DNA of 64,000 bases from Terricaulis silvestris (lineage in GTDB: Bacteria > Pseudomonadota > Alphaproteobacteria > Caulobacterales > Aquidulcibacteraceae), in assembly GCF_009792355.1 (NCBI RefSeq), contig NZ_CP047045.1, positions 3,622,501-3,686,500 of the forward strand. The letters are read 5' to 3'. The notes below the pieces were generated by a model that saw only the letters and a list, made by a program, of their open reading frames with translations, searched no databases and was not told where the DNA came from. How positions within the stretch are numbered: the stretch's first letter is position 1; every line of letters starts with the position of its first letter. Made by a program: the position numbers and the translations under genes. Positions 1 to 64,000 of this stretch are shown one piece after another.

Positions 1-2
1 TG

Positions 3-362
3 CCCCCAGATCGGCGCTTCTACGCCGGCGGCGGCGGTTCGGTGCGCGGATATGCGTACAACACGCTTTATCCGGCCGAGCGCGACACGCTAGGGCTCAC
101 GCCCGGCGGGCAAGGCTTGCTCGAGGGCTCGGTCGAAGCGCGTTGGCGCTTTGGCGATCGCTGGGGCGCGGCAGCGTTTGTCGATGGCGGCACGGCGTTC
201 GACGATTGGAGCGAAGCTGGCGATCTAAGCTGGGGCGTCGGCGTCGGCGCACGCTACGATCTGGGCTTTGCGCCATTGCGTATCGATCTCGCGGTGCCGC
301 TCGATCAAGACGAAACAGACGATGATTTCGCGCTCTATATCAGCTTGGGCCAGGCGTTCTGA
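3..362 (+). CDS. tamA: TamA, C-terminal end of an Omp85 outer-membrane protein (partial)
   Basis: The gene enters from the left edge; about 119 C-terminal residues are visible and no start codon is in the window. The product is the outer-membrane half of the translocation and assembly module, which helps insert autotransporters and other beta-barrel proteins. The sequence shows the VRGY motif typical of Omp85 barrels near the start, alternating beta-strand residues, and a final strand ending in phenylalanine, the usual barrel end. Its TGA overlaps the ATG of tamB, so the two are translationally coupled. A paralogous BamA is possible from the barrel alone, but the tamB neighbour argues for TamA. 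Confidence 0.85.
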   Translation, partial: PPDRRFYAGGGGSVRGYAYNTLYPAERDTLGLTPGGQGLLEGSVEARWRFGDRWGAAAFVDGGTAFDDWSEAGDLSWGVGVGARYDLGFAPLRIDLAVPLDQDETDDDFALYISLGQAF

Positions 363-3300
363 TGACGGACGCGCCGGACACCCCGCCTCCTCCGAAGCGA
401 AAGCGCCGCTGGCTCTATCCCGCTGTCGGCGTCGCCATCGTCGCCAGCGGCGCCGCGATCGGCATCGGACCGGCTGCGCCGTACGTCGTCGATCACGTCG
501 CGGACGGTGCGCGAATTTGGCGGCTGGGAAATCTAAAGGTCGATGGCGTCAGCGGCGGCTGGCTTGGGGCGCTACGCGCCGACCACATCACGATCGCGGA
601 CGAAGAAGGCGTTTGGATCGAGGCGCACGACGTGGCGCTGAACTGGGCTCCGCAGGAGATTCTGTTCGGCCAAGTGCAGCTCAACCGCGCGCGCGCAAGC
701 TCCATTGTCATGCACCGGCAACCGCGCCTGCTGGCGCCGCGGCCGCCGCAAGGCGCTTCGCTCGACGTGCGGATCAGCAACATTCAAATCGAAACCATTG
801 TACTCGAGGAAGCAGCATTCGGTACGCCGGCGCGTTTCACCGCCGATTTCGCGATGGACCTGCAGGACAAGCAGATCCAGTCGCTGGCGCTCGGGCTGCG
901 ACGCGAGGACAGCAATGACGACCGCGCCGTCATCGTCTATCAGGGCAGCGCGCTTTATGCGCTTTCTGCCGACATCGAGAGCTTGCCCGGCGGCATCATT
1001 GCGCGCGCGCTGGGCGTGAGCGAGCAAGGCGTCCGCGCGACGGCGCGTGGCGAAGGCGACCTCGACACCGGCCGGGCTCAGTTCGACGCGACGATTGGCG
1101 AAACACAATTGCTGACGGGCGCCAGCGAATGGGCGCAAGGCCGTTGGTCCACCACCGCACACGCCGATCTCATGGCGCTGCCCGCGCTCGCCGATATTGC
1201 GCGCCGGATCGGACCAAGCGCCGATGTCCGCCTCGCCGGCGCATCGGATCGCACGTTCATGGCGCACGCGGAAACACCGTTCCTCGCTGTTGATGCCTCC
1301 GGTGCACTGGATGAAGAAGGTCAGCTCGATGGCGGCGCGCGCATCGTAGCGACGACGACGCGGCTTTCCGATATCGCACATGAATCACCCTTTGCGTTGG
1401 GCGCGGCGCGTCTGGAGGGTGAGTTACGGCGGGCGCGCGGGACAACGGCGATCGAAGGCGAGTTTGTCGCGCAGGACATCGATGCGCTCGGCCGGCGCGT
1501 TTCGCTAAGGGGCCCTGTCAGCGCCTCGTTGACAGATGAGCGCTTTCACCTCGCCGCGCAGCTCGCGGCGCCGGAGGATGCACCTGCCCTGTTCGCGCAA
1601 GCGCGTCTGCGCACCGAGCTGAGCTATGATCGCCGCAGGCATCGCTTTGAGTTGGACGAGGCGGAGCTTGTTGGTGACGCGCTCGCGCTTGATGCGCAAG
1701 GCTGGGTCAATGGCGGCGACGGCGAGTTCTCGGGGGCGTGGCGTGTGCGCCGGCTCGAAGCGTTGACAGGCGAACTCTCGGGCGAAGCGGGCGGCAACTG
1801 GCGCGCCTTTGCGGAGGACGCGAATGGCGCGCGCGTTTGGACGACAGCGGTGGAGGGACAAGGCGCACGCATTGGCGGCTCGCCGGCCGTTGTCGCGCAA
1901 TTGCTTGGCGCCACGCCGCGTCTCGACGCGCGGCTGGCGTACGTAAACGGCGGCATCACAGTGTCGCACGCGCGCGTCGATGGCGCGCAACTGCGCGCCG
2001 GCGCGACGGGTCGCATTGTGCGCGGCAACGCCAATCTCGCACTCGAAGCCACGGCGCGCGGGCCGCTCTCGCTCGGCGGCGCGGAGATCGCGGGCGCGGT
2101 CGACGCAACGGGACAGCTGACCGGTCGCATTGCGCGGCCGGCGCTGTCCGCTCGCGCGACGCTTTCTAGCTTCACCGCCGGCGGCGTCGTTGTTGAGCAG
2201 CCGATTGTCGATTTCACGCTGGCGCCGAGCGGCAACGCTTATGCTGGGCGGGCCGAAGTGCAAGGCGCCGCGCGTGGCCAAGCGCTGACGGGAATCGCGG
2301 ACGTCTCCATCGCCGGCGGCGCTCTTGGTCTCTCCAATATAGACGCGCAGTGGGGCGCGCTGACGGCGCAAGGCTCGGCGGCGTTTGCATCGCGCGGCAT
2401 TACAGCTGATCTCGACGTCAATGGCGGGCTCGATGGAATCGTGCCGGGCGTCACCGGGCGCCTTGTCGGCGCGTTGGCGCTAACGCCCGAAACCGTCACG
2501 CTCGATGCGCAGATCATGGACGCCCGATCCGGTGACCTTCGTGTGCGCGCCGCGACGCTCCGCGCGCACGGGCCGTTCGACGCCATCGCGGCGCAATTCA
2601 ATCTGCGTGGGCGGTTGCGGCAGGCGCCGCTTGCGTTCGAAGGCACGGCCCTGCTTGATGCGGCTGACGAGACGACGCTCAGCGTCGAAGGCCGCGGCAC
2701 GTTGGCGGACGCCGACATTTTCACGCGCGCGCCAATGCGGGCCGCGTGGCGCAATAGCGCGATCGAGGCGGCGCTCAACGTCGCAATCGAGGATGGCGTC
2801 GTGCAGGCGGCGTGGACCGAGCGCGGACGCGCGATCAGCGGCACGGCGCAGATCGAAGACGCACCGCTCGCACCCCTCGCGGCGATCTGGGGCGAGCGCG
2901 CGTCTGGGCGCATCGATGGCCGGATCGCGCTCGCGAACAATGGCAGCGGCCTTTCCGGCGAGGCCGACGTCACAATGGACAATGCCCGCTTTGCCGGCCG
3001 CCAACGCGGCACGCTCGATCTGCACATCGTCGGCGATCTCGACCCCGGGCGCTTGGCGGCTGTCGTTGACGCAACATCGACGGAAGGTTTGGTCGCGCAT
3101 TTCGAGGCGGATGCGCCAGTCGTCACCAGCGTTGAGCCGATCCGCATTGCGCTCGCGCCGGAGCGGCGCGGACGTGCGACCTGGTCGGTGCGCGGTCCGG
3201 CGGAAAGCTTGTGGACGGCGGCGCGACTGCCTGATCAATCGCTTTCTGGTCTGCTCAATGGCGAAGGCGAGCTTGCGTTCGGCGCCGGTTACCTCTCGGG

Positions 3301-4441
3301 CGACGGCCACATCGAAATCGTCGATGGCCGCTTCGAGGACAAGCTCACCGGCATCACGTTCGTTGATCTCGATGCGCGCGTCGCGATCGACAATCGCGGC
3401 GTCACGATCGAGAACTTCACTGCGGCTGGGCCACGCGGCGGCAGGCTCACCGCAACCGGCGGCAGCGACACGAGCCGCCAAGGTCGCATCGTTGTCACCA
3501 TCCAGGATATGCTGGTGGCCGATCGCCCTGATGCACGGGCGCGGGCAAGCGGCGAGCTGACGTTGGCCTGGGAAGGTCTGCGCTCCACGATGACGGGTGA
3601 ACTCAACATCGACGAAGCTGACATCGACATCGCCGCAAACCCCGAAGCCGGCATCCCGACGCTAGACGTGATCGAAGTGAACCGGCCCGGTGATTTCGAC
3701 GACGAGGAGGAAGAAGCCCCGCCGCTGCGAACCAACGCGACAACCGATCTCAACGTCCGCATCCGCGCCCCGGGCCGGGTGTTCACGCGCGGGCGTGGCG
3801 TCGATGCGGAATGGTCGCTCGATCTCCGGCTGCAAGGAACCTCGCGCGATCCGCGCCTTTACGGCCAAGCACGCTCGGTGCGCGGTACGCTTGCGCTCTC
3901 GGGCCAGCCGTTCGAAATTGAAGACGCGCGCATCGTCTTCAACGGCGATCCACTCGACGCGCAGATCGACATGACGGCGGTGCGCGACACCGCCGATCTC
4001 ACCGCGCGCATTCGCCTGATCGGCACCGCCCGCGATCCGGAGATCACCTTCTCCAGCGATCCGCCCCTGCCCGAGGACGAAATCCTGCCGCAGGTGCTGT
4101 TCGGCCGCTCGATGGAAGATCTCTCCGCGCTCGAAGCAGCGCAGCTTGCGGCGAGCTTGGCGGCGCTGAGTGGGCGCGCTTCGCTCGACCTGGTTGACGC
4201 GGCGCGCGCGGCGGCGGGGCTGGATCGCTTCAACGTGCGCCAGGATGAAGACGGCGGTTTCCTCGTCGCCGGCGGCGTCTATCTCACGCGCGATGTGTAC
4301 GTCGAAGTCGCGCGCACCGGGCTTGGCCAGGCGCAAACCCGTGTGGAATGGACCGTACGTCCGCGCTTGGTGTTGATCACCAGCTTCCTGGGTAACGGCG
4401 ATCAGCGCGTTTCGCTGCGCTGGCGGCGGGAAAGCGATTGA
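362..4441 (+). CDS. tamB: TamB, translocation and assembly module inner-membrane protein
   Basis: A 1359-residue protein that spans the periplasm from an inner-membrane anchor and works with TamA to insert outer-membrane proteins; this family is also implicated in lipid transport. Residues about 17-38 form a single membrane segment after a basic, proline-rich start. The body is a long run of beta-strand repeats, and the last 350 residues match the conserved TamB (DUF490) end. An acidic stretch (DDEEEEAPP) lies near residue 1114. The start overlaps the stop of tamA by one base. Length is normal for alphaproteobacterial TamB. Confidence 0.95.
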   Translation: MTDAPDTPPPPKRKRRWLYPAVGVAIVASGAAIGIGPAAPYVVDHVADGARIWRLGNLKVDGVSGGWLGALRADHITIADEEGVWIEAHDVALNWAPQEILFGQVQLNRARASSIVMHRQPRLLAPRPPQGASLDVRISNIQIETIVLEEAAFGTPARFTADFAMDLQDKQIQSLALGLRREDSNDDRAVIVYQGSALYALSADIESLPGGIIARALGVSEQGVRATARGEGDLDTGRAQFDATIGETQLLTGASEWAQGRWSTTAHADLMALPALADIARRIGPSADVRLAGASDRTFMAHAETPFLAVDASGALDEEGQLDGGARIVATTTRLSDIAHESPFALGAARLEGELRRARGTTAIEGEFVAQDIDALGRRVSLRGPVSASLTDERFHLAAQLAAPEDAPALFAQARLRTELSYDRRRHRFELDEAELVGDALALDAQGWVNGGDGEFSGAWRVRRLEALTGELSGEAGGNWRAFAEDANGARVWTTAVEGQGARIGGSPAVVAQLLGATPRLDARLAYVNGGITVSHARVDGAQLRAGATGRIVRGNANLALEATARGPLSLGGAEIAGAVDATGQLTGRIARPALSARATLSSFTAGGVVVEQPIVDFTLAPSGNAYAGRAEVQGAARGQALTGIADVSIAGGALGLSNIDAQWGALTAQGSAAFASRGITADLDVNGGLDGIVPGVTGRLVGALALTPETVTLDAQIMDARSGDLRVRAATLRAHGPFDAIAAQFNLRGRLRQAPLAFEGTALLDAADETTLSVEGRGTLADADIFTRAPMRAAWRNSAIEAALNVAIEDGVVQAAWTERGRAISGTAQIEDAPLAPLAAIWGERASGRIDGRIALANNGSGLSGEADVTMDNARFAGRQRGTLDLHIVGDLDPGRLAAVVDATSTEGLVAHFEADAPVVTSVEPIRIALAPERRGRATWSVRGPAESLWTAARLPDQSLSGLLNGEGELAFGAGYLSGDGHIEIVDGRFEDKLTGITFVDLDARVAIDNRGVTIENFTAAGPRGGRLTATGGSDTSRQGRIVVTIQDMLVADRPDARARASGELTLAWEGLRSTMTGELNIDEADIDIAANPEAGIPTLDVIEVNRPGDFDDEEEEAPPLRTNATTDLNVRIRAPGRVFTRGRGVDAEWSLDLRLQGTSRDPRLYGQARSVRGTLALSGQPFEIEDARIVFNGDPLDAQIDMTAVRDTADLTARIRLIGTARDPEITFSSDPPLPEDEILPQVLFGRSMEDLSALEAAQLAASLAALSGRASLDLVDAARAAAGLDRFNVRQDEDGGFLVAGGVYLTRDVYVEVARTGLGQAQTRVEWTVRPRLVLITSFLGNGDQRVSLRWRRESD

Positions 4442-5962
<1,521 letters not shown>

Positions 5963-6042
5963 GGGGTCGACCTAGTTTCACCTTCCGCGGCACGCAAGGG
6001 CGCCTATCGCAGGCTGACAGCGGCGCCTAGATTGATCGACGC

Positions 6043-6594
6043 ATGATGCGCGACCTACCTCTCGCCTTTCCAGGCATGAAAGTCGGCCTGTTCGGCGGCA
6101 GTTTCGATCCCGCACACGAAGGTCATGCGCACGTGGCCGAGACCGCGCTGAAGCGCTTGGGTCTCGACAAGGTGTGGTGGCTGGTTTCGCCGCAAAATCC
6201 GCTGAAGCCGAAATCGTCGCCGTTCGAGCAGCGCGTCGCATCAGCGCGCGGCCAAGCGCATGGGCGCAAGATGGAGGTGACGGATATCGAGCAGCGGCTC
6301 GGCTGCGCCTTCACCTACCAGACGCTCCGCGCCCTCAAGCGGCTCTATCCTGGGGTGGAGTTCTTTTTGGTCATGGGCGCCGACAATCTGGCCAACTTCC
6401 GCAAATGGCGAAATTGGCGCGAGGTGGCGAAATCGGTCCCCGTGGTCGTCGTGTCCCGGCCAGGCACGAGCCCGGCCGACCGGCTATGCGCCCCAAAAGA
6501 CTGGATTTTCCTGAACGCTCGCTTCAACCGGCAATCTTCCACAGCGCTCCGAAAGCCCAAGCGGGCGGCGGTGGCGAAACCCAGGCGGAAGTGA
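6043..6594 (+). CDS. nadD: Nicotinate-nucleotide adenylyltransferase NadD
   Basis: A 183-residue enzyme that adenylates nicotinate mononucleotide to deamido-NAD in NAD synthesis. The nucleotidyltransferase signature GGSFDPAHEGH sits at residues 18-28 and the second conserved motif, SSTALR, at 165-170. A lysine/arginine-rich tail follows. An internal Met at residue 12 (MKVGLFGG) is an alternative start. The order nadD-rsfS-rlmH is conserved in alphaproteobacteria and supports the call. The gene is divergent from the broken terB-like gene, with 80 bases between them. Confidence 0.93.
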   Translation: MMRDLPLAFPGMKVGLFGGSFDPAHEGHAHVAETALKRLGLDKVWWLVSPQNPLKPKSSPFEQRVASARGQAHGRKMEVTDIEQRLGCAFTYQTLRALKRLYPGVEFFLVMGADNLANFRKWRNWREVAKSVPVVVVSRPGTSPADRLCAPKDWIFLNARFNRQSSTALRKPKRAAVAKPRRK

Positions 6595-6645
6595 TAGCGT
6601 TTAGGTTCCTGGGGAAACAAAAGGACCTCGCACCTGTCGCCTGAA

Positions 6646-7068
6646 ATGAAGCGCGCGCCGGCCGCGTCACGAGCCGGAAAAGCACCGCGTGAGGCTGTTG
6701 ATCGGCCTGCCCGGGGCATTGATGTCGATGCGGCGACGCGCGTGGTGCTCACCTCGCTCGAGGACGATAAGGCCGAGGATATCCTCGCCATCGATATTCG
6801 CGGCAAATCATCCTTCGCGGACATGCTTGTGGTGGCCTCCGGCCGCTCGGCGCGCCACGTCGGCGCGCTGGCCGATCACGTCATGCGCAAGCTGAAGGAA
6901 GCAGGCGTGAAAGACGTGCGGGTCGAAGGCCTGCCGCAGGCGGATTGGGTGCTGGTGGATGCGGGAGACGTTGTCATTCACCTGTTCCGCCCCGAAGTTC
7001 GCTCGTTCTACAACATCGAGAAAATCTGGTCCGGCAATATCGGTCCCGACTCCGCCCTGCCGAGCTAA
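6646..7068 (+). CDS. rsfS: Ribosome silencing factor RsfS
   Basis: A 140-residue member of the DUF143/Iojap family. RsfS binds ribosomal protein uL14 on the 50S subunit and blocks subunit joining when nutrients are low. After a basic, alanine-rich lead of about 25 residues, the conserved core runs from SLEDDKAEDILAIDI through DMLVVASGRSARHV to the end motif DAGDVVIHLFRPEVRSFYN. The extended N-terminus is longer than in many relatives, so a later start cannot be excluded. It lies between nadD and rlmH, the usual place. Confidence 0.95.
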   Translation: MKRAPAASRAGKAPREAVDRPARGIDVDAATRVVLTSLEDDKAEDILAIDIRGKSSFADMLVVASGRSARHVGALADHVMRKLKEAGVKDVRVEGLPQADWVLVDAGDVVIHLFRPEVRSFYNIEKIWSGNIGPDSALPS

Positions 7069-7071
7069 GCT

Positions 7072-7542
7072 TTGCGCCTGCTGATCGCGGCGGTGGGCAA
7101 ACTGCGCGACGCGCCGGAAGCGGCGCTGAGCGCGGACTACATCGAACGCGCCGCCAACGCCGGCCGGCAGATCGGATTCAAATCCGTCGATATCGTCGAA
7201 GTGGAAGCCAAACCCTCCGGCGATTCACGCGGCGAAGCCGGCGCCCTCTTCCGCGCAACACCCGATGATGCGCGCAAAATTCTGCTCGATGAGCGCGGCG
7301 CCGAATGGACGTCGCGCCAGCTCGCCGAAAAGCTCGCGCGTTGGCGCGATGACGGGTTGCCGTGCGCTACATTCTGGATTGGCGGCGCTGACGGCGTTTC
7401 GCAAAGCGTTAAGGATAACGCTGATGAAAAGCTCGCTTTTGGCCGTCAAACTTGGCCGCATCGCTTGGTTCGGGTGATGATTGCAGAGCAAGTTTACCGG
7501 GCTCTGACCATTTTGTGTCGTACTCCCTACCACCGAGACTGA
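7072..7542 (+). CDS. rlmH: 23S rRNA pseudouridine-1915 N3-methyltransferase RlmH
   Basis: A 156-residue SPOUT methyltransferase acting on 23S rRNA position 1915. The start is a TTG four bases after the rsfS stop; the protein then opens MRLLIAAVGKL, as expected for the family. The SAM-binding knot shows WIGGADGVS and the protein ends with the hallmark TPYHRD. The very short gap to rsfS suggests coupled translation, which may explain the weak start codon. Confidence 0.95.
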   Translation: MRLLIAAVGKLRDAPEAALSADYIERAANAGRQIGFKSVDIVEVEAKPSGDSRGEAGALFRATPDDARKILLDERGAEWTSRQLAEKLARWRDDGLPCATFWIGGADGVSQSVKDNADEKLAFGRQTWPHRLVRVMIAEQVYRALTILCRTPYHRD

Positions 7543-7581
7543 AGATTCCGGCGTCGTCCGAAGGGCGACCAACGATGGGAT

Positions 7582-8733
7582 GTGGTGGACATGGCTCGAG
7601 GCGCAAAACGCGCCCGCGCCCTTATCGCGTGCGCGCTAATAGCGCTCACGGTGCAGGGAACGGCTGACGCCCAGACGACACGCACGGCTGCTCAGGCCGA
7701 ACGCGACCGCCGCACCGAGGCGGCGCGCGCCGAGCGTTTGCGCGCACAAGCCAACACCGCGCGCGGCGAAGTCCGCGCCCTGGACACGCGCCTCACAGAA
7801 TCCGGCCGCCGGCGTTCTGAAGCCGAGGCCGCGGCCACGGCCGCCGAAGAACGTCTCGCGGTGCTGCAGACCCAGATTACCGCGGACGCGCTTCGCCAGC
7901 AGCGCTCGCGCGCCGCCCTTGAACGCGCGCTGATCAGCGCCGCGTTTGCGCAACGCCGAATCGAACCCGGCGCCGTGCGCTCAACCGTTTTCGCGCGCGC
8001 CGTGGCGCCGGCCATTAACCAAGATCAGCGCCGCGCCAGCGCAACGCTCGCCGAGGCGCGCGCCAATGAAGAAGCGATCTCAACCGAACGCTCCATTTTG
8101 GCTGACGCGCAGGCGGCGATCGACGCCGAGCGCGCCGAGATCGTCACCCTGCTCGCGCGCCGCCGCGCCACGCAGGCGCAATTGGTCAACGACGCGACCG
8201 CCGCCGAACGCCGCGTCCGCGCCCTCGCTGCCGAAGCGCGCAACCTGCGGGAACTGGCGGCGCGGGTGCAGCCAGCCTCCACCGCGCGGCGTAGCGGCGG
8301 TTCCACCGGCGCAACCTCGATCCCCGCCGCTTGGCTCGCGCCGGCGGAAGGCCGGATCGTGCGGGGTTACGGCGTTCGCCAAGGGGCGGGGCCTGCTTCA
8401 CAAGGCGTTTCAGTCACCACACGCGCCAATGCGCAGGTGGTTTCTCCCGCATCCGGCGAAGTGGCCTATGCCGGTGTGTTTAGAAGCTACGGCCAAGTCT
8501 TGATCCTGAACCTGGACGGTGGTTACGCTGTCGTCCTCACCGGGTTAGAAACCATCTCAGCGCGCGTGGGTGAACGGGTGCGTGCGGGGCAGCCGGTTGG
8601 CGAAATGTCAGCCAATGCCTCTCCGGCGCCGGAATTGTATGTAGAAGTGCGTCGGGAAGGCCAGCCGGTCGATCCGGGGCGCTGGCTCACCGCACGAGGG
8701 CTTGCTGCAGACCAAAACGTGCGGGCTGGTTAG
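7582..8733 (+). CDS. EnvC-like murein hydrolase activator (coiled coil plus degenerate LytM domain)
   Basis: A protein of about 383 residues from GTG 7582, or 380 from ATG 7591. It has an N-terminal signal sequence ending near TADAQ, a long charged coiled coil (about residues 35-225, rich in Ala, Arg and Glu), and a C-terminal LytM/M23 fold (about 255-375). The zinc motif usually written HxxxD is replaced by QGVSV, and the HxH motif by ELYVEVR, so the domain should not be catalytic. That pattern is typical of EnvC/NlpD factors that activate cell-wall amidases during division. It precedes ctpA, as in relatives. Confidence 0.88.
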   Translation: MVDMARGAKRARALIACALIALTVQGTADAQTTRTAAQAERDRRTEAARAERLRAQANTARGEVRALDTRLTESGRRRSEAEAAATAAEERLAVLQTQITADALRQQRSRAALERALISAAFAQRRIEPGAVRSTVFARAVAPAINQDQRRASATLAEARANEEAISTERSILADAQAAIDAERAEIVTLLARRRATQAQLVNDATAAERRVRALAAEARNLRELAARVQPASTARRSGGSTGATSIPAAWLAPAEGRIVRGYGVRQGAGPASQGVSVTTRANAQVVSPASGEVAYAGVFRSYGQVLILNLDGGYAVVLTGLETISARVGERVRAGQPVGEMSANASPAPELYVEVRREGQPVDPGRWLTARGLAADQNVRAG

Positions 8734-8773
8734 GCGAATCGGGCGATCATTTCGTCCGGGGAGTAGGGACGAG

Positions 8774-10111
8774 ATGCGGATTGCTTGGATTGCGGCGCCG
8801 GTTGCCGGCATGGCTGCTCTGGTTGGCGCGCTGGCTTGGTCGGCCCCCGAGGATAATTCCCGCGGCGATGTTTACCGTCAGCTCGAACTGTTCGCCGACG
8901 TGTTGGCTCGCGTTGAGCAAGATTACGTGACCCCAATCGACGAGCAGGAAGCGATGGAAGCGGCCATTAACGGCATGCTGGCCTCGCTCGACCCCCACTC
9001 CTCCTACATGGATCCGACCGACTACCGGGACATGCAGACCCAAACCCGTGGCGAATACGGCGGCCTCGGCATTGAAGTGACGTCAGAAGAAGGCGTCGTC
9101 CGCGTCGTCTCTCCGATCGACGGCACGCCTGCCGCCCGCGCAGGCATCCAAGCCGGCGATTTCCTGACCGCGATCGACGGCGAATCCATCGTCGGCCTCA
9201 CCCTGAATGATGCCGTCCGCCGCATGCGCGGCGAGTCGGGCACGCAGATTGTCGTCACCGTGGCGCGCGAGGGCACCGAGCCCTTCGACGTGACGCTGAC
9301 CCGCGAAATCATCAACGTCCGCGCGGTTACCGCGCGCGTCGATGGCGAGATCGGCATCATCCGCATCTCCACCTTCAACGAGCGCACCGGCTCGATGCTC
9401 CAGGACGCGATCCGCCAAGTGAAGCGCGAGGCCGTTGGCGGCCTGCGCGGCGTGGTCGTCGATCTGCGCAACAACCCGGGCGGCCTGCTCGATCAATCGA
9501 TTGAAGTGTCCGACGCGTTCCTCGATGGCGGCGAAGTGGTTTCGACCCGCGGCCGTCAAGCCGAAGACATCCAACGTTACAACGCGCGCCGCGGCGACGA
9601 CCTCGCCGGCGTGCCGGTGGTTGTGCTGATCAACGGCGCGAGCGCCTCGGCGGCGGAAATCGTTGCGGGCGCGCTGCAAGACCGCAATCGCGCGCTCATC
9701 GTCGGCACCGACTCGTTCGGCAAAGGCTCAGTGCAAACCGTGATTCCGCTGCAAGGCGGCCGTGACGGCGCGCTGCGCTTGACCACCGCGCGCTACTACA
9801 CGCCGGCTGGCCGCTCGATCCAAGGCGCTGGCATCACGCCGGACATGGAAGTCGCGGCGCGCCGTATGACGGCCGAGGATGTCGCCCGCCTGCAACGCAT
9901 CGGCCTCAGCGAAGCCGATCTGCCGCATGCGCTCGACAATGAATCGGGCGCGCAACGTCGCGCGGTGCACATGCCGGAAGACCAACCGCCGGAAAACTGG
10001 ACCGAGGGCGAAGACTATCAGCTCTCGCGCGCGCTGACGTTCCTGCGTCAAGGCACCGTGGCGGAACGTCTACGCGCACGCGACCAATCCGCGGCGCGCG
10101 CCGGGCGTTAA
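8774..10111 (+). CDS. ctpA: S41-family carboxy-terminal processing protease CtpA
   Basis: A periplasmic serine protease of about 445 residues that trims protein C-termini. I chose the ATG at 8774, which opens a signal-peptide-like segment (MRIAWIAAPVAGMAALVGAL); an upstream TTG frame would overlap the preceding gene and hide the signal. A PDZ domain (GGLGIEVTSEEGVV to GIQAGD) spans about 95-170. The S41 core has NGASASAAEIVAGAL near 287, holding the catalytic serine, and FGKGSVQT near 315, holding the general-base lysine. It sits between the EnvC-like gene and a polysaccharide deacetylase, a standard cell-envelope cluster. Confidence 0.95.
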   Translation: MRIAWIAAPVAGMAALVGALAWSAPEDNSRGDVYRQLELFADVLARVEQDYVTPIDEQEAMEAAINGMLASLDPHSSYMDPTDYRDMQTQTRGEYGGLGIEVTSEEGVVRVVSPIDGTPAARAGIQAGDFLTAIDGESIVGLTLNDAVRRMRGESGTQIVVTVAREGTEPFDVTLTREIINVRAVTARVDGEIGIIRISTFNERTGSMLQDAIRQVKREAVGGLRGVVVDLRNNPGGLLDQSIEVSDAFLDGGEVVSTRGRQAEDIQRYNARRGDDLAGVPVVVLINGASASAAEIVAGALQDRNRALIVGTDSFGKGSVQTVIPLQGGRDGALRLTTARYYTPAGRSIQGAGITPDMEVAARRMTAEDVARLQRIGLSEADLPHALDNESGAQRRAVHMPEDQPPENWTEGEDYQLSRALTFLRQGTVAERLRARDQSAARAGR

Positions 10112-10186
10112 GGCTTTATAAACCAAGGTAAACGCGTCCGTTTGGTATAGTGACGCTTAAGGCGAATTGCGTGATCTTTCGCGCAC

Positions 10187-11398
10187 ATGATTCGCTCGAA
10201 CCCTCGCGTGCGCTTACCACCGCAACGATCCGCGGCGACGGCGAAGCCACAGCGCCGGTTCCCAAAAATCGATCACCGCATCGCGGCGTTTGTCGCATGT
10301 GCGGTGTTCGCGCTGGGCGCGTTTGGCGCGGTGCAATTGTTCGGCGATCCGGCAGCGGCCGGACCGCGCCGTGTGGTTTCACTTGAACCCGGCGCCGCAT
10401 CCGCCGCGACGGACGCACCGCGCGTTTCATTTTCGGATGCGGCCGAAGAAGGCATGGACCTCGAACACTTCGGCTTGGACGAACTTCCCCAAGCCGGCGC
10501 CGAGATCGGTGAGATCGGCGCTGACGGTCAGCTGCGGGTCTCCGTTGTGGAATCCCCGGAAGCGACGGCGGGACGCCCCGCAGCGTCGCCTCTGCCGCGC
10601 GCGCCGTTCGCCGGCATGACCGAGAGTGGGCCGAACGGGCCATTGCCGATCATCGCCGCGAACGGACGCACGCCGGGTCAAGCTTACGCACGGCCGTTCA
10701 CGCGTCAGACCGATCGGCCAATGGTGGCTGTCGTCATCGGCGGCCTCGGCTTCAACGCGCGCGCAACGACGCAGGCGATCGACGAACTGCCGCCGGAGGT
10801 GACGCTCTCGTTCGTGCCCTACGCTCAGGATCTGCAAACCTGGATCGATCGCGCGCGGGCGCGCGGCCACGAGGTGATGCTCGAACTGCCGATGGAGCCG
10901 TTCGACCCTGACGCGGACGATACCGGTCCGCAAACGCTGCTCGCAACGGCTTCGGGGCAGCAGAACGTGTCGCGCCTCGACCAATTGCTCTCGCGCGGCG
11001 CGGGATATTTCGGCGTCACCAATTACCAGGGCGCGCGGTTTGCAACTTCGGCGCAGGCGTCCACTCCGGTTGTGCAAGCGCTGCGGCGGCGTGGCCTCGT
11101 CTTCATCTCCTCCGGCATCGGTCAACGCACAGCGCTTTCCGCCGAAGCGCAACGCGCGGGGCTTCCGAGCATGGCGGCGGATCGCATCATCGACGTGCGC
11201 CGCGAAGCCGATGCGATCGACGATCAATTGCTCAATCTTGAAGCGCTCGCGCTGCAGAATCAGAGCGCAATCGGCGCGGGTTTCGCGTATCCCGTGACGA
11301 TCGAGCAGGTCGGCCGCTGGGCCAATGACGTCGCATCGCGTGGCTATCAACTTGCCCCCGCGTCGGCCGTGCTCAATGCACGCGCCGCGCGCCGATGA
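10187..11398 (+). CDS. Divergent polysaccharide deacetylase family protein
   Basis: A 403-residue protein with a membrane anchor or signal near residues 30-50, then a low-complexity linker and a divergent polysaccharide deacetylase fold (Polysacc_deac_2) from about residue 175. The start of that domain reads MVAVVIGGLGFNARAT and it contains HEVMLELPMEPFDP, GYFGVTNYQGARF and FISSGIG. Members occur downstream of ctpA and envC-like genes and are thought to act on the envelope, though the substrate is not settled. The 3' end overlaps the rppH start by four bases. Confidence 0.88.
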   Translation: MIRSNPRVRLPPQRSAATAKPQRRFPKIDHRIAAFVACAVFALGAFGAVQLFGDPAAAGPRRVVSLEPGAASAATDAPRVSFSDAAEEGMDLEHFGLDELPQAGAEIGEIGADGQLRVSVVESPEATAGRPAASPLPRAPFAGMTESGPNGPLPIIAANGRTPGQAYARPFTRQTDRPMVAVVIGGLGFNARATTQAIDELPPEVTLSFVPYAQDLQTWIDRARARGHEVMLELPMEPFDPDADDTGPQTLLATASGQQNVSRLDQLLSRGAGYFGVTNYQGARFATSAQASTPVVQALRRRGLVFISSGIGQRTALSAEAQRAGLPSMAADRIIDVRREADAIDDQLLNLEALALQNQSAIGAGFAYPVTIEQVGRWANDVASRGYQLAPASAVLNARAARR

Positions 11399-11895
11399 CA
11401 GAAACCAGAGACCCGAAACGCTACCGACCAAACGTAGGCCTTGCGATGTTTCATCGCGAGGGACCTGTCTTTCTCGGCAAGCGTTACGGAGCGGAAGGCC
11501 CTTATCAATGGCAGATGCCGCAAGGCGGCATGGATCGCGGCGAAACTGCCGTCGAAGCGGCGTATCGCGAACTTGAAGAGGAGGTTGGCGTAAGGGCCGA
11601 GCACGTCGATCTGCTCGAAGAAACCTCAGACTGGCTCTATTACGAATTCCCCACGCACGTGCGCACAAAAATGAGGCCGCGCGGACGTTACATGGGCCAA
11701 AAGCAGAAGTGGTTTGCGTTCCGCTTCAAGGGACGTGACTCAGATATTAGGCTGGATACTCATACGCCGGAGTTTGTAGACTGGCGTTGGGCGCCGTTGG
11801 AAAGCGCGCCCGGTCTGGTGATCCCGTTCAAGCGCCCCACCTACGAAGAAGTGGCGAAACGGTTCAAGAAATATAGCGTGGGGGCTTCGAAATGA
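11395..11895 (+). CDS. rppH: RNA pyrophosphohydrolase RppH
   Basis: A 166-residue Nudix hydrolase that removes pyrophosphate from 5'-triphosphorylated RNA, starting RNA decay. The N-terminus shows YRPNVGLAMFHREG, then YQWQMPQGG, and the Nudix box GETAVEAAYRELEEEVGV lies at about 48-65. The C-terminal part (FVDWRWAPLE and YEEVAKRF) is also typical of RppH. ATGA overlap with the previous gene suggests cotranscription with the envelope cluster. Confidence 0.95.
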   Translation: MTETRDPKRYRPNVGLAMFHREGPVFLGKRYGAEGPYQWQMPQGGMDRGETAVEAAYRELEEEVGVRAEHVDLLEETSDWLYYEFPTHVRTKMRPRGRYMGQKQKWFAFRFKGRDSDIRLDTHTPEFVDWRWAPLESAPGLVIPFKRPTYEEVAKRFKKYSVGASK

Positions 11896-11932
11896 TTGTC
11901 TGCCTTAAGGGCGCGGCGTTCGTGCGCGGCTG

Positions 11933-12784
11933 ATGAAACACTCAAGCATTGTGACGCCTGTCGTGTTCGTGCACGGCGCGTTCTGCGGCGGCTGGGCGTT
12001 CGACGCGTTCCGCGAACCGTTCGAGAGCGCGGGCTTCGAAACGCACGCACCAAACCTGCCGCATCACGAGCGCGGCGCCGACCTCGAACAACTCGCGCTG
12101 ACCGGTCTGAAGGATTACGCACAGGCGATTGCGGACTACGCGCGCGGCTTGCGCGCGCCGCCTGTACTGGTCGGCCATTCGCTCGGCGGCTTGGTGGTGC
12201 AGTTGGCGGCGGCGCAAATTCCGGTAGCGGGCCTTGTGCTAGTTGCGCCCTCCTCGCCGTGGGGCGTGCCGCCGACGACCTTGGACGAACACAGCAATCA
12301 CTTCGGGCTTTCGCTACTCGGCGATTATTGGCGCAGACCTGTGCCGCCGGACTATCGCGTTGCCCGCGCAACGACGCTCGACCGCCTGAGCCGCGACGAC
12401 GCTCGCAAAACGTTCGCGCGTTTCGTGCCGGAGAGCGGCCGCGCCATTCGCGAAGCGGTGCAGTGGTGGATGGACACGTCGATGGCGAGCCAAGCGCCGG
12501 TTTATCGTATCGCCGCGCCCGTGCTGGGACTTGCTGGCGGCAAGGATCGCGTAAACCCATCGAGTACCGTGCGCCGCGTGATCTCGCGCTTCCCCGATGG
12601 CCAAGCACATTTCCACGAGTTTCCAGAGATGAGCCATTGGCTCGTCGGCGAACCTGAAGCGCCGGAAGTGGCACAAATGACTCTGCGTTGGCTCGAGGCG
12701 CGCGACATTCTGCCGAAGGCAGCGAAGGCCAAGAAAAAGCAGCTCTCGCTGTTCGGCTGGCGCGCCGAAAGCGCCGGCGCTTAA
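11933..12784 (+). CDS. Alpha/beta hydrolase
   Basis: A 283-residue alpha/beta-hydrolase-fold enzyme with no signal peptide. The oxyanion region is HGAFCGGW near residue 11, the nucleophile elbow is GHSLGG with Ser83, a likely acid is the Asp of LAGGKDRV and the likely base is the His of MSHWLVGEP. The short basic C-terminal tail (KAKKKQLSLFGWR) is unusual. Substrate cannot be told from sequence. Its TAA shares TTAA with the stop of the convergent metallophosphoesterase. Confidence 0.85.
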   Translation: MKHSSIVTPVVFVHGAFCGGWAFDAFREPFESAGFETHAPNLPHHERGADLEQLALTGLKDYAQAIADYARGLRAPPVLVGHSLGGLVVQLAAAQIPVAGLVLVAPSSPWGVPPTTLDEHSNHFGLSLLGDYWRRPVPPDYRVARATTLDRLSRDDARKTFARFVPESGRAIREAVQWWMDTSMASQAPVYRIAAPVLGLAGGKDRVNPSSTVRRVISRFPDGQAHFHEFPEMSHWLVGEPEAPEVAQMTLRWLEARDILPKAAKAKKKQLSLFGWRAESAGA

Positions 12785-13758
12785 GCGCCTTCGATTGCGG
12801 GTTGCGCGTTCGCGGGCCTGATCGTGATCAGCACAATTTCCGGCGGATTGAGAAAGCGCACCGGGACGATGCTCGTGCCGATACCGGCGCTCACATACAT
12901 CCGCTTGCCGTTCTCTTCGACCAGATGGCAGCCATAACTTTTGTTGCGCAGCGGCAGAATTGGCCGGCCAATCAGCGGAATGGTCACCTGCCCGCAATGG
13001 CCGTGACCCGCGAGCATCAGTGCAGGTCCGCGCGGCATGTCCGCGAACGGATCCGGCGAGTGGCTGAGGACGATAGTGTCATGGCCTTCCGCGCCATCGA
13101 GCGCGGCGGAGAAATCCGGATCGCCGGTTGAATCGTCCGCAAGTCCGGCCACGACAAAGTCGCCGCCCTCGCGCCCGATCACGACGTTACGATTCCACAG
13201 CGCGGCCACGCCCGCCTCCTCCAACGCGCGCGTGATGGTTCCGCGTCGGTACCAGACATCGTGATTGCCAAGCACGCCGACGACGCCCAGCGGCGCGCGC
13301 AATGCGGCAAACGTCGCGATGCCGCCGAGCACTTCGCCCTGATTGCGCCCTGAGCGCTGCGCCTCCGGCTCATGGCTGCCGGCGTAGTCACCCAACAGCA
13401 CAACCAGATCAGGACGCAGCTCGTTCACACGTTGAACGATCCGGCCCATGCGCGCAGCGTCAACATGCGGACTGCCGACATGGGTGTCGCTCAACGCCGC
13501 AATGCGCAGCGGCGCGCCATGCCATTCTTCGCTGACGATCTCGACATGGCGCACCACGAGCTGGTTCGGCTCAATGAACCAGGCGTAGACGTTGAGCCAG
13601 TACGCGACCTCGACCAGTGCAAGCACGCTGAGCAACACCCAACGCCTGCGCTTGCTCAGCGTCTTCCAACGCGTCACCAGCCAAACGGCAGCTAGCGAAA
13701 GCAGGATAATGCCAACAAACGCGCCAACTAGCGCCGGCCAGAGATGCGGATGCGGCAT
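12781..13758 (-). CDS. Membrane-anchored metallophosphoesterase
   Basis: A 325-residue calcineurin-like phosphoesterase. Two membrane segments lie in the first 60 residues (around VGAFVGIILLSLAAVWLV and WVLLSVLALVEVAYWL), followed by the metal motifs DTHVGS, GDYAGS, GNHD and GHGHCGQ. This arrangement resembles the YkuE/YaeI group that acts near the membrane surface; the substrate is unknown. It begins 25 bases after atpC on the same strand, so it could be transcribed from the ATP synthase operon. Confidence 0.88.
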   Translation of the reverse strand: MPHPHLWPALVGAFVGIILLSLAAVWLVTRWKTLSKRRRWVLLSVLALVEVAYWLNVYAWFIEPNQLVVRHVEIVSEEWHGAPLRIAALSDTHVGSPHVDAARMGRIVQRVNELRPDLVVLLGDYAGSHEPEAQRSGRNQGEVLGGIATFAALRAPLGVVGVLGNHDVWYRRGTITRALEEAGVAALWNRNVVIGREGGDFVVAGLADDSTGDPDFSAALDGAEGHDTIVLSHSPDPFADMPRGPALMLAGHGHCGQVTIPLIGRPILPLRNKSYGCHLVEENGKRMYVSAGIGTSIVPVRFLNPPEIVLITIRPANAQPAIEGA

Positions 13759-13783
13759 GCGCCGCTAGTCTAGCCGAAGGCGC

Positions 13784-14185
13784 CTAGCGCGCCAGCGCGG
13801 CCTTGATACCCTCGACGCGCGACAGCGCGCGTTGGGCTGCGGCGCGGCGGTCGTCGGTGTTGGCGTCGCGGAGATCGTCCTGGGCGTTCTTGAGCTGTTG
13901 CTCCAGCTGCGCGAGATCCACGTCGGCGAGGTCGATGGCTTCTTCGGCCAGGACGCTTAAGCCCTCGGGCGTCACGTCGGCGAAGCCGCCATTGACGAAG
14001 ATGCGCCGCTCCGTGCCCTCGTTGATCACTTTCAACGCGCCGGGCTTGATGACGCTCATCACCGGCGCGTGGTTCGGCGAGACGCCGAACTCGCCTTCCG
14101 AACCCGGCACGACGACGTGATCGACTTCGCCGTTGAAGAGCTCACGCTCCGGCGAGACGAGTGCGAAGTGAAGCTTGTCAGCCAT
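13784..14185 (-). CDS. atpC: F1 ATP synthase epsilon subunit AtpC
   Basis: A 133-residue epsilon subunit, the inhibitory and coupling part of the central stalk. The beta-sandwich start MADKLHFALVSPERELFNGEV and the motif VVVPGSEGEFGVSPNHAPV are diagnostic, followed by the helical hairpin near the C-terminus. An AGGT sequence precedes the ATG. It is last in the atp operon, separated from atpD by two genes that are not ATP synthase components. Confidence 0.97.
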   Translation of the reverse strand: MADKLHFALVSPERELFNGEVDHVVVPGSEGEFGVSPNHAPVMSVIKPGALKVINEGTERRIFVNGGFADVTPEGLSVLAEEAIDLADVDLAQLEQQLKNAQDDLRDANTDDRRAAAQRALSRVEGIKAALAR

Positions 14186-14194
14186 ACCTGAAAC

Positions 14195-14758
14195 CTACGG
14201 AGAAACGGCCGGCGTCGCGGAAACGAACGCCATCAACATCGGAAATCGAAAAGTGCGGCCCGGCATGCCTGGCTCGCCACCATCGAGCCGCACGCGCACT
14301 GGCCCAGAGGCGCCATCGCGATTGAACTCTCGAACGATAGCTTCTGGCGTCTGCGCGACCTCACGCTCGGCATATCCAACCGACGGCGACATGAGCGCTT
14401 CGGCCACTTGCGCAAACGTGGGCGCAACGCGCGGGCCGTAGGCCATCACATTGCATTCGCGCTCACTGGGCTCAGAGATCGCGACGATCCCGCGTCCGCT
14501 CAGCACGTCCCATGCGGGGCGCCCATCGGGGGTCTGCGTGAATTGCCGTGTCGAGGCGTTGCCTTCGGCGACCAGCGCGCGGTCCAACTCCGCGAGACCC
14601 GCAATGCCCACGCCTTGCGCCTGCGCTTTCGCGCACAGCGTAACTGCCTGCACGAAGCCCGTTGCCACCTGTTCGACGCTGACCTGAGCCGACGCCGCAG
14701 TCGGGGTCACGAACATGGCAAGCATCATGAACGCAATCGCAGACTCGAAACGGCTCAT
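14195..14758 (-). CDS. Exported protein of unknown function inside the atp operon
   Basis: A 187-residue protein. I place the start at the ATG at 14758, because this exposes a signal peptide (MSRFESAIAFMMLAMFV, cleavage near ASAQ); the frame upstream of it is an arginine-rich shadow. The mature part has two cysteines (LCAKAQAQ and ERECNVMAYGP) that could form a disulfide. I do not recognise a named domain; it looks like small exported proteins common in Caulobacterales. It lies nine bases before atpC and would be cotranscribed with it. Confidence 0.75.
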   Translation of the reverse strand: MSRFESAIAFMMLAMFVTPTAASAQVSVEQVATGFVQAVTLCAKAQAQGVGIAGLAELDRALVAEGNASTRQFTQTPDGRPAWDVLSGRGIVAISEPSERECNVMAYGPRVAPTFAQVAEALMSPSVGYAEREVAQTPEAIVREFNRDGASGPVRVRLDGGEPGMPGRTFRFPMLMAFVSATPAVSP

Positions 14759-14762
14759 GACG

Positions 14763-14963
14763 TCAGAACCAACCTTTTTTCTTCTTCTTGTCCGGCTCGG
14801 GCGCAGGCGGCGGCGCAGCAGCGCGCTGCACGGAAGCCTTCGGCGCTGGAGCGTTCTTTTGCGCGGACGCGCCCTTTTGCGCCGGCGCGGCGGTACGCGA
14901 TGCGCCATTGGCTGCGTTGCGAGCCGATGGATTCGGCCCAAGCTTGTTCACAAACCAGTTCAT
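14763..14963 (-). CDS. Small Ala/Pro/Lys-rich protein ending in a lysine run and GWF
   Basis: A 66-residue protein just after atpD. The ATG at 14963 is preceded by a strong ribosome site (GGAGGGA, seven bases upstream), which is the main evidence that it is real. It opens MNWFVNKLG, continues with a low-complexity Ala/Pro/Lys stretch and ends in six lysines followed by GWF. There is no membrane segment; the aromatic ends and the lysine run suggest binding to membrane lipid or nucleic acid, but that is a guess. It is four bases from the next exported-protein gene. Confidence 0.65.
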   Translation of the reverse strand: MNWFVNKLGPNPSARNAANGASRTAAPAQKGASAQKNAPAPKASVQRAAAPPPAPEPDKKKKKGWF

Positions 14964-14985
14964 CGCGTCCCTCCAGAACCTGTCC

Positions 14986-16419
<1,434 letters not shown>

Positions 16420-16764
16420 CTACCTTCCAGTTTCGGTCACGACGAGGGACAAGCCGTTCGCGCGCCTGGTCAGCGCGAGCACTTGGCCCTGGTCTACGTT
16501 CACACATTGCACGCGGCCATCCGCCTGCACTTCAACTTGCTCAGCGCCAGCGACGCTGCATGAATTGGCGTCGCACGAGGCGACGGAGTTCGGCCCGCCG
16601 GTCACCAGTGCGGCGCCATCGGCGATGTCGATCATCACGCTTGGCTCAGCGCAGCGTCCGCCGACTTCATCGGCTTCCGCGCTGGTGAATCGCGCGATCG
16701 CGACGCCAGCGCCAGCGGCGACGATCGGCGTCACGGCCATGGCGATGAGGAGCGACCGCTTCAT
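16420..16764 (-). CDS. Small exported protein between ohr and atpD
   Basis: A 114-residue protein from the ATG at 16764, whose A is the last base of the ohr stop codon (TGATG), so the two are coupled. It has a signal-peptide or anchor segment (MKRSLLIAMAVTPIVAAGAG), then a compact exported part with four cysteines (RCAEP, ASCDANSC and VQCVNV). No family is recognised. The spacing of nine bases to atpD implies cotranscription with the ATP synthase genes. Confidence 0.72.
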   Translation of the reverse strand: MKRSLLIAMAVTPIVAAGAGVAIARFTSAEADEVGGRCAEPSVMIDIADGAALVTGGPNSVASCDANSCSVAGAEQVEVQADGRVQCVNVDQGQVLALTRRANGLSLVVTETGR

Positions 16765-17183
16765 CAGCTTTCCACCACCAGTTCGACCGGAATGTTGCCG
16801 CGCGTCGCCTTCGAGTACGGGCAAACTTGATGCGCGGAGTCGAGCAGCTCTTGCACCTGCGCACGATCCATATCAGGGATCGCCAGCGTCAGTTTCGCCG
16901 AAAGCCCCAGACCGCCCTCTTCGCGGCCGATGCCGACTTCGCATGTCACGACCGCTTTGGCCGCATCGATCTTCTTTTGACCCGCCACGAACGCGACGGC
17001 CGAGTTGAAGCAATTGGCCCAGCCCAGCGCAAACAGCTGCTCCGGGTTCGACCCTTCGCCCGAGCCGCCCAAGCCCTTGGAGTGCTCCATGTGAAAATAG
17101 AGCCCCCCTTCCGCGAGCGCGACCTTGCCGCCGGCTCGGCCGCCTTTTGAGACTGCTTTGGTTTTGTAGAGTGTGTCTGCCAT
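16764..17183 (-). CDS. ohr: Organic hydroperoxide resistance protein, Ohr/OsmC family
   Basis: A 139-residue OsmC-fold thiol peroxidase that reduces organic and lipid hydroperoxides with lipoyl proteins as electron source. The reactive cysteines are Cys58 (LGWANCFNSAV) and Cys121 (AHQVCPYSKATRGNI), in the positions typical of Ohr rather than OsmC. It opens MADTLYKTKAV. It sits between atpG and atpD, 13 bases from atpG. No OhrR-type regulator is adjacent, so expression is likely tied to the atp operon. Confidence 0.88.
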   Translation of the reverse strand: MADTLYKTKAVSKGGRAGGKVALAEGGLYFHMEHSKGLGGSGEGSNPEQLFALGWANCFNSAVAFVAGQKKIDAAKAVVTCEVGIGREEGGLGLSAKLTLAIPDMDRAQVQELLDSAHQVCPYSKATRGNIPVELVVES

Positions 17184-17196
17184 TGGTCGTGCCTCC

Positions 17197-18075
17197 TTAG
17201 AGAGCTTCCGCCCCGGAGATGATTTCGATCAGTTCCTTGGTGATGTTGGCTTGGCGCTGACGGTTATAGCGGAGCGTCAGCTTCTTGATCAGATCGCCGG
17301 CGTTGCGCGTGGCGCTGTCCATGGCGCTCATCTGCGCGCCGTAGAAGCCGGCTTGGTTTTCCAACAGCGCCTGCAGGATTTGGCCGTTCAAGTATTGCGG
17401 CAGCAGCGCTTCGAGGATTTCCTCTTCGCTCGGCTCGTATTCATAGACCGCGCCCTTGAGATCCGGCGGCGTCACGCCTTCCGGCGCGCGCGCTGGGATG
17501 AGTTGCGTTGCCGTCGGCACTTGGCTGATCACCGACTTGAAGCGCGAGAAGAACAAGGTCGCGACATCGAATTCGCCAGCGGCGAACAGTTCGAGAATGG
17601 CTTCGCCAACGAGATGCGAGGCGTCCGCGCCAATATTCTTGAACGCTGACAGATCGACGTAGCGGACGATCTTTTCGCCGTGCAAACGGCGGAGCTGATC
17701 GCGCCCCTTCTTGCCGACCGCGAGAATCTTCACGGTTTTGCCGGCCGCGAGCAGCTCATTGATCCTCTCGCGCGCGGCGCGGACGATCTGAGTGTTGAAA
17801 CCGCCGCAAAGGCCGCGTTCGCTCGTCATCACCACGAGCAAATGCACTTGATCCTTGCCCGTGCCGCGCAGCAGCATTGGCGCACTGTCGCCGGACACCG
17901 CCGACGCCAAGTTCGCGATCACGCGCGCCATGCGTTCAGCGTACGGACGCGCCGCTTCGGCTTGGCTTTGCGCCCGCTTCAGCTTCGCGGCCGCCACCAT
18001 CTGCATCGCCTTGGTGATCTTCTGCGTGGATTTCACGCTGGCGATGCGATTGCGGAACTCTTTTAAGCTCGGCAT
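17197..18075 (-). CDS. atpG: F1 ATP synthase gamma subunit AtpG
   Basis: A 292-residue central-stalk subunit. The N-terminal helix [20 protein letters not shown] and the C-terminal helix with [20 protein letters not shown] and [12 protein letters not shown] are the two rotor helices. It follows atpA by nine bases. A short extra stretch ([20 protein letters not shown]) in the middle matches the small insertion often seen in alphaproteobacterial gamma subunits. Confidence 0.98.
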
Positions 18076-18084
18076 CGGAGTCCC

Positions 18085-19620
<1,536 letters not shown>

Positions 19621-19630
19621 TACGGTCTCC

Positions 19631-20191
19631 TCAGGCGGATTTCAGGGCCAGACGCAGCGCGTCCAGCTTGGCTTTGACGGATGCATCGAACTGGCGGGAG
19701 CCGACACGGACGACGAACCCGCCGATCAGGCTGTCGTCGACTGACGTTTCGGCCTCGACCTTGGCCCCCAGCTGTTTGCTCAGGGATTCGACGATGGCGG
19801 CTTTCTCGTCCGCGCCCAGCGGGCGGGCCGAGATAATCTCAACCTGGCGGGCGCCCCGTTCCTTGGCGACCAGCGCGCGGTAGGCGGTGACGATGCCGGG
19901 CAGTTCGGCGGCGCGGCGGTTCAGGGCGGCGACGCCGATGGCCTTGCGGCCCAGTTCGGAAACGCCGAGTTTCGCGGCCACAGCACTCAAAGCATTGGCT
20001 TTTTCTTGCGGATCGATCAGTGGCGAGCGGGCCGCGTCCCGGAGATCGGCGCTTTCCTTCCAGGCCGCCGCGAACTTCGCGAAATCGGCCTCTACAGCGT
20101 CTAACGCGTTGGCTTCCTTGGCTAATTCGAAAACGGCCCGGGCGTAGCGCGCCGCCGCTTCGGAAGCTTCGCCATCGAAGGTCTCTGCCAC
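19631..20191 (-). CDS. atpH: F1 ATP synthase delta subunit AtpH
   Basis: The delta subunit joins F1 to the peripheral stalk. I chose the GTG at 20191, giving about 186 residues that begin near [20 protein letters not shown], the usual family start and length; the long upstream extension is arginine-rich and looks non-coding. The C-terminal motif [20 protein letters not shown] is diagnostic. The ribosome site is weak, so the start is uncertain. It is the first gene of the operon; the divergent transporter starts 218 bases away, so both promoters should lie between. Confidence 0.9.
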
Positions 20192-20409
20192 GTCTGTCTC
20201 GCTGCTTCCGCCGCTGACGATCCGCCGGACCGTCCGCTGACTTGATTGCGCCGCTTGGGGAAAACCCAAACGCCAAAGACCGCTGCGGGTCGATCGCGCG
20301 GAGTGCTTTGACGCGCGCGCGAAGTACCATGTCGGCTCCGAGATTGACAACCGGCCCGGCGGCGGCGGATCAGCGACAAAAGAGCCTGATCAGGCGGGGG
20401 AAAGCACCG

Positions 20410-22119
20410 ATGACCGACGCACCAGCGTCTTCGCAGACCAGCCCTGAAGTTTCGCCCGCAAAGATGCGCCAGGTGGTAGCCGCGTCGGCCGCCGGCACGG
20501 TGTTCGAGTGGTACGATTTCTTCGTCTACGGCGCGCTGGCGTCGGTGATGAGTGCGCACTTTTTTGCAGGGCTCCCCGACGCGCAGGCGTTCGTCTTTAC
20601 GCTGCTGACGTTCGCGGTTGGCTTCATCGTCCGCCCGCTCGGCGCGCTGGTGTTCGGCAAGATCGGCGACTCCACCGGACGCAAGGGCGCCTTCCTCATC
20701 ACCATCACCATCATGGGTCTGGCGACATTCGCGATCGGGTTGCTGCCGACAGCGGAAGACATCGGCGTTTGGGCGCCAATCCTGCTCGTCGCCATGCGCG
20801 TGTTGCAGGGTTTCGCGCTCGGCGGCGAGTATGGCGGCGCCGCGATCTACGTCGCCGAACACGCGCATCCTAAGCGGCGCGGCGCCGCGACTGGCTGGAT
20901 CCAGGGCACGGCCTCGATCGGTTTGATCGGCGCGCTCGGTGTTGTCCTCGGCTCGCGCGCGTTGCTTGGCGAAGAGGCTTTCCGCGAATGGGGATGGCGT
21001 ATCCCCTTCCTGATCTCGATCGGCCTGCTCGGCGTGTCCGTTTGGATTCGTCTGCAGCTTGAGGAAAGTCCGGCGTTCAAGAAATTGCAGGACGAAGGCA
21101 AAGTCTCAAAACGCGCCTACGCAGAGAGCTTCACCGAATGGCCCAATCTGCGGATCGTGCTGCTTGCGTTGTTCGGTGTAATGATGGCGCAAGGCGTCGT
21201 TTGGTACACGGCGCACTTCTATTCGCAATTCTATCTGGAGCGCATTCTCAAGATCGACAGCCAGAGCGTGAACTTGATCATGATCGCTGTCGTGCTGATC
21301 TCGGCGCCGCTCTACATTTTCTTCGCGCGCCTCTCGGATAAAGTCGGCCGCAAGCCAGTCATGCTGTTTGGCATGCTGCTGATGCTGGCGCTGTACTTTC
21401 CGGGCTTTCACTACATCACCCGCGCCGGCAATCCGGCGCTGGACGCTGCGTCGCAAACCACACCCGTTTCCGTGTTCGCCTATCCCGGTGACTGCACCTT
21501 CCAGCTCGATCTCACCGGCGGCGCGCAGCAATTCGCCACGTCCTGCGACATCGCCAAAGGCGCGCTATCCAACGCAGGCATTTCGTACCGGACGATCAAC
21601 GCCCCGGTTGGCACCACCGCGCGCGTCGAGATCGGCCGCGATGTCGTCGTCGAAAGCGTGAACGCCGTGGGCCAAAGCGCGAGCGAAATCCGCGCCACGC
21701 GCACGGCCTTCAACGACCGCTTGCGCGAGGCGCTGACGCAAGCCGGTTATCCGGCCGCGGCGCCGGGCGCGATGCAGGGCTGGAGCGTGGCTGAGGTTCT
21801 GCGGGTGTTTTCTGAAAAGGGCGGCGTCATCGGCATCATGGCGCTTTTCATCGTCGCCGCCTGCGCGCTCTACGGGCCGCAAGCGGCGGCGCTCGTCGAG
21901 CTTTTCCCGACGCGCATCCGCTACACCGCGATGAGCTTCCCCTATCACATCGGCACGGGTTGGTTTGGCGGATTGCTGCCGGCGATCGTGTTCGCGATCA
22001 ACACCGCTACAGGCTCAATCTATCAGGGGCTCTGGTTTCCGGTGATCGTCACCGCGCTCGCCGTGATCATCACATTCTTCTTCTGGCCGGAGACCAAGGA
22101 TCGCGACATTCACGCTTGA
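20410..22119 (+). CDS. MFS transporter, metabolite:H+ symporter (ProP/ShiA-like) with a large periplasmic loop
   Basis: A 569-residue transporter. The ATG at 20410 follows GGGGGAAAG. The first helices carry GTVFEWYDFFVYG, typical of the MHS family (proline/betaine, shikimate, alpha-ketoglutarate carriers), and VFGKIGDSTGRKG is the conserved loop 2-3. Between two late helices there is an insertion of about 115 residues (near residues 340-460) with two cysteines (GDCTFQLD and TSCDIAKG), predicted outside the membrane. It ends with WPETKDRDIHA. Substrate cannot be assigned. Confidence 0.88.
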   Translation: MTDAPASSQTSPEVSPAKMRQVVAASAAGTVFEWYDFFVYGALASVMSAHFFAGLPDAQAFVFTLLTFAVGFIVRPLGALVFGKIGDSTGRKGAFLITITIMGLATFAIGLLPTAEDIGVWAPILLVAMRVLQGFALGGEYGGAAIYVAEHAHPKRRGAATGWIQGTASIGLIGALGVVLGSRALLGEEAFREWGWRIPFLISIGLLGVSVWIRLQLEESPAFKKLQDEGKVSKRAYAESFTEWPNLRIVLLALFGVMMAQGVVWYTAHFYSQFYLERILKIDSQSVNLIMIAVVLISAPLYIFFARLSDKVGRKPVMLFGMLLMLALYFPGFHYITRAGNPALDAASQTTPVSVFAYPGDCTFQLDLTGGAQQFATSCDIAKGALSNAGISYRTINAPVGTTARVEIGRDVVVESVNAVGQSASEIRATRTAFNDRLREALTQAGYPAAAPGAMQGWSVAEVLRVFSEKGGVIGIMALFIVAACALYGPQAAALVELFPTRIRYTAMSFPYHIGTGWFGGLLPAIVFAINTATGSIYQGLWFPVIVTALAVIITFFFWPETKDRDIHA

Positions 22120-22196
22120 TGCGCGATCGTTTGGTTTTCAGACATTCACCAGACTTCTGAACGAGAGATTAAACCAGCGCGTGCATAGTCCTTTGC

Positions 22197-22433
22197 ATGA
22201 CGGCGTTCCCCCACGCCGCCGAGGCCCTCACCAGCGCCCTTGACCGCTTCGGGCACGCCAGTGCGCGTGTGCTTGAAGCGGTCACTGGCGTCGGTGATGC
22301 GGACTTGGGCGAGAGCCTCGTTGAGATGACGAAGGCCAAGGTGCAAGCGAAAGCAAGCATCGCCGTGATCCGTTTCTCCGATGAGATGTGGGACGCGTTG
22401 GTCGCGATCGGTAAAGAGTCCAATCACGCTTGA
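22197..22433 (+). CDS. Small protein resembling the ends of flagellar rod/hook proteins
   Basis: A 78-residue protein starting at ATG 22197. The first half (EALTSALDRFGHASARVLEAV) resembles the N-terminal helix of flagellar rod and hook proteins, and the second half (LGESLVEMTKAKVQAKASI, then FSDEMWDALVAI) resembles their C-terminal helix; the middle domain is missing. Both helices would form the coiled ends that pack axial proteins. No flagellar gene is near. It may be a stand-alone small axial-like protein or an unrelated helical hairpin; this is inferred by eye only. Confidence 0.6.
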   Translation: MTAFPHAAEALTSALDRFGHASARVLEAVTGVGDADLGESLVEMTKAKVQAKASIAVIRFSDEMWDALVAIGKESNHA

Positions 22434-22448
22434 TTGCGGTGCGCGACG

Positions 22449-23237
22449 TTAGTGCGCCGCCTTCTCCGCCGCCGCTTCATCCCTGCGCCTTGCACGGATG
22501 TTGAGCAACTCCACACCAAGCGAGAACGCAATGGCGAAGTAGAGGTAACCACGGGGAATGTGGAAGCCCAGCCCGTCCGCGACCAGCGCCACGCCGACCA
22601 GCAGGATGAAGGCCAGCGCCAGCATCTTCATGGTCGGGTTCTCTTCAATGTATTCCGCCAGCGGCTTGGCGGCGATCGCCATCACCAGCGTCGAAATCAC
22701 GACAGCCGCGATCATCACGGCCAGAATGTCGGTCATGCCGACGGCGGTGATCACGCTGTCGAGCGAGAACACGATGTTGATGACGCCGAGCTGCAACAGC
22801 ACAGCGTTGAAATCATTCTTCGCTTCCGCCTCTTCGTGATGTGTGCCCTGCACTGAGGCGTGGATTTCCTGCGTGCCCTTCACCAGCAGGAACAAGCCGC
22901 CCGCGAGCAGGATCAGATCCTTGATGGTGAAATAGGTGAACTCCTCGATCGCATGCGCGTCGGCGCTCATGCCCAGGATCAAGGCCGCCCACCCTTCCGG
23001 CAGCGCGAACAACGGGTGCTCGTCGAGCTGGATGATCCAGAAGATGCCGCTGAGCATGATGATGCGCAGGATCATCGCGCCCCACACGCCGACGCGCCGC
23101 GCTTGATCCTGCTGCTTGCCCTTGAGCTTGCCGATCGCGATCGACACGAACAGCAAATTGTCGATCCCCAGCACGATCTCGAGGAAGGTCAGCGCCGACA
23201 GGCTGACCCAAAATGCGGGGGTGGCGAGAATGTCCAT
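22449..23237 (-). CDS. TerC family integral membrane protein
   Basis: A 262-residue membrane protein with about seven helices. I start it at ATG 23237 because GGAG lies ten bases upstream; a GTG seven codons earlier is possible. The family motif EIVLGIDNLLF carries the conserved acidic residue used in metal handling, and a second acidic helix has VFSLDSVITAVGM. TerC proteins have been linked to tellurite resistance and to manganese export. Two acidic and histidine-rich loops (HASVQGTHHEEAEAK) face one side. The name does not imply a link with the broken TerB-like gene at 5.5 kb. Confidence 0.92.
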   Translation of the reverse strand: MDILATPAFWVSLSALTFLEIVLGIDNLLFVSIAIGKLKGKQQDQARRVGVWGAMILRIIMLSGIFWIIQLDEHPLFALPEGWAALILGMSADAHAIEEFTYFTIKDLILLAGGLFLLVKGTQEIHASVQGTHHEEAEAKNDFNAVLLQLGVINIVFSLDSVITAVGMTDILAVMIAAVVISTLVMAIAAKPLAEYIEENPTMKMLALAFILLVGVALVADGLGFHIPRGYLYFAIAFSLGVELLNIRARRRDEAAAEKAAH

Positions 23238-23347
23238 GAACGCGATCTCCAGGCGCACCTAACGCCCGAACTGCGCCGCTACGTCAAGGACGTGCTTCCA
23301 CCGCAAAGCCGTGCTTTGATGCCCGCTGATCCTTCGGAGACGGCAAG

Positions 23348-23878
23348 ATGCGGCGTTCCATTCTGATTTTTGCTTTGCTCGCAAGCGCGTGCGTATCGCC
23401 CGCGCCGGTGACGTCGACGGCCTTGGTGGCCGCGGACGCGGCGACCTCGCTAGCCGTTGGCGAGCGTGTGACCCAAGAGATTTCCTCGCAAGCCGGCGGC
23501 GAGGGCATGGACCCGGCGGTGAACCTCACGCTGCGCCACGCCGACGGGCGTTCGATCAGCTTTCAGGAAGCCAACCACACGCCGAACGACATCTTCGTGC
23601 AGCGCGCCGGCGGCGCACTGGCGCAGGTGATGGGATTGCGGGGCGAGGAAACCACGACACTCTATTACGTCACCGAAGGCGAGAACGCTGGCTCGGCGTT
23701 TTTCTGCGGCCCGCAAGGCCCGGCGGCGATCGGAACACACGAGGCGCCCGACGGAACGCTGCAGGTCGTCGGCTTGCGCCAAGCCATCCAAGTCGAGACG
23801 CGGCCCGACGGTGCGACTGAAGCGGTGCCGTACAGCCCGGATCAAGTCTGCGCGCGACTGAAGTTCCGAAGAGGCTGA
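23348..23878 (+). CDS. Putative lipoprotein of unknown function
   Basis: A 176-residue protein with a lipoprotein-like signal (MRRSILIFALLASAC, Cys15). The mature part is beta-rich and contains two further cysteines (FFCGPQGP near 118 and QVCARLKF near 170). No domain is recognised. It is divergent from terC, with 110 bases between the starts, and ends 27 bases from the convergent SDR gene. Confidence 0.75.
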   Translation: MRRSILIFALLASACVSPAPVTSTALVAADAATSLAVGERVTQEISSQAGGEGMDPAVNLTLRHADGRSISFQEANHTPNDIFVQRAGGALAQVMGLRGEETTTLYYVTEGENAGSAFFCGPQGPAAIGTHEAPDGTLQVVGLRQAIQVETRPDGATEAVPYSPDQVCARLKFRRG

Positions 23879-23905
23879 CAATCTATGCGCTGACGCTGCT
23901 TCGCA

Positions 23906-24688
23906 TCAGAACTTGCTGAAGCCGCCGTCGATCAGGATCGAGTCGCCGTTGTGGAAGCGCGAGGCGTCGCTGGCGAGATAGACGGCGATGCCGCCAAGCT
24001 CCTCCGGCTTGCCCCAGCGCCGATACGGTACGCGCGCGATGACGTTCTTGATGAACACCTCGTTCTGCTGCGCGGCGGCGGTTATGTCCGTCTCGATCCA
24101 ACCGGGTAGAATAGAATTGGCGCGCACGCCGTAGCGCGCGAACTCGACCGCGATACCGTTGGTGACGGCAATCACGGCGGCTTTGGTGGCGGTGTAGTCC
24201 TGATTGCGCGCAGCGCCGAACAACGCGCCGAGACTCGCAACGGCGACGACCGAGCCGCCTGGATCGCCCGCTTCGGCGCGCACCTTCATGTGACGGCACG
24301 CTTCGCGCAGCGTGAAGATCACGCCGTCGAGATTGACGGCCATGACGCGGCGCATGTCCGCGCCGCCAATATCGAGAAACGACTTCCAGCGATTGCTCAC
24401 GCCGGCGTTGGCGAACACAGAATCGACACGCCCAAACTCGGCGAGCGTTGCATTGAAGCCAGAGACGATGTTCTCTTCCTTGGATACATCGACAACGCGC
24501 GCGTTCACCTTTGTGCCGTGCTTCGTCAGCGCTTCGAGCGCGCGAGTGTTCTTGTCGGCATTGGTGCCCCAGATCTCGACGCTCGCGCCGGCCTGCGCCA
24601 ACGCCTCCGCCATGCCCAGGCCAATGCCGCCATTGCCGCCTGTGACGAGCGCGACGCGGCCACTGAGATCGAAGGGTTTGTAGGTCAT
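23906..24688 (-). CDS. Short-chain dehydrogenase/reductase
   Basis: A 260-residue classical SDR. The cofactor loop TGGNGGIGLGMAEAL lies at 17-31, NAGVS follows near 95, the catalytic Ser is in AVASLGALFG and the YxxxK pair in YTATKAAV. The acidic or basic choice after beta-2 (EIWGTNADKN) does not settle NAD versus NADP. The C-terminal IDGGFSKF is typical of the family. Substrate is unknown. Confidence 0.9.
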   Translation of the reverse strand: MTYKPFDLSGRVALVTGGNGGIGLGMAEALAQAGASVEIWGTNADKNTRALEALTKHGTKVNARVVDVSKEENIVSGFNATLAEFGRVDSVFANAGVSNRWKSFLDIGGADMRRVMAVNLDGVIFTLREACRHMKVRAEAGDPGGSVVAVASLGALFGAARNQDYTATKAAVIAVTNGIAVEFARYGVRANSILPGWIETDITAAAQQNEVFIKNVIARVPYRRWGKPEELGGIAVYLASDASRFHNGDSILIDGGFSKF

Positions 24689-24740
24689 ATCGCTGTTATG
24701 GACCGTGATTGCTTATGCGCGCAATCTCGTAAGAGCGAAG

Positions 24741-25028
24741 TCAAGCGTCATCGTGATCTCGTTCATTCGGCTCTTTGATTTCAATAATTTCCTTTGGTCT
24801 GGCATCTCTGAGCCAGCGATACCAGATGGCCCAGCCGATGTAGTAGGCGCCGGTGAAGATGGCCCACATCGCGACGTAGTACCTGGTGTCCGCCCACGTA
24901 AACAACGGACCGATGGGTTGCGCTCGCGACAAATACTCGAAGAAGCGCACGACCATTCCAAAGAGCGCAAGCGCTCCGAAGTAGAACGCCGATTTTCCGA
25001 ACGCGGGCCATTGATGGAGCGGCGCCAT
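24741..25028 (-). CDS. Small membrane protein downstream of priA
   Basis: A 95-residue protein. The ATG at 25028 overlaps the priA stop (TAATG), so translation is probably coupled. Two membrane helices are visible (around SAFYFGALALFGMVVRFF and YYVAMWAIFTGAYYIGWAIWY), with a charged C-terminal tail (KEIIEIKEPNERDHDDA). No family recognised. Confidence 0.75.
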   Translation of the reverse strand: MAPLHQWPAFGKSAFYFGALALFGMVVRFFEYLSRAQPIGPLFTWADTRYYVAMWAIFTGAYYIGWAIWYRWLRDARPKEIIEIKEPNERDHDDA

Positions 25029-27307
25029 TATAAGAACGAATACGGGTCCACGTCGATCTGCACGCGCACCGCGCTGTGCAGTTTCACGCGGCCGGCCCAT
25101 GCCGCCAGAAATGCGCTGACATCGACGCCGCGATTGGCGCGAATGAGGAAGCGGCGGCGGTGCATGCCGCGGATGACGCTGAGCGGCGCGGGCGCTGGGC
25201 CCCAGAGGTCGAGGCCATCCACGACTGGCGCCTTCTCGCCCATCGCTTTCGACGCATCGTTAGCGAGCTGTTCGTTCGGCGCGGAGACGATGATTGCGGC
25301 GAGCCGGCCGTACGGCGGCATGCCGGCGGCTTCGCGTTCGGCGATTTCGGCGGCGAAGAAGGCGTCGCGATCCTGCGCGGCGAGCGCCTGCATCACCGGC
25401 TCTTGCGGCGCGTAGGTTTGAATTAGCGCCCTGCCCGCCTTTTCGTGGCGGCCGGCGCGGCCGGCAACTTGGCTGACAAGCTGGAACGTGCGCTCGCCGG
25501 CGCGGAGATCGCCGCCCTTCAAGCCGAGATCGGCATCGACAACGCCGACGAAGGTGAGGTTCGGAAAGTTGTGGCCCTTGGCGACGATCTGGGTGCCGAT
25601 CAGAATATCGATCTCGCCATCCTCCATCCGCTTCACCAGCGCACGCACGGCATCGCCATCGGGCGTGGTGTCGGAAGAGAAGATTTCGATCCGTGCGGCC
25701 GGGAAGAATTCGCGCACTTCTTCTTCGATGCGTTCAACGCCGGGACCGATCGAGGTGAAGCTATCCGGCGTCTGACATTCCGGGCACGCCTTCGGCTTTG
25801 GCATCGAGAAGCCGGTGAGGTGACAGACGAGACGGCCGGAGTAGCGATGCTCGACCAACCAGGAATCCGTTTCCGGCGATTGCATGCGGTGGCCGCAGGC
25901 GCGGCAGAGCGTGAGCGGCGCGTAGCCGCGGCGGTTCATATAAAAGAGCGATTGCTCGCCGCGCAGCATGGCTTCGGCGCAGGCGCGGATCAGCTTCGGC
26001 GAAATCCAGCGGCCCTTTTCGGGCGCGTCGATCTTGAGATCGATCAGCTCAACGTCCGGCAATTCGGCCGTGCCGTGGCGCGACGGGAGTTCGACGTGGG
26101 CGTAGCGGCCGGCTTGTGCGTTCACCAGCGTTTCGAGCGACGGCGTGGCGCTCGCGAGGATCACGGCGCAGGAGCCGAGCTTGGCGCGGGCGACGGCGAG
26201 ATCGCGCGCCTGATAGATGACGCCCTCCTCCTGCTTGTAGGACGGGTCGTGCTCTTCATCGACGACGATGAGCTTCAGGTTCGGATACGGCAGGAACAGC
26301 GCCGAGCGCGCGCCGACGATCAGCCGCGCGCGGCCGGCGGCGATTTCGCGCCAAGCGCGGCGGCGAGCTTTGTGTGGAATAGCCGAGTGCCATTCGACTG
26401 GCGTCACGCCGAAGCGCGCTTCGAAACGGGACATCGCCGATTGCGTCAGCGCGATTTCCGGGAGCAGCACCAACACCTGCGCGTCCGGCGCCTGCTTCAA
26501 AGCCTCGGCGGCGGCCTCAAGATAGACTTCCGTTTTGCCCGAGCCCGTAACGCCGTCGAGCAACGAGACGTGAAAGCCGCCATCGCGCACGAAGGCGCAA
26601 ACGCGATCGGCGGCGGCTGTCTGAATAGCGGACAGCGCCTTGCCGCTCATGCTGAGATCGGGCGCGGGGAATGGCGGATCTTCGCTGATCTCAAGTTTCG
26701 TAAGCGCGCCGCAATCGACCAAGCCTTTAACGACGGCCGACGAAACATCCGCGCGACGCGCGAGTTCGGCGGCGCTGACGTGCTCCTTCGCGGCTTCTTC
26801 CAACACACGCGCGCGCGCTTCCGTGACTTTCGGCGGCGTCTCGCCGGTGGGCGCCAACACAATATGAGTCGGCGGCGGCAGCAGTGCTTCGGGCGAGCGC
26901 GCCACCATGCGAAGCAGATCGCCGGCGGGGCGAACCAGATACTTTGCCGACCAATCGACGAAGTCGCGCGAGATAGAGGGCAGCGGCGAGCCGGGCAGCA
27001 CTTCTTCGATGGCTTTGAGGTTCGCGGCGCCCGGGTGATCTTTCTCGACGCGCCACACCACGCCGCGCACCAGCCGCGTGCCGATGGGCGCGATCACGTG
27101 CATGCCGGGTTCGATGCCGAGCGAAGATGCGGCACGATAATCGAACGGTTCGGGCAGCGGCAGCGGAAACTGCACGGACACTTTGTCCAACGTGTCGTGC
27201 TCGAACGCGGCGCCCTCCTCCGCGACCGCAAACAGCGGCCCGAGCGGCGGCGCGGTGCGCTGGCGCTTCAGCGCTTCCATGGCGCGACGGCGGGCGGTTG
27301 AGGTCAT
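25028..27307 (-). CDS. priA: Primosomal helicase PriA with an altered zinc-binding region
   Basis: A 759-residue DNA helicase that restarts stalled replication forks. The start MTSTARRRAMEAL (27307) is preferred over a longer frame. Walker A (DGVTGSGKTEVYL) lies near residue 250 and the helicase box DEEHDPSYKQ near 350. In the zinc region (about 469-512) one site is intact (CRAC and CPEC), but the other site has QSPET where CPxC is usual and CHLTG where CHHC is usual, so three of eight ligands are missing. The later helicase motifs are intact (GTQIVAKGHNFPNLT, VAGRAGR). Confidence 0.95.
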   Translation of the reverse strand: MTSTARRRAMEALKRQRTAPPLGPLFAVAEEGAAFEHDTLDKVSVQFPLPLPEPFDYRAASSLGIEPGMHVIAPIGTRLVRGVVWRVEKDHPGAANLKAIEEVLPGSPLPSISRDFVDWSAKYLVRPAGDLLRMVARSPEALLPPPTHIVLAPTGETPPKVTEARARVLEEAAKEHVSAAELARRADVSSAVVKGLVDCGALTKLEISEDPPFPAPDLSMSGKALSAIQTAAADRVCAFVRDGGFHVSLLDGVTGSGKTEVYLEAAAEALKQAPDAQVLVLLPEIALTQSAMSRFEARFGVTPVEWHSAIPHKARRRAWREIAAGRARLIVGARSALFLPYPNLKLIVVDEEHDPSYKQEEGVIYQARDLAVARAKLGSCAVILASATPSLETLVNAQAGRYAHVELPSRHGTAELPDVELIDLKIDAPEKGRWISPKLIRACAEAMLRGEQSLFYMNRRGYAPLTLCRACGHRMQSPETDSWLVEHRYSGRLVCHLTGFSMPKPKACPECQTPDSFTSIGPGVERIEEEVREFFPAARIEIFSSDTTPDGDAVRALVKRMEDGEIDILIGTQIVAKGHNFPNLTFVGVVDADLGLKGGDLRAGERTFQLVSQVAGRAGRHEKAGRALIQTYAPQEPVMQALAAQDRDAFFAAEIAEREAAGMPPYGRLAAIIVSAPNEQLANDASKAMGEKAPVVDGLDLWGPAPAPLSVIRGMHRRRFLIRANRGVDVSAFLAAWAGRVKLHSAVRVQIDVDPYSFL

Positions 27308-27436
27308 TGAGAATGAATCTAGGGGGTCGAGGGATTCGGTGGAAGCACCCGGCGCTGTGGCGAAGCGGATACTCAACGGCGTTTTACCCTGCTTTCTCAG
27401 CGCTCCTTAGCCAAGCCGGCGCGATCCTGGGGCGCC

Positions 27437-28363
27437 ATGTTCGCGTCCCTCCTCTCGCGGCTGACCCAGCCGCTGCCCAGCCGCGCACACGACGGGCTGT
27501 TCACGACCTTCGCGCCGAACGGCGTTTCGGCGGCGACGTTGCGCGCGCTTTACCATCAGTATGACGACGCGTTTCCCGACGAACCGGTCCCGCCGCAGCA
27601 TCGCTATTTCCGGTCGCTGGTCGATCAGATCGTCGGACAAAAGACGGACGCCTCAGGCCTGCAACGTATGCGCGCGGCGTATGCGAGTTGCTTCGAGCGC
27701 TACGAGGCGTTCGAAGACGCTGTTGACGTCTGGCGCAAGGAGCCGGCGTTCCGCAAGGCTCTGATCGAGGCGAGAGAGCAGATCATCGCGGAGCTGCTGC
27801 CGACGGCAACTGCCGAAGCGGCGCGACGGAAGCACTTCAGCCGCTGGCGCGAATGTCTCGCGGCGCCGCTCGATCTGGAGGGTGCGACGCGGCTCGATCT
27901 GATCAAGCAAATGAGCCCAGACGATTGGCACGAGATCGTGCTGAACTGGACTTGGGATCACGGCACGGCCGAGCTGGACTGGATCACAGCGCGCCGGGAT
28001 TGCGACCGGGCGACGGCGGTTGTGGCGCTCGCCGCCGGTAAATGTGGACGCTTCGCTACGCAGATCGCCGGGCCGCACGAGCGAAAGCACGCCGGCTTCG
28101 TCCGCACGCTGGCGGCGCGGGTTGAGAACGGATTCTACCCGATAGCGGAGCTGACGCTTGGGCTCTCGATGCGCAAGCGGGCTCAATACGAGGCGGAGCT
28201 GGAGACGGCGCGGACGACCGGTGAGAGTCCATGGCGGATACCGGAAGGCCTGCTCGACTGGGAGGGCGTGCGCGCTCATCAGCCGAAATATGCGATTACG
28301 GATGGGCGGCTGCACTATCAGTATGAGCACTGGCTGACCCACGGCGCGCCGCGAACTCGCTAA
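27437..28363 (+). CDS. DUF4274-domain protein
   Basis: A 308-residue protein of unknown role. The central part, PDDWHEIVLNWTWDHG followed by ELDWITARRDCDRATA, matches the DUF4274 pattern (NW..D.G..L.WI..RRDCD.ATA). The rest is helical and charged without membrane segments. It is divergent from priA (129 bases between starts) and 26 bases upstream of xerC, so it is probably cotranscribed with the recombinase. Confidence 0.75.
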   Translation: MFASLLSRLTQPLPSRAHDGLFTTFAPNGVSAATLRALYHQYDDAFPDEPVPPQHRYFRSLVDQIVGQKTDASGLQRMRAAYASCFERYEAFEDAVDVWRKEPAFRKALIEAREQIIAELLPTATAEAARRKHFSRWRECLAAPLDLEGATRLDLIKQMSPDDWHEIVLNWTWDHGTAELDWITARRDCDRATAVVALAAGKCGRFATQIAGPHERKHAGFVRTLAARVENGFYPIAELTLGLSMRKRAQYEAELETARTTGESPWRIPEGLLDWEGVRAHQPKYAITDGRLHYQYEHWLTHGAPRTR

Positions 28364-28389
28364 CACGATCTAAACGCGGTCATGGCTGA

Positions 28390-29313
28390 ATGCCGATGAT
28401 GACCGCCGCTTCCGCCCTACTCTCGCACTGGATCGCGCATTTGCGCGATGAGCGGCGCTTTGCGGCCAATTCCACTGAAGCGTATGAGCGCGACGTATCG
28501 GCGTTTCTCGATTTCCTGCAGAGCCATTTGGGCGGCGAACCTGATGCGCAAGCGCTGGCTGAGTTGGAGCCGCGCGATCTGCGGGCGTATCTGGCGTTTC
28601 GACGGCAAGGGCCGGATGCGCTGGGAGATCGTTCGATCTCGCGCGCTTTGGCGGCCATTCGTAGCTTCTACCGTTATCTCGAACGCCGTCACAGCGTGAC
28701 CAATGCACGGCTTTCGTTGGTGCGTGGTCCGAAACTGAAGCGGCCTTTGCCGCGGCCAGTTTCCGAAGCAGCGGCGCGCGATCTGATCAGCGAAGCACAA
28801 ACGGCGGCCGGCGAAGAATGGATCGGCGCGCGGGATGCGGCGCTGGTGACTTTGCTCTATGCGGCGGGTTTGCGGATTTCGGAGGCGCTGGCGCTTGATG
28901 GCGGCGATCGGCCGTTGCCGGAGATGCTGCGTGTGGTCGGCAAAGGCGGCAAAGAGCGGCTGGTGCCGTTGCTTGCTGCAGCGCGGCAAGCGGTTGAGCG
29001 ATATGCCGAGCTTTGCCCATTTGCGCTGACCGAAGACGCACCGCTTTTTCGCGCGGCTCGCGGCGGCGCTATGTCTCCGCGCATGGCTCAAGCGTTGATG
29101 GAGACGCTGCGCGGACGTTTGGGATTGCCTTCAAGTGCGACTCCACACGCTTTGCGGCACTCGTTCGCAACGCATTTGCTCGCGAACGGCGGCGACTTGA
29201 GAGCGATCCAAGATCTGCTCGGACACGAGTCGCTTTCGACGACTCAGGCCTACACGAGCGTCGAAACGCAAAAAATTTTGCAGTCGTATCGCCGCGCACA
29301 TCCGCGCGCGTGA
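28390..29313 (+). CDS. xerC: Tyrosine recombinase XerC
   Basis: A 307-residue recombinase that resolves chromosome dimers at dif. The SAM-like N-terminal domain is residues 1-100. The catalytic residues are all visible: Arg162 (AGLRISEAL), Lys185 (GKGGKER), His253-x-x-Arg256 (HALRHSFATHLL), His279 (GHESLSTT) and the nucleophile Tyr288 (AYTSVET). Nearness to priA is typical for xerC in alphaproteobacteria, so I prefer XerC over XerD. A hairpin after the stop may end transcription. Confidence 0.93.
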   Translation: MPMMTAASALLSHWIAHLRDERRFAANSTEAYERDVSAFLDFLQSHLGGEPDAQALAELEPRDLRAYLAFRRQGPDALGDRSISRALAAIRSFYRYLERRHSVTNARLSLVRGPKLKRPLPRPVSEAAARDLISEAQTAAGEEWIGARDAALVTLLYAAGLRISEALALDGGDRPLPEMLRVVGKGGKERLVPLLAAARQAVERYAELCPFALTEDAPLFRAARGGAMSPRMAQALMETLRGRLGLPSSATPHALRHSFATHLLANGGDLRAIQDLLGHESLSTTQAYTSVETQKILQSYRRAHPRA

Positions 29314-29338
29314 CGATTTTCGCGCGCATGCACACGCT

Positions 29339-29365
29339 TACGCGCCTTTGTTTTCAAGGCGCGTA
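29339..29365 (+). terminator. Hairpin after xerC
   Basis: A ten-base stem (TACGCGCCTT with AAGGCGCGTA) around the loop TGTTTTC lies 25 bases after the xerC stop. It is followed by only a short T run, so it may be an imperfect Rho-independent terminator. Confidence 0.6.
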
Positions 29366-29533
29366 GCGATTTCGCACAATGCTCGCGAAGACAAAAACGC
29401 AAGCACGCAGAAAAATGCGCGCGAGTACTTGCGTCAACATCTTGCAAACCAAATTGAGCGAGAAAAATACTCGGAGAGTCAAACAACTCCCGTCCAACCA
29501 ACCGACCACACTTGTAAAGATGAGGAAACGAAA

Positions 29534-29758
29534 ATGGCTAAGAAGGTAAAGAAGGCGCGCAAGACCGCCAAGAAGACGAAGGCTCGCAAGGCCGCCCCGA
29601 AGAAGACCGTCCGCAAGGCCGCGAAGCGCAAGACCGCCAAGAAGACCGCTCGCAAGACGAAGGTCGCGAAGAAGGCGAAGACCGCCCGCAAGCCGGCGAA
29701 GCGCAAGAAGATGGCTCGCAAGACCAAGAAGGTCGTTGCGCCGCCCGTCGCGATGTAA
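29534..29758 (+). CDS. Histone H1-like lysine/alanine-rich DNA-binding protein
   Basis: A 74-residue protein made almost wholly of Lys, Arg, Ala and Thr, in repeats such as KKTARKTK and RKAAKRKTAKK, ending VVAPPVAM. The composition and repeats match bacterial proteins similar to eukaryotic histone H1 C-terminal tails, which bind DNA without sequence preference and compact it. The ATG at 29534 follows GAGGAA. It has its own long leader (about 165 bases, lower GC) and a hairpin after the stop, so it looks like a single-gene unit. Confidence 0.88.
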   Translation: MAKKVKKARKTAKKTKARKAAPKKTVRKAAKRKTAKKTARKTKVAKKAKTARKPAKRKKMARKTKKVVAPPVAM

Positions 29759-29770
29759 TCGCATTGGCAG

Positions 29771-29792
29771 GGGGGATGCTTCGGCGTCCCCC
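29771..29792 (+). terminator. Strong UUCG-loop hairpin after the histone H1-like gene
   Basis: The stem GGGGGATGC pairs with GCGTCCCCC (one G-T pair) around the very stable loop TTCG, 12 bases after the stop codon. The following bases are not T-rich, so it may stabilise the mRNA end or end transcription with other help. Confidence 0.65.
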
Positions 29793-29989
29793 TTCGCCGT
29801 TCTAGACACTGCTCAATCGGGACCACGATCACCAAAAGGATCTCATGCGTTCGCCGGTCATAAGAAGCCCCCGCTCCCGCATCGAACGCCGCAGATTGTC
29901 CCGTCTCAAACGCTGACTTAGGTTCGGCCCGCTTCTCTCACACCCGATCTTGATCGCCGTCCACGCGCGGCCCAAGCTCTGCTGTTCAA

Positions 29990-30184
29990 ATGACTATTCG
30001 CGTCTCCTCTTCGATCCGCCGCAAAGGAAAAGTCGTCGGTCGCGCTACCGCGGTCACGGAGGAGCCTGACGCCCCACGCGCGGTTCGCGAGGTGATTGAG
30101 CAAGCTGGGAAGCAGGCCAAGGCTCACGACGTCGCCCGCCATACTGGCCGCAAAGCGTTCAGGAAGAAGCCCATCAAGGAGTAG
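29990..30184 (+). CDS. Possible small basic protein (low support)
   Basis: A possible 64-residue basic, soluble protein (MTIRVSSSIRRKGKVVGR and DVARHTGRKAFRKKP). No ribosome site is convincing and no family is recognised. Otherwise the stretch 29793-30197 shows no clear feature, so this frame is listed with low confidence as the only coding candidate there. Confidence 0.35.
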   Translation: MTIRVSSSIRRKGKVVGRATAVTEEPDAPRAVREVIEQAGKQAKAHDVARHTGRKAFRKKPIKE

Positions 30185-30197
30185 AGCCGAAACCTTG

Positions 30198-30226
30198 TTG
30201 ACAGACGGTCGATCAGAGAGTACTTT
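30198..30226 (+). promoter_or_regulatory. Promoter with perfect -35 box
   Basis: The -35 box TTGACA (30198-30203) matches the sigma-70 consensus exactly; a 17-base spacer leads to TACTTT (30221-30226) as the -10 box, which matches three of six bases. It sits 31 bases upstream of the next ATG. The -10 box overlaps the palindrome at 30222-30238. Confidence 0.75.
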
Positions 30227-30238
30227 GTAATTCAAAGT
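30222..30238. promoter_or_regulatory. Palindromic operator candidate overlapping the -10 box
   Basis: ACTTTG and CAAAGT form a perfect six-base inverted repeat around TAATT. It covers the -10 box and the likely start of transcription, so a bound protein would block RNA polymerase. The second gene of the operon encodes a winged-helix regulator, the natural candidate for binding it. Confidence 0.7.
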
Positions 30239-30256
30239 TGCTCTTGGAGTTGGAGA

Positions 30257-30874
30257 ATGACCGTGACACGCGAGGAATTGCTGCAGGACCTGAGTTATGC
30301 GCGGACCCTGGCCGAGGAGGGCCGGCGGGCGCCGCTGATTGGCGGGTCTTACCTGGTCTTGTTCGGCGTGTTGCTCACGATCGCCTACGGCGCTCACGGA
30401 GCCATGCTCATGGGGCAAGTGGAGCAACAATGGGCCGGCGCGATCTGGATGGCGTTCGGCGTTTGCGCCGGCCTCGGCGTCTTCATCCTGCGTGGCCGCA
30501 CCAAGGATTTGCCTGGCAGCTCTTCGATCTCGAACCGCGCTGACCGGACGGTGTGGCAGGCGGTGTCGTTGGCGATCCTGTTCGTTGTCGTGGGCGCGCT
30601 GGCGCGGGGCATCGCCTATGACGACTATATCGGCACCTACGGCATCATGGCGGCGGGCTTCGGCCTCTATGGCGTGGCGCTCTATTCGACGGCGACGTTG
30701 AGCGGTCATATGTGGCTGCGTATCTTTGCGTGGCTGTCGTGGTCGCTGAGCGCGACGATGTGGCTCTTCCTGGGCGAACCGTGGGCATACGTGATGGGCG
30801 CCGTGGGCGCGTTCCTGGTGCTGCTGGTGCCGGGCGTCATCATGATGCGCGCTGAACCCTCCAAGGTTGTGTGA
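30257..30874 (+). CDS. Multi-pass membrane protein of unknown function, cotranscribed with a winged-helix regulator
   Basis: A 205-residue membrane protein with about six helices (for example GGSYLVLFGVLLTIAYG, AVSLAILFVVVGALARG, YVMGAVGAFLVLLVPGVI). The ATG at 30257 follows GGAG. A short cytoplasmic start (MTVTREELLQDLSYARTLAEEG) is charged and helical. No family is recognised with certainty. It is first in a two-gene operon behind a strong promoter; its stop lies seven bases before the TTG start of the regulator. Confidence 0.82.
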   Translation: MTVTREELLQDLSYARTLAEEGRRAPLIGGSYLVLFGVLLTIAYGAHGAMLMGQVEQQWAGAIWMAFGVCAGLGVFILRGRTKDLPGSSSISNRADRTVWQAVSLAILFVVVGALARGIAYDDYIGTYGIMAAGFGLYGVALYSTATLSGHMWLRIFAWLSWSLSATMWLFLGEPWAYVMGAVGAFLVLLVPGVIMMRAEPSKVV

Positions 30875-30881
30875 GGGCGCC

Positions 30882-31184
30882 TTGTCCAAGTTCGACCACA
30901 CCGAGATTGACGATGTGATTCACGGACGGCTGCGGCTTGGCGTGATGGCGTATCTCTCGACCGTCTCCCCTGCTCCGTTCGTGGAACTGAAAGGCAAGGT
31001 CAACGCCACCGACGGCAATCTCTCGACGCATTTGAGCAAGCTTGAAGAAGCGGGCTATGTGCGGATCGAGAAGAAGTTCGAAGGCAAGAAGCCGCTGACG
31101 TTGGTGCATCTCACCAAGGATGGGCGTGAGGCGTGGATCGGATATCTCTCGCGCATTCAGGCGCTGATTAGCGCAGCCGAATAA
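30882..31184 (+). CDS. Winged-helix DNA-binding regulator (HTH_34 type)
   Basis: A 100-residue protein starting at TTG 30882, with GAGGG just upstream; a TTG at 30867 is the other option. The fold is winged helix: RLRLGVMAYLSTVSPAPF, then the recognition helix in DGNLSTHLSKLEEAGYV, then the wing with IEKKFEGKKPLTLVHLT. This matches the HTH_34/MarR-like single-domain group. It likely represses its own operon through the palindrome overlapping the promoter, since such regulators are often self-controlled. A terminator follows the gene. Confidence 0.88.
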   Translation: MSKFDHTEIDDVIHGRLRLGVMAYLSTVSPAPFVELKGKVNATDGNLSTHLSKLEEAGYVRIEKKFEGKKPLTLVHLTKDGREAWIGYLSRIQALISAAE

Positions 31185-31211
31185 GCGCCGAACGCGCGGT
31201 GCGCTGGCGTT

Positions 31212-31240
31212 GCGGGTCTGAAGACCCGCGCTCCTTTTTT
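31212..31240 (+). terminator. Rho-independent terminator after the winged-helix gene
   Basis: GCGGGTC and GACCCGC pair around TGAA, followed shortly by six T (31235-31240). The stem sequence and the following GCGCTCCTTT resemble the right arm of the palindromic element at 58.9 kb, so the terminator may come from a half copy of that repeat. Confidence 0.8.
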
Positions 31241-31258
31241 GTGCGAACGTGTGAGGCG

Positions 31259-31753
31259 TCACGAGGTGTCGGCGAGAGGCGCAGCGTCAGCAAAGGCTTC
31301 CACGTCTGCGATCGGCCGCATTTCTGGGCGCGTGCGATAAGAACGCCGGCGCGTAAGGCCGCGCGGCAGGCGCTGCAGCAAGCGCGCGACCAGCGTTTCG
31401 ACGTTTTGCGAGAGTGCGGCGATGCGCTTTTGCAAATCCTTCGAGCGTAGCGCGCGGCGAATGGCTGAGCCGATGATGGCGCGCCGCCTATGCGTTTCGA
31501 TGCGACGGCGGGCTGAATGTTTGGGTGGGTTGATGAAGCGCACGTGTGGCGCGGCGCGGAGCATGACGATGCTGACGAGCAGCCGCTCGATGCGGTTCAG
31601 CCATTGATGCGCGATAACCGTCGCTTGATCGGAGAATGGCGCGATGGCGCGCGCTTCGTGGAGGAACGCCGCAAACCATTTCAGCCATAGCAACATCCAG
31701 CGCTGGGTGCGCTGGAGGCGATGCTCGGAGATAGGTGGGGCGTTGAAACGCAT
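31259..31753 (-). CDS. Basic protein of unknown function
   Basis: A 164-residue, strongly basic protein. The N-terminal half is helical (QRWMLLWLKWFAAFLHEAR and RIERLLVSIVMLRAAPHV) and the middle is Arg-rich (KHSARRRIETHRRRAI). No domain is recognised. It is convergent with the winged-helix gene. The composition could also be read as a shadow frame, but there is no better frame opposite and the hydrophobic helices look real. Confidence 0.6.
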   Translation of the reverse strand: MRFNAPPISEHRLQRTQRWMLLWLKWFAAFLHEARAIAPFSDQATVIAHQWLNRIERLLVSIVMLRAAPHVRFINPPKHSARRRIETHRRRAIIGSAIRRALRSKDLQKRIAALSQNVETLVARLLQRLPRGLTRRRSYRTRPEMRPIADVEAFADAAPLADTS

Positions 31754-32170
31754 GGGCGCGAGTGTGCGCGTGGTGTGAAGCCGGTCGGATTGATTTCTCG
31801 CCCTTCGTGCTCACCCGATAGGGGGAGCTGTCATCGCGATCGATGACTGAGGGGGCAGCGCCTTTGTTTGCAAGCATTTGCGCCCTCCCCTCCGTCGCGT
31901 GCACCGCACGCGACACCTCCCCTAACGGAGGGAGGACGAGAGCTAAGTGTTGGATAGAGGGCGCCTCTATCCCCGCATTCCGTTTGTTGCTGGCAGTGTG
32001 AGTTCAGCTGATCGCCGCAACGCGTAGCATGCTACTGCGGGGGTTCCCTCGCGGTAGTTTTGCAACAGCGTCGGGTCAAACGACCGCTTCTCGCGTTGCT
32101 TGGTAGGATATTCACCAGGATCGCTCTTCATGTTTCTCGGGAGTTCACTTTTTTAACACGGGAAATCACG
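31754..32170. other. 417-base stretch without a gene, holding a repeat and hairpins
   Basis: This region separates the basic-protein gene from the porin gene. It holds one copy of the palindromic repeat (31809-31936), a perfect nine-base hairpin (GGATAGAGG, loop GCG, CCTCTATCC at 31952-31972), and the upstream region of the porin. I could not identify a confident promoter. No open frame with a ribosome site was seen. Confidence 0.7.
31809..31936. repeat. Composite palindromic repeat, intergenic copy
   Basis: The element starts with a GCTCACCC/GGGGGAGC hairpin, then GCTGTCA with TGACTGAGGGGG, and ends with a nested hairpin (GTCGCGTGC and GCACGCGAC inside CCTCCCCTCCGT and ACGGAGGGAGG). The same order of blocks occurs at 53014-53118 inside the chromate transporter gene. 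Similar dispersed intergenic elements are common in alphaproteobacteria. Confidence 0.8.
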
Positions 32171-33217
32171 ATGAACCTAAAATCAACTCTAGCAATTTCA
32201 GCGCTGCTCGCCGGCATAACCGGTGGCGCCGGCGTCGCGGCCGCTGAAGATTGGTATGTTCGCGGCGATGTGGGCGTGACCGTCGACGGCGAATTCGGCG
32301 ATCCGAGCTTTGACGACGCGGATTTCGACGACGCCGCGATGTACAGCATTGGCGCCGGATATGGATTCGCCAACGGCTTCCGCGCCGAAGGCGAACTTTC
32401 GTACCGCGACAACGAACTCGACGACAACGCAATTCCGTTCCCGGCATCTGGCGACGCGCAAGTCACCGCGCTGATGGGCAATCTCTATTACGACTTCAAC
32501 CGCGCCGGACGTTGGCAACCGTATGTCGGCGTCGGCGTTGGCGCCGCGAAGTTCGAGTTCGACGGACAAGTGTTCATCGGCAGCTACGAGGCCGATAGCA
32601 CGAACTTGGCCTATCAAGGCATCGCCGGCATTAACTGGCAGTTCTCCGACCACTGGAGCGCCGACCTCGCCTATCGCTACTTCCAGATCCCTGACGCGGA
32701 ATACGAAGCAGGCGTCATCCCGCCGTTCACGGAATTCGAGGAAGATTACACCCACCAAGCCGTGACGCTCGGCATCCGCTACAGCTTGGGCTCTCCGGCC
32801 GCTGCGCCGGCTCCGGTTGCGCCAACGCCGCCGCCCGCGCCTGCGCCAATGCCAACGACGCCGCAAGCTTCAATCTGCCCGGCTTCTGAGTTTGTCGTGT
32901 ACTTCGAGTGGGATCGTTCGAACTTGAACCAAGCCGCGCTTGAAACCATCGACGCCGCAGTCAACCGCGCGCGCCAGTGCAACGTTTCTGGCGCCATCGT
33001 TGTCGGCCACACCGATACGTCGGGCTCGCCCGCGTACAACGAAGCCCTCTCCGAGCGCCGCGCTTTTGTCGTGCGCGACGCGATGGTTTCGCGTGGCTTC
33101 GCCGCAGGCGCAATTCGCACTGAGGCGCGCGGCGAAAGCGCGCTCGCCCGCGCTACCGCCGATGGCGTGCGTGAACCGCTCAACCGCCGTACGGCGGTGA
33201 CGATCAGCTTCCGCTGA
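32171..33217 (+). CDS. OmpA-family outer-membrane protein
   Basis: A 348-residue protein. The ATG at 32171 follows GGAAA and opens a signal peptide (MNLKSTLAISALLAGI, cleavage near VAAAE). An eight-strand beta-barrel of about 190 residues follows (opens DWYVRGDVGVTVDG, with YRDNELDDNA loops), then a Pro/Ala linker (APVAPTPPPAPAPMPTTPQ) and a C-terminal OmpA domain with GHTDTSG and NEALSERRAFVV, which binds peptidoglycan. Two cysteines (SICPASEF, RARQCNVSG) may form a disulfide. A strong terminator follows. Confidence 0.92.
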   Translation: MNLKSTLAISALLAGITGGAGVAAAEDWYVRGDVGVTVDGEFGDPSFDDADFDDAAMYSIGAGYGFANGFRAEGELSYRDNELDDNAIPFPASGDAQVTALMGNLYYDFNRAGRWQPYVGVGVGAAKFEFDGQVFIGSYEADSTNLAYQGIAGINWQFSDHWSADLAYRYFQIPDAEYEAGVIPPFTEFEEDYTHQAVTLGIRYSLGSPAAAPAPVAPTPPPAPAPMPTTPQASICPASEFVVYFEWDRSNLNQAALETIDAAVNRARQCNVSGAIVVGHTDTSGSPAYNEALSERRAFVVRDAMVSRGFAAGAIRTEARGESALARATADGVREPLNRRTAVTISFR

Positions 33218-33243
33218 TCAGAGCTGATGCGTGAATGAGTGAG

Positions 33244-33276
33244 GGCGGTGGACGAAAGTCCGCCGCCTTTATTTTT
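33244..33276 (+). terminator. Rho-independent terminator of the porin gene
   Basis: A ten-base GC stem (GGCGGTGGAC with GTCCGCCGCC, one G-T pair), a GAAA tetraloop, and the tract TTTATTTTT directly after it. Confidence 0.92.
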
Positions 33277-33375
33277 CGTGTCGCTCGCCGCTCGGTGAGC
33301 GCCTCTAAGCGCACTGCCCTTCGTCGCGCCTGGAGCAGGATGGATTATCAGCGCGTGCCGGGCTAATGCCCTCGC

Positions 33376-33705
33376 ATGGCGCGCACCAAGCAAAGCCCTG
33401 AGTTTGAGATCGACGTGGGTGGCGAGACTTATGTTTGGCGCCTCCAACGGCTTCCCCAATGGTCCACTGATTCCAATGAGTGGCGCGGCAAGGCGATCGC
33501 GGTGCGTCACAAGGATGGACAGCGCGAAGTCGTGCTGGAGTTTCCGTCTGGGCCGCCGCCCAAGTTTGGCGCGCCGCCACTGAAGCCGGCGCAAATACCC
33601 AAGCCTCTCATTGTGAGGGCAATCGCGTCCGCCATCGCCGAGGGTTGGAACCCGATGTCTCGCGGGAGACCCGTGACCATCGTGGTTGATGAGACGGGCG
33701 CGTAG
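33376..33705 (+). CDS. Small conserved-looking protein of unknown function
   Basis: A 109-residue soluble protein. The first part reads as beta strands (FEIDVGGETYVWRLQRLPQW, then WRGKAIAVRHKDGQREVVLE), then a Pro-rich turn (GPPPKFGAPPLKPAQIPKP) and a helix (LIVRAIASAIAEGWNP) before a final strand (RPVTIVVDE). No named domain. It ends 18 bases before the convergent acetyltransferase. Confidence 0.75.
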   Translation: MARTKQSPEFEIDVGGETYVWRLQRLPQWSTDSNEWRGKAIAVRHKDGQREVVLEFPSGPPPKFGAPPLKPAQIPKPLIVRAIASAIAEGWNPMSRGRPVTIVVDETGA

Positions 33706-33723
33706 CAGTCGACGCGCGCTGCC

Positions 33724-34254
33724 TTAAGCCGCGGCGCTCAAGGCCCAGCGCGAGACACCCGGATACGGCGGCTCATTGGTGTCGGCGAAGCCTTGGCGAG
33801 CGAGCGTGTGGGCGGCTTGGGCATCTTCGGCGTCGAGGTGGGCGATGACGCGTTGGGCGCCGTTGGCGAAGGCCCAGGCCGCGAGCGCGCGGATGGTTTC
33901 GCCGCCGAAGCCGCGGCCTTGGAATTCCGGCAACAAGCCAAAGGCGAGTTCGACATCGCCGGTGAATTCGTCGGGGCGGCCGATCAAGGCGGCGAGGCCG
34001 ACGAGGCGCGGCGGCGTGCGCTCGCCTTCGCTGGCGACGATGGCCCAGCCGTACCAGCCCTGCCCTTCGGGATCCTTCTCGAGCGCGGTGACGGCCCATT
34101 CGAGGCCGGGCTGCTCGAACGGCGCGGGCGGCCAGTTCGGTTCGTGCGTCACCGCGATGGCGTTGAAGAACGCGGAGCGATGGCTGGCTTGCAGCGCGGC
34201 CAAGTCACGATCGAGCGCCAGGAGCGCGATGCGCTCCGCGGTGAGTGTCAGCAA
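33724..34254 (-). CDS. GNAT-family N-acetyltransferase
   Basis: A 176-residue acetyltransferase of the RimJ/RimL type. I start it at TTG 34254 (MLTLTAERIALLAL), which has GGGAGGGA upstream; the longer frame lacks sense. The acetyl-CoA loop is LLPEFQGRGFGGETIRAL and the C-terminal half has GAQRVIAHLDAEDAQAAHTLARQGF. The substrate is unknown; relatives act on protein N-termini or small amines. Confidence 0.85.
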   Translation of the reverse strand: MLTLTAERIALLALDRDLAALQASHRSAFFNAIAVTHEPNWPPAPFEQPGLEWAVTALEKDPEGQGWYGWAIVASEGERTPPRLVGLAALIGRPDEFTGDVELAFGLLPEFQGRGFGGETIRALAAWAFANGAQRVIAHLDAEDAQAAHTLARQGFADTNEPPYPGVSRWALSAAA

Positions 34255-34351
34255 AGTCCCGTCCCTCCCTCGCTGTGGATGACGAGGAGAACGCAGATTG
34301 CGCGGCGCGGAAAGTGAGCATTCCGCAATTTTCACAGGAGGATGAAGCGGC

Positions 34352-34762
34352 TCAGCCCTTGTCCTGAACGCCACCGGACCAAGTCACGATAACGAGGTCG
34401 TCGATGTCCGGCACATAGCGGTGCCCGGTAACGACTGTCCATGCGTTGGGCGTCGGTAGCGTCGCCGCCGGATCGCTGGCAGGCGCAAGCCGCGTGTATA
34501 CGACATGACCCTGCTGATAGGCGGTCACTGCTACGATCTCGTCGGCGAAAATTCTGCGCAGCAAATCGCGGGCGTCATCAAGTTTCGCCACATCCTGCTC
34601 CGCGGCATTGAGAAACACTCGTGCCCCACCGCCGTGGGTATAGACCCCAGCGTTCCCATGCTCGTTGCTCCAGGTCACCGTGAAGCCTTGTATGGATTCC
34701 GGAAACTCTGTCGCCAACGTCAGCAACAGACGCATCTGCGTCTCGTGATCGACGGCGCTCAC
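34352..34762 (-). CDS. Protein of unknown function coupled to lpd
   Basis: A 136-residue soluble protein whose ATG (34762) overlaps the lpd stop by four bases, so it is probably translated with lpd. It looks like an alpha/beta protein (TVTWSNEHGNAGVYTHGGG, then LLRRIFADEIVAVTAYQQGHVVYTR). No domain recognised. Confidence 0.72.
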   Translation of the reverse strand: MSAVDHETQMRLLLTLATEFPESIQGFTVTWSNEHGNAGVYTHGGGARVFLNAAEQDVAKLDDARDLLRRIFADEIVAVTAYQQGHVVYTRLAPASDPAATLPTPNAWTVVTGHRYVPDIDDLVIVTWSGGVQDKG

Positions 34763-36159
34763 GCCTGCATGGTCCAGCCATCGACGCCTTTAGCGGCTTC
34801 CTTGATGGCTTCGGACATGGTGGGATGGGCGTGGCAGGTGCGGGCGATGTCTTCGGCGGAGGCGCCGAATTCCATGGCGACACAAACTTCACCGATCATC
34901 TCGCCGACGCCTGAGCCGACCATGTGCACGCCGACCACCTTCTTGGTCGCGACTTCCTCCAGCACTTTCACCATGCCGTCGGTTTCGTGATTGGTGCGCG
35001 CGCGCGAGTTGGCCATGAACGGGAATTTGCCGACCTTGTAGTCGACGCCCGCGGCTTTCAGTTCTTCTTCCGAGCGCCCGACGGTGGCGATCTCGGGGTC
35101 GGTGTAGATGACGTTCGGGATGATGTCGTAGTTCACGTGGCCCCACTGGCCCGCGATGATTTGCGCCGCGGCGATGCCCTCCTCTTCGGACTTGTGCGCC
35201 AGCATCGGCCCGGTGGTGCAATCGCCGATGACGTAGATGCCTTCCGCCGTCGTTTTGAGATGGCCGTCGTGCGGGATGAAGCCGCGCGGATCGGTCTTGA
35301 TCCCGACGGTCTCGAGGCCGAGTCCATCGGTGAACGGTTTGCGGCCGATGGCGACGAGGACGACGTCGGCGTCGAGCGTGCGAGCGCCGCCGCCTTTGCT
35401 CGGCTCGATGGTGACTTGCAGACCTTGGCGCAGTTTCTCGACGCCGGTGACCTTGTGGCTAAGCTCGAACTTCACGCCTTGCTTCTTCAGCGTGCGCTGG
35501 AAGGCGGTTGAGATTTCGGCATCGACCGTCGGCGTGATCTTGTCGAGGAATTCGACGACGGTGACTTCGGCGCCGAGGCGGCGCCAGACGCTGCCGAGTT
35601 CAAGGCCGATGACGCCGGCGCCGACGACGATGAGTTTGCCCGGCACTTGTGCGAGCGAGAGCGCGCCGGTGGAGCTGACGATGCGCTCTTCGTCGATGTC
35701 GATGCCGGGAAGCGGCGTCGGCACGCTGCCGGTGGCGATGACGATGTTTTTGGTTTCGAGGGTTTGCTTGGCGCCGTCCGGGCCGGTCACTTCAACTCTG
35801 CCGGCGCCGGCGATGGCGCCGAAGCCTTTGACGTAATCGACCTTGTGCTTACGCATCAGGAACTCAACGCCCTTGGTGAGGCCTTCGACGGCGTCCTCCT
35901 TCTGCTTCAGCATTTGCGGCAGATCGAGCGACAGCCCGGTGATCTTCACGCCCATCGACGGGAACACCTTGGTCGCGGCTTCGTAGTATTCGCTGGCGTG
36001 TAAGAGCGCTTTCGATGGGATGCAGCCGACGTTGAGGCAGGTGCCGCCGAGCTTGCCGCGGGATTCGATGATCGCGGTTTTGAGCCCGAGTTGGCCGGCG
36101 CGGATGGCGCAATTGTAGCCGCCGGGGCCGCCGCCGATGATGACGAGATCGTAGCTCAT
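34759..36159 (-). CDS. lpdA: Dihydrolipoyl dehydrogenase (E3)
   Basis: A 466-residue flavoprotein that reoxidises the lipoyl groups of 2-oxoacid dehydrogenase complexes and passes electrons to NAD. The FAD loop is GGGPGGYNCAIRAG (9-22), the redox pair Cys41/Cys46 is in GGTCLNVGCIPSK, the NAD loop is VGAGVIGLELGSVWRRLG, and the His/Glu dyad is in CHAHPTMSEAI. Start at ATG 36159, with GGAG upstream. It belongs functionally with sucA and sucB 3.5 kb away on the same strand. Confidence 0.97.
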   Translation of the reverse strand: MSYDLVIIGGGPGGYNCAIRAGQLGLKTAIIESRGKLGGTCLNVGCIPSKALLHASEYYEAATKVFPSMGVKITGLSLDLPQMLKQKEDAVEGLTKGVEFLMRKHKVDYVKGFGAIAGAGRVEVTGPDGAKQTLETKNIVIATGSVPTPLPGIDIDEERIVSSTGALSLAQVPGKLIVVGAGVIGLELGSVWRRLGAEVTVVEFLDKITPTVDAEISTAFQRTLKKQGVKFELSHKVTGVEKLRQGLQVTIEPSKGGGARTLDADVVLVAIGRKPFTDGLGLETVGIKTDPRGFIPHDGHLKTTAEGIYVIGDCTTGPMLAHKSEEEGIAAAQIIAGQWGHVNYDIIPNVIYTDPEIATVGRSEEELKAAGVDYKVGKFPFMANSRARTNHETDGMVKVLEEVATKKVVGVHMVGSGVGEMIGEVCVAMEFGASAEDIARTCHAHPTMSEAIKEAAKGVDGWTMQA

Positions 36160-36230
36160 GAATGCTCCGGGAACGCGCGTTGAATTTGGCGCGAACCTAG
36201 GCGCCGAACCCGGTCGGATCAATGCGCGAT

Positions 36231-37646
36231 CTAGGCGCCCTGCCCTGCGCGTCTGCGAGCGAGGATGGTCCAACCGATGAGGACAAGCGCGAGCGCGGCG
36301 CAGAACCAGCCGAAGGCGTCGCCGATGCGGGTGTAGAGCGTGGGAACGTGGCGGGGTTGGATGATACTGCGATCTGTCAATGAGGCTATGTCGCTGCCGC
36401 TAGGCGCCTCGGCTAGAACTTGGCCATAGGGATCGCTGATCGTCATCACGCCTTCGCGGGCGCTGCGGATCAGCGTGAAACCGCTCTCGACGCCACGCAG
36501 CACCGCCATGCGCGAATGTAGCCAGCCATCGACGCCGAAATCCCAGGCCGGAACCAATAACAAGTCGGCGCCTTGCTCGCCGTAGCGGCGGGAGAGCGCT
36601 GGGAAGTCCATATCCTTGCAAATGACAACGCCGGCGCGCAGCCCGTCCACATCGGTGAACAAAGTCGCGGTTCCGGGCGTAAACTCGGATTCGAGGCCCG
36701 GGATCATGTGATGCTTATCGTAGGTGCGGACGCCTTCGGCGGTGACGAAGTAGGCGCGGTTGAAGCTGACATCGCCTTGCCGCTCGACGGCGCCGACCAC
36801 GATCGTCGCGTGGTGCTGACGCGCGATCGCGGCCAGATCATCCAACGCTGACTGCGCCTGACCTTCGCCCAACGTGACGATCTTCTCCGGGAGCACGATG
36901 ATGCGCGCGCCATCATCTGCGGCGCGGCTCACTTCGTTGACGTACCCTTCCCAAGTAGGCCGCCAATCGGCGGCGTCGAACGCGAGATCGTCGCCGGCAA
37001 GCAGCGCGATTCCGATCTCGCGCGCTTCGAGGAGCGGCTCGTCTCTCGCATCGATCAAATGACGCGTGAAACCAAATCCGATCGCCGCCGCGACGATCAC
37101 GACCGGCGCCGCGGCAGCGATCGCCCTCTTCCCAGTCAGAAAAGCAACCGCCGAAGCAAAGGCGCTGAGCACAAACACAATCGCAGGCGCGCCGCCGAGG
37201 GAGGCGACTTGGATCGCCGGGAGGAAATCTATCTGGCTGTAGGCGAGCGAGCCGGCCGAGCCGTGCGGCGATGTGGCGGCGATCAAGGCCTCGACGCCCG
37301 CCATCAGTGTCGGAAACACAAGCACGGCCGCCCAGGACGGCAGATGCCGTGCGCCGCCGCGCACGGCGAACGCAATGGCGCCCCAGATCAGCGCTTTCAT
37401 GAGCGTGATGATCGCTGTCGGCGCGAGGCCGCCGAGATCGAGGAAGTACGACGCCATCAGCGCCGTCGAAAGCGCGCCCGCGAGCGCGCCGTAGAGAAAT
37501 GCGCCCAAGCGTGTCGCGCCCATGACGGCGATCAGCAGCGGGATCGGCGCGATCCAGGCGAGCGGCCAGAACGGGTGCAAGCCGTACGATTGCGCGAGCA
37601 GCGCGCCTGACAACAACGCGGCGACGATGCGCCCGAGCGTCAGCAC
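36231..37646 (-). CDS. Apolipoprotein N-acyltransferase-like membrane nitrilase-fold protein (Lnt paralogue)
   Basis: A 471-residue protein with about six N-terminal membrane helices, a nitrilase-fold periplasmic domain (about 205-440) and a final helix. The triad is visible: Glu in VLPEKIV, Lys in YDKHHMIPG, Cys in VICKDMDFP. In true Lnt the Lys motif is followed by PFGE and the Cys motif is ICYE; both differ here, so it is a paralogue whose acyl acceptor may differ. The true lnt is cut by the right edge of this window. Confidence 0.8.
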   Translation of the reverse strand: MLTLGRIVAALLSGALLAQSYGLHPFWPLAWIAPIPLLIAVMGATRLGAFLYGALAGALSTALMASYFLDLGGLAPTAIITLMKALIWGAIAFAVRGGARHLPSWAAVLVFPTLMAGVEALIAATSPHGSAGSLAYSQIDFLPAIQVASLGGAPAIVFVLSAFASAVAFLTGKRAIAAAAPVVIVAAAIGFGFTRHLIDARDEPLLEAREIGIALLAGDDLAFDAADWRPTWEGYVNEVSRAADDGARIIVLPEKIVTLGEGQAQSALDDLAAIARQHHATIVVGAVERQGDVSFNRAYFVTAEGVRTYDKHHMIPGLESEFTPGTATLFTDVDGLRAGVVICKDMDFPALSRRYGEQGADLLLVPAWDFGVDGWLHSRMAVLRGVESGFTLIRSAREGVMTISDPYGQVLAEAPSGSDIASLTDRSIIQPRHVPTLYTRIGDAFGWFCAALALVLIGWTILARRRAGQGA

Positions 37647-37649
37647 GTG

Positions 37650-38165
37650 CTACGCGCCTTGCTTGTCCCAGTAGGAGCGGTCGGCGGCGTCGACGATCCA
37701 GATGATGAGGCCGAGGATCAGCACGATGGCGAGGATGCCGACTTGCGCTTCGGTGGTGGTGAGGTCGGAAGCGATCACTTGCGGCTGCAAGTAGGCTTTG
37801 GGATCGATGCTTTGGATGGTGGCGAGGCCGTCGCTTTGGGTCCACGCCCAGCGGCCGCCGAAGAGCGCAAAGCCGATGAGCCAGGTCCAGAAGCCTTGGG
37901 TGCGGCGCATCAAGCGGATCGCGCAGATCAGGAAGAAGAGCCCGGCGCCCGCGAGCAAGCCGACTTCGATCCAGTTCGCGGTGGCGGCTCCCGAGTTGGC
38001 GGCGGCGACTTGCGCTTGTGCGACTTGGCTATCGACCTGATCGACGCCGACGCCAGGGGCTTCAAAGCCCGTGATCGCGCCCGCCGCGGCGAGCGCGCCG
38101 GCGAAGGTGAGCAGCACCAGGGCCAACAGCGCCAGAATGGCCGGCCAGCGCAGAATGAACGTCAT
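37650..38165 (-). CDS. Membrane protein of unknown function
   Basis: A 171-residue protein with four likely membrane helices (ILALLALVLLTFAGALAAAG, IEVGLLAGAGLFFLICAI, FWTWLIGFALFGG, VGILAIVLILGLIIWIV) and a periplasmic or cytoplasmic segment between helices. It ends three bases before the Lnt-like gene and could be cotranscribed with it. No family recognised. Confidence 0.75.
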   Translation of the reverse strand: MTFILRWPAILALLALVLLTFAGALAAAGAITGFEAPGVGVDQVDSQVAQAQVAAANSGAATANWIEVGLLAGAGLFFLICAIRLMRRTQGFWTWLIGFALFGGRWAWTQSDGLATIQSIDPKAYLQPQVIASDLTTTEAQVGILAIVLILGLIIWIVDAADRSYWDKQGA

Positions 38166-38306
38166 GGGTGTCCCCTCCCAGCCGCTCCCCCGAGCAGGCC
38201 TTGTGCTAAGTTATACTTGGACCTTGCACGCCGCCAGTGGCGAAGCGAAAGCGGTTTGGATTCAAAGGCGAAGATCGGGGCGCCGGCGCGCCAGCGGAGG
38301 GAATGC

Positions 38307-38648
38307 ATGACTTGGTTCGGGACGGTGAGTGCGGTCAGCGCGCTGCTAATGGGCGCGATGTTTGGGGTGAACGCGTATTTCCAGTTCGCGACGGGCGTGA
38401 GCTGGTGGCTCTACGTGCTGACCGCCGCGCTGCTGCTGGTCGGCGGATTTCGCACGCTGCGGAAGATGTCGGGCGGGTTGCGGTTGCTCGGCGGCGCGTG
38501 GGGCTTGGCCGCCGGTGTGTTGGCGGTGCCGTTGAGCGCTGCTCGCGCCGATGGCGCAACGTTCGACACCGCTGGTGCGGCGCTGTTTGCAGTCGCGCTC
38601 GCGGGCCTCGCGCTGACGGTGCTGCACAAGGAAACCAAGAAGGCTTAA
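38307..38648 (+). CDS. Small membrane protein of unknown function
   Basis: A 113-residue protein with four helices. The ATG at 38307 follows GGAGGGAA, which decides the start against a long upstream reading frame. The helices include SALLMGAMFGVNAYFQF and WWLYVLTAALLLVGGF. Its TAA shares TTAA with the stop of the CPBP protease gene. Confidence 0.75.
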   Translation: MTWFGTVSAVSALLMGAMFGVNAYFQFATGVSWWLYVLTAALLLVGGFRTLRKMSGGLRLLGGAWGLAAGVLAVPLSAARADGATFDTAGAALFAVALAGLALTVLHKETKKA

Positions 38649-39265
38649 CCGAAGGCAAGCAGCGGGTACGCGATTGCGTTGGTCAGCGCGTGCAGGAACC
38701 AGCTCGGCGCGATCGAGCCGTTGCCGACGCGCTCATTGAGCCAGGCCATGATCCATCCGCCGGTGGCAGGAAGACCGCCGATGGCGAGCGCTAGCGCTGG
38801 ATCGAACTTGGGTCCGCCGGGTATCACAAAGATGAGCAGGTGCACGGCGCCGAACAGAATGGCGTGAAGCGTGTTGCCGGCGCCGAAGCCCAGCCAGCGG
38901 ATCAGGCGCTTGGCGATGAAGCCGCGAAACAGAATCTCTTCGGAGAGCGCGGTCTTGAACAGCGCGACGATCAGGATCTGGCCGACGACGTCGGCGCTCA
39001 TCCCCTGCTCGCGGATGTGACCGGCGACCGTGTTTGAACCGGCCGCCATGTCGCGGAGGGCTGGCAGCATGAAAACGGCGAGCGATGCGGGGATGAGAAT
39101 GACGGCGACGCCGAGTGTCCACAGCATTGCCTTGGACGTCGGTGCGATGAGGCCGAAGTAGCGGGGGAAACTCTCCTGCTTGCGCGCGAAGATCGCCCAC
39201 ACGATCAGCGGGATGAGCGTGAAGACCGCGACTTGCAGCGCGGCGTTGATGGCTTCCTGCAGCAT
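38645..39265 (-). CDS. CPBP family intramembrane metalloprotease
   Basis: A 206-residue membrane protein of the CAAX-protease/bacteriocin-processing group. The active-site motifs are EEILFRGFIAKRL, FGAVHLL and WFLHALTNA, giving the paired glutamates and histidines expected for zinc-dependent or related catalysis. About five helices. Function in this organism is unknown. Confidence 0.85.
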   Translation of the reverse strand: MLQEAINAALQVAVFTLIPLIVWAIFARKQESFPRYFGLIAPTSKAMLWTLGVAVILIPASLAVFMLPALRDMAAGSNTVAGHIREQGMSADVVGQILIVALFKTALSEEILFRGFIAKRLIRWLGFGAGNTLHAILFGAVHLLIFVIPGGPKFDPALALAIGGLPATGGWIMAWLNERVGNGSIAPSWFLHALTNAIAYPLLAFG

Positions 39266-39360
39266 CGCGGTAGTTTATCCACAATGATCCGCCTGCGAAA
39301 CACGAACAACAAGCGGTTAACACCCGTTGTTAGATCGGGTGGGCGCACTTGGAGGTCGCC

Positions 39361-39582
39361 ATGCAGATCACGAAGCTTCGCAATTCCGAAGAAACCGGCC
39401 TGGTTCCTGCCGGCGCCTACTTCAAGCGTCTCGCGGCTGATCTGCAAAAGGCCAACGCCACGGAAGCGGCGCGCCAAGATGATCTTGATGCGGAAGACCG
39501 TGCACTGGAGGCGATCTACCGCCGCCGCTCGGCGTCGCGCGAAAATACTTACTCGCACCGAGAACTGAGCGCCGCTCTCTGA
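39361..39582 (+). CDS. Small charged helical protein
   Basis: A 73-residue protein. ATG 39361 follows GGAGG by five bases, better than the GTG twelve bases earlier. The sequence is soluble and helical (FKRLAADLQKANATEAARQD, then DAEDRALEAIYRRRSASREN). No family recognised. A large palindromic element begins directly after its stop. Confidence 0.68.
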   Translation: MQITKLRNSEETGLVPAGAYFKRLAADLQKANATEAARQDDLDAEDRALEAIYRRRSASRENTYSHRELSAAL

Positions 39583-39733
39583 CACCCATTCCCGGATTGC
39601 GCGTAGCGCAAGTCCGGGACCCATAAACACGGGTCGTTCAAAAATGAAACGCGACTCGCGTCGCGCTTATTGTGGATTGGTCCGTGTTTATGGGTCCCGG
39701 GCTCACGGCTTCGCCGTGCCCCGGGAATGGGTG
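39583..39733. repeat. Composite inverted-repeat element between two genes
   Basis: Four nested structures are visible: outer arms CACCCATTCCCGG (39583-39595) and its complement (39721-39733); a hairpin TTGCGC-GTA-GCGCAA; a perfect 19-base inner inverted repeat, CCGGGACCCATAAACACGG (39614-39632) with its complement (39682-39700); and a hairpin CACGGC-TTC-GCCGTG. It fills the gap between a + gene and the end of sucB and could end transcription from both sides. Confidence 0.85.
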
Positions 39734-39738
39734 GAGAC

Positions 39739-40965
39739 CTACAGGTCGAGCAACATCCGTTCCGGATCTTCCAAGCCTTCCTTCACGCGAACCAGGAAGG
39801 TGACGGCTTCCTTGCCGTCGACGATGCGGTGATCGTAGCTCATGGCGAGATACATCATCGGGCGCACGACGACTTGCTTGTCGATTACGATCGGGCGGTC
39901 CTGGATTTTGTGCATGCCGAGAATGCCGGACTGCGGCGCGTTCAGGATCGGCGTGGACATTAGCGAACCATAGACGCCGCCATTGCTGATCGTGAACGTG
40001 GCGCCTTGCAGATCTTCGAGCTTCAGATGGCCATCGCGGGCCTTGAGGCCGAGTTCGCCAATTTCCTTTTCGATCTCGGCCATGGATTTGTGATCGGCGT
40101 CGCGCACCACCGGCACGACCAGGCCGCGATCGGTGCCGACGGCGATGCCGATATCGTAGAAATTCTTGTAGATGATGTCGTCGCCGTCGATCTCGGCGTT
40201 GACGTTCGGGATTTCCTTCAAGCCGGCGATGCACGCCTTCACGAAAAAGGACATGAAGCCAAGCTTCACGCCGTGCTTCTTCTCGAAGCTGTCTTTGTAT
40301 TTGTTGCGCGCCGCCATGATGGCCGACATGTCGGCCTCATTGAACGTGGTCAGCATCGCGGCGGTGTTTTGCGCTTCCTTCAAACGGCGCGCGATCGTTT
40401 TGCGCAAGCGCGTCATCGGCACGCGCTCTTCGCGATCGGAGACGACGCGCGCTTGCAGCGGCGGATGCGGCGCGGGCGTTTGAGATTGCGCGCCGCGGTT
40501 TTCGATGATGGAGAGCGCGTCGGCCTTGGTGACGCGGCCGTCTTTGCCGGAGCCGGTGACGCCGGAGACTTCAACGCCGCCTTCGGCGGCGATGCGCTGC
40601 ACCGATGGCGGCGCTTGCTTGGCGGCGGTTACGGCTGCAGCAGGTTGCGGCGCTGGCGGCGCGGCGAGTGGAGGTTTCGGCGCTTCGGCTTTTGGCGCAG
40701 GCGCGGCTTCGGCTTTCGCCGGTTGCGCCCCTGCCCCGCCCATGCGGCCGAGAATGGCGCCGATGTTGACGGTGGCGCCTTCGGCGGCGACGATTTCGCT
40801 CAGCACGCCGGCCTCCGGCGCTGAGACTTCGACCGAGACTTTATCGGTCTCGAGTTCAACCAGCGTCTCGTCCTTGCGCACTGTGTCGCCGGCCTTCTTC
40901 ATCCACTTGGCGACAGTGGCTTCGCTGACGCTTTCGCCGAGGGTCGGCACAACAATATCGGTCAT
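39739..40965 (-). CDS. sucB: Dihydrolipoyl succinyltransferase, E2 of 2-oxoglutarate dehydrogenase
   Basis: A 408-residue E2 subunit that moves the succinyl group to CoA. The lipoyl domain is residues 1-77 with the lipoylated Lys42 ([11 protein letters not shown]). An Ala/Pro linker follows, then the E3-binding domain ([18 protein letters not shown] to GRVTKADAL), a second linker, and the catalytic domain ending with His379 and Asp383 ([13 protein letters not shown]). It is six bases after the GFA-like gene and should be cotranscribed with sucA. Confidence 0.97.
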
Positions 40966-40971
40966 CTCAAT

Positions 40972-41379
40972 TCACTCGCTTGGTGGCGCATCATGACTGG
41001 GGAGGACGGGTGACTCGGTGTGAGTCCAGAATATCCCGTCATTGCCGTTGTTTTTCTGAACAAGCCGCACGCGCTTGGGATCGAGGCCGCGGATCAGGCG
41101 GGCGTTGACGCCGATCTTCTCGGCGTCAACGGTTCCGACGAGCGTGGTGTGTGTCGCGCATCCGCAGGTGCGGCAATGGTGAAACTCTAGCTCGCGATCG
41201 CCCCACATATAGATGAAGGTGTCAGGCGGGCTGGCGAAATGCACGTCGCGCTGCGGGTAGTAGGCAATGAGCGATCCGTAGAGCCGGCAATGCGAGCAAT
41301 TGCAGTCGAGCACTTGCGTAGGCTGCTCGACCTCGAAGCGGACCGCGCCGCAATGGCAGGAGGCGCTGACTTTGCTCAA
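40972..41379 (-). CDS. GFA-family zinc-binding protein between sucA and sucB
   Basis: A 135-residue protein whose TTG start (41379) overlaps the sucA stop in TTGA. The GFA/CENP-V zinc fold is clear: CHCGAVRF, CNCSHCRLYG and HHCRTCGCATH. Family members were first described as glutathione-dependent formaldehyde-activating enzymes, but for most the reaction is unknown. Its position between E1 and E2 of the same complex is unusual. A longer frame upstream is a shadow of sucA. Confidence 0.85.
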   Translation of the reverse strand: MSKVSASCHCGAVRFEVEQPTQVLDCNCSHCRLYGSLIAYYPQRDVHFASPPDTFIYMWGDRELEFHHCRTCGCATHTTLVGTVDAEKIGVNARLIRGLDPKRVRLVQKNNGNDGIFWTHTESPVLPSHDAPPSE

Positions 41380-44348
41380 CCGAGCGCGCTTTCGAGCAGC
41401 GCTTCGAGTTGCTTTAGGTGCTTCGACATCTGACCCGCGGCCGTGGACGCGCTGGCGGGGCGGCCGGCGTAGCGACCGCGCTTGGCCTTGATGCTCATTT
41501 TCTCCAGCGTGAGTTCGAGCCACGGTTCGGCGAAGGTGTAGCCGCCCATGTTCTTCGGTTCTTCCTGGCACCAGACCAATTCGGCGTTCGGGAAGCGCGC
41601 CAGTTCGTGCATCAGCGACTTCATCGGCCACGGATAGAGTTGCTCGATGCGCAGCAGGTAGATGTCGTCGAGGCCGCGCTTTTCGCGTTCGTCGAGCAGA
41701 TCGAAATAGACTTTGCCCGAGCAGAGCACGACGCGGCGGATTTCGCTGTCGCCTTTGAGCTTGATCGCTGTGTGGCCGTTGTTGAGCTGGGCGTCGTCCC
41801 AGAGCACGCGGTGGAACGAGGTGCCTTCGGCCATGTCGGCGAGATCGGAGACGGCCTTCTTGTGCCGGAGCAGCGATTTCGGCGTGAACACGACGAGCGG
41901 CTTGCGGAAATCGCGATGCAGCTGGCGGCGCAGTGCGTGGAAGTAGTTCGCGGGCGTGGTGCAGTTGACGACCTGCATGTTGTCTTCGGCGCATTGCTGC
42001 AGGAAGCGTTCGAGGCGCGCGGAGCTGTGCTCCGGGCCCTGCCCTTCGTAGCCGTGCGGCAACAGCATCACGAGCCCGGACATGCGCAGCCACTTGCGCT
42101 CGCCGGACGAGATGAACTGATCGATCACGACTTGAGCGCCGTTCACGAAGTCGCCGAACTGCGCTTCCCAGAGCGTCAGCGTTTTCGGATCGGCGAGCGT
42201 GTAGCCGTATTCGAAACCGAGCACCGCTTCTTCGCTGAGCAACGAGTCGATGACTTCGTAGTGGGCTTGGCCAGAGCGGATGTTGTTCAGCGGCGTATAG
42301 CGCGCTTCGGTTTGTTGATCGATGAAATGCGCGTGACGCTGGCTGAACGTGCCGCGACAGGAATCTTGGCCTGACAGGCGGACGTTGAAGCCTTCGTCGA
42401 GCAACGTGCCGAAGGCGAGATGCTCCGCCAGCGACCAATCGATGCCTTGGCCGTCATCGATCGCCTTGCGGCGCGCCTCCACGACGCGCTGCACTGTCTT
42501 GTGCATCTCGAACGCGGCGGGAATGTCGGTGATGCGGCGGCCGATGTCGCGGAGCTTGGAGATGGACGCTTCGGTCTTGCCACGGCGATCGTCGTCTTCC
42601 GGCAGCGAGAAGCCGGACCAGACGCCGTCGAGCCAATCGGCTTTGTTGACGCGATATTCCTTGCCAGCGTCGAATTCGCGATCGAGGAAGGCATTGAAGT
42701 CGTTTTGCCACTCGTCCATTTCGGCCTGCGTGACGACGCCCTCTTTGAGCAAGCGCTCGCTATAGATCGTGAGCGTGGTCGGCTGATCCTTCACGCGGCG
42801 ATACATGATTGGCTGCGTCATGGTCGGGTCATCGCCTTCGTTGTGGCCGAAGCGGCGATAGCAGAACATGTCGATGACGACGTCTTTGCCGAACAATTGG
42901 CGATACTCGGTCGACACCTTCGCGGCGTAGACCACGGCTTCCGGGTCGTCGCCGTTCACATGGAAGATCGGCGCTTGCACCATCAGCGCGACGTCGGATG
43001 GGTACGGCGATGAGCGCGAATAGTGCGGCGCGGTGGTGAAGCCGATCTGGTTGTTGATGATGAAGTGCATCGTGCCGCCGGTCTTGTAGCCGCGCAGGCC
43101 CGAGAGCGCGAAGCATTCGGCGACGACGCCCTGCCCCGCGAACGCCGCGTCGCCATGGATCAGCAGCGGCATTACGCGCGCGCGCAGGTCGTGCAGCGCC
43201 GCGCCCTCTTCCGTCCACGTCGCGGCGAGCGCTTGTTTGGCGCGCGCTTTGCCCAGCACGACGGGGTTCACGATTTCGAGGTGCGATGGATTAGCGGTGA
43301 GCGAGAGATGGACGTCATTGCCATCGAAGCTGCGGTCGGACGAGGCGCCGAGGTGATACTTCACGTCACCGGAGCCCAGCACGTCGTCGGGCGTGGCGGA
43401 GCCGCCTTGGAATTCGTGGAAGATGGCTTGGTACGGCTTGCCCATCACGGCGGCGAGCACGTTCAAGCGGCCGCGGTGGGCCATGCCGAGGATGATCTCT
43501 TCCACGCCGAGCGCGCCGCCGCGTTTGATGATCTGTTCGAGCGCCGGGATCATGGCTTCGCCGCCGTCGAGGCCGAAGCGTTTGGTGCCGGGGTGGCGCT
43601 TGTGCACGAACTTCTCGAAGCTCTCGCCTTCGATCAGCTTCTTCAGGATCGAGCGCTTGCCTTCGGGCGTGAAGGTGATGGCTTTGTCCGGACCTTCGAT
43701 GCGCTCTTGCAGCCAGCTTTTCTCCGTCGGATCGGAGATGTGCATGAACTCGACGCCGACGGTCTCGCAGTAGGTGCGCTTCAGGATCGCAAGCATCTCG
43801 TTGATGGTCGCGGTTTGCAGGCCGAGCACGCCGTCGATGAAGATGGGGCGATCGAGATCGTTCGGGCCGAAGCCGTGATTGCCGGGATCGAGTTCGGGCG
43901 CCGGTGGGCGCACCTCCATGCCGAGCGGGTCGAGATTGGCGGCGAGGTGACCGCGTGTGCGATAGGCGCGGATCATCATCAGCGCGCGCACGCTATCGCG
44001 CGCGGCTTGCTGCACGTCTTGCGTTGAGGCGCCAGGCAAGCGCGCGGCGACGCGTTGTTCGAGCTTGGCGGCGAGGCCGGCCCAGCCGCCATCCATCAGC
44101 GCCGTCGTTTCAGTGGTCTTCGGTTGCGCCAGTTCGGCGCGATACCAGCTCGGGCCGCGTACAGCAGCGGCTACGGCTTCGGGATCGTCGCGCACTTGGT
44201 CGAAGAAGGCGCGCCAGGAGGCGTCGACCGAGTTCGGATCACGGGCGTAGCGCGCCGCCATTTCCTCAATGAACGTCGCGTTGGCGCCGTAAAGGAAGCT
44301 CGTTTCGAGCATCGCTGTATTGGGCAAGCTGCGGGCGTCATCCGCCAT
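41376..44348 (-). CDS. sucA: 2-oxoglutarate dehydrogenase E1 component
   Basis: A 990-residue thiamin-diphosphate enzyme that decarboxylates 2-oxoglutarate in the TCA cycle. The start MADDARSLPN (44348) is chosen over an upstream one because the N-terminal motif SFLYGANATFIEEMAARY then falls in its usual place. The Thi-PP region holds GDAAFAGQGVVAE and a conserved NNQIGFTT, and the C-terminal domain holds LLPHGYEGQGPEHSSAR. A hairpin with a T tract lies just upstream of the gene. Confidence 0.97.
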   Translation of the reverse strand: MADDARSLPNTAMLETSFLYGANATFIEEMAARYARDPNSVDASWRAFFDQVRDDPEAVAAAVRGPSWYRAELAQPKTTETTALMDGGWAGLAAKLEQRVAARLPGASTQDVQQAARDSVRALMMIRAYRTRGHLAANLDPLGMEVRPPAPELDPGNHGFGPNDLDRPIFIDGVLGLQTATINEMLAILKRTYCETVGVEFMHISDPTEKSWLQERIEGPDKAITFTPEGKRSILKKLIEGESFEKFVHKRHPGTKRFGLDGGEAMIPALEQIIKRGGALGVEEIILGMAHRGRLNVLAAVMGKPYQAIFHEFQGGSATPDDVLGSGDVKYHLGASSDRSFDGNDVHLSLTANPSHLEIVNPVVLGKARAKQALAATWTEEGAALHDLRARVMPLLIHGDAAFAGQGVVAECFALSGLRGYKTGGTMHFIINNQIGFTTAPHYSRSSPYPSDVALMVQAPIFHVNGDDPEAVVYAAKVSTEYRQLFGKDVVIDMFCYRRFGHNEGDDPTMTQPIMYRRVKDQPTTLTIYSERLLKEGVVTQAEMDEWQNDFNAFLDREFDAGKEYRVNKADWLDGVWSGFSLPEDDDRRGKTEASISKLRDIGRRITDIPAAFEMHKTVQRVVEARRKAIDDGQGIDWSLAEHLAFGTLLDEGFNVRLSGQDSCRGTFSQRHAHFIDQQTEARYTPLNNIRSGQAHYEVIDSLLSEEAVLGFEYGYTLADPKTLTLWEAQFGDFVNGAQVVIDQFISSGERKWLRMSGLVMLLPHGYEGQGPEHSSARLERFLQQCAEDNMQVVNCTTPANYFHALRRQLHRDFRKPLVVFTPKSLLRHKKAVSDLADMAEGTSFHRVLWDDAQLNNGHTAIKLKGDSEIRRVVLCSGKVYFDLLDEREKRGLDDIYLLRIEQLYPWPMKSLMHELARFPNAELVWCQEEPKNMGGYTFAEPWLELTLEKMSIKAKRGRYAGRPASASTAAGQMSKHLKQLEALLESALG

Positions 44349-44384
44349 GGAACGCTGACCTCTCGGAAAACCGGTCGAACCCAT

Positions 44385-44418
44385 GAAAAATATAGGGCGC
44401 ACCGTCAGACGGCGCCCC
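44385..44418 (-). terminator. Terminator-like hairpin directly upstream of sucA
   Basis: On the minus strand GGGCGC and GCGCCC pair around an inner GTC/GAC hairpin, followed by TATATTTTTC. It lies 37 bases before the sucA start and could end the sucD transcript or act as an attenuator for sucA. Confidence 0.6.
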
Positions 44419-44503
44419 TTCTAAAGTGCGTCGGTAAAGGATTGAAGGGCTGCGAAGGCGGAAGGGTGCTGGTTTACTCAGCGGCCGCCAACGAGAGTGC
44501 AGT

Positions 44504-45346
44504 TTATCCCGCGGCGGGGCAGCGGGAACGCTGAAAGGCCTGCCATTGCCCATCAGTCATCCGCTCAATAGCCACTGCCCCGGAAATCGAAACGTCTGTC
44601 ACCACCAACCAGCCGTCTTCGATACGGAGCGGTTCATTCACGCGGCGAAAGAACGCCTCGTAGCCCTCAAGGGCAAATTCGACGTTGATGGAGTTGAAAG
44701 CCGGACGGTTCCAGGCCGGTACCTCCGCTGAACGCAGCAAGTGGATTGCTCCCAATCTAAGGGTTCGTGTGAAGGCAGGTTGGGCGCTCCCCTCAGCACC
44801 AAGGATGCCCCAATCTTGGTTGCGACCAAGAGCAGCTGCGCCGCGCCGACGTTGTTCTTGTTGTCCCCACATGAACGGCCGGCGGTCATAGGGATCAGCG
44901 ATCCGCGCGTGGAACGCTGTTCGCGCCGTTTGCGTAGTCGGATCCACGTCGCCCAAGCAGACCGCCGGGCTGTAGTGCTGCGACGACGGCCCAGTGGTGG
45001 CGCAGTAGACAGGCGCGCCAACGCCAAACACATCGGCATCGGTGCGGACCACCCACAGCGGCGTTAGCAACGCCCCATCGCGCAGGCCGAGGTCAGGGCG
45101 AGGCAATTGGACGGGGCGAGGAGCGAGTGGTTGCAGTTCGAGGGTCGCGACATTTGCCGTCGGATAGAACGAGCCGTCCGACGCCAGCGTTGTTCGCCTA
45201 ACGCGGAACGCTTGCTCCACGCGATCGCCTGATGAAGCGACTTGGATGCTTGGCCCCTCGGGACACCAGTTGAGCGGATCGATTTGCGCGGACGCGTCGT
45301 CTGCCGACGCGATCAAGGCGAACACTGCAACGAGCGGAGCGCGCAT
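44504..45346 (-). CDS. Exported protein of unknown function next to sucD
   Basis: A 280-residue protein with a signal peptide (MRAPLVAVFALIASADDASA). I use ATG 45346, two bases after the sucD stop; a TTG two codons earlier would overlap it. The mature part is Pro-rich with four or more cysteines (NWCPEGPS, VYCATTG, AVCLGDVD and RSRCPAAG). No domain recognised. It is translated right behind sucD and so probably cotranscribed. Confidence 0.75.
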   Translation of the reverse strand: MRAPLVAVFALIASADDASAQIDPLNWCPEGPSIQVASSGDRVEQAFRVRRTTLASDGSFYPTANVATLELQPLAPRPVQLPRPDLGLRDGALLTPLWVVRTDADVFGVGAPVYCATTGPSSQHYSPAVCLGDVDPTTQTARTAFHARIADPYDRRPFMWGQQEQRRRGAAALGRNQDWGILGAEGSAQPAFTRTLRLGAIHLLRSAEVPAWNRPAFNSINVEFALEGYEAFFRRVNEPLRIEDGWLVVTDVSISGAVAIERMTDGQWQAFQRSRCPAAG

Positions 45347-45348
45347 CT

Positions 45349-46233
45349 TCAACCCTTCAACAGCTCGCTCATCGTCCGGCCCAGCGCGGCCGGGTGCGGC
45401 GCTACCTTGATGCCGGCGGCTTCCAGTGCGGCGATTTTCGACGGCGCGTCGCCTTTGCCGCCCGAAATGATCGCGCCGGCGTGGCCCATGCGGCGGCCGG
45501 GCGGCGCTGTGCTGCCGGCGATGAAACCGACGACGGGTTTCCAGCGACCCTTTTTCTTTTCGTCGGCCAGGAATTGCGCGGCGTCTTCTTCGGCGGCGCC
45601 GCCGATTTCGCCGATCATGACGATGGACTTGGTTTCATCGTCGGCGAGGAAGCGCTCGAGCACGTCGATAAATTCCATGCCCTTCACGGGGTCTCCGCCG
45701 ATGCCGACGGCTGTCGATTGGCCGAGGTCCTCGTTGGTGGTTTGGAACACGGCTTCGTAGGTCAGCGTGCCGGAGCGCGAGACGACGCCGACACTGCCCT
45801 TCTTGAAGATCTGGCCGGGCATGATGCCGATCTTGCACTCGTTCGGCGTGAGGATGCCGGGGCAGTTCGGGCCGAGCAGGATCGAGTTCGACGTCGCCAG
45901 CTTTGCCTTCACGCGCACCATGTCGAGCACCGGAATGCCTTCGGTGATGCAGACGATGAACGGGATTTCGGCGTCGATGGCTTCGTCGATTGCGGCGGCG
46001 GCGTGCGGCGGCGGCACGTAGATCACCGTCGCGTCGGCGCCGGCGCGTTCCTTGGCTTCAGCGACGGTGTTGAAGACCGGTAGGCCGAGATGGGTTTGGC
46101 CGCCCTTCCCCGGGCTGACGCCGCCGGTCATCTTGGTGCCGTAGGCGATGGCTTGCTCGGAGTGGAACGTGCCGTTCTTGCCGGTGAAGCCCTGGCAAAT
46201 GACGCGCGTCGCGGCGTTGACGAGAATGGACAA
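45349..46233 (-). CDS. sucD: Succinyl-CoA ligase alpha subunit
   Basis: A 294-residue subunit that carries the phosphohistidine intermediate in substrate-level ATP or GTP formation from succinyl-CoA. The CoA-binding N-terminal part opens [21 protein letters not shown], and the active histidine is in [11 protein letters not shown] near residue 250. It is 4.9 kb from its partner sucC, although the two are usually adjacent. Confidence 0.97.
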
Positions 46234-46360
46234 AGCTTGCGGCCCCCGAGAATGTCGGTGCGGGCATAACCCCTGGGGACCGCGCCTGCAAATCCCAAGC
46301 TGACGCGCCCTAGTCGGATGGCCGACGCGACGATAAGGTCGGCGAAAACGGGAGGGGTGG

Positions 46361-47047
46361 ATGAAGATCTGGATCGCGCTGGCGGCGGCAGTGCTGCTTA
46401 CGGCTTGTGCATCGTCCCGGCCTCAAACCTTCACCGGCCAGTTCACGGCGCCGCCCGCGGGCTCGCGCATCGTGGTGATGACGCCGGATGTGCAGCTCGG
46501 CGTGCTGACGGCGGCAGGTTTGCAGGAACCGCGCGAAGATTGGTCGCGTTCGGCGCGTGATGGCCTGGCGCGGGCGCTGGCGGCACAAATTCAGCACGAA
46601 GGCCATACCGGCAGCACGCTCGATCCGACCACGGCGATGGAAGGTCGTGTCGGCCAGATCATCCGGCTGCACGACGCAGTGGGCACTTCGATCCTTGCTG
46701 TGAACTATGGCGGCGCCAACCTGCCGACGCGGCGCGGCAATTTCGAATGGACGCTTGGCGACGGCGTGCAGGAATTGGCGACGACCTACAACGCCGACTA
46801 CGCGCTGTTCGTGACCGCGCGCGGTTCGTACGCGAGTTCTGGGCGCGTCGCGGCTATGGTGGGCATGGCGATCCTTGGCATCGGCGTGCCTCTGGGTGGG
46901 CAGCAGGGTTTCGCGTCGCTGGTCGATCTGCGTACTGGGAACGTGATCTGGTTCAACGTGGCGCAAGCGTCGCCGAACCAAGACATGCGCGATCCGGGCG
47001 GCGCGGCGAGCTTCGTGACTACGCTGCTCAACGACGCGCCGCTATGA
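46361..47047 (+). CDS. Lipoprotein of unknown function, first gene of an M48 operon
   Basis: A 228-residue lipoprotein (signal [16 protein letters not shown], lipid Cys16). A strong ribosome site (GGGAGGGG) precedes the ATG. The mature part is alpha/beta and contains a hydrophobic, glycine-rich stretch ([18 protein letters not shown]) that may be a membrane-active segment. The stop overlaps the start of the M48 peptidase (ATGA). Confidence 0.82.
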
Positions 47048-48219
47048 GACGCGCGCTTATTGCGGCATGCTTGGCGCTGGCGCTTGCGGCGCCAGCCGCA
47101 GCGCAAGACGTCCCTGCCCCGTCGCGACAACGGCCGCTTGAAAACACCGATGAAGGCGGGCTTTGGGGCATGTCTGACCGCGCCGAAGCGCAGGCGCGGG
47201 CGTCTGGGCAGATCGAGCGCGATCCGGCGCTGAACGAATACGTGCGCGGCGTCGCGTGCCGGGTGGCGGCGCGTTATTGCGGCGACGTGCGCGTTTACGT
47301 GATGAACCGGCCGTTCTTCAACGCGTCGATGGCGCCAAACGGCTACATGGAAGTGTGGTCCGGTTTGTTGCTGCGCGCGGATGACGAAGCGCAATTGGCG
47401 TTCGTATTGGGCCACGAGACCACGCACTACGCCGAGCAACACTCGATCGAGATGATGCGCACGGTGCGCGGACGCGCGACGGCGGCGATGATCCTCTCCG
47501 TGGGCGCATCGGCGGCGGGCGCGGGGTATGCCGGCGATCTGATTTATCTTGGCACGTTGGCCAGCGTGTTCGGCTATTCGCGCGAGAAGGAAACCGAAGC
47601 GGACATGGCCGGCTTCGATCACACCGCGGCTGCCGGCTACGATGTCGGCGCGGGCGCCGCGATCTGGACGAGCCTCATTGCGGAGACGCGCGCGTCGGAC
47701 AATCCAGATGTGCGCCGGCGCGAGACACGTGGCAGCATCTTCGCAACGCACCCGGTTTCCACCGAGCGCGTGCAAGCGTTGCAGGCGCGCGCGACACAGC
47801 GTGGCGCCGGCGGCGAGACGTTCCGTGAGCGCTATCGCGCGGCGATCCGGCCGCATCTCGATCCGTGGCTACGTGCGGAGCTGCGGCGGCGTGATTTCGG
47901 ACAGACGATGCAGATTCTGGATCGGCTCGCGGCGCACGGCGAGGATCTGGGTGTGGTTGAATATTATCGCGGTGAAGTGAACCGCATTCGCCGCGGCAAC
48001 GGCGATCGCGATCGGGCAAAGACGCATTATCTGGCGGCGATCGCGCAACCTGATGCGCCTGCGGCGGCTTGGCGCGAGCTAGGTGAAATGGCGGCGCGCG
48101 ATGGCAACAACGCGGAAGCGGCGCAACTGTTTGCAACATATCTGGAGCGCGCGCCGAACGCGGAAGACCGCGCTTTGGTGGAAGCGCGCGTCGCGCAGAT
48201 TTCGGGGGGAGCGCAATGA
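47044..48219 (+). CDS. M48-family zinc metallopeptidase with TPR-like tail
   Basis: A 391-residue exported peptidase. The signal is [20 protein letters not shown]. The zinc motif HETTH has His124, Glu125 and His128, with a third ligand likely in KETEADMAG. This resembles BepA/LoiP-type periplasmic proteases that check outer-membrane proteins. After the protease domain a helical repeat region (about 280-385, LAAHGEDLGVVEYYRGEVN and AAWRELGEMAARDGN) looks like tetratricopeptide repeats. Flanked by two lipoproteins, with start and stop overlaps on both sides. Confidence 0.88.
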   Translation: MRRALIAACLALALAAPAAAQDVPAPSRQRPLENTDEGGLWGMSDRAEAQARASGQIERDPALNEYVRGVACRVAARYCGDVRVYVMNRPFFNASMAPNGYMEVWSGLLLRADDEAQLAFVLGHETTHYAEQHSIEMMRTVRGRATAAMILSVGASAAGAGYAGDLIYLGTLASVFGYSREKETEADMAGFDHTAAAGYDVGAGAAIWTSLIAETRASDNPDVRRRETRGSIFATHPVSTERVQALQARATQRGAGGETFRERYRAAIRPHLDPWLRAELRRRDFGQTMQILDRLAAHGEDLGVVEYYRGEVNRIRRGNGDRDRAKTHYLAAIAQPDAPAAAWRELGEMAARDGNNAEAAQLFATYLERAPNAEDRALVEARVAQISGGAQ

Positions 48220-48803
48220 CGACACGGCGTGGATTGTTGGCGGCGGCGCTTGGCGGCGCGGTCGCGGCGGGATGCGCGAGCTCGGGCGGATTGCGCTCTG
48301 GCGCGTACACCAATGTCGGCACGTTCAACATCACGCTGCCGCGAGAATGGTCGGACATCACGTTCATGCTGGCGAACCGGCCGCGCAATTTGCGCATGCT
48401 CTCTATCGATGGACCGCTGCTGAACCGGCTTTATTTGGCGTCGTTGATGCCGGGTGAATCGCTGTTGCGTCCGCGCGATCGCGATACGCCGCGGCCGACG
48501 TTCCGCACCGACATGAGCGACAGCGAGTTGGTTGAGTTCGTCGTCGATTGCGTGGCGGTCGAGTATCAATCGCCAGCGGCGAGCGCATTGCGGCCGCAGA
48601 CGTTCGCAGGCCAACCCGGCGTACGTTTCGATGTCAGCGCTCAAACGGCGGAGGGTTTGAACATTTCCGGCACGTCGCTGGTCGCGCGCGCGAACGACCG
48701 GCTGCACATGCTGCTCTTCCTCGCGCCGAGTGAGCACTATTACGGCGCGATGCTGCCAGAAATCGAGACGATCTTTGCGGGGGCTACACCGGCGACGGCT
48801 TAA
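48216..48803 (+). CDS. Lipoprotein of unknown function, third gene of the M48 operon
   Basis: A 195-residue lipoprotein with a twin-arginine-like start (MTTRRGLLAAALGGAVAAGC, lipid Cys20). ATGA overlap with the peptidase shows coupling. The mature part is beta-rich (VGTFNITLPREWSDITFML, then FDVSAQTAEGLNISGTSLV). No family recognised. Its TAA shares TTAA with the stop of the convergent VOC gene. Confidence 0.78.
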   Translation: MTTRRGLLAAALGGAVAAGCASSGGLRSGAYTNVGTFNITLPREWSDITFMLANRPRNLRMLSIDGPLLNRLYLASLMPGESLLRPRDRDTPRPTFRTDMSDSELVEFVVDCVAVEYQSPAASALRPQTFAGQPGVRFDVSAQTAEGLNISGTSLVARANDRLHMLLFLAPSEHYYGAMLPEIETIFAGATPATA

Positions 48804-49174
48804 CCCATGATGAAGGCGTTGAGCTTGTTGCCGTCGGGATCGCGGAAATAGCCGGCGTAAAAGCCAGGCAGGCCCGGCCGCGGGCCAGCTTCGCCTTCAC
48901 ATTTGGCGCCCATTGAGATCGCCAGACTGTAGATGCGGTCGACTTGGGCCGCATCCTTGCACTCGAGCGCCACCATCACGCCATTGCCCACGGTTGCTGT
49001 GTTGCCGTCAAAGGGCTTGGTGAGGCCGATGCCCGCGCCGCCGCCGGGTTTGCCCCAGGCGATGAAGGTGTCCATGTCGAACATACGCCCGACGCCGAGC
49101 TCGCCGCAGATAGCGTCATAGAATTTCGCCGCGCGCTGAAGATCGTTGGTGCCCAGTGTGACGTAGCCGATCAT
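48800..49174 (-). CDS. VOC-family protein (glyoxalase/dioxygenase fold)
   Basis: A 124-residue protein. The ATG at 49174 follows GGGGAG. The VOC pattern runs MIGYVTLGTNDLQRAAKFYD, then FIAWGKPGGGAGIGLTKP, and ends FRDPDGNKLNAFIMG. Small VOC proteins of this group have diverse roles and the metal ligands are not all evident, so the reaction cannot be named. Confidence 0.85.
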   Translation of the reverse strand: MIGYVTLGTNDLQRAAKFYDAICGELGVGRMFDMDTFIAWGKPGGGAGIGLTKPFDGNTATVGNGVMVALECKDAAQVDRIYSLAISMGAKCEGEAGPRPGLPGFYAGYFRDPDGNKLNAFIMG

Positions 49175-49257
49175 GGCGTCTCCCCTCTTGCTTGGCCCTC
49201 GCCTCATTGTGCTAAGCGGGGCGGGCATGGTTTAGACCCGCGCGGAGCGAAGCGAAA

Positions 49258-49842
<585 letters not shown>

Positions 49843-49855
49843 CGGGGCGCCGCTG

Positions 49856-50398
49856 CTAGCGTATCCACCGCGTGTAGTTCATCGCGATCGCGTCCGATGG
49901 CACGTGAACTTTGGTGCGGATGTCGTTCAAATTGATCACGACGAGATCGCCCTCGCCTGCTTCGTGGCGCGCGTTCGCATCGTAATAGGTCGCGGATCGA
50001 TCGGCCGAACCGGCGATCGACGCAAACGATATTCCGACGCCAGCGAGGTCGTGTCGATTTGGCTCGCCGAACCGGGCCACCATAAGCGCTCGCACTGCGT
50101 CGAAATCCACCGGTTTGGCCAAGAGACTCGCTGTATTCACGGCCGCTATCGGAGTCTTCCGTTCATGCGCGACCGAATGGTCGGCCGTCAGGAAGAAGCC
50201 GGGATTGCGAAACGCCGCCTGACGCTTGAGCTTGATAACATCGCGCCGTGACGGGACTTTGAAGTCGAAGCGCTCAAAGCCGCCGCGCAACGCCGCGACT
50301 TCCACCAAGTCGATGTCGGCCTCGGTTTCAAAACACAGCTCACAAAACGCGTCGAAGACGACGGTGGCCTGAAGCTCGTTGTCCGCGGCCTGAAGCAC
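49856..50398 (-). CDS. Possibly 5'-truncated protein of unknown function
   Basis: About 180 residues from GTG 50398, which has AAGGG just upstream. The protein opens with residues that look like the mature part of an exported protein (VVFDAFCELCFETEAD), but no signal peptide precedes them. Upstream, the frame runs into a copy of the sucC 3' end. This suggests that the original 5' part was lost in a rearrangement. No family is assigned. The protein ends 13 bases before the TMEM175 gene stop. Confidence 0.5.
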   Translation of the reverse strand: MLQAADNELQATVVFDAFCELCFETEADIDLVEVAALRGGFERFDFKVPSRRDVIKLKRQAAFRNPGFFLTADHSVAHERKTPIAAVNTASLLAKPVDFDAVRALMVARFGEPNRHDLAGVGISFASIAGSADRSATYYDANARHEAGEGDLVVINLNDIRTKVHVPSDAIAMNYTRWIR

Positions 50399-50399
50399 G

Positions 50400-50422
50400 C
50401 TACCCTTCACAGCCGCCACGAT
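50400..50422. repeat. Copy of the sucC 3' end (direct repeat)
   Basis: These 23 bases match the last 24 bases of sucC (51101-51124) except for one missing C in a run of four. The bases next to it also look like a diverged sucC tail on the protein level (DDLPRAAR against DDLEDAAR). Confidence 0.75.
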
Positions 50423-50477
50423 GTGCGCGCGGCGCGCGGGAGATCGTCGGCGCCGACGTATCCGATCATGGTGCTTC

Positions 50478-51098
50478 CTACTCCAGTTCGCCGGCGTTGG
50501 CGGCGGTCTGCGAGTAAGCGCTTTGCACCGTAATTCGAAAACCGCGCTTGCCGCAGATCTCCATAATCGCATCCATAGCGCCGGGGTGCTCGCTTAGAAC
50601 CTCAGGCGCGATCTCAAGACCTTCGTCAGGGCAGGGAAAGCCGTCCGTTGGGCCTGCGTAAGCCAGAACTATCAAATTTGTCGTCTGGCGCAAGAAAGCA
50701 TAGGTGCCCCCATCCCCGCGGGAGTACGTCAAGTCGAATCGTGAGGCCAAGGCCGCGATCTCTTCGTCCGCCACATCCCCGACTGCGCGCACTGCGAATC
50801 CACATTCCAAAGCGAACCCATCCTCATGCCGATAGACCCGAGCCATCATTATGGGTTGTTCATTCTCACCAGGTGGCGAGAAAGACATCGTCTCGGCTGT
50901 GTTCTGTCCGGGCACCAAGCCACTAGCGAGCGCGAACGGAGCGGCCCGCTCCGGACTCTCGGCGGCGATGAGGCAAAACTCCATCCCTATCGGGATCATG
51001 TCGCGCGACGTTTGAGCGAGCGCATTCCCCGGGACGCACGCGACCGCAAATAGCACCGCAGGAGCAAAGCTCGACAGCCTGCGCAGCGCGGTTCGCAT
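50478..51098 (-). CDS. Exported protein of unknown function after sucC
   Basis: A 206-residue exported protein (signal near residues 10-28, [21 protein letters not shown]). The mature part has four or more cysteines ([33 protein letters not shown]). The ATG at 51098 lies two bases after the sucC stop and probably uses the GGGG there as ribosome site. No family recognised. Confidence 0.72.
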
Positions 51099-51100
51099 CC

Positions 51101-52294
51101 CTACCCCTTCACAGCCGCCACGATCTTCCGTGCAGCATCTTCCAAATCATCCGCGGCGATCACGTTCAGCCCGCTGTTGCGGATGATGGCTTTGCCTTCG
51201 TTGACGTTGGTGCCTTCGAGGCGGACGACGAGCGGCACTTCGAGGCCGACGGCTTTCACCGCGGCGATGACGCCTTCGGCGATGACGTCGCAGCGCGCGA
51301 TGCCGCCGAAGATGTTCACGAGGATGCCTTTTACCTTCGGGTCGGCGAGGATGATCTTGAAGGCGGCTTCGACTTTCGCTTTGTCGGCGCCGCCGCCGAC
51401 GTCGAGGAAGTTGGCGGGCTCGGCGCCGAACAGCTTGATGATGTCCATCGTCGCCATGGCGAGGCCGGCGCCGTTGACGAGGCAGCCGATTTCACCGTCG
51501 AGCGCGATGTAGGAGAGATCATATTTCGAGGCTTCGATCTCGCGCTCGTCTTCTTCGCCAATGTCGCGGAGATCGGCCCATTCCTTGTGGCGGAACGCGG
51601 CGTTGGAATCGAAGCTGACCTTGGCGTCGCCGCAGAGGATTTTGTTGTCCTCGGTGACGATGAGCGGATTGATCTCCAAGAGGCTCATGTCGCTCTTGGT
51701 GAAGGCATCGTACAATTTCGGGATCAGTTCCAAAACTTGGCCCGCGATGGCGCCGCTGACGCCGAAGGCGCTCGCGATCTTTTCGCAGTCGGCGCGGGTC
51801 GGACCAGTGAGCGAATCGATGCCGACGGTAGTGATTTTCTCCGGCGTATCGTGCGCGACTTCTTCGATGTTCATGCCGCCGGCCTCAGAGGCGACGAACG
51901 CGACGCGGCCCTGCTCGCGATCGACGAGCGCGGAGAGGTAGAATTCCTTGGCGATCTTCACGCCTTCTTCGATGTAGATGCGCTTGACGACGCGGCCGGC
52001 GGCGCCGGTTTGCAGCGTGACCAGCGTGTTGCCGAGCATCTGGCTCGCGAAGAGCCCGACATCTTCCGGCTTGAAGGCGATGCGCACGCCGCCCTTCTCG
52101 CCTGCCGTCGTTTCCTTGAACTTGCCCTTGCCGCGGCCGCCGGCGTGGATCTGGCTCTTCACCGCCCACACCGAGCCGCCAAGCTTGGCGGCGGCGTCGA
52201 TGGCTTCCTCGGTGGTGAAGGCGGGAAAGCCGCGCGGGACCGGCGCGCCGAAGCTCTTCAGAACTGCTTTGCCTTGGTATTCGTGGATGTTCAT
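51101..52294 (-). CDS. sucC: Succinyl-CoA ligase beta subunit
   Basis: A 397-residue ATP-grasp subunit. It opens [18 protein letters not shown], with the nucleotide loop [13 protein letters not shown] near 50, and the C-terminal half has [18 protein letters not shown] and [18 protein letters not shown]. It forms the enzyme with sucD (45349-46233). The last 24 bases are repeated downstream at 50400. Confidence 0.97.
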
Positions 52295-52337
52295 CGCGGC
52301 CCCAAAAAATTTGAAATCGTGTTGGATTCGGCTCGCT

Positions 52338-53639
52338 TTATAGAGCCAGAGCGTGCGCCGCCAAGCCCGCGATGGCGCAGGCAGCCAAAACCAACAGCAG
52401 ATTGGCCTTGAACCGGATCAACGCGATGCCTGCCGCTAGGGCTAGGCCGACCATCCAGAGCCGCGCGGTGGCTGGGTCCGGCAGTTCGACCGGACCGATG
52501 TGGATTTGCGCGGTGAAGAGCGCGTGCGCGGCGAAGAAGAGCGCGAGCTTGGCGATGACGCCGAGAACGGCCGCCGTGATTGCGGCGAGTGCGCCGGCGG
52601 CGTGGCGGTTGTGCTCGAGACGCTCGGCGATGGGCGCGCCGGCGAAGATCCAGACGAACGATGGCGCAAACGTGCACCAGAGTGCGATGGCTGCGGCCGT
52701 GAGCGCGAGTGGGAGGCCGCCTGTGGTCCAGCCGGCGAGGAAGCCGACGAACTCGTTGACGAGAATAAGCGGGCCCGGCGTGGTTTCGGCGAGGCCGAGG
52801 CCGTCGATCATTTGCGCCGGCGTAAGCCAGCCGCGCGTGGCCGCTTCGGTAGCGAGATACGCGAGCAACGCGTAGGCGCCGCCGAAGGTGACGCAGGCGA
52901 GGATCGAGAAGAGCAGCGCGACTTGGAAGAGGACGTGGTCCGTGCCGAGGGTGACGGCGATGAGTGCTGGTGGTGCGAGCCAGAGGATGAGCCAGAGGAT
53001 GGCGTGGGCGTATGCTCCCCCGCGCACGGGGGAGCTGTCAGGACGCGTAGCGGCCTGACTGAGGGGGGCGTCCCCCTCCCCTCGCTTCGCTCGGACCTCC
53101 CCCGCAAGCGGGTGAGGAATAAGCGCGCCGATTGCGCCGGCTGCGATGATCACCAACGGAAACGGTGCGCCGAGGATGAGAGCTACGAACGCGGCGATGG
53201 CGATCCAGATTGCCGTGTTCGTTTTCAGTGCGCGTTTGCCGACTTTCACCAGCGCTTCGGCGACGAGCGCGACGACGGCGCACTTTACGCCGTCGAACGC
53301 TGCGGCGACGAGCGGGAGTTCGCCGTAGCTCACATAGAGCCACGACAGCGCTAGCACGATCAACGCACCGGGGATGACGAAGAGCCAGCCGGCGATCAGT
53401 GCGCCTTGCCAGCCACGCAGGCGCCAGCCGATGTATGTTGCGAGCTGCTGCGCTTCAGGACCCGGCAACAGCATGCAAAACGCGAGCATGCGCTGGAAGC
53501 GCGCGTCGTCGATCCAGTTGCGCTCGTCGACGAAGACACGGTGCATCAGCGCGATTTGTCCGGCGGGACCGCCGAAGCCGAGGCAGCCGACTTTAAGGGA
53601 TTCGCGGAAGAGCGTTGAAAGCAACGGCGCAGCGTTCAT
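52338..53639 (-). CDS. chrA: Chromate transporter ChrA with an in-frame palindromic repeat
   Basis: A 433-residue protein of the CHR family, which exports chromate using the proton motive force. Two homologous halves (about 1-175 and 212-433) each hold the family's membrane helices; the first begins [14 protein letters not shown], the second [19 protein letters not shown]. Residues about 175-209 ([16 protein letters not shown] and [10 protein letters not shown]) do not look like chromate transporter sequence. They are the translation of a repeat (53014-53118). The start is ATG 53639. Confidence 0.88.
53014..53118. repeat. Composite palindromic repeat inside chrA
   Basis: It shares block order with the copy at 31809-31936 (GGGGGAGCTGTCA, TGACTGAGGGGG, CCCTCCCCT, and CACCTCCCC-like, ending GAGGA). 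About 105 bases, or 35 codons, so the reading frame of chrA is kept. Confidence 0.82.
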
Positions 53640-53714
53640 GGTTCACCTAGTTAGCATCGCCCGCGATGCTTCGGCGAACCTCAGCGGGAGATCGCGCATC
53701 CCGCACGTCGAGCG

Positions 53715-54980
53715 CTAGCGTGGATTGGCGACACCTGCAATCGCGCCGGACTCATCTGTGGGTTTATCTTCGCCGTATGCCATTTCACCGGCTGCAACCG
53801 AGGTGCCGAGTTGTGGCGCGAATTCTTCCTTGGTGAGCGGGCCCTCGCGGGTGCTGCGGCGCCAAAACATGGCGGCGGCGACGAGCACAGCGGCGAAGCC
53901 CGCGAACCAGAACATGCCGGCGACGTCGTAGACATCGACCAGCGGGCCGAGGATCAGCGGGCCGACGACAGAGCCCGCAGCCCAAACGAACAGCAAACCG
54001 GCTGCCGATTGCGCGAGTTTGCCGGGCTCGGCGCGGTCCGCCATGTGCGCGACGGCGATGCCGTAGAAGCTGAGCGCGCCCGCGCCCCACAAGAAGAACA
54101 GCAGCACGGCGGAAAAGCTGTCGAGCCGGCCGCTCCAGATTGCGAGCGCGAACGCGGCGACGGCAGCGAGCGCTGCCAGTGCGGCGATCACCAAGCGGCG
54201 ATCGACGCGATCGGAAATGCGGCCCGCCGGCCATTGCAGAGTAAGCGAGCCGAGGAACGCGGCGGAGTAAAACTCGGCCGCGGCGTTGGCGCCGTAATGT
54301 TGCGCGGCATAAAGCGGCGCGAGCGCGAGCACGCCGCCGTTCACCAGCCCTGCCCCGAAGCTGCCGATAACGGCGGCGGGCGCGGTGGCGAATTGTTCGA
54401 CCAATGCGAGTGGTTGCGCTTTGGGCGGGTCCGGCTGGGCGGCAGAGGTAAAGCAGATCGGCACCATGGAAACAGCCGCGAGTGCTGCGGCGATCATCCA
54501 CGGCTCGGCCGAGTATGGCGCGTAGTTGAAGGCCAGGAACGGCCCAAACGCGAGCGCGCCTTTGGTGAACACCATGTAGACGCTCATGACTTCGCCACGC
54601 ACGCGCGGGCCAATCGAGAACGCGAGCCAGCTTTCGATCGCCGCGAACATCAGCGCCACGGCAAAGCCCGCGCCCATACGCGCAACGCCCCACGACCAGA
54701 CGTCGTTGCTGAAGTGCAGCGCAAGCGTCGCGACCGAAAAGATCGCCGCGCATGCGGCGTAGACGCGGATGTGGCCGACACGCGCCAGCATCATGGTGGC
54801 GATCATCGCGCCCATCATGAAGCCGGCGGAATACGAGGCGGCGACCAAGCCCAACGCCGTGCTGGAATGGCCCTCCTCCGCGAACGCCAGCGGAATGCGG
54901 ACGCCGAGCAAACCACCCGCAAGCTGCAGAATGGTGACGGCGGCAATCAATGCAGCGACGTTGCGTAGCAAGCTCGTCAT
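53715..54980 (-). CDS. MFS transporter (YcaD-like)
   Basis: A 421-residue 12-helix transporter. It opens MTSLLRNVAALIAAVTILQ, carries WPAGRISDRVDRR between helices 8 and 9 and resembles the YcaD/drug-exporter group. Substrate unknown. The C-terminal tail is hydrophilic. Confidence 0.85.
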   Translation of the reverse strand: MTSLLRNVAALIAAVTILQLAGGLLGVRIPLAFAEEGHSSTALGLVAASYSAGFMMGAMIATMMLARVGHIRVYAACAAIFSVATLALHFSNDVWSWGVARMGAGFAVALMFAAIESWLAFSIGPRVRGEVMSVYMVFTKGALAFGPFLAFNYAPYSAEPWMIAAALAAVSMVPICFTSAAQPDPPKAQPLALVEQFATAPAAVIGSFGAGLVNGGVLALAPLYAAQHYGANAAAEFYSAAFLGSLTLQWPAGRISDRVDRRLVIAALAALAAVAAFALAIWSGRLDSFSAVLLFFLWGAGALSFYGIAVAHMADRAEPGKLAQSAAGLLFVWAAGSVVGPLILGPLVDVYDVAGMFWFAGFAAVLVAAAMFWRRSTREGPLTKEEFAPQLGTSVAAGEMAYGEDKPTDESGAIAGVANPR

Positions 54981-55037
54981 GGGACGGGCCGCTTCTAGAG
55001 GTGATTTGCATGCGATGGAACGTGCAAATCCGCCGCG

Positions 55038-55565
55038 CTATCCCAGCAAAAATTCAAACATGAAGCGGCCAGGCAGAAAGGTCAGCACGCCGGCGATGAG
55101 CAAACCGCCGACGAACATACCGGTCATGGCGCGTTTGTGTGCGTCAACCTTACGGTTGCGTATGGCGAAGATCGCCATTGGCAGGCCGATGATGGTCCAA
55201 CCGCTGAGCAAGTGGATGAACGAATAGAAATTGCCGTTGAGGCCGGTGATGAAAAGGCTGGAGACAGCGGTGGTCGCCATCGCGATCACCCAGGTCCAAC
55301 CTAGGGTTTTGTGAAAGCCGGTGCCTTTCGGTTTGAACAGGATCACGGTGCCGACGCCGAGCGCCGTCAGCGCCGCCAAGATGTGAAGCTTGATCGTAAG
55401 GGGCAGCGCTATCCACAGAGTCCAATCCGGCGCGTGCGGCGCCACATTGGCGAAGGCGGCGCCCAGTTCGGCCCGGAGCGGATAGAGCGCGGCGACCAGC
55501 ACCGCCACAAGGACCGCCCAGCCGATCCAGGATGCGCGCTTCGCGGTGGGGTTCGTTTCAGCCAT
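55038..55565 (-). CDS. DUF2306-type membrane protein
   Basis: A 175-residue protein with four helices. Its histidine-rich segments (LTIKLHILAALTALGVGTV, KGTGFHKTLGWTW, NFYSFIHLLSGW, VDAHKRAMTGMFVGG) match the DUF2306 pattern of conserved His residues, which may bind haem or metal. Function not known. It is divergent from the LytTR gene. Confidence 0.82.
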   Translation of the reverse strand: MAETNPTAKRASWIGWAVLVAVLVAALYPLRAELGAAFANVAPHAPDWTLWIALPLTIKLHILAALTALGVGTVILFKPKGTGFHKTLGWTWVIAMATTAVSSLFITGLNGNFYSFIHLLSGWTIIGLPMAIFAIRNRKVDAHKRAMTGMFVGGLLIAGVLTFLPGRFMFEFLLG

Positions 55566-55589
55566 GGATCGCTCTCCGTTCGATGCTAG

Positions 55590-56426
55590 ATGCGTGACCG
55601 CAGGAGCCGCCTGGTGCAGCCGGAACTACGTGAAAGCTCTCCGTCCGCGCGTGAAACGCCCGCGTCCGCAATTGGCGAAGCGCCAAATGCGGGCTTGTGG
55701 GCGCATGATTGGGTGCGCAGCTTCACGGTAGCGACCGCAGCGGGGCTGTTTTTGGCGTTTGTCGGCGCGATGGATTCGGGGCGACTGCCGGTGCTGATAC
55801 GGCTCGCCTACTGGATGCCGTTGATGTGGGGCGGCACCGCCGTTGGCCACGGCATGTCGTGGCTGGTGAACCGCATACCGCGGGCGCGGAGCAATACTTG
55901 GCTGTTCGGCGCCCTGCTCTCAGTCGTGATTGCAGTGCCGATCACCTTCATCGTGTGGGGTTATTCGCGGCTGATGTTCAACGGCGCGCCGCCACTCGGG
56001 CCGCTGTTCGGATCAGTCCTGGTGATCTCCGTGGCGATGACGGCGCTAATGATCCTGGTGACGCAGCCAGGACGGGTTACGCATGCGCCGCCTGCCGGCG
56101 CCGCTGTTAGTTCGGTGCGGTTTGCGGAGCGGTTGCCGGCGAAGCTGAAGGGTGCGGTGATCTACGCGGTGTCGGCGGAGGATCATTATTTGCGGCTGCA
56201 CACGTCGAAGGGATCGGATCTGATCTTGATGCGACTGAGCGATGCGATCGCCGAGCTTGACGGCTTGGAGGGGGCGCAGACCCATCGCTCGTGGTGGGTG
56301 GCGCGCGATGCGGTGGAGAGCGCGCGGCGCGACGGCGACAAGATGGTGCTGACGCTCAAAGGTGGCGCCGAAGCGCCTGTCAGCCGACCGAATGTGAAGC
56401 CGCTGCGCGACGCGCGTTGGTACTAG
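55590..56426 (+). CDS. Membrane-anchored LytTR transcription regulator
   Basis: A 278-residue protein. About four membrane helices (for example SFTVATAAGLFLAFVGAM, YWMPLMWGGTAVGHG) are followed by a LytTR DNA-binding domain (about residues 170-275; YAVSAEDHYLRLHTSKG, then THRSWWVARDAVESARRDG). The membrane part may sense a signal, since this fusion is common in alphaproteobacteria. Its target is unknown. Its TAG shares CTAG with the convergent membrane-protein gene. Confidence 0.9.
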   Translation: MRDRRSRLVQPELRESSPSARETPASAIGEAPNAGLWAHDWVRSFTVATAAGLFLAFVGAMDSGRLPVLIRLAYWMPLMWGGTAVGHGMSWLVNRIPRARSNTWLFGALLSVVIAVPITFIVWGYSRLMFNGAPPLGPLFGSVLVISVAMTALMILVTQPGRVTHAPPAGAAVSSVRFAERLPAKLKGAVIYAVSAEDHYLRLHTSKGSDLILMRLSDAIAELDGLEGAQTHRSWWVARDAVESARRDGDKMVLTLKGGAEAPVSRPNVKPLRDARWY

Positions 56427-56812
56427 GCGTTCGCTGCGCCGGGCTTGCCGAAGATCAGATAGATCACGAACAGCACGATCATCACGCTATCGACGATGAC
56501 GGCTGTCTGCAGGCCGGCGAGATAACGCTCGCCCTGCATCAAGATCAGCGCGATGAATGCAATCTTGCTCGTGCCCGCGACGACGAGCGCGACTTTGCGC
56601 GAGGGTGGGTGGAACGCGCCATAGATCAGCAGCGCGCCCATGAGGCCGATCAGGATTCCCCAATTCGGTACGACGACGCTCGCCATCGCGCCTTCGGGCG
56701 TCTCATTGAAATACGATTGAATTGCCGCTTCCGGCGACACGGCGGCGTAAAGCATGGTGAGCGTCAACATCCCGGCGACCACCATGACGCCCACGAAAAT
56801 CTTCTCGAACAT
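56423..56812 (-). CDS. Small membrane protein of unknown function
   Basis: A 129-residue protein with four helices (IFVGVMVVAGMLTLTMLYA, NWGILIGLMGALLIYGAF, ALVVAGTSKIAFIALIL, AVIVDSVMIVLFVIYLIF) and a short outer loop after the first. The ATG at 56812 follows GGAGG-like bases. No family recognised. It lies opposite the LytTR regulator and downstream of the DUF6265 gene on the same strand. Confidence 0.78.
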   Translation of the reverse strand: MFEKIFVGVMVVAGMLTLTMLYAAVSPEAAIQSYFNETPEGAMASVVVPNWGILIGLMGALLIYGAFHPPSRKVALVVAGTSKIAFIALILMQGERYLAGLQTAVIVDSVMIVLFVIYLIFGKPGAANA

Positions 56813-56863
56813 GATTTCCTCCGCAGCGGCACAATAGGGTGCAGTGCGAGGAGCGTCACGCGC

Positions 56864-57358
56864 TTAGAGAGGCGCGCGTTGGAAGCGCAGGATTTCTTCC
56901 GTGATGGTTTCGCCGTGGCGAAGGCGGATCGTCATGACGATGCGGTCGGCGCCTTCGCGGCGAATTTCCAGGCCGTTGAAAATGAGCGCATCGGGGCCAG
57001 CGGAGACGGGCTCGAACGTCACCCACTCGGCTTTTTCCTCCCAGCCAACCATGTCCGGGTTGAAGTGCTTCACGCGCATGCGGACGCCGCCTTCGACGAC
57101 ATCCATCATCAGGAATTCGTAGAATTGCGGTTGGCCGTCGCGCCAATAGCGGAAGTGGCCGACCATCTGGCCGCCGACGGGCGGCGTCCAGGCTTCTTCC
57201 ATTTGCCCGCCGAAGCCTTCGCCAACCCAACGCCCGGCGAGCCACGCGGCGTCATCGATGGTGGCGACCGCTAGCGGCGCCGCGGTTTGCGCTTGCGCGG
57301 CGCAGGCGCCGCTGAGCAAAGCGGCGGCGATCATGGCGGACTTCAGAAGCTTGATCAT
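56864..57358 (-). CDS. Exported DUF6265-like protein
   Basis: A 164-residue exported protein. The ATG at 57358 follows GGAGGG; the longer frame upstream is unlikely. A signal peptide (MIKLLKSAMIAAALLSGACA) is followed by a beta-rich domain (DAAWLAGRWVGEGFGGQMEEAW, split in two in the middle by GHFRYWRDGQPQFYEF), a pattern seen in DUF6265 proteins of unknown function. Confidence 0.8.
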   Translation of the reverse strand: MIKLLKSAMIAAALLSGACAAQAQTAAPLAVATIDDAAWLAGRWVGEGFGGQMEEAWTPPVGGQMVGHFRYWRDGQPQFYEFLMMDVVEGGVRMRVKHFNPDMVGWEEKAEWVTFEPVSAGPDALIFNGLEIRREGADRIVMTIRLRHGETITEEILRFQRAPL

Positions 57359-57405
57359 AATGACCCTCCTCAGCCCATGACGCGCACCACGCACTCATTT
57401 CGACA

Positions 57406-58824
57406 TTACTCCGCGGGCGGGGCCGGCGGTGTCAGCACCCAATCGCTATCCGCCACCAGATAAGCGAACACGGCCCAAGCGGCGACGTTCTGGCGAAGCG
57501 CTTCGGGATCGATGGCGTCCAGCGTGTCGTTCGGGGTGTGGTGGACGTCGAAATAGAGGCTGCCATCCTGATTGAGATCGACGATGGCCGCGCCAGTGCG
57601 GCGGATGGCGTCGACATCGGCGCCGCCGCCCGTTGTGTTGTTGCCGAGATTGACGCCGAGCGGGGCGAGTTGGCGTTGAATGGCGCGGGCGTATTGCAGC
57701 GCGTCTTCGTTAAACAGCGTGCTCACCGAGTAGATGCGGCCGGCGCCGAAATCGCTTTCAGCGGCGACGACATGGGTTTCGCTGCCGTGGACGCGGCCAT
57801 ACTCGCGGCCGCCGAACACGCCGTTCTCTTCGGCGCCCGCGAGCAGAATGCGGATGGTGCGGCGCGGGCGGCGCGGCAGATCGCGGATCAGTTTCGCCGC
57901 CGCCGTGATGATGGCGACACCGGCGCCGTCATCGACCGCGCCCTGCCCCAGGTCCCAAGAATCCAAGTGCGCGGCGAGCAGCACGATTTCTTCCGGACGC
58001 TCACGGCCGCGAATTTCGGCGATGACATTGCCCGACGGCGCTTCGTCGCGGACTTCGACTTGGATGTTGAGGTTGACGCGCACCGCGCCGCCTTGCGCCA
58101 GGCGACCAAGTACGTCGGCGTCGGCCGGCGAGAGTGCAGCTACTGGAAGCGAGGTGCCGAGCGGCATCTGGCGCACGCTGCCGCCTTGGTGCGCGACGCG
58201 CTGCGTGTCAGTGCCGACGGAGCGAATGATGCACGCCGCGGCGCCGCGTGCTTGCGCGCGTGACGCGCACCCGCCGCGCTTGGCGACAGCCGGGCCATAG
58301 CCTGAGCCGTCTTGCGTGCGCGTCATACGCTCATCGATGAAAACGATGCGGCCTTGCACTTGCGCGCTGGTCGCGGCTTCGAGTGCTGCGAGTGACTCAA
58401 AGCGGATCACTTCGGCTTCGAGACCGCCCTCGGGCGTTGGCGCGGAGCCGCCGAGTGCAGCGATCACCATGGGTTGGCGCGAGGGCGAGACGATTGACGC
58501 TTCTTCGCGCACCGCATCCCAAAACGGCATCGTGAACGGCTCGATGCGCACATTGCTGAAACCCTGGCGGCGCAGCATGGCGGCGGACCACTCGCGCGCG
58601 CGTGCTTCAGCTTCGCTCGCGGCGAGACGCGGGCCGACGTCGGTGACGAGGCCTTCGACGATGTCCCACGCCAGATCGCTTTCGAGCGCTGCGTTGCGCA
58701 GGCGTTCGACGTTGCGTTGTTGTTCAGCGCTGATCGGCGCGACGACGGGCGCTGGTTGTGCTTGTTGCGCATTCGCCGATGAGGCGAGCGCCAGCACCGC
58801 TAGTCCGAAAGCAAAGTTCCGCAT
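57406..58824 (-). CDS. M28-family zinc aminopeptidase, exported
   Basis: A 472-residue exported peptidase. The ATG at 58824 follows GGGGGA. A signal peptide (MRNFAFGLAVLALASSANA) is followed by a PA-type insert and the peptidase core. Zinc-binding motifs visible are LAAHLDSWDLG, VDDGAGVA, and GAEENGVFGGREY; a late His may be in FDVHHTPNDTLDAID. The family removes N-terminal residues from peptides. Confidence 0.9.
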   Translation of the reverse strand: MRNFAFGLAVLALASSANAQQAQPAPVVAPISAEQQRNVERLRNAALESDLAWDIVEGLVTDVGPRLAASEAEARAREWSAAMLRRQGFSNVRIEPFTMPFWDAVREEASIVSPSRQPMVIAALGGSAPTPEGGLEAEVIRFESLAALEAATSAQVQGRIVFIDERMTRTQDGSGYGPAVAKRGGCASRAQARGAAACIIRSVGTDTQRVAHQGGSVRQMPLGTSLPVAALSPADADVLGRLAQGGAVRVNLNIQVEVRDEAPSGNVIAEIRGRERPEEIVLLAAHLDSWDLGQGAVDDGAGVAIITAAAKLIRDLPRRPRRTIRILLAGAEENGVFGGREYGRVHGSETHVVAAESDFGAGRIYSVSTLFNEDALQYARAIQRQLAPLGVNLGNNTTGGGADVDAIRRTGAAIVDLNQDGSLYFDVHHTPNDTLDAIDPEALRQNVAAWAVFAYLVADSDWVLTPPAPPAE

Positions 58825-58901
58825 GTCGTCCCCCAAATAGCTAGCGCTCAAGGTGGCGGTGCAGAGCGGAGATTCAAGCGCGAAGCGACGATTGAGCGAG
58901 A

Positions 58902-58976
58902 AAAGGAGCGCCGGTCTTCAGACCCGCATGATCCTGTCAGGTATTGCGATGCGGGTCTGAAAGCCCGCGCTCCTTT
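58902..58976. repeat. Inverted-repeat element after the M28 gene
   Basis: Arms of 28 bases (58902-58929 and 58949-58976) are complementary except for about three positions, with a 19-base loop. Both arms contain the GGTCT/AGACC hairpin base of the terminator at 31212. The unit sits between the 5' end of the M28 peptidase gene and the 3' end of the acetyltransferase gene. Confidence 0.82.
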
Positions 58977-59526
58977 AACGCCGCGCTTTCCAGGCCGTTT
59001 TGGATTGGCCGTAGATGTCGACTTTGTGCGCCTCATACGGTGGCGGGATCGGCACGTCTTCGCGCTCGACCTGCGCGCCGAGGCGAAGTGCGAGCGCAAT
59101 CGACGGCGCGTTGGCTTTGTCGATGCAGTGGATGATGTGATCCCAGCCGAGATGATCGAAGGCCCAGTCCATCGCGGCCGTGGCGCCTTCGAGCGCGAAA
59201 CCCTGCCCTGCCGCGCTTTTCTTCAAGCCCCAGCCGACTTCGTTGCCGGGCCACGCGCCTTCGAGGCCGCCCGGGCGCCACGGACCGAGGCGGCCGATCC
59301 ATTCGCCGGTGTCGCGGCGCAGCACGGAAAACATCGAGTAGCCGAGCAGCGGCCACGAACCCGCAAGCATCGACATGCCGCGCCACGCCGCATCGCGCGG
59401 CGCCACGCCGCCGATGAAGCGCATGGTGTCTTCCTCGAGGGACATTTCGGCGAAGCCGTCGAAATCTTCATGCCGCGGCGGGCGCAAGATGAGACGCGCT
59501 GTGGTGAGGGTTGGGCCGATCGTCAT
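58975..59526 (-). CDS. GNAT-family N-acetyltransferase
   Basis: A 183-residue RimJ/RimL-type acetyltransferase. The substrate side opens LTTARLILRPPRHEDFDGF, and the acetyl-CoA loop is GWGLKKSAAGQGFALEGATAAM. C-terminal motifs RLGAQVEREDVPIPPPYEAHK complete the fold. Function unknown. It lies downstream of mdh with a palindromic repeat in between. Confidence 0.88.
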   Translation of the reverse strand: MTIGPTLTTARLILRPPRHEDFDGFAEMSLEEDTMRFIGGVAPRDAAWRGMSMLAGSWPLLGYSMFSVLRRDTGEWIGRLGPWRPGGLEGAWPGNEVGWGLKKSAAGQGFALEGATAAMDWAFDHLGWDHIIHCIDKANAPSIALALRLGAQVEREDVPIPPPYEAHKVDIYGQSKTAWKARR

Positions 59527-59543
59527 TGCTCTAACGTTCGCAG

Positions 59544-59623
59544 GTTGGAGCGCGGGCCTCCGGCCCGCACAGCGCTAACGTTGCAGACTTCCGCGATGCG
59601 CGCCAGGAGGCGCGCGCTCCAAC
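59544..59623. repeat. Nested palindromic element between mdh and the acetyltransferase
   Basis: Perfect 11-base outer arms (GTTGGAGCGCG at 59544-59554 and its complement at 59613-59623) enclose two hairpins: GCGGGCC-TCC-GGCCCGC (59552-59568) and GCGCGCC-AGGA-GGCGCGC (59598-59615). It fits a REP-like family of mobile or regulatory palindromes. Confidence 0.85.
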
Positions 59624-59634
59624 TTTCACGCACC

Positions 59635-60612
<978 letters not shown>

Positions 60613-60669
60613 TCAGGGAAAAGAAGGCGCCCCTCTAGACCTGCTCGCCCGCCCGCGCAACGCGGCGAA

Positions 60670-60903
60670 CTACACCAAAGGCCCCAGGTCGGCGAAGATC
60701 TGCCGAGCACGCTCTGCGGCCAACCACGCACCCCTCTCGGTGTCATAGCCTTGAGCGTCCGCCACAATTCGCTGATTTGCCGCGCGGAGGTGCCAGTACC
60801 ATTGGCCATCCGCCGCTTCATCAACTTCTACGCGGGCCTGACTTTGTTTGAGGAGTGCGGCACCGATCGCGCCACGAAGGGCAGGCCTTATGAACGGGTT
60901 CAT
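60670..60903 (-). CDS. DUF1508-type small protein
   Basis: A 77-residue protein. The middle (ARVEVDEAADGQWYWHLRA, then NQRIVADAQGYDTERGAWLAAER) fits the DUF1508/YegP pattern of a short beta-hairpin repeat. Function unknown. It is divergent in position from mdh, 72 bases upstream of it. Confidence 0.68.
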   Translation of the reverse strand: MNPFIRPALRGAIGAALLKQSQARVEVDEAADGQWYWHLRAANQRIVADAQGYDTERGAWLAAERARQIFADLGPLV

Positions 60904-61000
60904 TTGTAGCTCCTAAGCACGTTACGCGAACAAACCAGAATCGGATGCGCAACATCCAAGCGTAGGAATCCAAGGGGTAAACAGCCTCTTAACGAGTGTG

Positions 61001-61408
61001 TCAGGACGCTGAACGTGGCCAGCAGGCGGCGATGGTCCAGGCGCCGAGCAGCGCGGTGGCGACGTTGATGGCGATCTCGGCCCTCATGGCGTCGTTGGTG
61101 GCGGCGAGCACGTACATGCCGTTCTGCAGGTTGAATGTGACGTCCATGGCGGTGAGAAAGATGAGCGCAGAGCCCGCGAGCAAGCCAAACGGCGGGCCCC
61201 ATGGTCGGTTGAGCAGCAAACCGGCGCCCGCGGCTATCATGCAGAGCGCCATCCAGCCATCGGCGAAGGGGAATGCGTCTTCGAATGCAATGTACCAGCG
61301 CTCGTGGCTGGCCATGACGTCGCCGGCGTTGAAATAGCTCCACCAGTAGAGCGCAGTGACGAGAGCGCCGATGATCAAGGTGGCGCCGAGTGCGCGCCTG
61401 GCGATCAC
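61001..61408 (-). CDS. Membrane protein coupled to an O-methyltransferase
   Basis: A 135-residue protein with four helices (ALGATLIIGALVTALYWWSY, DGWMALCMIAAGAGLLL, FGLLAGSALIFLTAMDV, INVATALLGAWTIAACW). Its ATG overlaps the stop of the methyltransferase (ATGA). No family recognised. Confidence 0.78.
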   Translation of the reverse strand: MIARRALGATLIIGALVTALYWWSYFNAGDVMASHERWYIAFEDAFPFADGWMALCMIAAGAGLLLNRPWGPPFGLLAGSALIFLTAMDVTFNLQNGMYVLAATNDAMRAEIAINVATALLGAWTIAACWPRSAS

Positions 61409-62076
61409 TTCTTCACGCAGGTCAGCACGCCATCGCCGATATTGTTCATGCTGGCGTGGACGCGGGCATCCGCCTTGGCTTTGTGCGCCAGGGCGCGGAG
61501 CGCGGTGGTGTCGGCGCCGGTGTCGGCCGGATCAGCGACGCGGCCGGACCAGAGCACGTTGTCGAACAACATGACGCCGCCAGGGCGGAGCAGTTGCAAG
61601 CCGCGTTCGTAGTAGGCGTCGTAGCCAGTCTTGTCGGCGTCGATGAAGCCCATGTCGTAGCTACCGCCCTGCCCGGCGGCGATGCGCTGATCCAGTGTTT
61701 CCGAAGCGGGCGCGATCTTCAGTTCGATCACGTCATCGACCTCAGCTTCGCGCCAATAATCGCGCGCTTTGGTCGTGTATTGTTCGGAGATGTCGCAGGC
61801 GAGCAGATGCGCGCCGATTGGATGCATCTCCTTGAGCGCTAGCGCCGTGGCCAGCGAAGAATAGCCGGTGAAGACACCGACTTCGAACGCGCGCTTGGCG
61901 CGGATCATGCGCGCGATCGATTGCATGAACGCGCCCTGCTCGGCGCTGATCTGCATCTGCGCGTTGGGCATGGCGTGCGTCTCGGCGCGGCAGCGCGCGA
62001 GTGCGGGATGTTCAGGCGGATTGACGTCCGCGAGGTAGCGAACGATTTCGGGTGAAAGGCCGAGTGATGAGGACAT
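61405..62076 (-). CDS. O-methyltransferase, class I SAM-dependent
   Basis: A 223-residue enzyme like the caffeoyl-CoA/catechol O-methyltransferases. SAM-binding motif I is FEVGVFTGYSSLATALAL, and the metal-binding region has GFIDADKTGYDAYYERGL and VMLFDNVLWSGRV. Substrate unknown. It starts eight bases after metK, whose product SAM is its cosubstrate. Confidence 0.9.
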   Translation of the reverse strand: MSSSLGLSPEIVRYLADVNPPEHPALARCRAETHAMPNAQMQISAEQGAFMQSIARMIRAKRAFEVGVFTGYSSLATALALKEMHPIGAHLLACDISEQYTTKARDYWREAEVDDVIELKIAPASETLDQRIAAGQGGSYDMGFIDADKTGYDAYYERGLQLLRPGGVMLFDNVLWSGRVADPADTGADTTALRALAHKAKADARVHASMNNIGDGVLTCVKK

Positions 62077-62084
62077 GCGCCGTC

Positions 62085-63305
62085 TTACGACAGGCGCCGC
62101 AATTCCTCCACCAGATCGTCGCGTTCCCAGGTGAAGCCGCCTTCATTGTCCGGCTGGCGGCCAAAGTGGCCGTACGCGGCGGTGCGGGCGTAGATCGGAC
62201 GATTGAGCTTCAGGTGCGTGCGGATCCCGCGGGGCGTGCAGCCGCCCATCAATTCCGGCAGCTTCGCTTCCAGGATCGCCGGATCGATGGTGTCGGCGCC
62301 GTGGAGATCGACATAGAAGCTCGTCGGCGTCGCGACACCAATCGCGTAGCTGATCTGAATGGTGCAGCGATCGGCGAGGCCGGCGGCGACGACGTTCTTC
62401 GCGAGGTAGCGGCATGCGTACGCGGCGGAGCGATCGACTTTAGTCGGATCCTTGCCGGAGAACGCGCCGCCGCCGTGCGGGCTGGCGCCGCCGTAGGTGT
62501 CGACGATGATCTTGCGGCCGGTGAGGCCGCTATCGCCGTCGGGGCCGCCGATCTCGAACTTGCCGGTCGGGTTGATGTGCCACTTGGTTCGCTTGGTGAT
62601 CAGGCCCGCTGGGAAAACCGACTCAGCATAGGGCCGCACCAGATCGGCGAAGCGCTTCTGCGAGTACGAGGATCCACCGAGCTTTTTCTTGTGCTGATGG
62701 CTGACGACAATGGCGACAACTTCAACTGGCTTGCCGTTCTCGTAGCGCAGCGTGACCTGGCTCTTGGCGTCCGGCTCGAGTTCTACGCGTTCACCTGAAT
62801 GGCGCACTTCGGCCAGGCGCTTCAGGATGTTGTGCGAATATTGCAGCGTGGCCGGCATCAGCTCCGGCGTTTCGCTGCAGGCGTAGCCGAACATGATGCC
62901 TTGGTCGCCGGCGCCTTCTTCCTTCTTCGCCGTCGAGTCGACGCCTTGCGCGATGTGCGCGGACTGGCCGTGGAGATAGTTGGCGTAACGCGCCTTCTCC
63001 CAATGAAAACCCTTCTGCTCGTAACCGATGTCCTTCACCGCCGCGCGCACCTTCGGCTGCAGCGATGCGATGATCTCTTTGGTGAACGCCTTGCTCTCGG
63101 CTTTCGATTGACCCGGCTTGGAAGCGCGGACTTCGCCGGCGAGGATGATGCGATTGGTCGTCACCATCGTCTCGCAGGCGACGCGCGCTTCCGGGTCGGC
63201 TTCGATGAAGGCGTCGACGACGGTATCGGAGATCCGGTCCGCGACTTTGTCCGGGTGGCCTTCGGACACACTTTCGCTGGTGAACACGTACGAGCTTCTG
63301 ACCAC
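62085..63305 (-). CDS. metK: S-adenosylmethionine synthetase
   Basis: A 406-residue enzyme that makes SAM from methionine and ATP. Motifs are [13 protein letters not shown] (His17), [13 protein letters not shown] and [19 protein letters not shown]. The start [10 protein letters not shown] is standard. I see no SAM riboswitch in the 79-base gap to the upstream regulator gene. Confidence 0.97.
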
Positions 63306-63384
63306 GCGGATTCTCCGGAATTCAGGGATTCGAGCCGCGCTTCATAGGGATTGACGAGGATTCAGGCAAATCGCTTCGCGCGTT

Positions 63385-63801
63385 TCAGCTGCCGCGCTTG
63401 CCCTCGGCGCCCTCTTCCGTCAGCGCTTTAACCAGTTCCACCACCCGGCGGCGGACCTTTTGGCTCTTGATCGCAGCAAACAGCGCCATGAGCTGGGCCC
63501 CCTCCGGGGTAGCAAGCGCATCGTCGATATAGTCTTTGGTCGATTCCGCGACGCCTGGACCGCGCCCTGCGGCGATGCCCTCGTAGAAGCGCGCCACCGG
63601 GAGCTCGAGCGCCGAAGCGATGTCGTGCAGGCGGCTCGCGGCGATGCGGTTAACGCCCTTCTCGTACTTTTGGACCTGCTGGAAGGTGACGCCGAGAAGT
63701 TCAGCGAGCCGCTCCTGACTCATGCCGATCTCAAGCCGACGTGTACGCACGCGCTGACCCAGCTTTCGATCGATGGGTTTCGCCGCGCGCTCGTCGTTCA
63801 T
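63385..63801 (-). CDS. XRE-family transcription regulator
   Basis: A 138-residue regulator starting at ATG 63801, whose bases overlap the lnt stop (ATGA). The helix-turn-helix lies at about 18-72 (GQRVRTRRLEIGMSQERLAE, then VTFQQVQKYEKGVNRIAASR). The C-terminal half (DYIDDALATPEGAQLMALF) is also conserved in alphaproteobacterial relatives near metK. Its targets are unknown. Confidence 0.9.
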   Translation of the reverse strand: MNDERAAKPIDRKLGQRVRTRRLEIGMSQERLAELLGVTFQQVQKYEKGVNRIAASRLHDIASALELPVARFYEGIAAGRGPGVAESTKDYIDDALATPEGAQLMALFAAIKSQKVRRRVVELVKALTEEGAEGKRGS

Positions 63802-64000
63802 TCTCGTCGCCCTGTCCCCCGCATTTGCACGGGAGCAAATCGCAGCGCTGCAATGAGTGAAACTAGCAACAGCAGCAACCAATTACCCCACAATGCGAAA
63901 GCCGTCTCATCAAGTGCAAGCGGCAATTGCGCTTCCGTCGCGGCGCCTACGCGACGGGTGGACCGAATGTCGCGACCGTACGCGTCGATTATACCGGAGA
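63798..64000 (-). CDS. lnt: Apolipoprotein N-acyltransferase Lnt, C-terminal part (partial)
   Basis: The gene runs off the right edge; the last 66 residues are visible. They read SGIIDAYGRDIRSTRR, ALWGNWLLLLLVSLIAAL, and end MRGTGRRE before a TGA that overlaps the start of the XRE gene. The sequence ISGIIDAYGR and the final membrane helix match Lnt, the enzyme that adds the third acyl chain to lipoproteins. The order lnt-HTH-metK is usual in this group. Confidence 0.85.
   Translation of the reverse strand, partial: SGIIDAYGRDIRSTRRVGAATEAQLPLALDETAFALWGNWLLLLLVSLIAALRFAPVQMRGTGRRE

Follow-up and report, generated by a model that had tools for sequence, protein, structure and literature searches.

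A palindromic repeat in frame in the interdomain linker of a chromate transporter gene, and the probable filling of permissive linkers by such repeats across a genus

We observed that chrA, a chromate efflux transporter gene of Terricaulis silvestris, contains a dispersed palindromic repeat (family A) at full length, in frame between its two homologous halves. The gene lies in the window, the stretch of 64,000 nucleotides that was analysed (contig NZ_CP047045.1, positions 3,622,501 to 3,686,500). The original prediction had described this insertion in chrA by itself. This observation is confirmed, but it is not isolated, since ChrA orthologues and other proteins carry elements in the same way, and the finding is part of a genus-wide pattern among coding palindromes. 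We consider it very likely that a family A element was inserted in the chrA linker, and that permissive linkers have been filled repeatedly across the genus. The features in the window are listed in Table 1.

Table 1. Positions in the window of chrA, its two halves, and the family A copies and hairpins
Feature	Positions	Strand	Basis
chrA, two-domain chromate efflux transporter, 433 aa	52338..53639 (including stop)	-	ORF list; Pfam PF02417; NCBIfam TIGR00937
First Chromate_transp half, residues 9-171	53129..53615	-	Pfam, half alone, E 8.1e-48
Second Chromate_transp half, residues 239-426	52362..52925	-	Pfam, half alone, E 3.5e-29
Family A palindromic element, full length, in-frame residues 174-209	53013..53118	-	29-copy alignment; R1 E 5.3e-20
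Terminal hairpin 1, CTCCCCCG...CGGGGGAG	53015..53034	.	97.3% of cells paired, 29 copies; fold
Inner hairpin, GTCAGG...CCTGAC	53037..53059	.	88.7% of cells paired, 3 pairs changed on both sides; fold
Terminal hairpin 3, CCTCCCCCGC..GCGGGTGAGG	53096..53117	.	96.1% of cells paired, 29 copies
31.8 kb copy, intergenic-looking, family A	31808..31936	+	R1 E 3.1e-7, outside model; fold z -6.6

ChrA scored 219.3 bits against TIGR00937 (cut-off 171.7), which classes it as a two-domain chromate transporter. Pfam matched each half separately with the element between them, in agreement with the predicted in-frame position. The element is 106 bases long (TGCTCC...GAGGA) and, relative to the consensus of alignment A1, lies in antisense orientation. 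It had been predicted to start at 53014; the element is indeed there, but its measured start is 53013, one base away. Both peptides quoted in the prediction were found in the ORF translation. Folded as single-strand DNA, the element had a z of -5.0 against dinucleotide shuffles. Rfam gave two matches on 52800-53300, both far under the gathering scores of their families, and these were set aside as chance.

Forty loci around copies were fetched, and 29 full-length copies were aligned to build the covariance model R1; two of the 31 full-length BLAST hits were dropped from the alignment (L153, a reverse duplicate, and L156, which is divergent). The ChrA copy of the window and the PdhB copies of G005, G006 and G009 are among those used to build R1 and match it by construction. 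The BLASTN matches are independent of the model, and those of the ChrA copy to other copies reach an E of 9.8e-26. The 29 copies are palindromic stem-loops of 106-131 bp with a common plan: the hairpin CTCCCCCGnnnnCGGGGGAG at one end is followed by the inner stem GTCAG...CTGAC and then by a variable middle part, and the hairpin CCTCCCCCGCnnGCGGGGGAGG closes the other end. Standard pairs were found in 94.0% of the cells, as against 91.4% after shuffling (0 of 500 shuffles as high). The cells changed on both sides numbered 27 (7.7 in shuffles, 0 of 500), and six pairs had double-sided changes (2.5 in shuffles, 1 of 500). The number of further pair types in these copies was not significant (84 of 500 shuffles), and the inner-stem pair 29-45 was mostly unpaired. 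The stem structure of family A is kept through compensating changes.

When the ChrA element was used as the BLASTN query, 15 places were found in its own genome at E<=1e-3, the query included, while R1, with scores computed for 150 of the 4446 first-look candidates, found at least 20 distinct places at this threshold. The 31.8 kb copy, which had been proposed as a relative of the ChrA element, belongs to the same family, being recognised by a model from which it was absent; it has no common reading frame across the element. BLASTN matches were present in 16 of 21 genomes of the first set of relatives and R1 matches in 28 of 30 same-genus genomes. At E<=1e-6, R1 matched 30 of 60 genomes of the order, in 16 of 23 genera. 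A second family, B, is also dispersed, the PdhB copy of the own genome matching 28 of 30 genomes by BLASTN. Its model, R2, was built from 16 aligned copies; the own PdhB and own helicase copies are among them and match by construction, and what these two match by BLASTN does not depend on the model.

The family A copies contained 2.31 open frames each, as against 3.53 in shuffles. This deficit indicates that the elements are not built for translation, and the idea that they are adapted as open frames was rejected on this count. At least two reading frames are used, since the frame of ChrA and PdhB differs from that of MutL. Searching for further coding copies with a codon-score test trained on the window ORFs, we evaluated 21 own places, of which 20 had E<=1e-3 and one 0.0085, and 22 loci of G009. 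Four of the own places and six of the G009 loci were in frame within one gene; most of the copies examined thus lie outside coding frames. L238 was dropped although the script had labelled it coding, as its right-flank score was negative and it had 9 codons on one side. L122, L123 and L143 were rejected as fusions, as they lie immediately before ppdK, gltB and serA or where these genes begin; these copies (the first two from the own genome, the third from G006) could act on the mRNA leaders of those genes. A closest kinship of the ChrA copy with other coding copies was not upheld. By ungapped identity its nearest relative is L140 (0.969), whose sole spanning open frame is short, reaching 10 and 5 codons past the element, and the G005 PdhB copy comes second (0.953).

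We also evaluated the ChrA orthologues, using 17 complete linkers, one from the window and 16 from rows that were fetched for 15 further genomes; the count excludes the distant rows at <=66% identity, L112-L115 and L120. Six of these linkers hold an element by R1 or R2, the window one of family A and the other five (G007, G008, G021, G025, G032) of family B. In the other 11, neither model gave a hit within the linker at E<=0.01, so that the relatives do include the empty sites anticipated in the prediction. In three further rows (L116, L118, L121) the contig runs out within the repeat, and the B hits are partial. On a ChrA tree with the linker removed, element presence needs six changes, and carriers group with non-carriers; L010 groups with L011, L013 and L016 at 99/99, and L012 and L049 with L015 and L017 at 96/91. 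Two of ten repeat-free linkers tested, L018 and L021, resemble elements at p<0.05, and some repeat-free linkers may be decayed copies. The metagenome contigs L049, L064, L071 and L075 break inside chrA at the repeat, and repeat-bearing chrA is probably split in many draft genomes.

The ChrA span from PFP to AP is 65 residues long, as compared to 48-55 in the ten repeat-free rows measured. The prediction of about 35 added codons is therefore correct for what the element supplies, but not for the net gain, which is 10-17 codons. About 20 codons of host linker are thus absent from ChrA, and the host linker appears to have been trimmed or replaced. The open frame suggests that the element is translated and tolerated. 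In an AlphaFold2 model of ChrA (24 aligned sequences; mean pLDDT 87.5), residues 190-200 were the sole segment with a pLDDT below 50, and the block means over residues 181-210 were 53, 45 and 66. The element-encoded stretch is the least certain part of the model and is probably disordered. Neither a PDB sequence search (window 52341-53639) nor a fold search gave a match at E<=0.001, so the model stands without a template check against a solved relative.

When we examined other proteins, we observed elements in frame in unrelated conserved genes (ChrA, PdhB, MutL, PriA, LeuRS, E2 and helicase). The linker of PdhB between the lipoyl and E1beta domains is occupied in 15 of 26 rows, by A in eight and by B in seven. 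The 11 rows lacking an element have KQEAK-type linkers, and G021 and G032 retain the host KQEAK beside a shortened A, which suggests insertion followed by trimming. The G026 PdhB linker (L263 2495-2649) has a divergent A-like element in which both hairpin arms have changed in step (CTCCTCC...GGAGGAG), as though the stem were being maintained.

The ligase-associated helicase of the own genome has two elements, a B copy around residues 214-255 and an A copy at 551-595. At the first site, the 27 rows with both anchors gave 17 hits (3 A and 14 B), 13 of them at E<=2e-5 and four weak (7e-4 to 2.6e-3); the loop has 5-8 residues in eight rows and 23-24 unrecognised residues in two. Insertion at this site is clean. 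Of the 28 rows at the second site, 2 had a hit. By BLASTN, MutL carries family A in 5 of 30 genomes; three of these genes (G005, G009, G021) keep the frame, that of G033 is interrupted, and in G024 the copy lies at a contig end. In G009, copies were found in PriA, LeuRS, E2 acyltransferase, an ImuB-like protein, MutL and PdhB.

All eight inserts that are flanked on each side by a Pfam domain sit outside the domains (product of chances 1e-6), Pfam edges being an imperfect measure and two of the eight being MutL of different genomes. This count excludes the inserts that lack flanking domains, in QueG, the ImuB-like protein and two unknown proteins. In three ORFs an interruption falls at the element or within it: PdhB of G032 (L265 ~1442-1554), MutL of G033 (L324) and the helicase of G032 (L340 2374-2493). 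These are natural mutations or assembly errors, and the orthologues are intact in other genomes. In the own genome, two paralogues with no Pfam match, L203 and L207, have an element at the same position (1501-1641 and 1501-1605), ahead of a similar ...SAWPxAERxEALLRV... stretch, and QueG (L132 2528-2575) has a 16-residue half-element ahead of its DUF1730 domain.

To estimate recurrence, the site states were placed on a quick maximum-likelihood tree of four proteins with linkers masked (30 genomes, 2082 columns), in which G012 and G024 are under half filled and branching inside some groups is weakly supported. At least six state changes were required for ChrA, nine for PdhB, nine and three for helicase sites 1 and 2, and six for MutL, a total of 33 across the five sites. 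Among these labels, those for ChrA in G003, G012 and G024 come from incomplete B matches where the contig stops (E 7e-4 to 0.009). Two more, for MutL in G031 and helicase site 2 in G007, were assigned by eye, and MutL of G024 is a contig fragment.

The share of occupied sites rises with the number of dispersed copies minus coding ones (rho 0.69, p 4.5e-5) in the 28 genomes for which three or more sites were scored, kinship and assembly completeness being uncorrected. On the same uncorrected basis, A-occupancy follows A copies (rho 0.70, p 3e-5) and B-occupancy follows B copies (rho 0.60, p 7e-4) in these 28 genomes. The cross-correlations were not significant (A sites against B copies 0.01; B sites against A copies 0.25, p 0.20). 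The A counts are covariance-model matches on both strands and the B counts BLASTN matches with one query, and the visible coding copies are survivors only. The link between occupancy and copy number is family-specific.

Together, these observations suggest that a non-autonomous mobile palindrome of family A (about 106-131 bp, three stem-loops) entered the interdomain linker of chrA with the frame kept, and that surplus host linker would then have been removed by selection. The product would be a transporter whose halves are joined by an element-encoded, probably disordered linker. Permissive sites outside Pfam domains, such as those in ChrA, PdhB, the helicase (two sites), MutL, PriA, LeuRS and the E2 acyltransferase, would be filled by the genome's abundant palindrome family, the copies afterwards being trimmed, swapped or lost. 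We lean towards a broader view as well: interdomain linkers would evolve by repeated palindrome replacement, the supply of repeats rather than the history of the protein would set the linker sequence, and A and B would turn over by insertion, trimming and refilling.

A different history, which we regard as a minority possibility, is a single ancient insertion per gene that was inherited and later lost or converted by other copies, so that repeated invasion is only apparent. In its favour, the position is identical in all carriers of each gene, A and B have GC-rich hairpin tips in common at which they could recombine, the L018 and L021 ChrA linkers are weakly similar to elements, and support for the branching inside some tree groups is weak. 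Against it, the 5-8 residue helicase loop of eight genomes looks never invaded, 8 of 10 repeat-free ChrA linkers tested had no similarity at p<0.05, each site needs 3-9 changes, and occupancy follows the genome's own copy number, family by family. Selection for flexible proline- and glycine-rich linkers could in principle have led, by convergence and without any mobile element, to coding DNA that resembles hairpins. The encoded peptides are indeed rich in P, G, S and A and lie outside domains; but it is the DNA, beyond the peptide, that matches intergenic copies, which largely refutes this reading, and the same DNA is used in different frames in ChrA/PdhB and MutL. We judge convergence very improbable. 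Least credible of all is that the segment is native ChrA sequence with an incidental match to the repeat, for although its frame is open and its flanks are conserved, 11 of the 17 complete linkers lack it, and it recurs at many other places in the genome.

The dispersal of family A and its presence and absence in relatives suggest that it is mobile. The two ends of the element (TGCTCCCCCG, CGGGGGAGGA) form an imperfect inverted repeat, and each also folds into its own hairpin. A target-site duplication, one of the marks of a MITE, was not found in the 29 copies: among 81 offsets, the highest count for 2 bp was 4 of 29, and for 8-9 bp it was 0. The transposase search covered Y1_Tnp, the REP-associated tyrosine transposase (RAYT). 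Family A might be a large REP-type element moved by this enzyme, as Y1_Tnp genes occur in 16 of 30 genus genomes, six of which are rich in A copies (G003, G005, G006, G007, G009, G012). However, the own genome has no Y1_Tnp and at least 20 A places, G021 has none and 63 A matches, and neither family had a match at E<=1e-3 beside the eight Y1_Tnp loci examined, among the 34 matches listed. Y1_Tnp thus finds no support as the mobiliser, and we consider this route unlikely. Insertion of a mobile family A palindrome into permissive linkers, followed by trimming or refilling, is the reading that we retain.

Within one genus, five sites across up to 30 genomes can be followed together with empty sites, two families and a link to copy number. 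Mobile DNA as a supplier of new protein sequence can be tested here by comparison and simple enzyme assays. Selfish DNA appears to be raw material for protein linkers, and the linker residues of these proteins should not be taken as conserved function. A search of the open-licence literature, in the portions available, gave no report of such insertions in this lineage or of linkers refilled by several families.

Several small repeats resemble family A in part, as far as the available text of the cited papers describes them. The Caulobacter CIR (CcrM-associated intergenic repeats) are also alphaproteobacterial, about 110 bp long and have 5' and 3' stem-loops (PMC2229807); family A, in contrast, occurs in genes, and the CcrM site GANTC was present in 0 of 29 copies, on which count identity with CIR was rejected. 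Correia/NEMIS, ERIC, RU and QMITE1 are likewise small, non-autonomous and sometimes fused to genes in frame (PMC2229807; PMC10969869; PMC2759123), but they differ in hosts and sequences and in target-site duplication, absent from the 29 copies here. The GTAG- and CGTC-tagged REP repeats of the REP/RAYT system are palindromic and of high copy number (PMC3733652). They are 20-40 bp long, whereas family A has three stem-loops over 106-131 bp, the ChrA copy ends in TGCT/AGGA and the own genome lacks Y1_Tnp.

The closest parallel is that drawn in the original prediction, with the Rickettsia palindromic elements (RPE), and the likeness holds for a probably mobile and translated palindrome between domains. 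RPE are in-frame palindromes in Rickettsia genes, and other small repeats are sometimes fused to genes in frame (PMC2229807; PMC10969869). In the text available, coding palindromes are known mainly from Rickettsia, mostly as single insertions taken as tolerated selfish DNA, and their occurrence in other prokaryotes is called conceivable (PMC10969869). Like family A, RPE and their Wolbachia counterparts are dispersed stem-loop palindromes of 100-150 bp (PMC2229807; PMC10969869), and RPE too lie in frame within unrelated conserved genes, a likeness by description rather than by sequence alignment. Unlike RPE, the present elements are GC-rich, occur in genomes titled Hyphomonadaceae or Caulobacteraceae and are not enriched for open frames. 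The twist over RPE is that the same sites are refilled by two families, the linkers taking up the palindrome family that is abundant in the genome.
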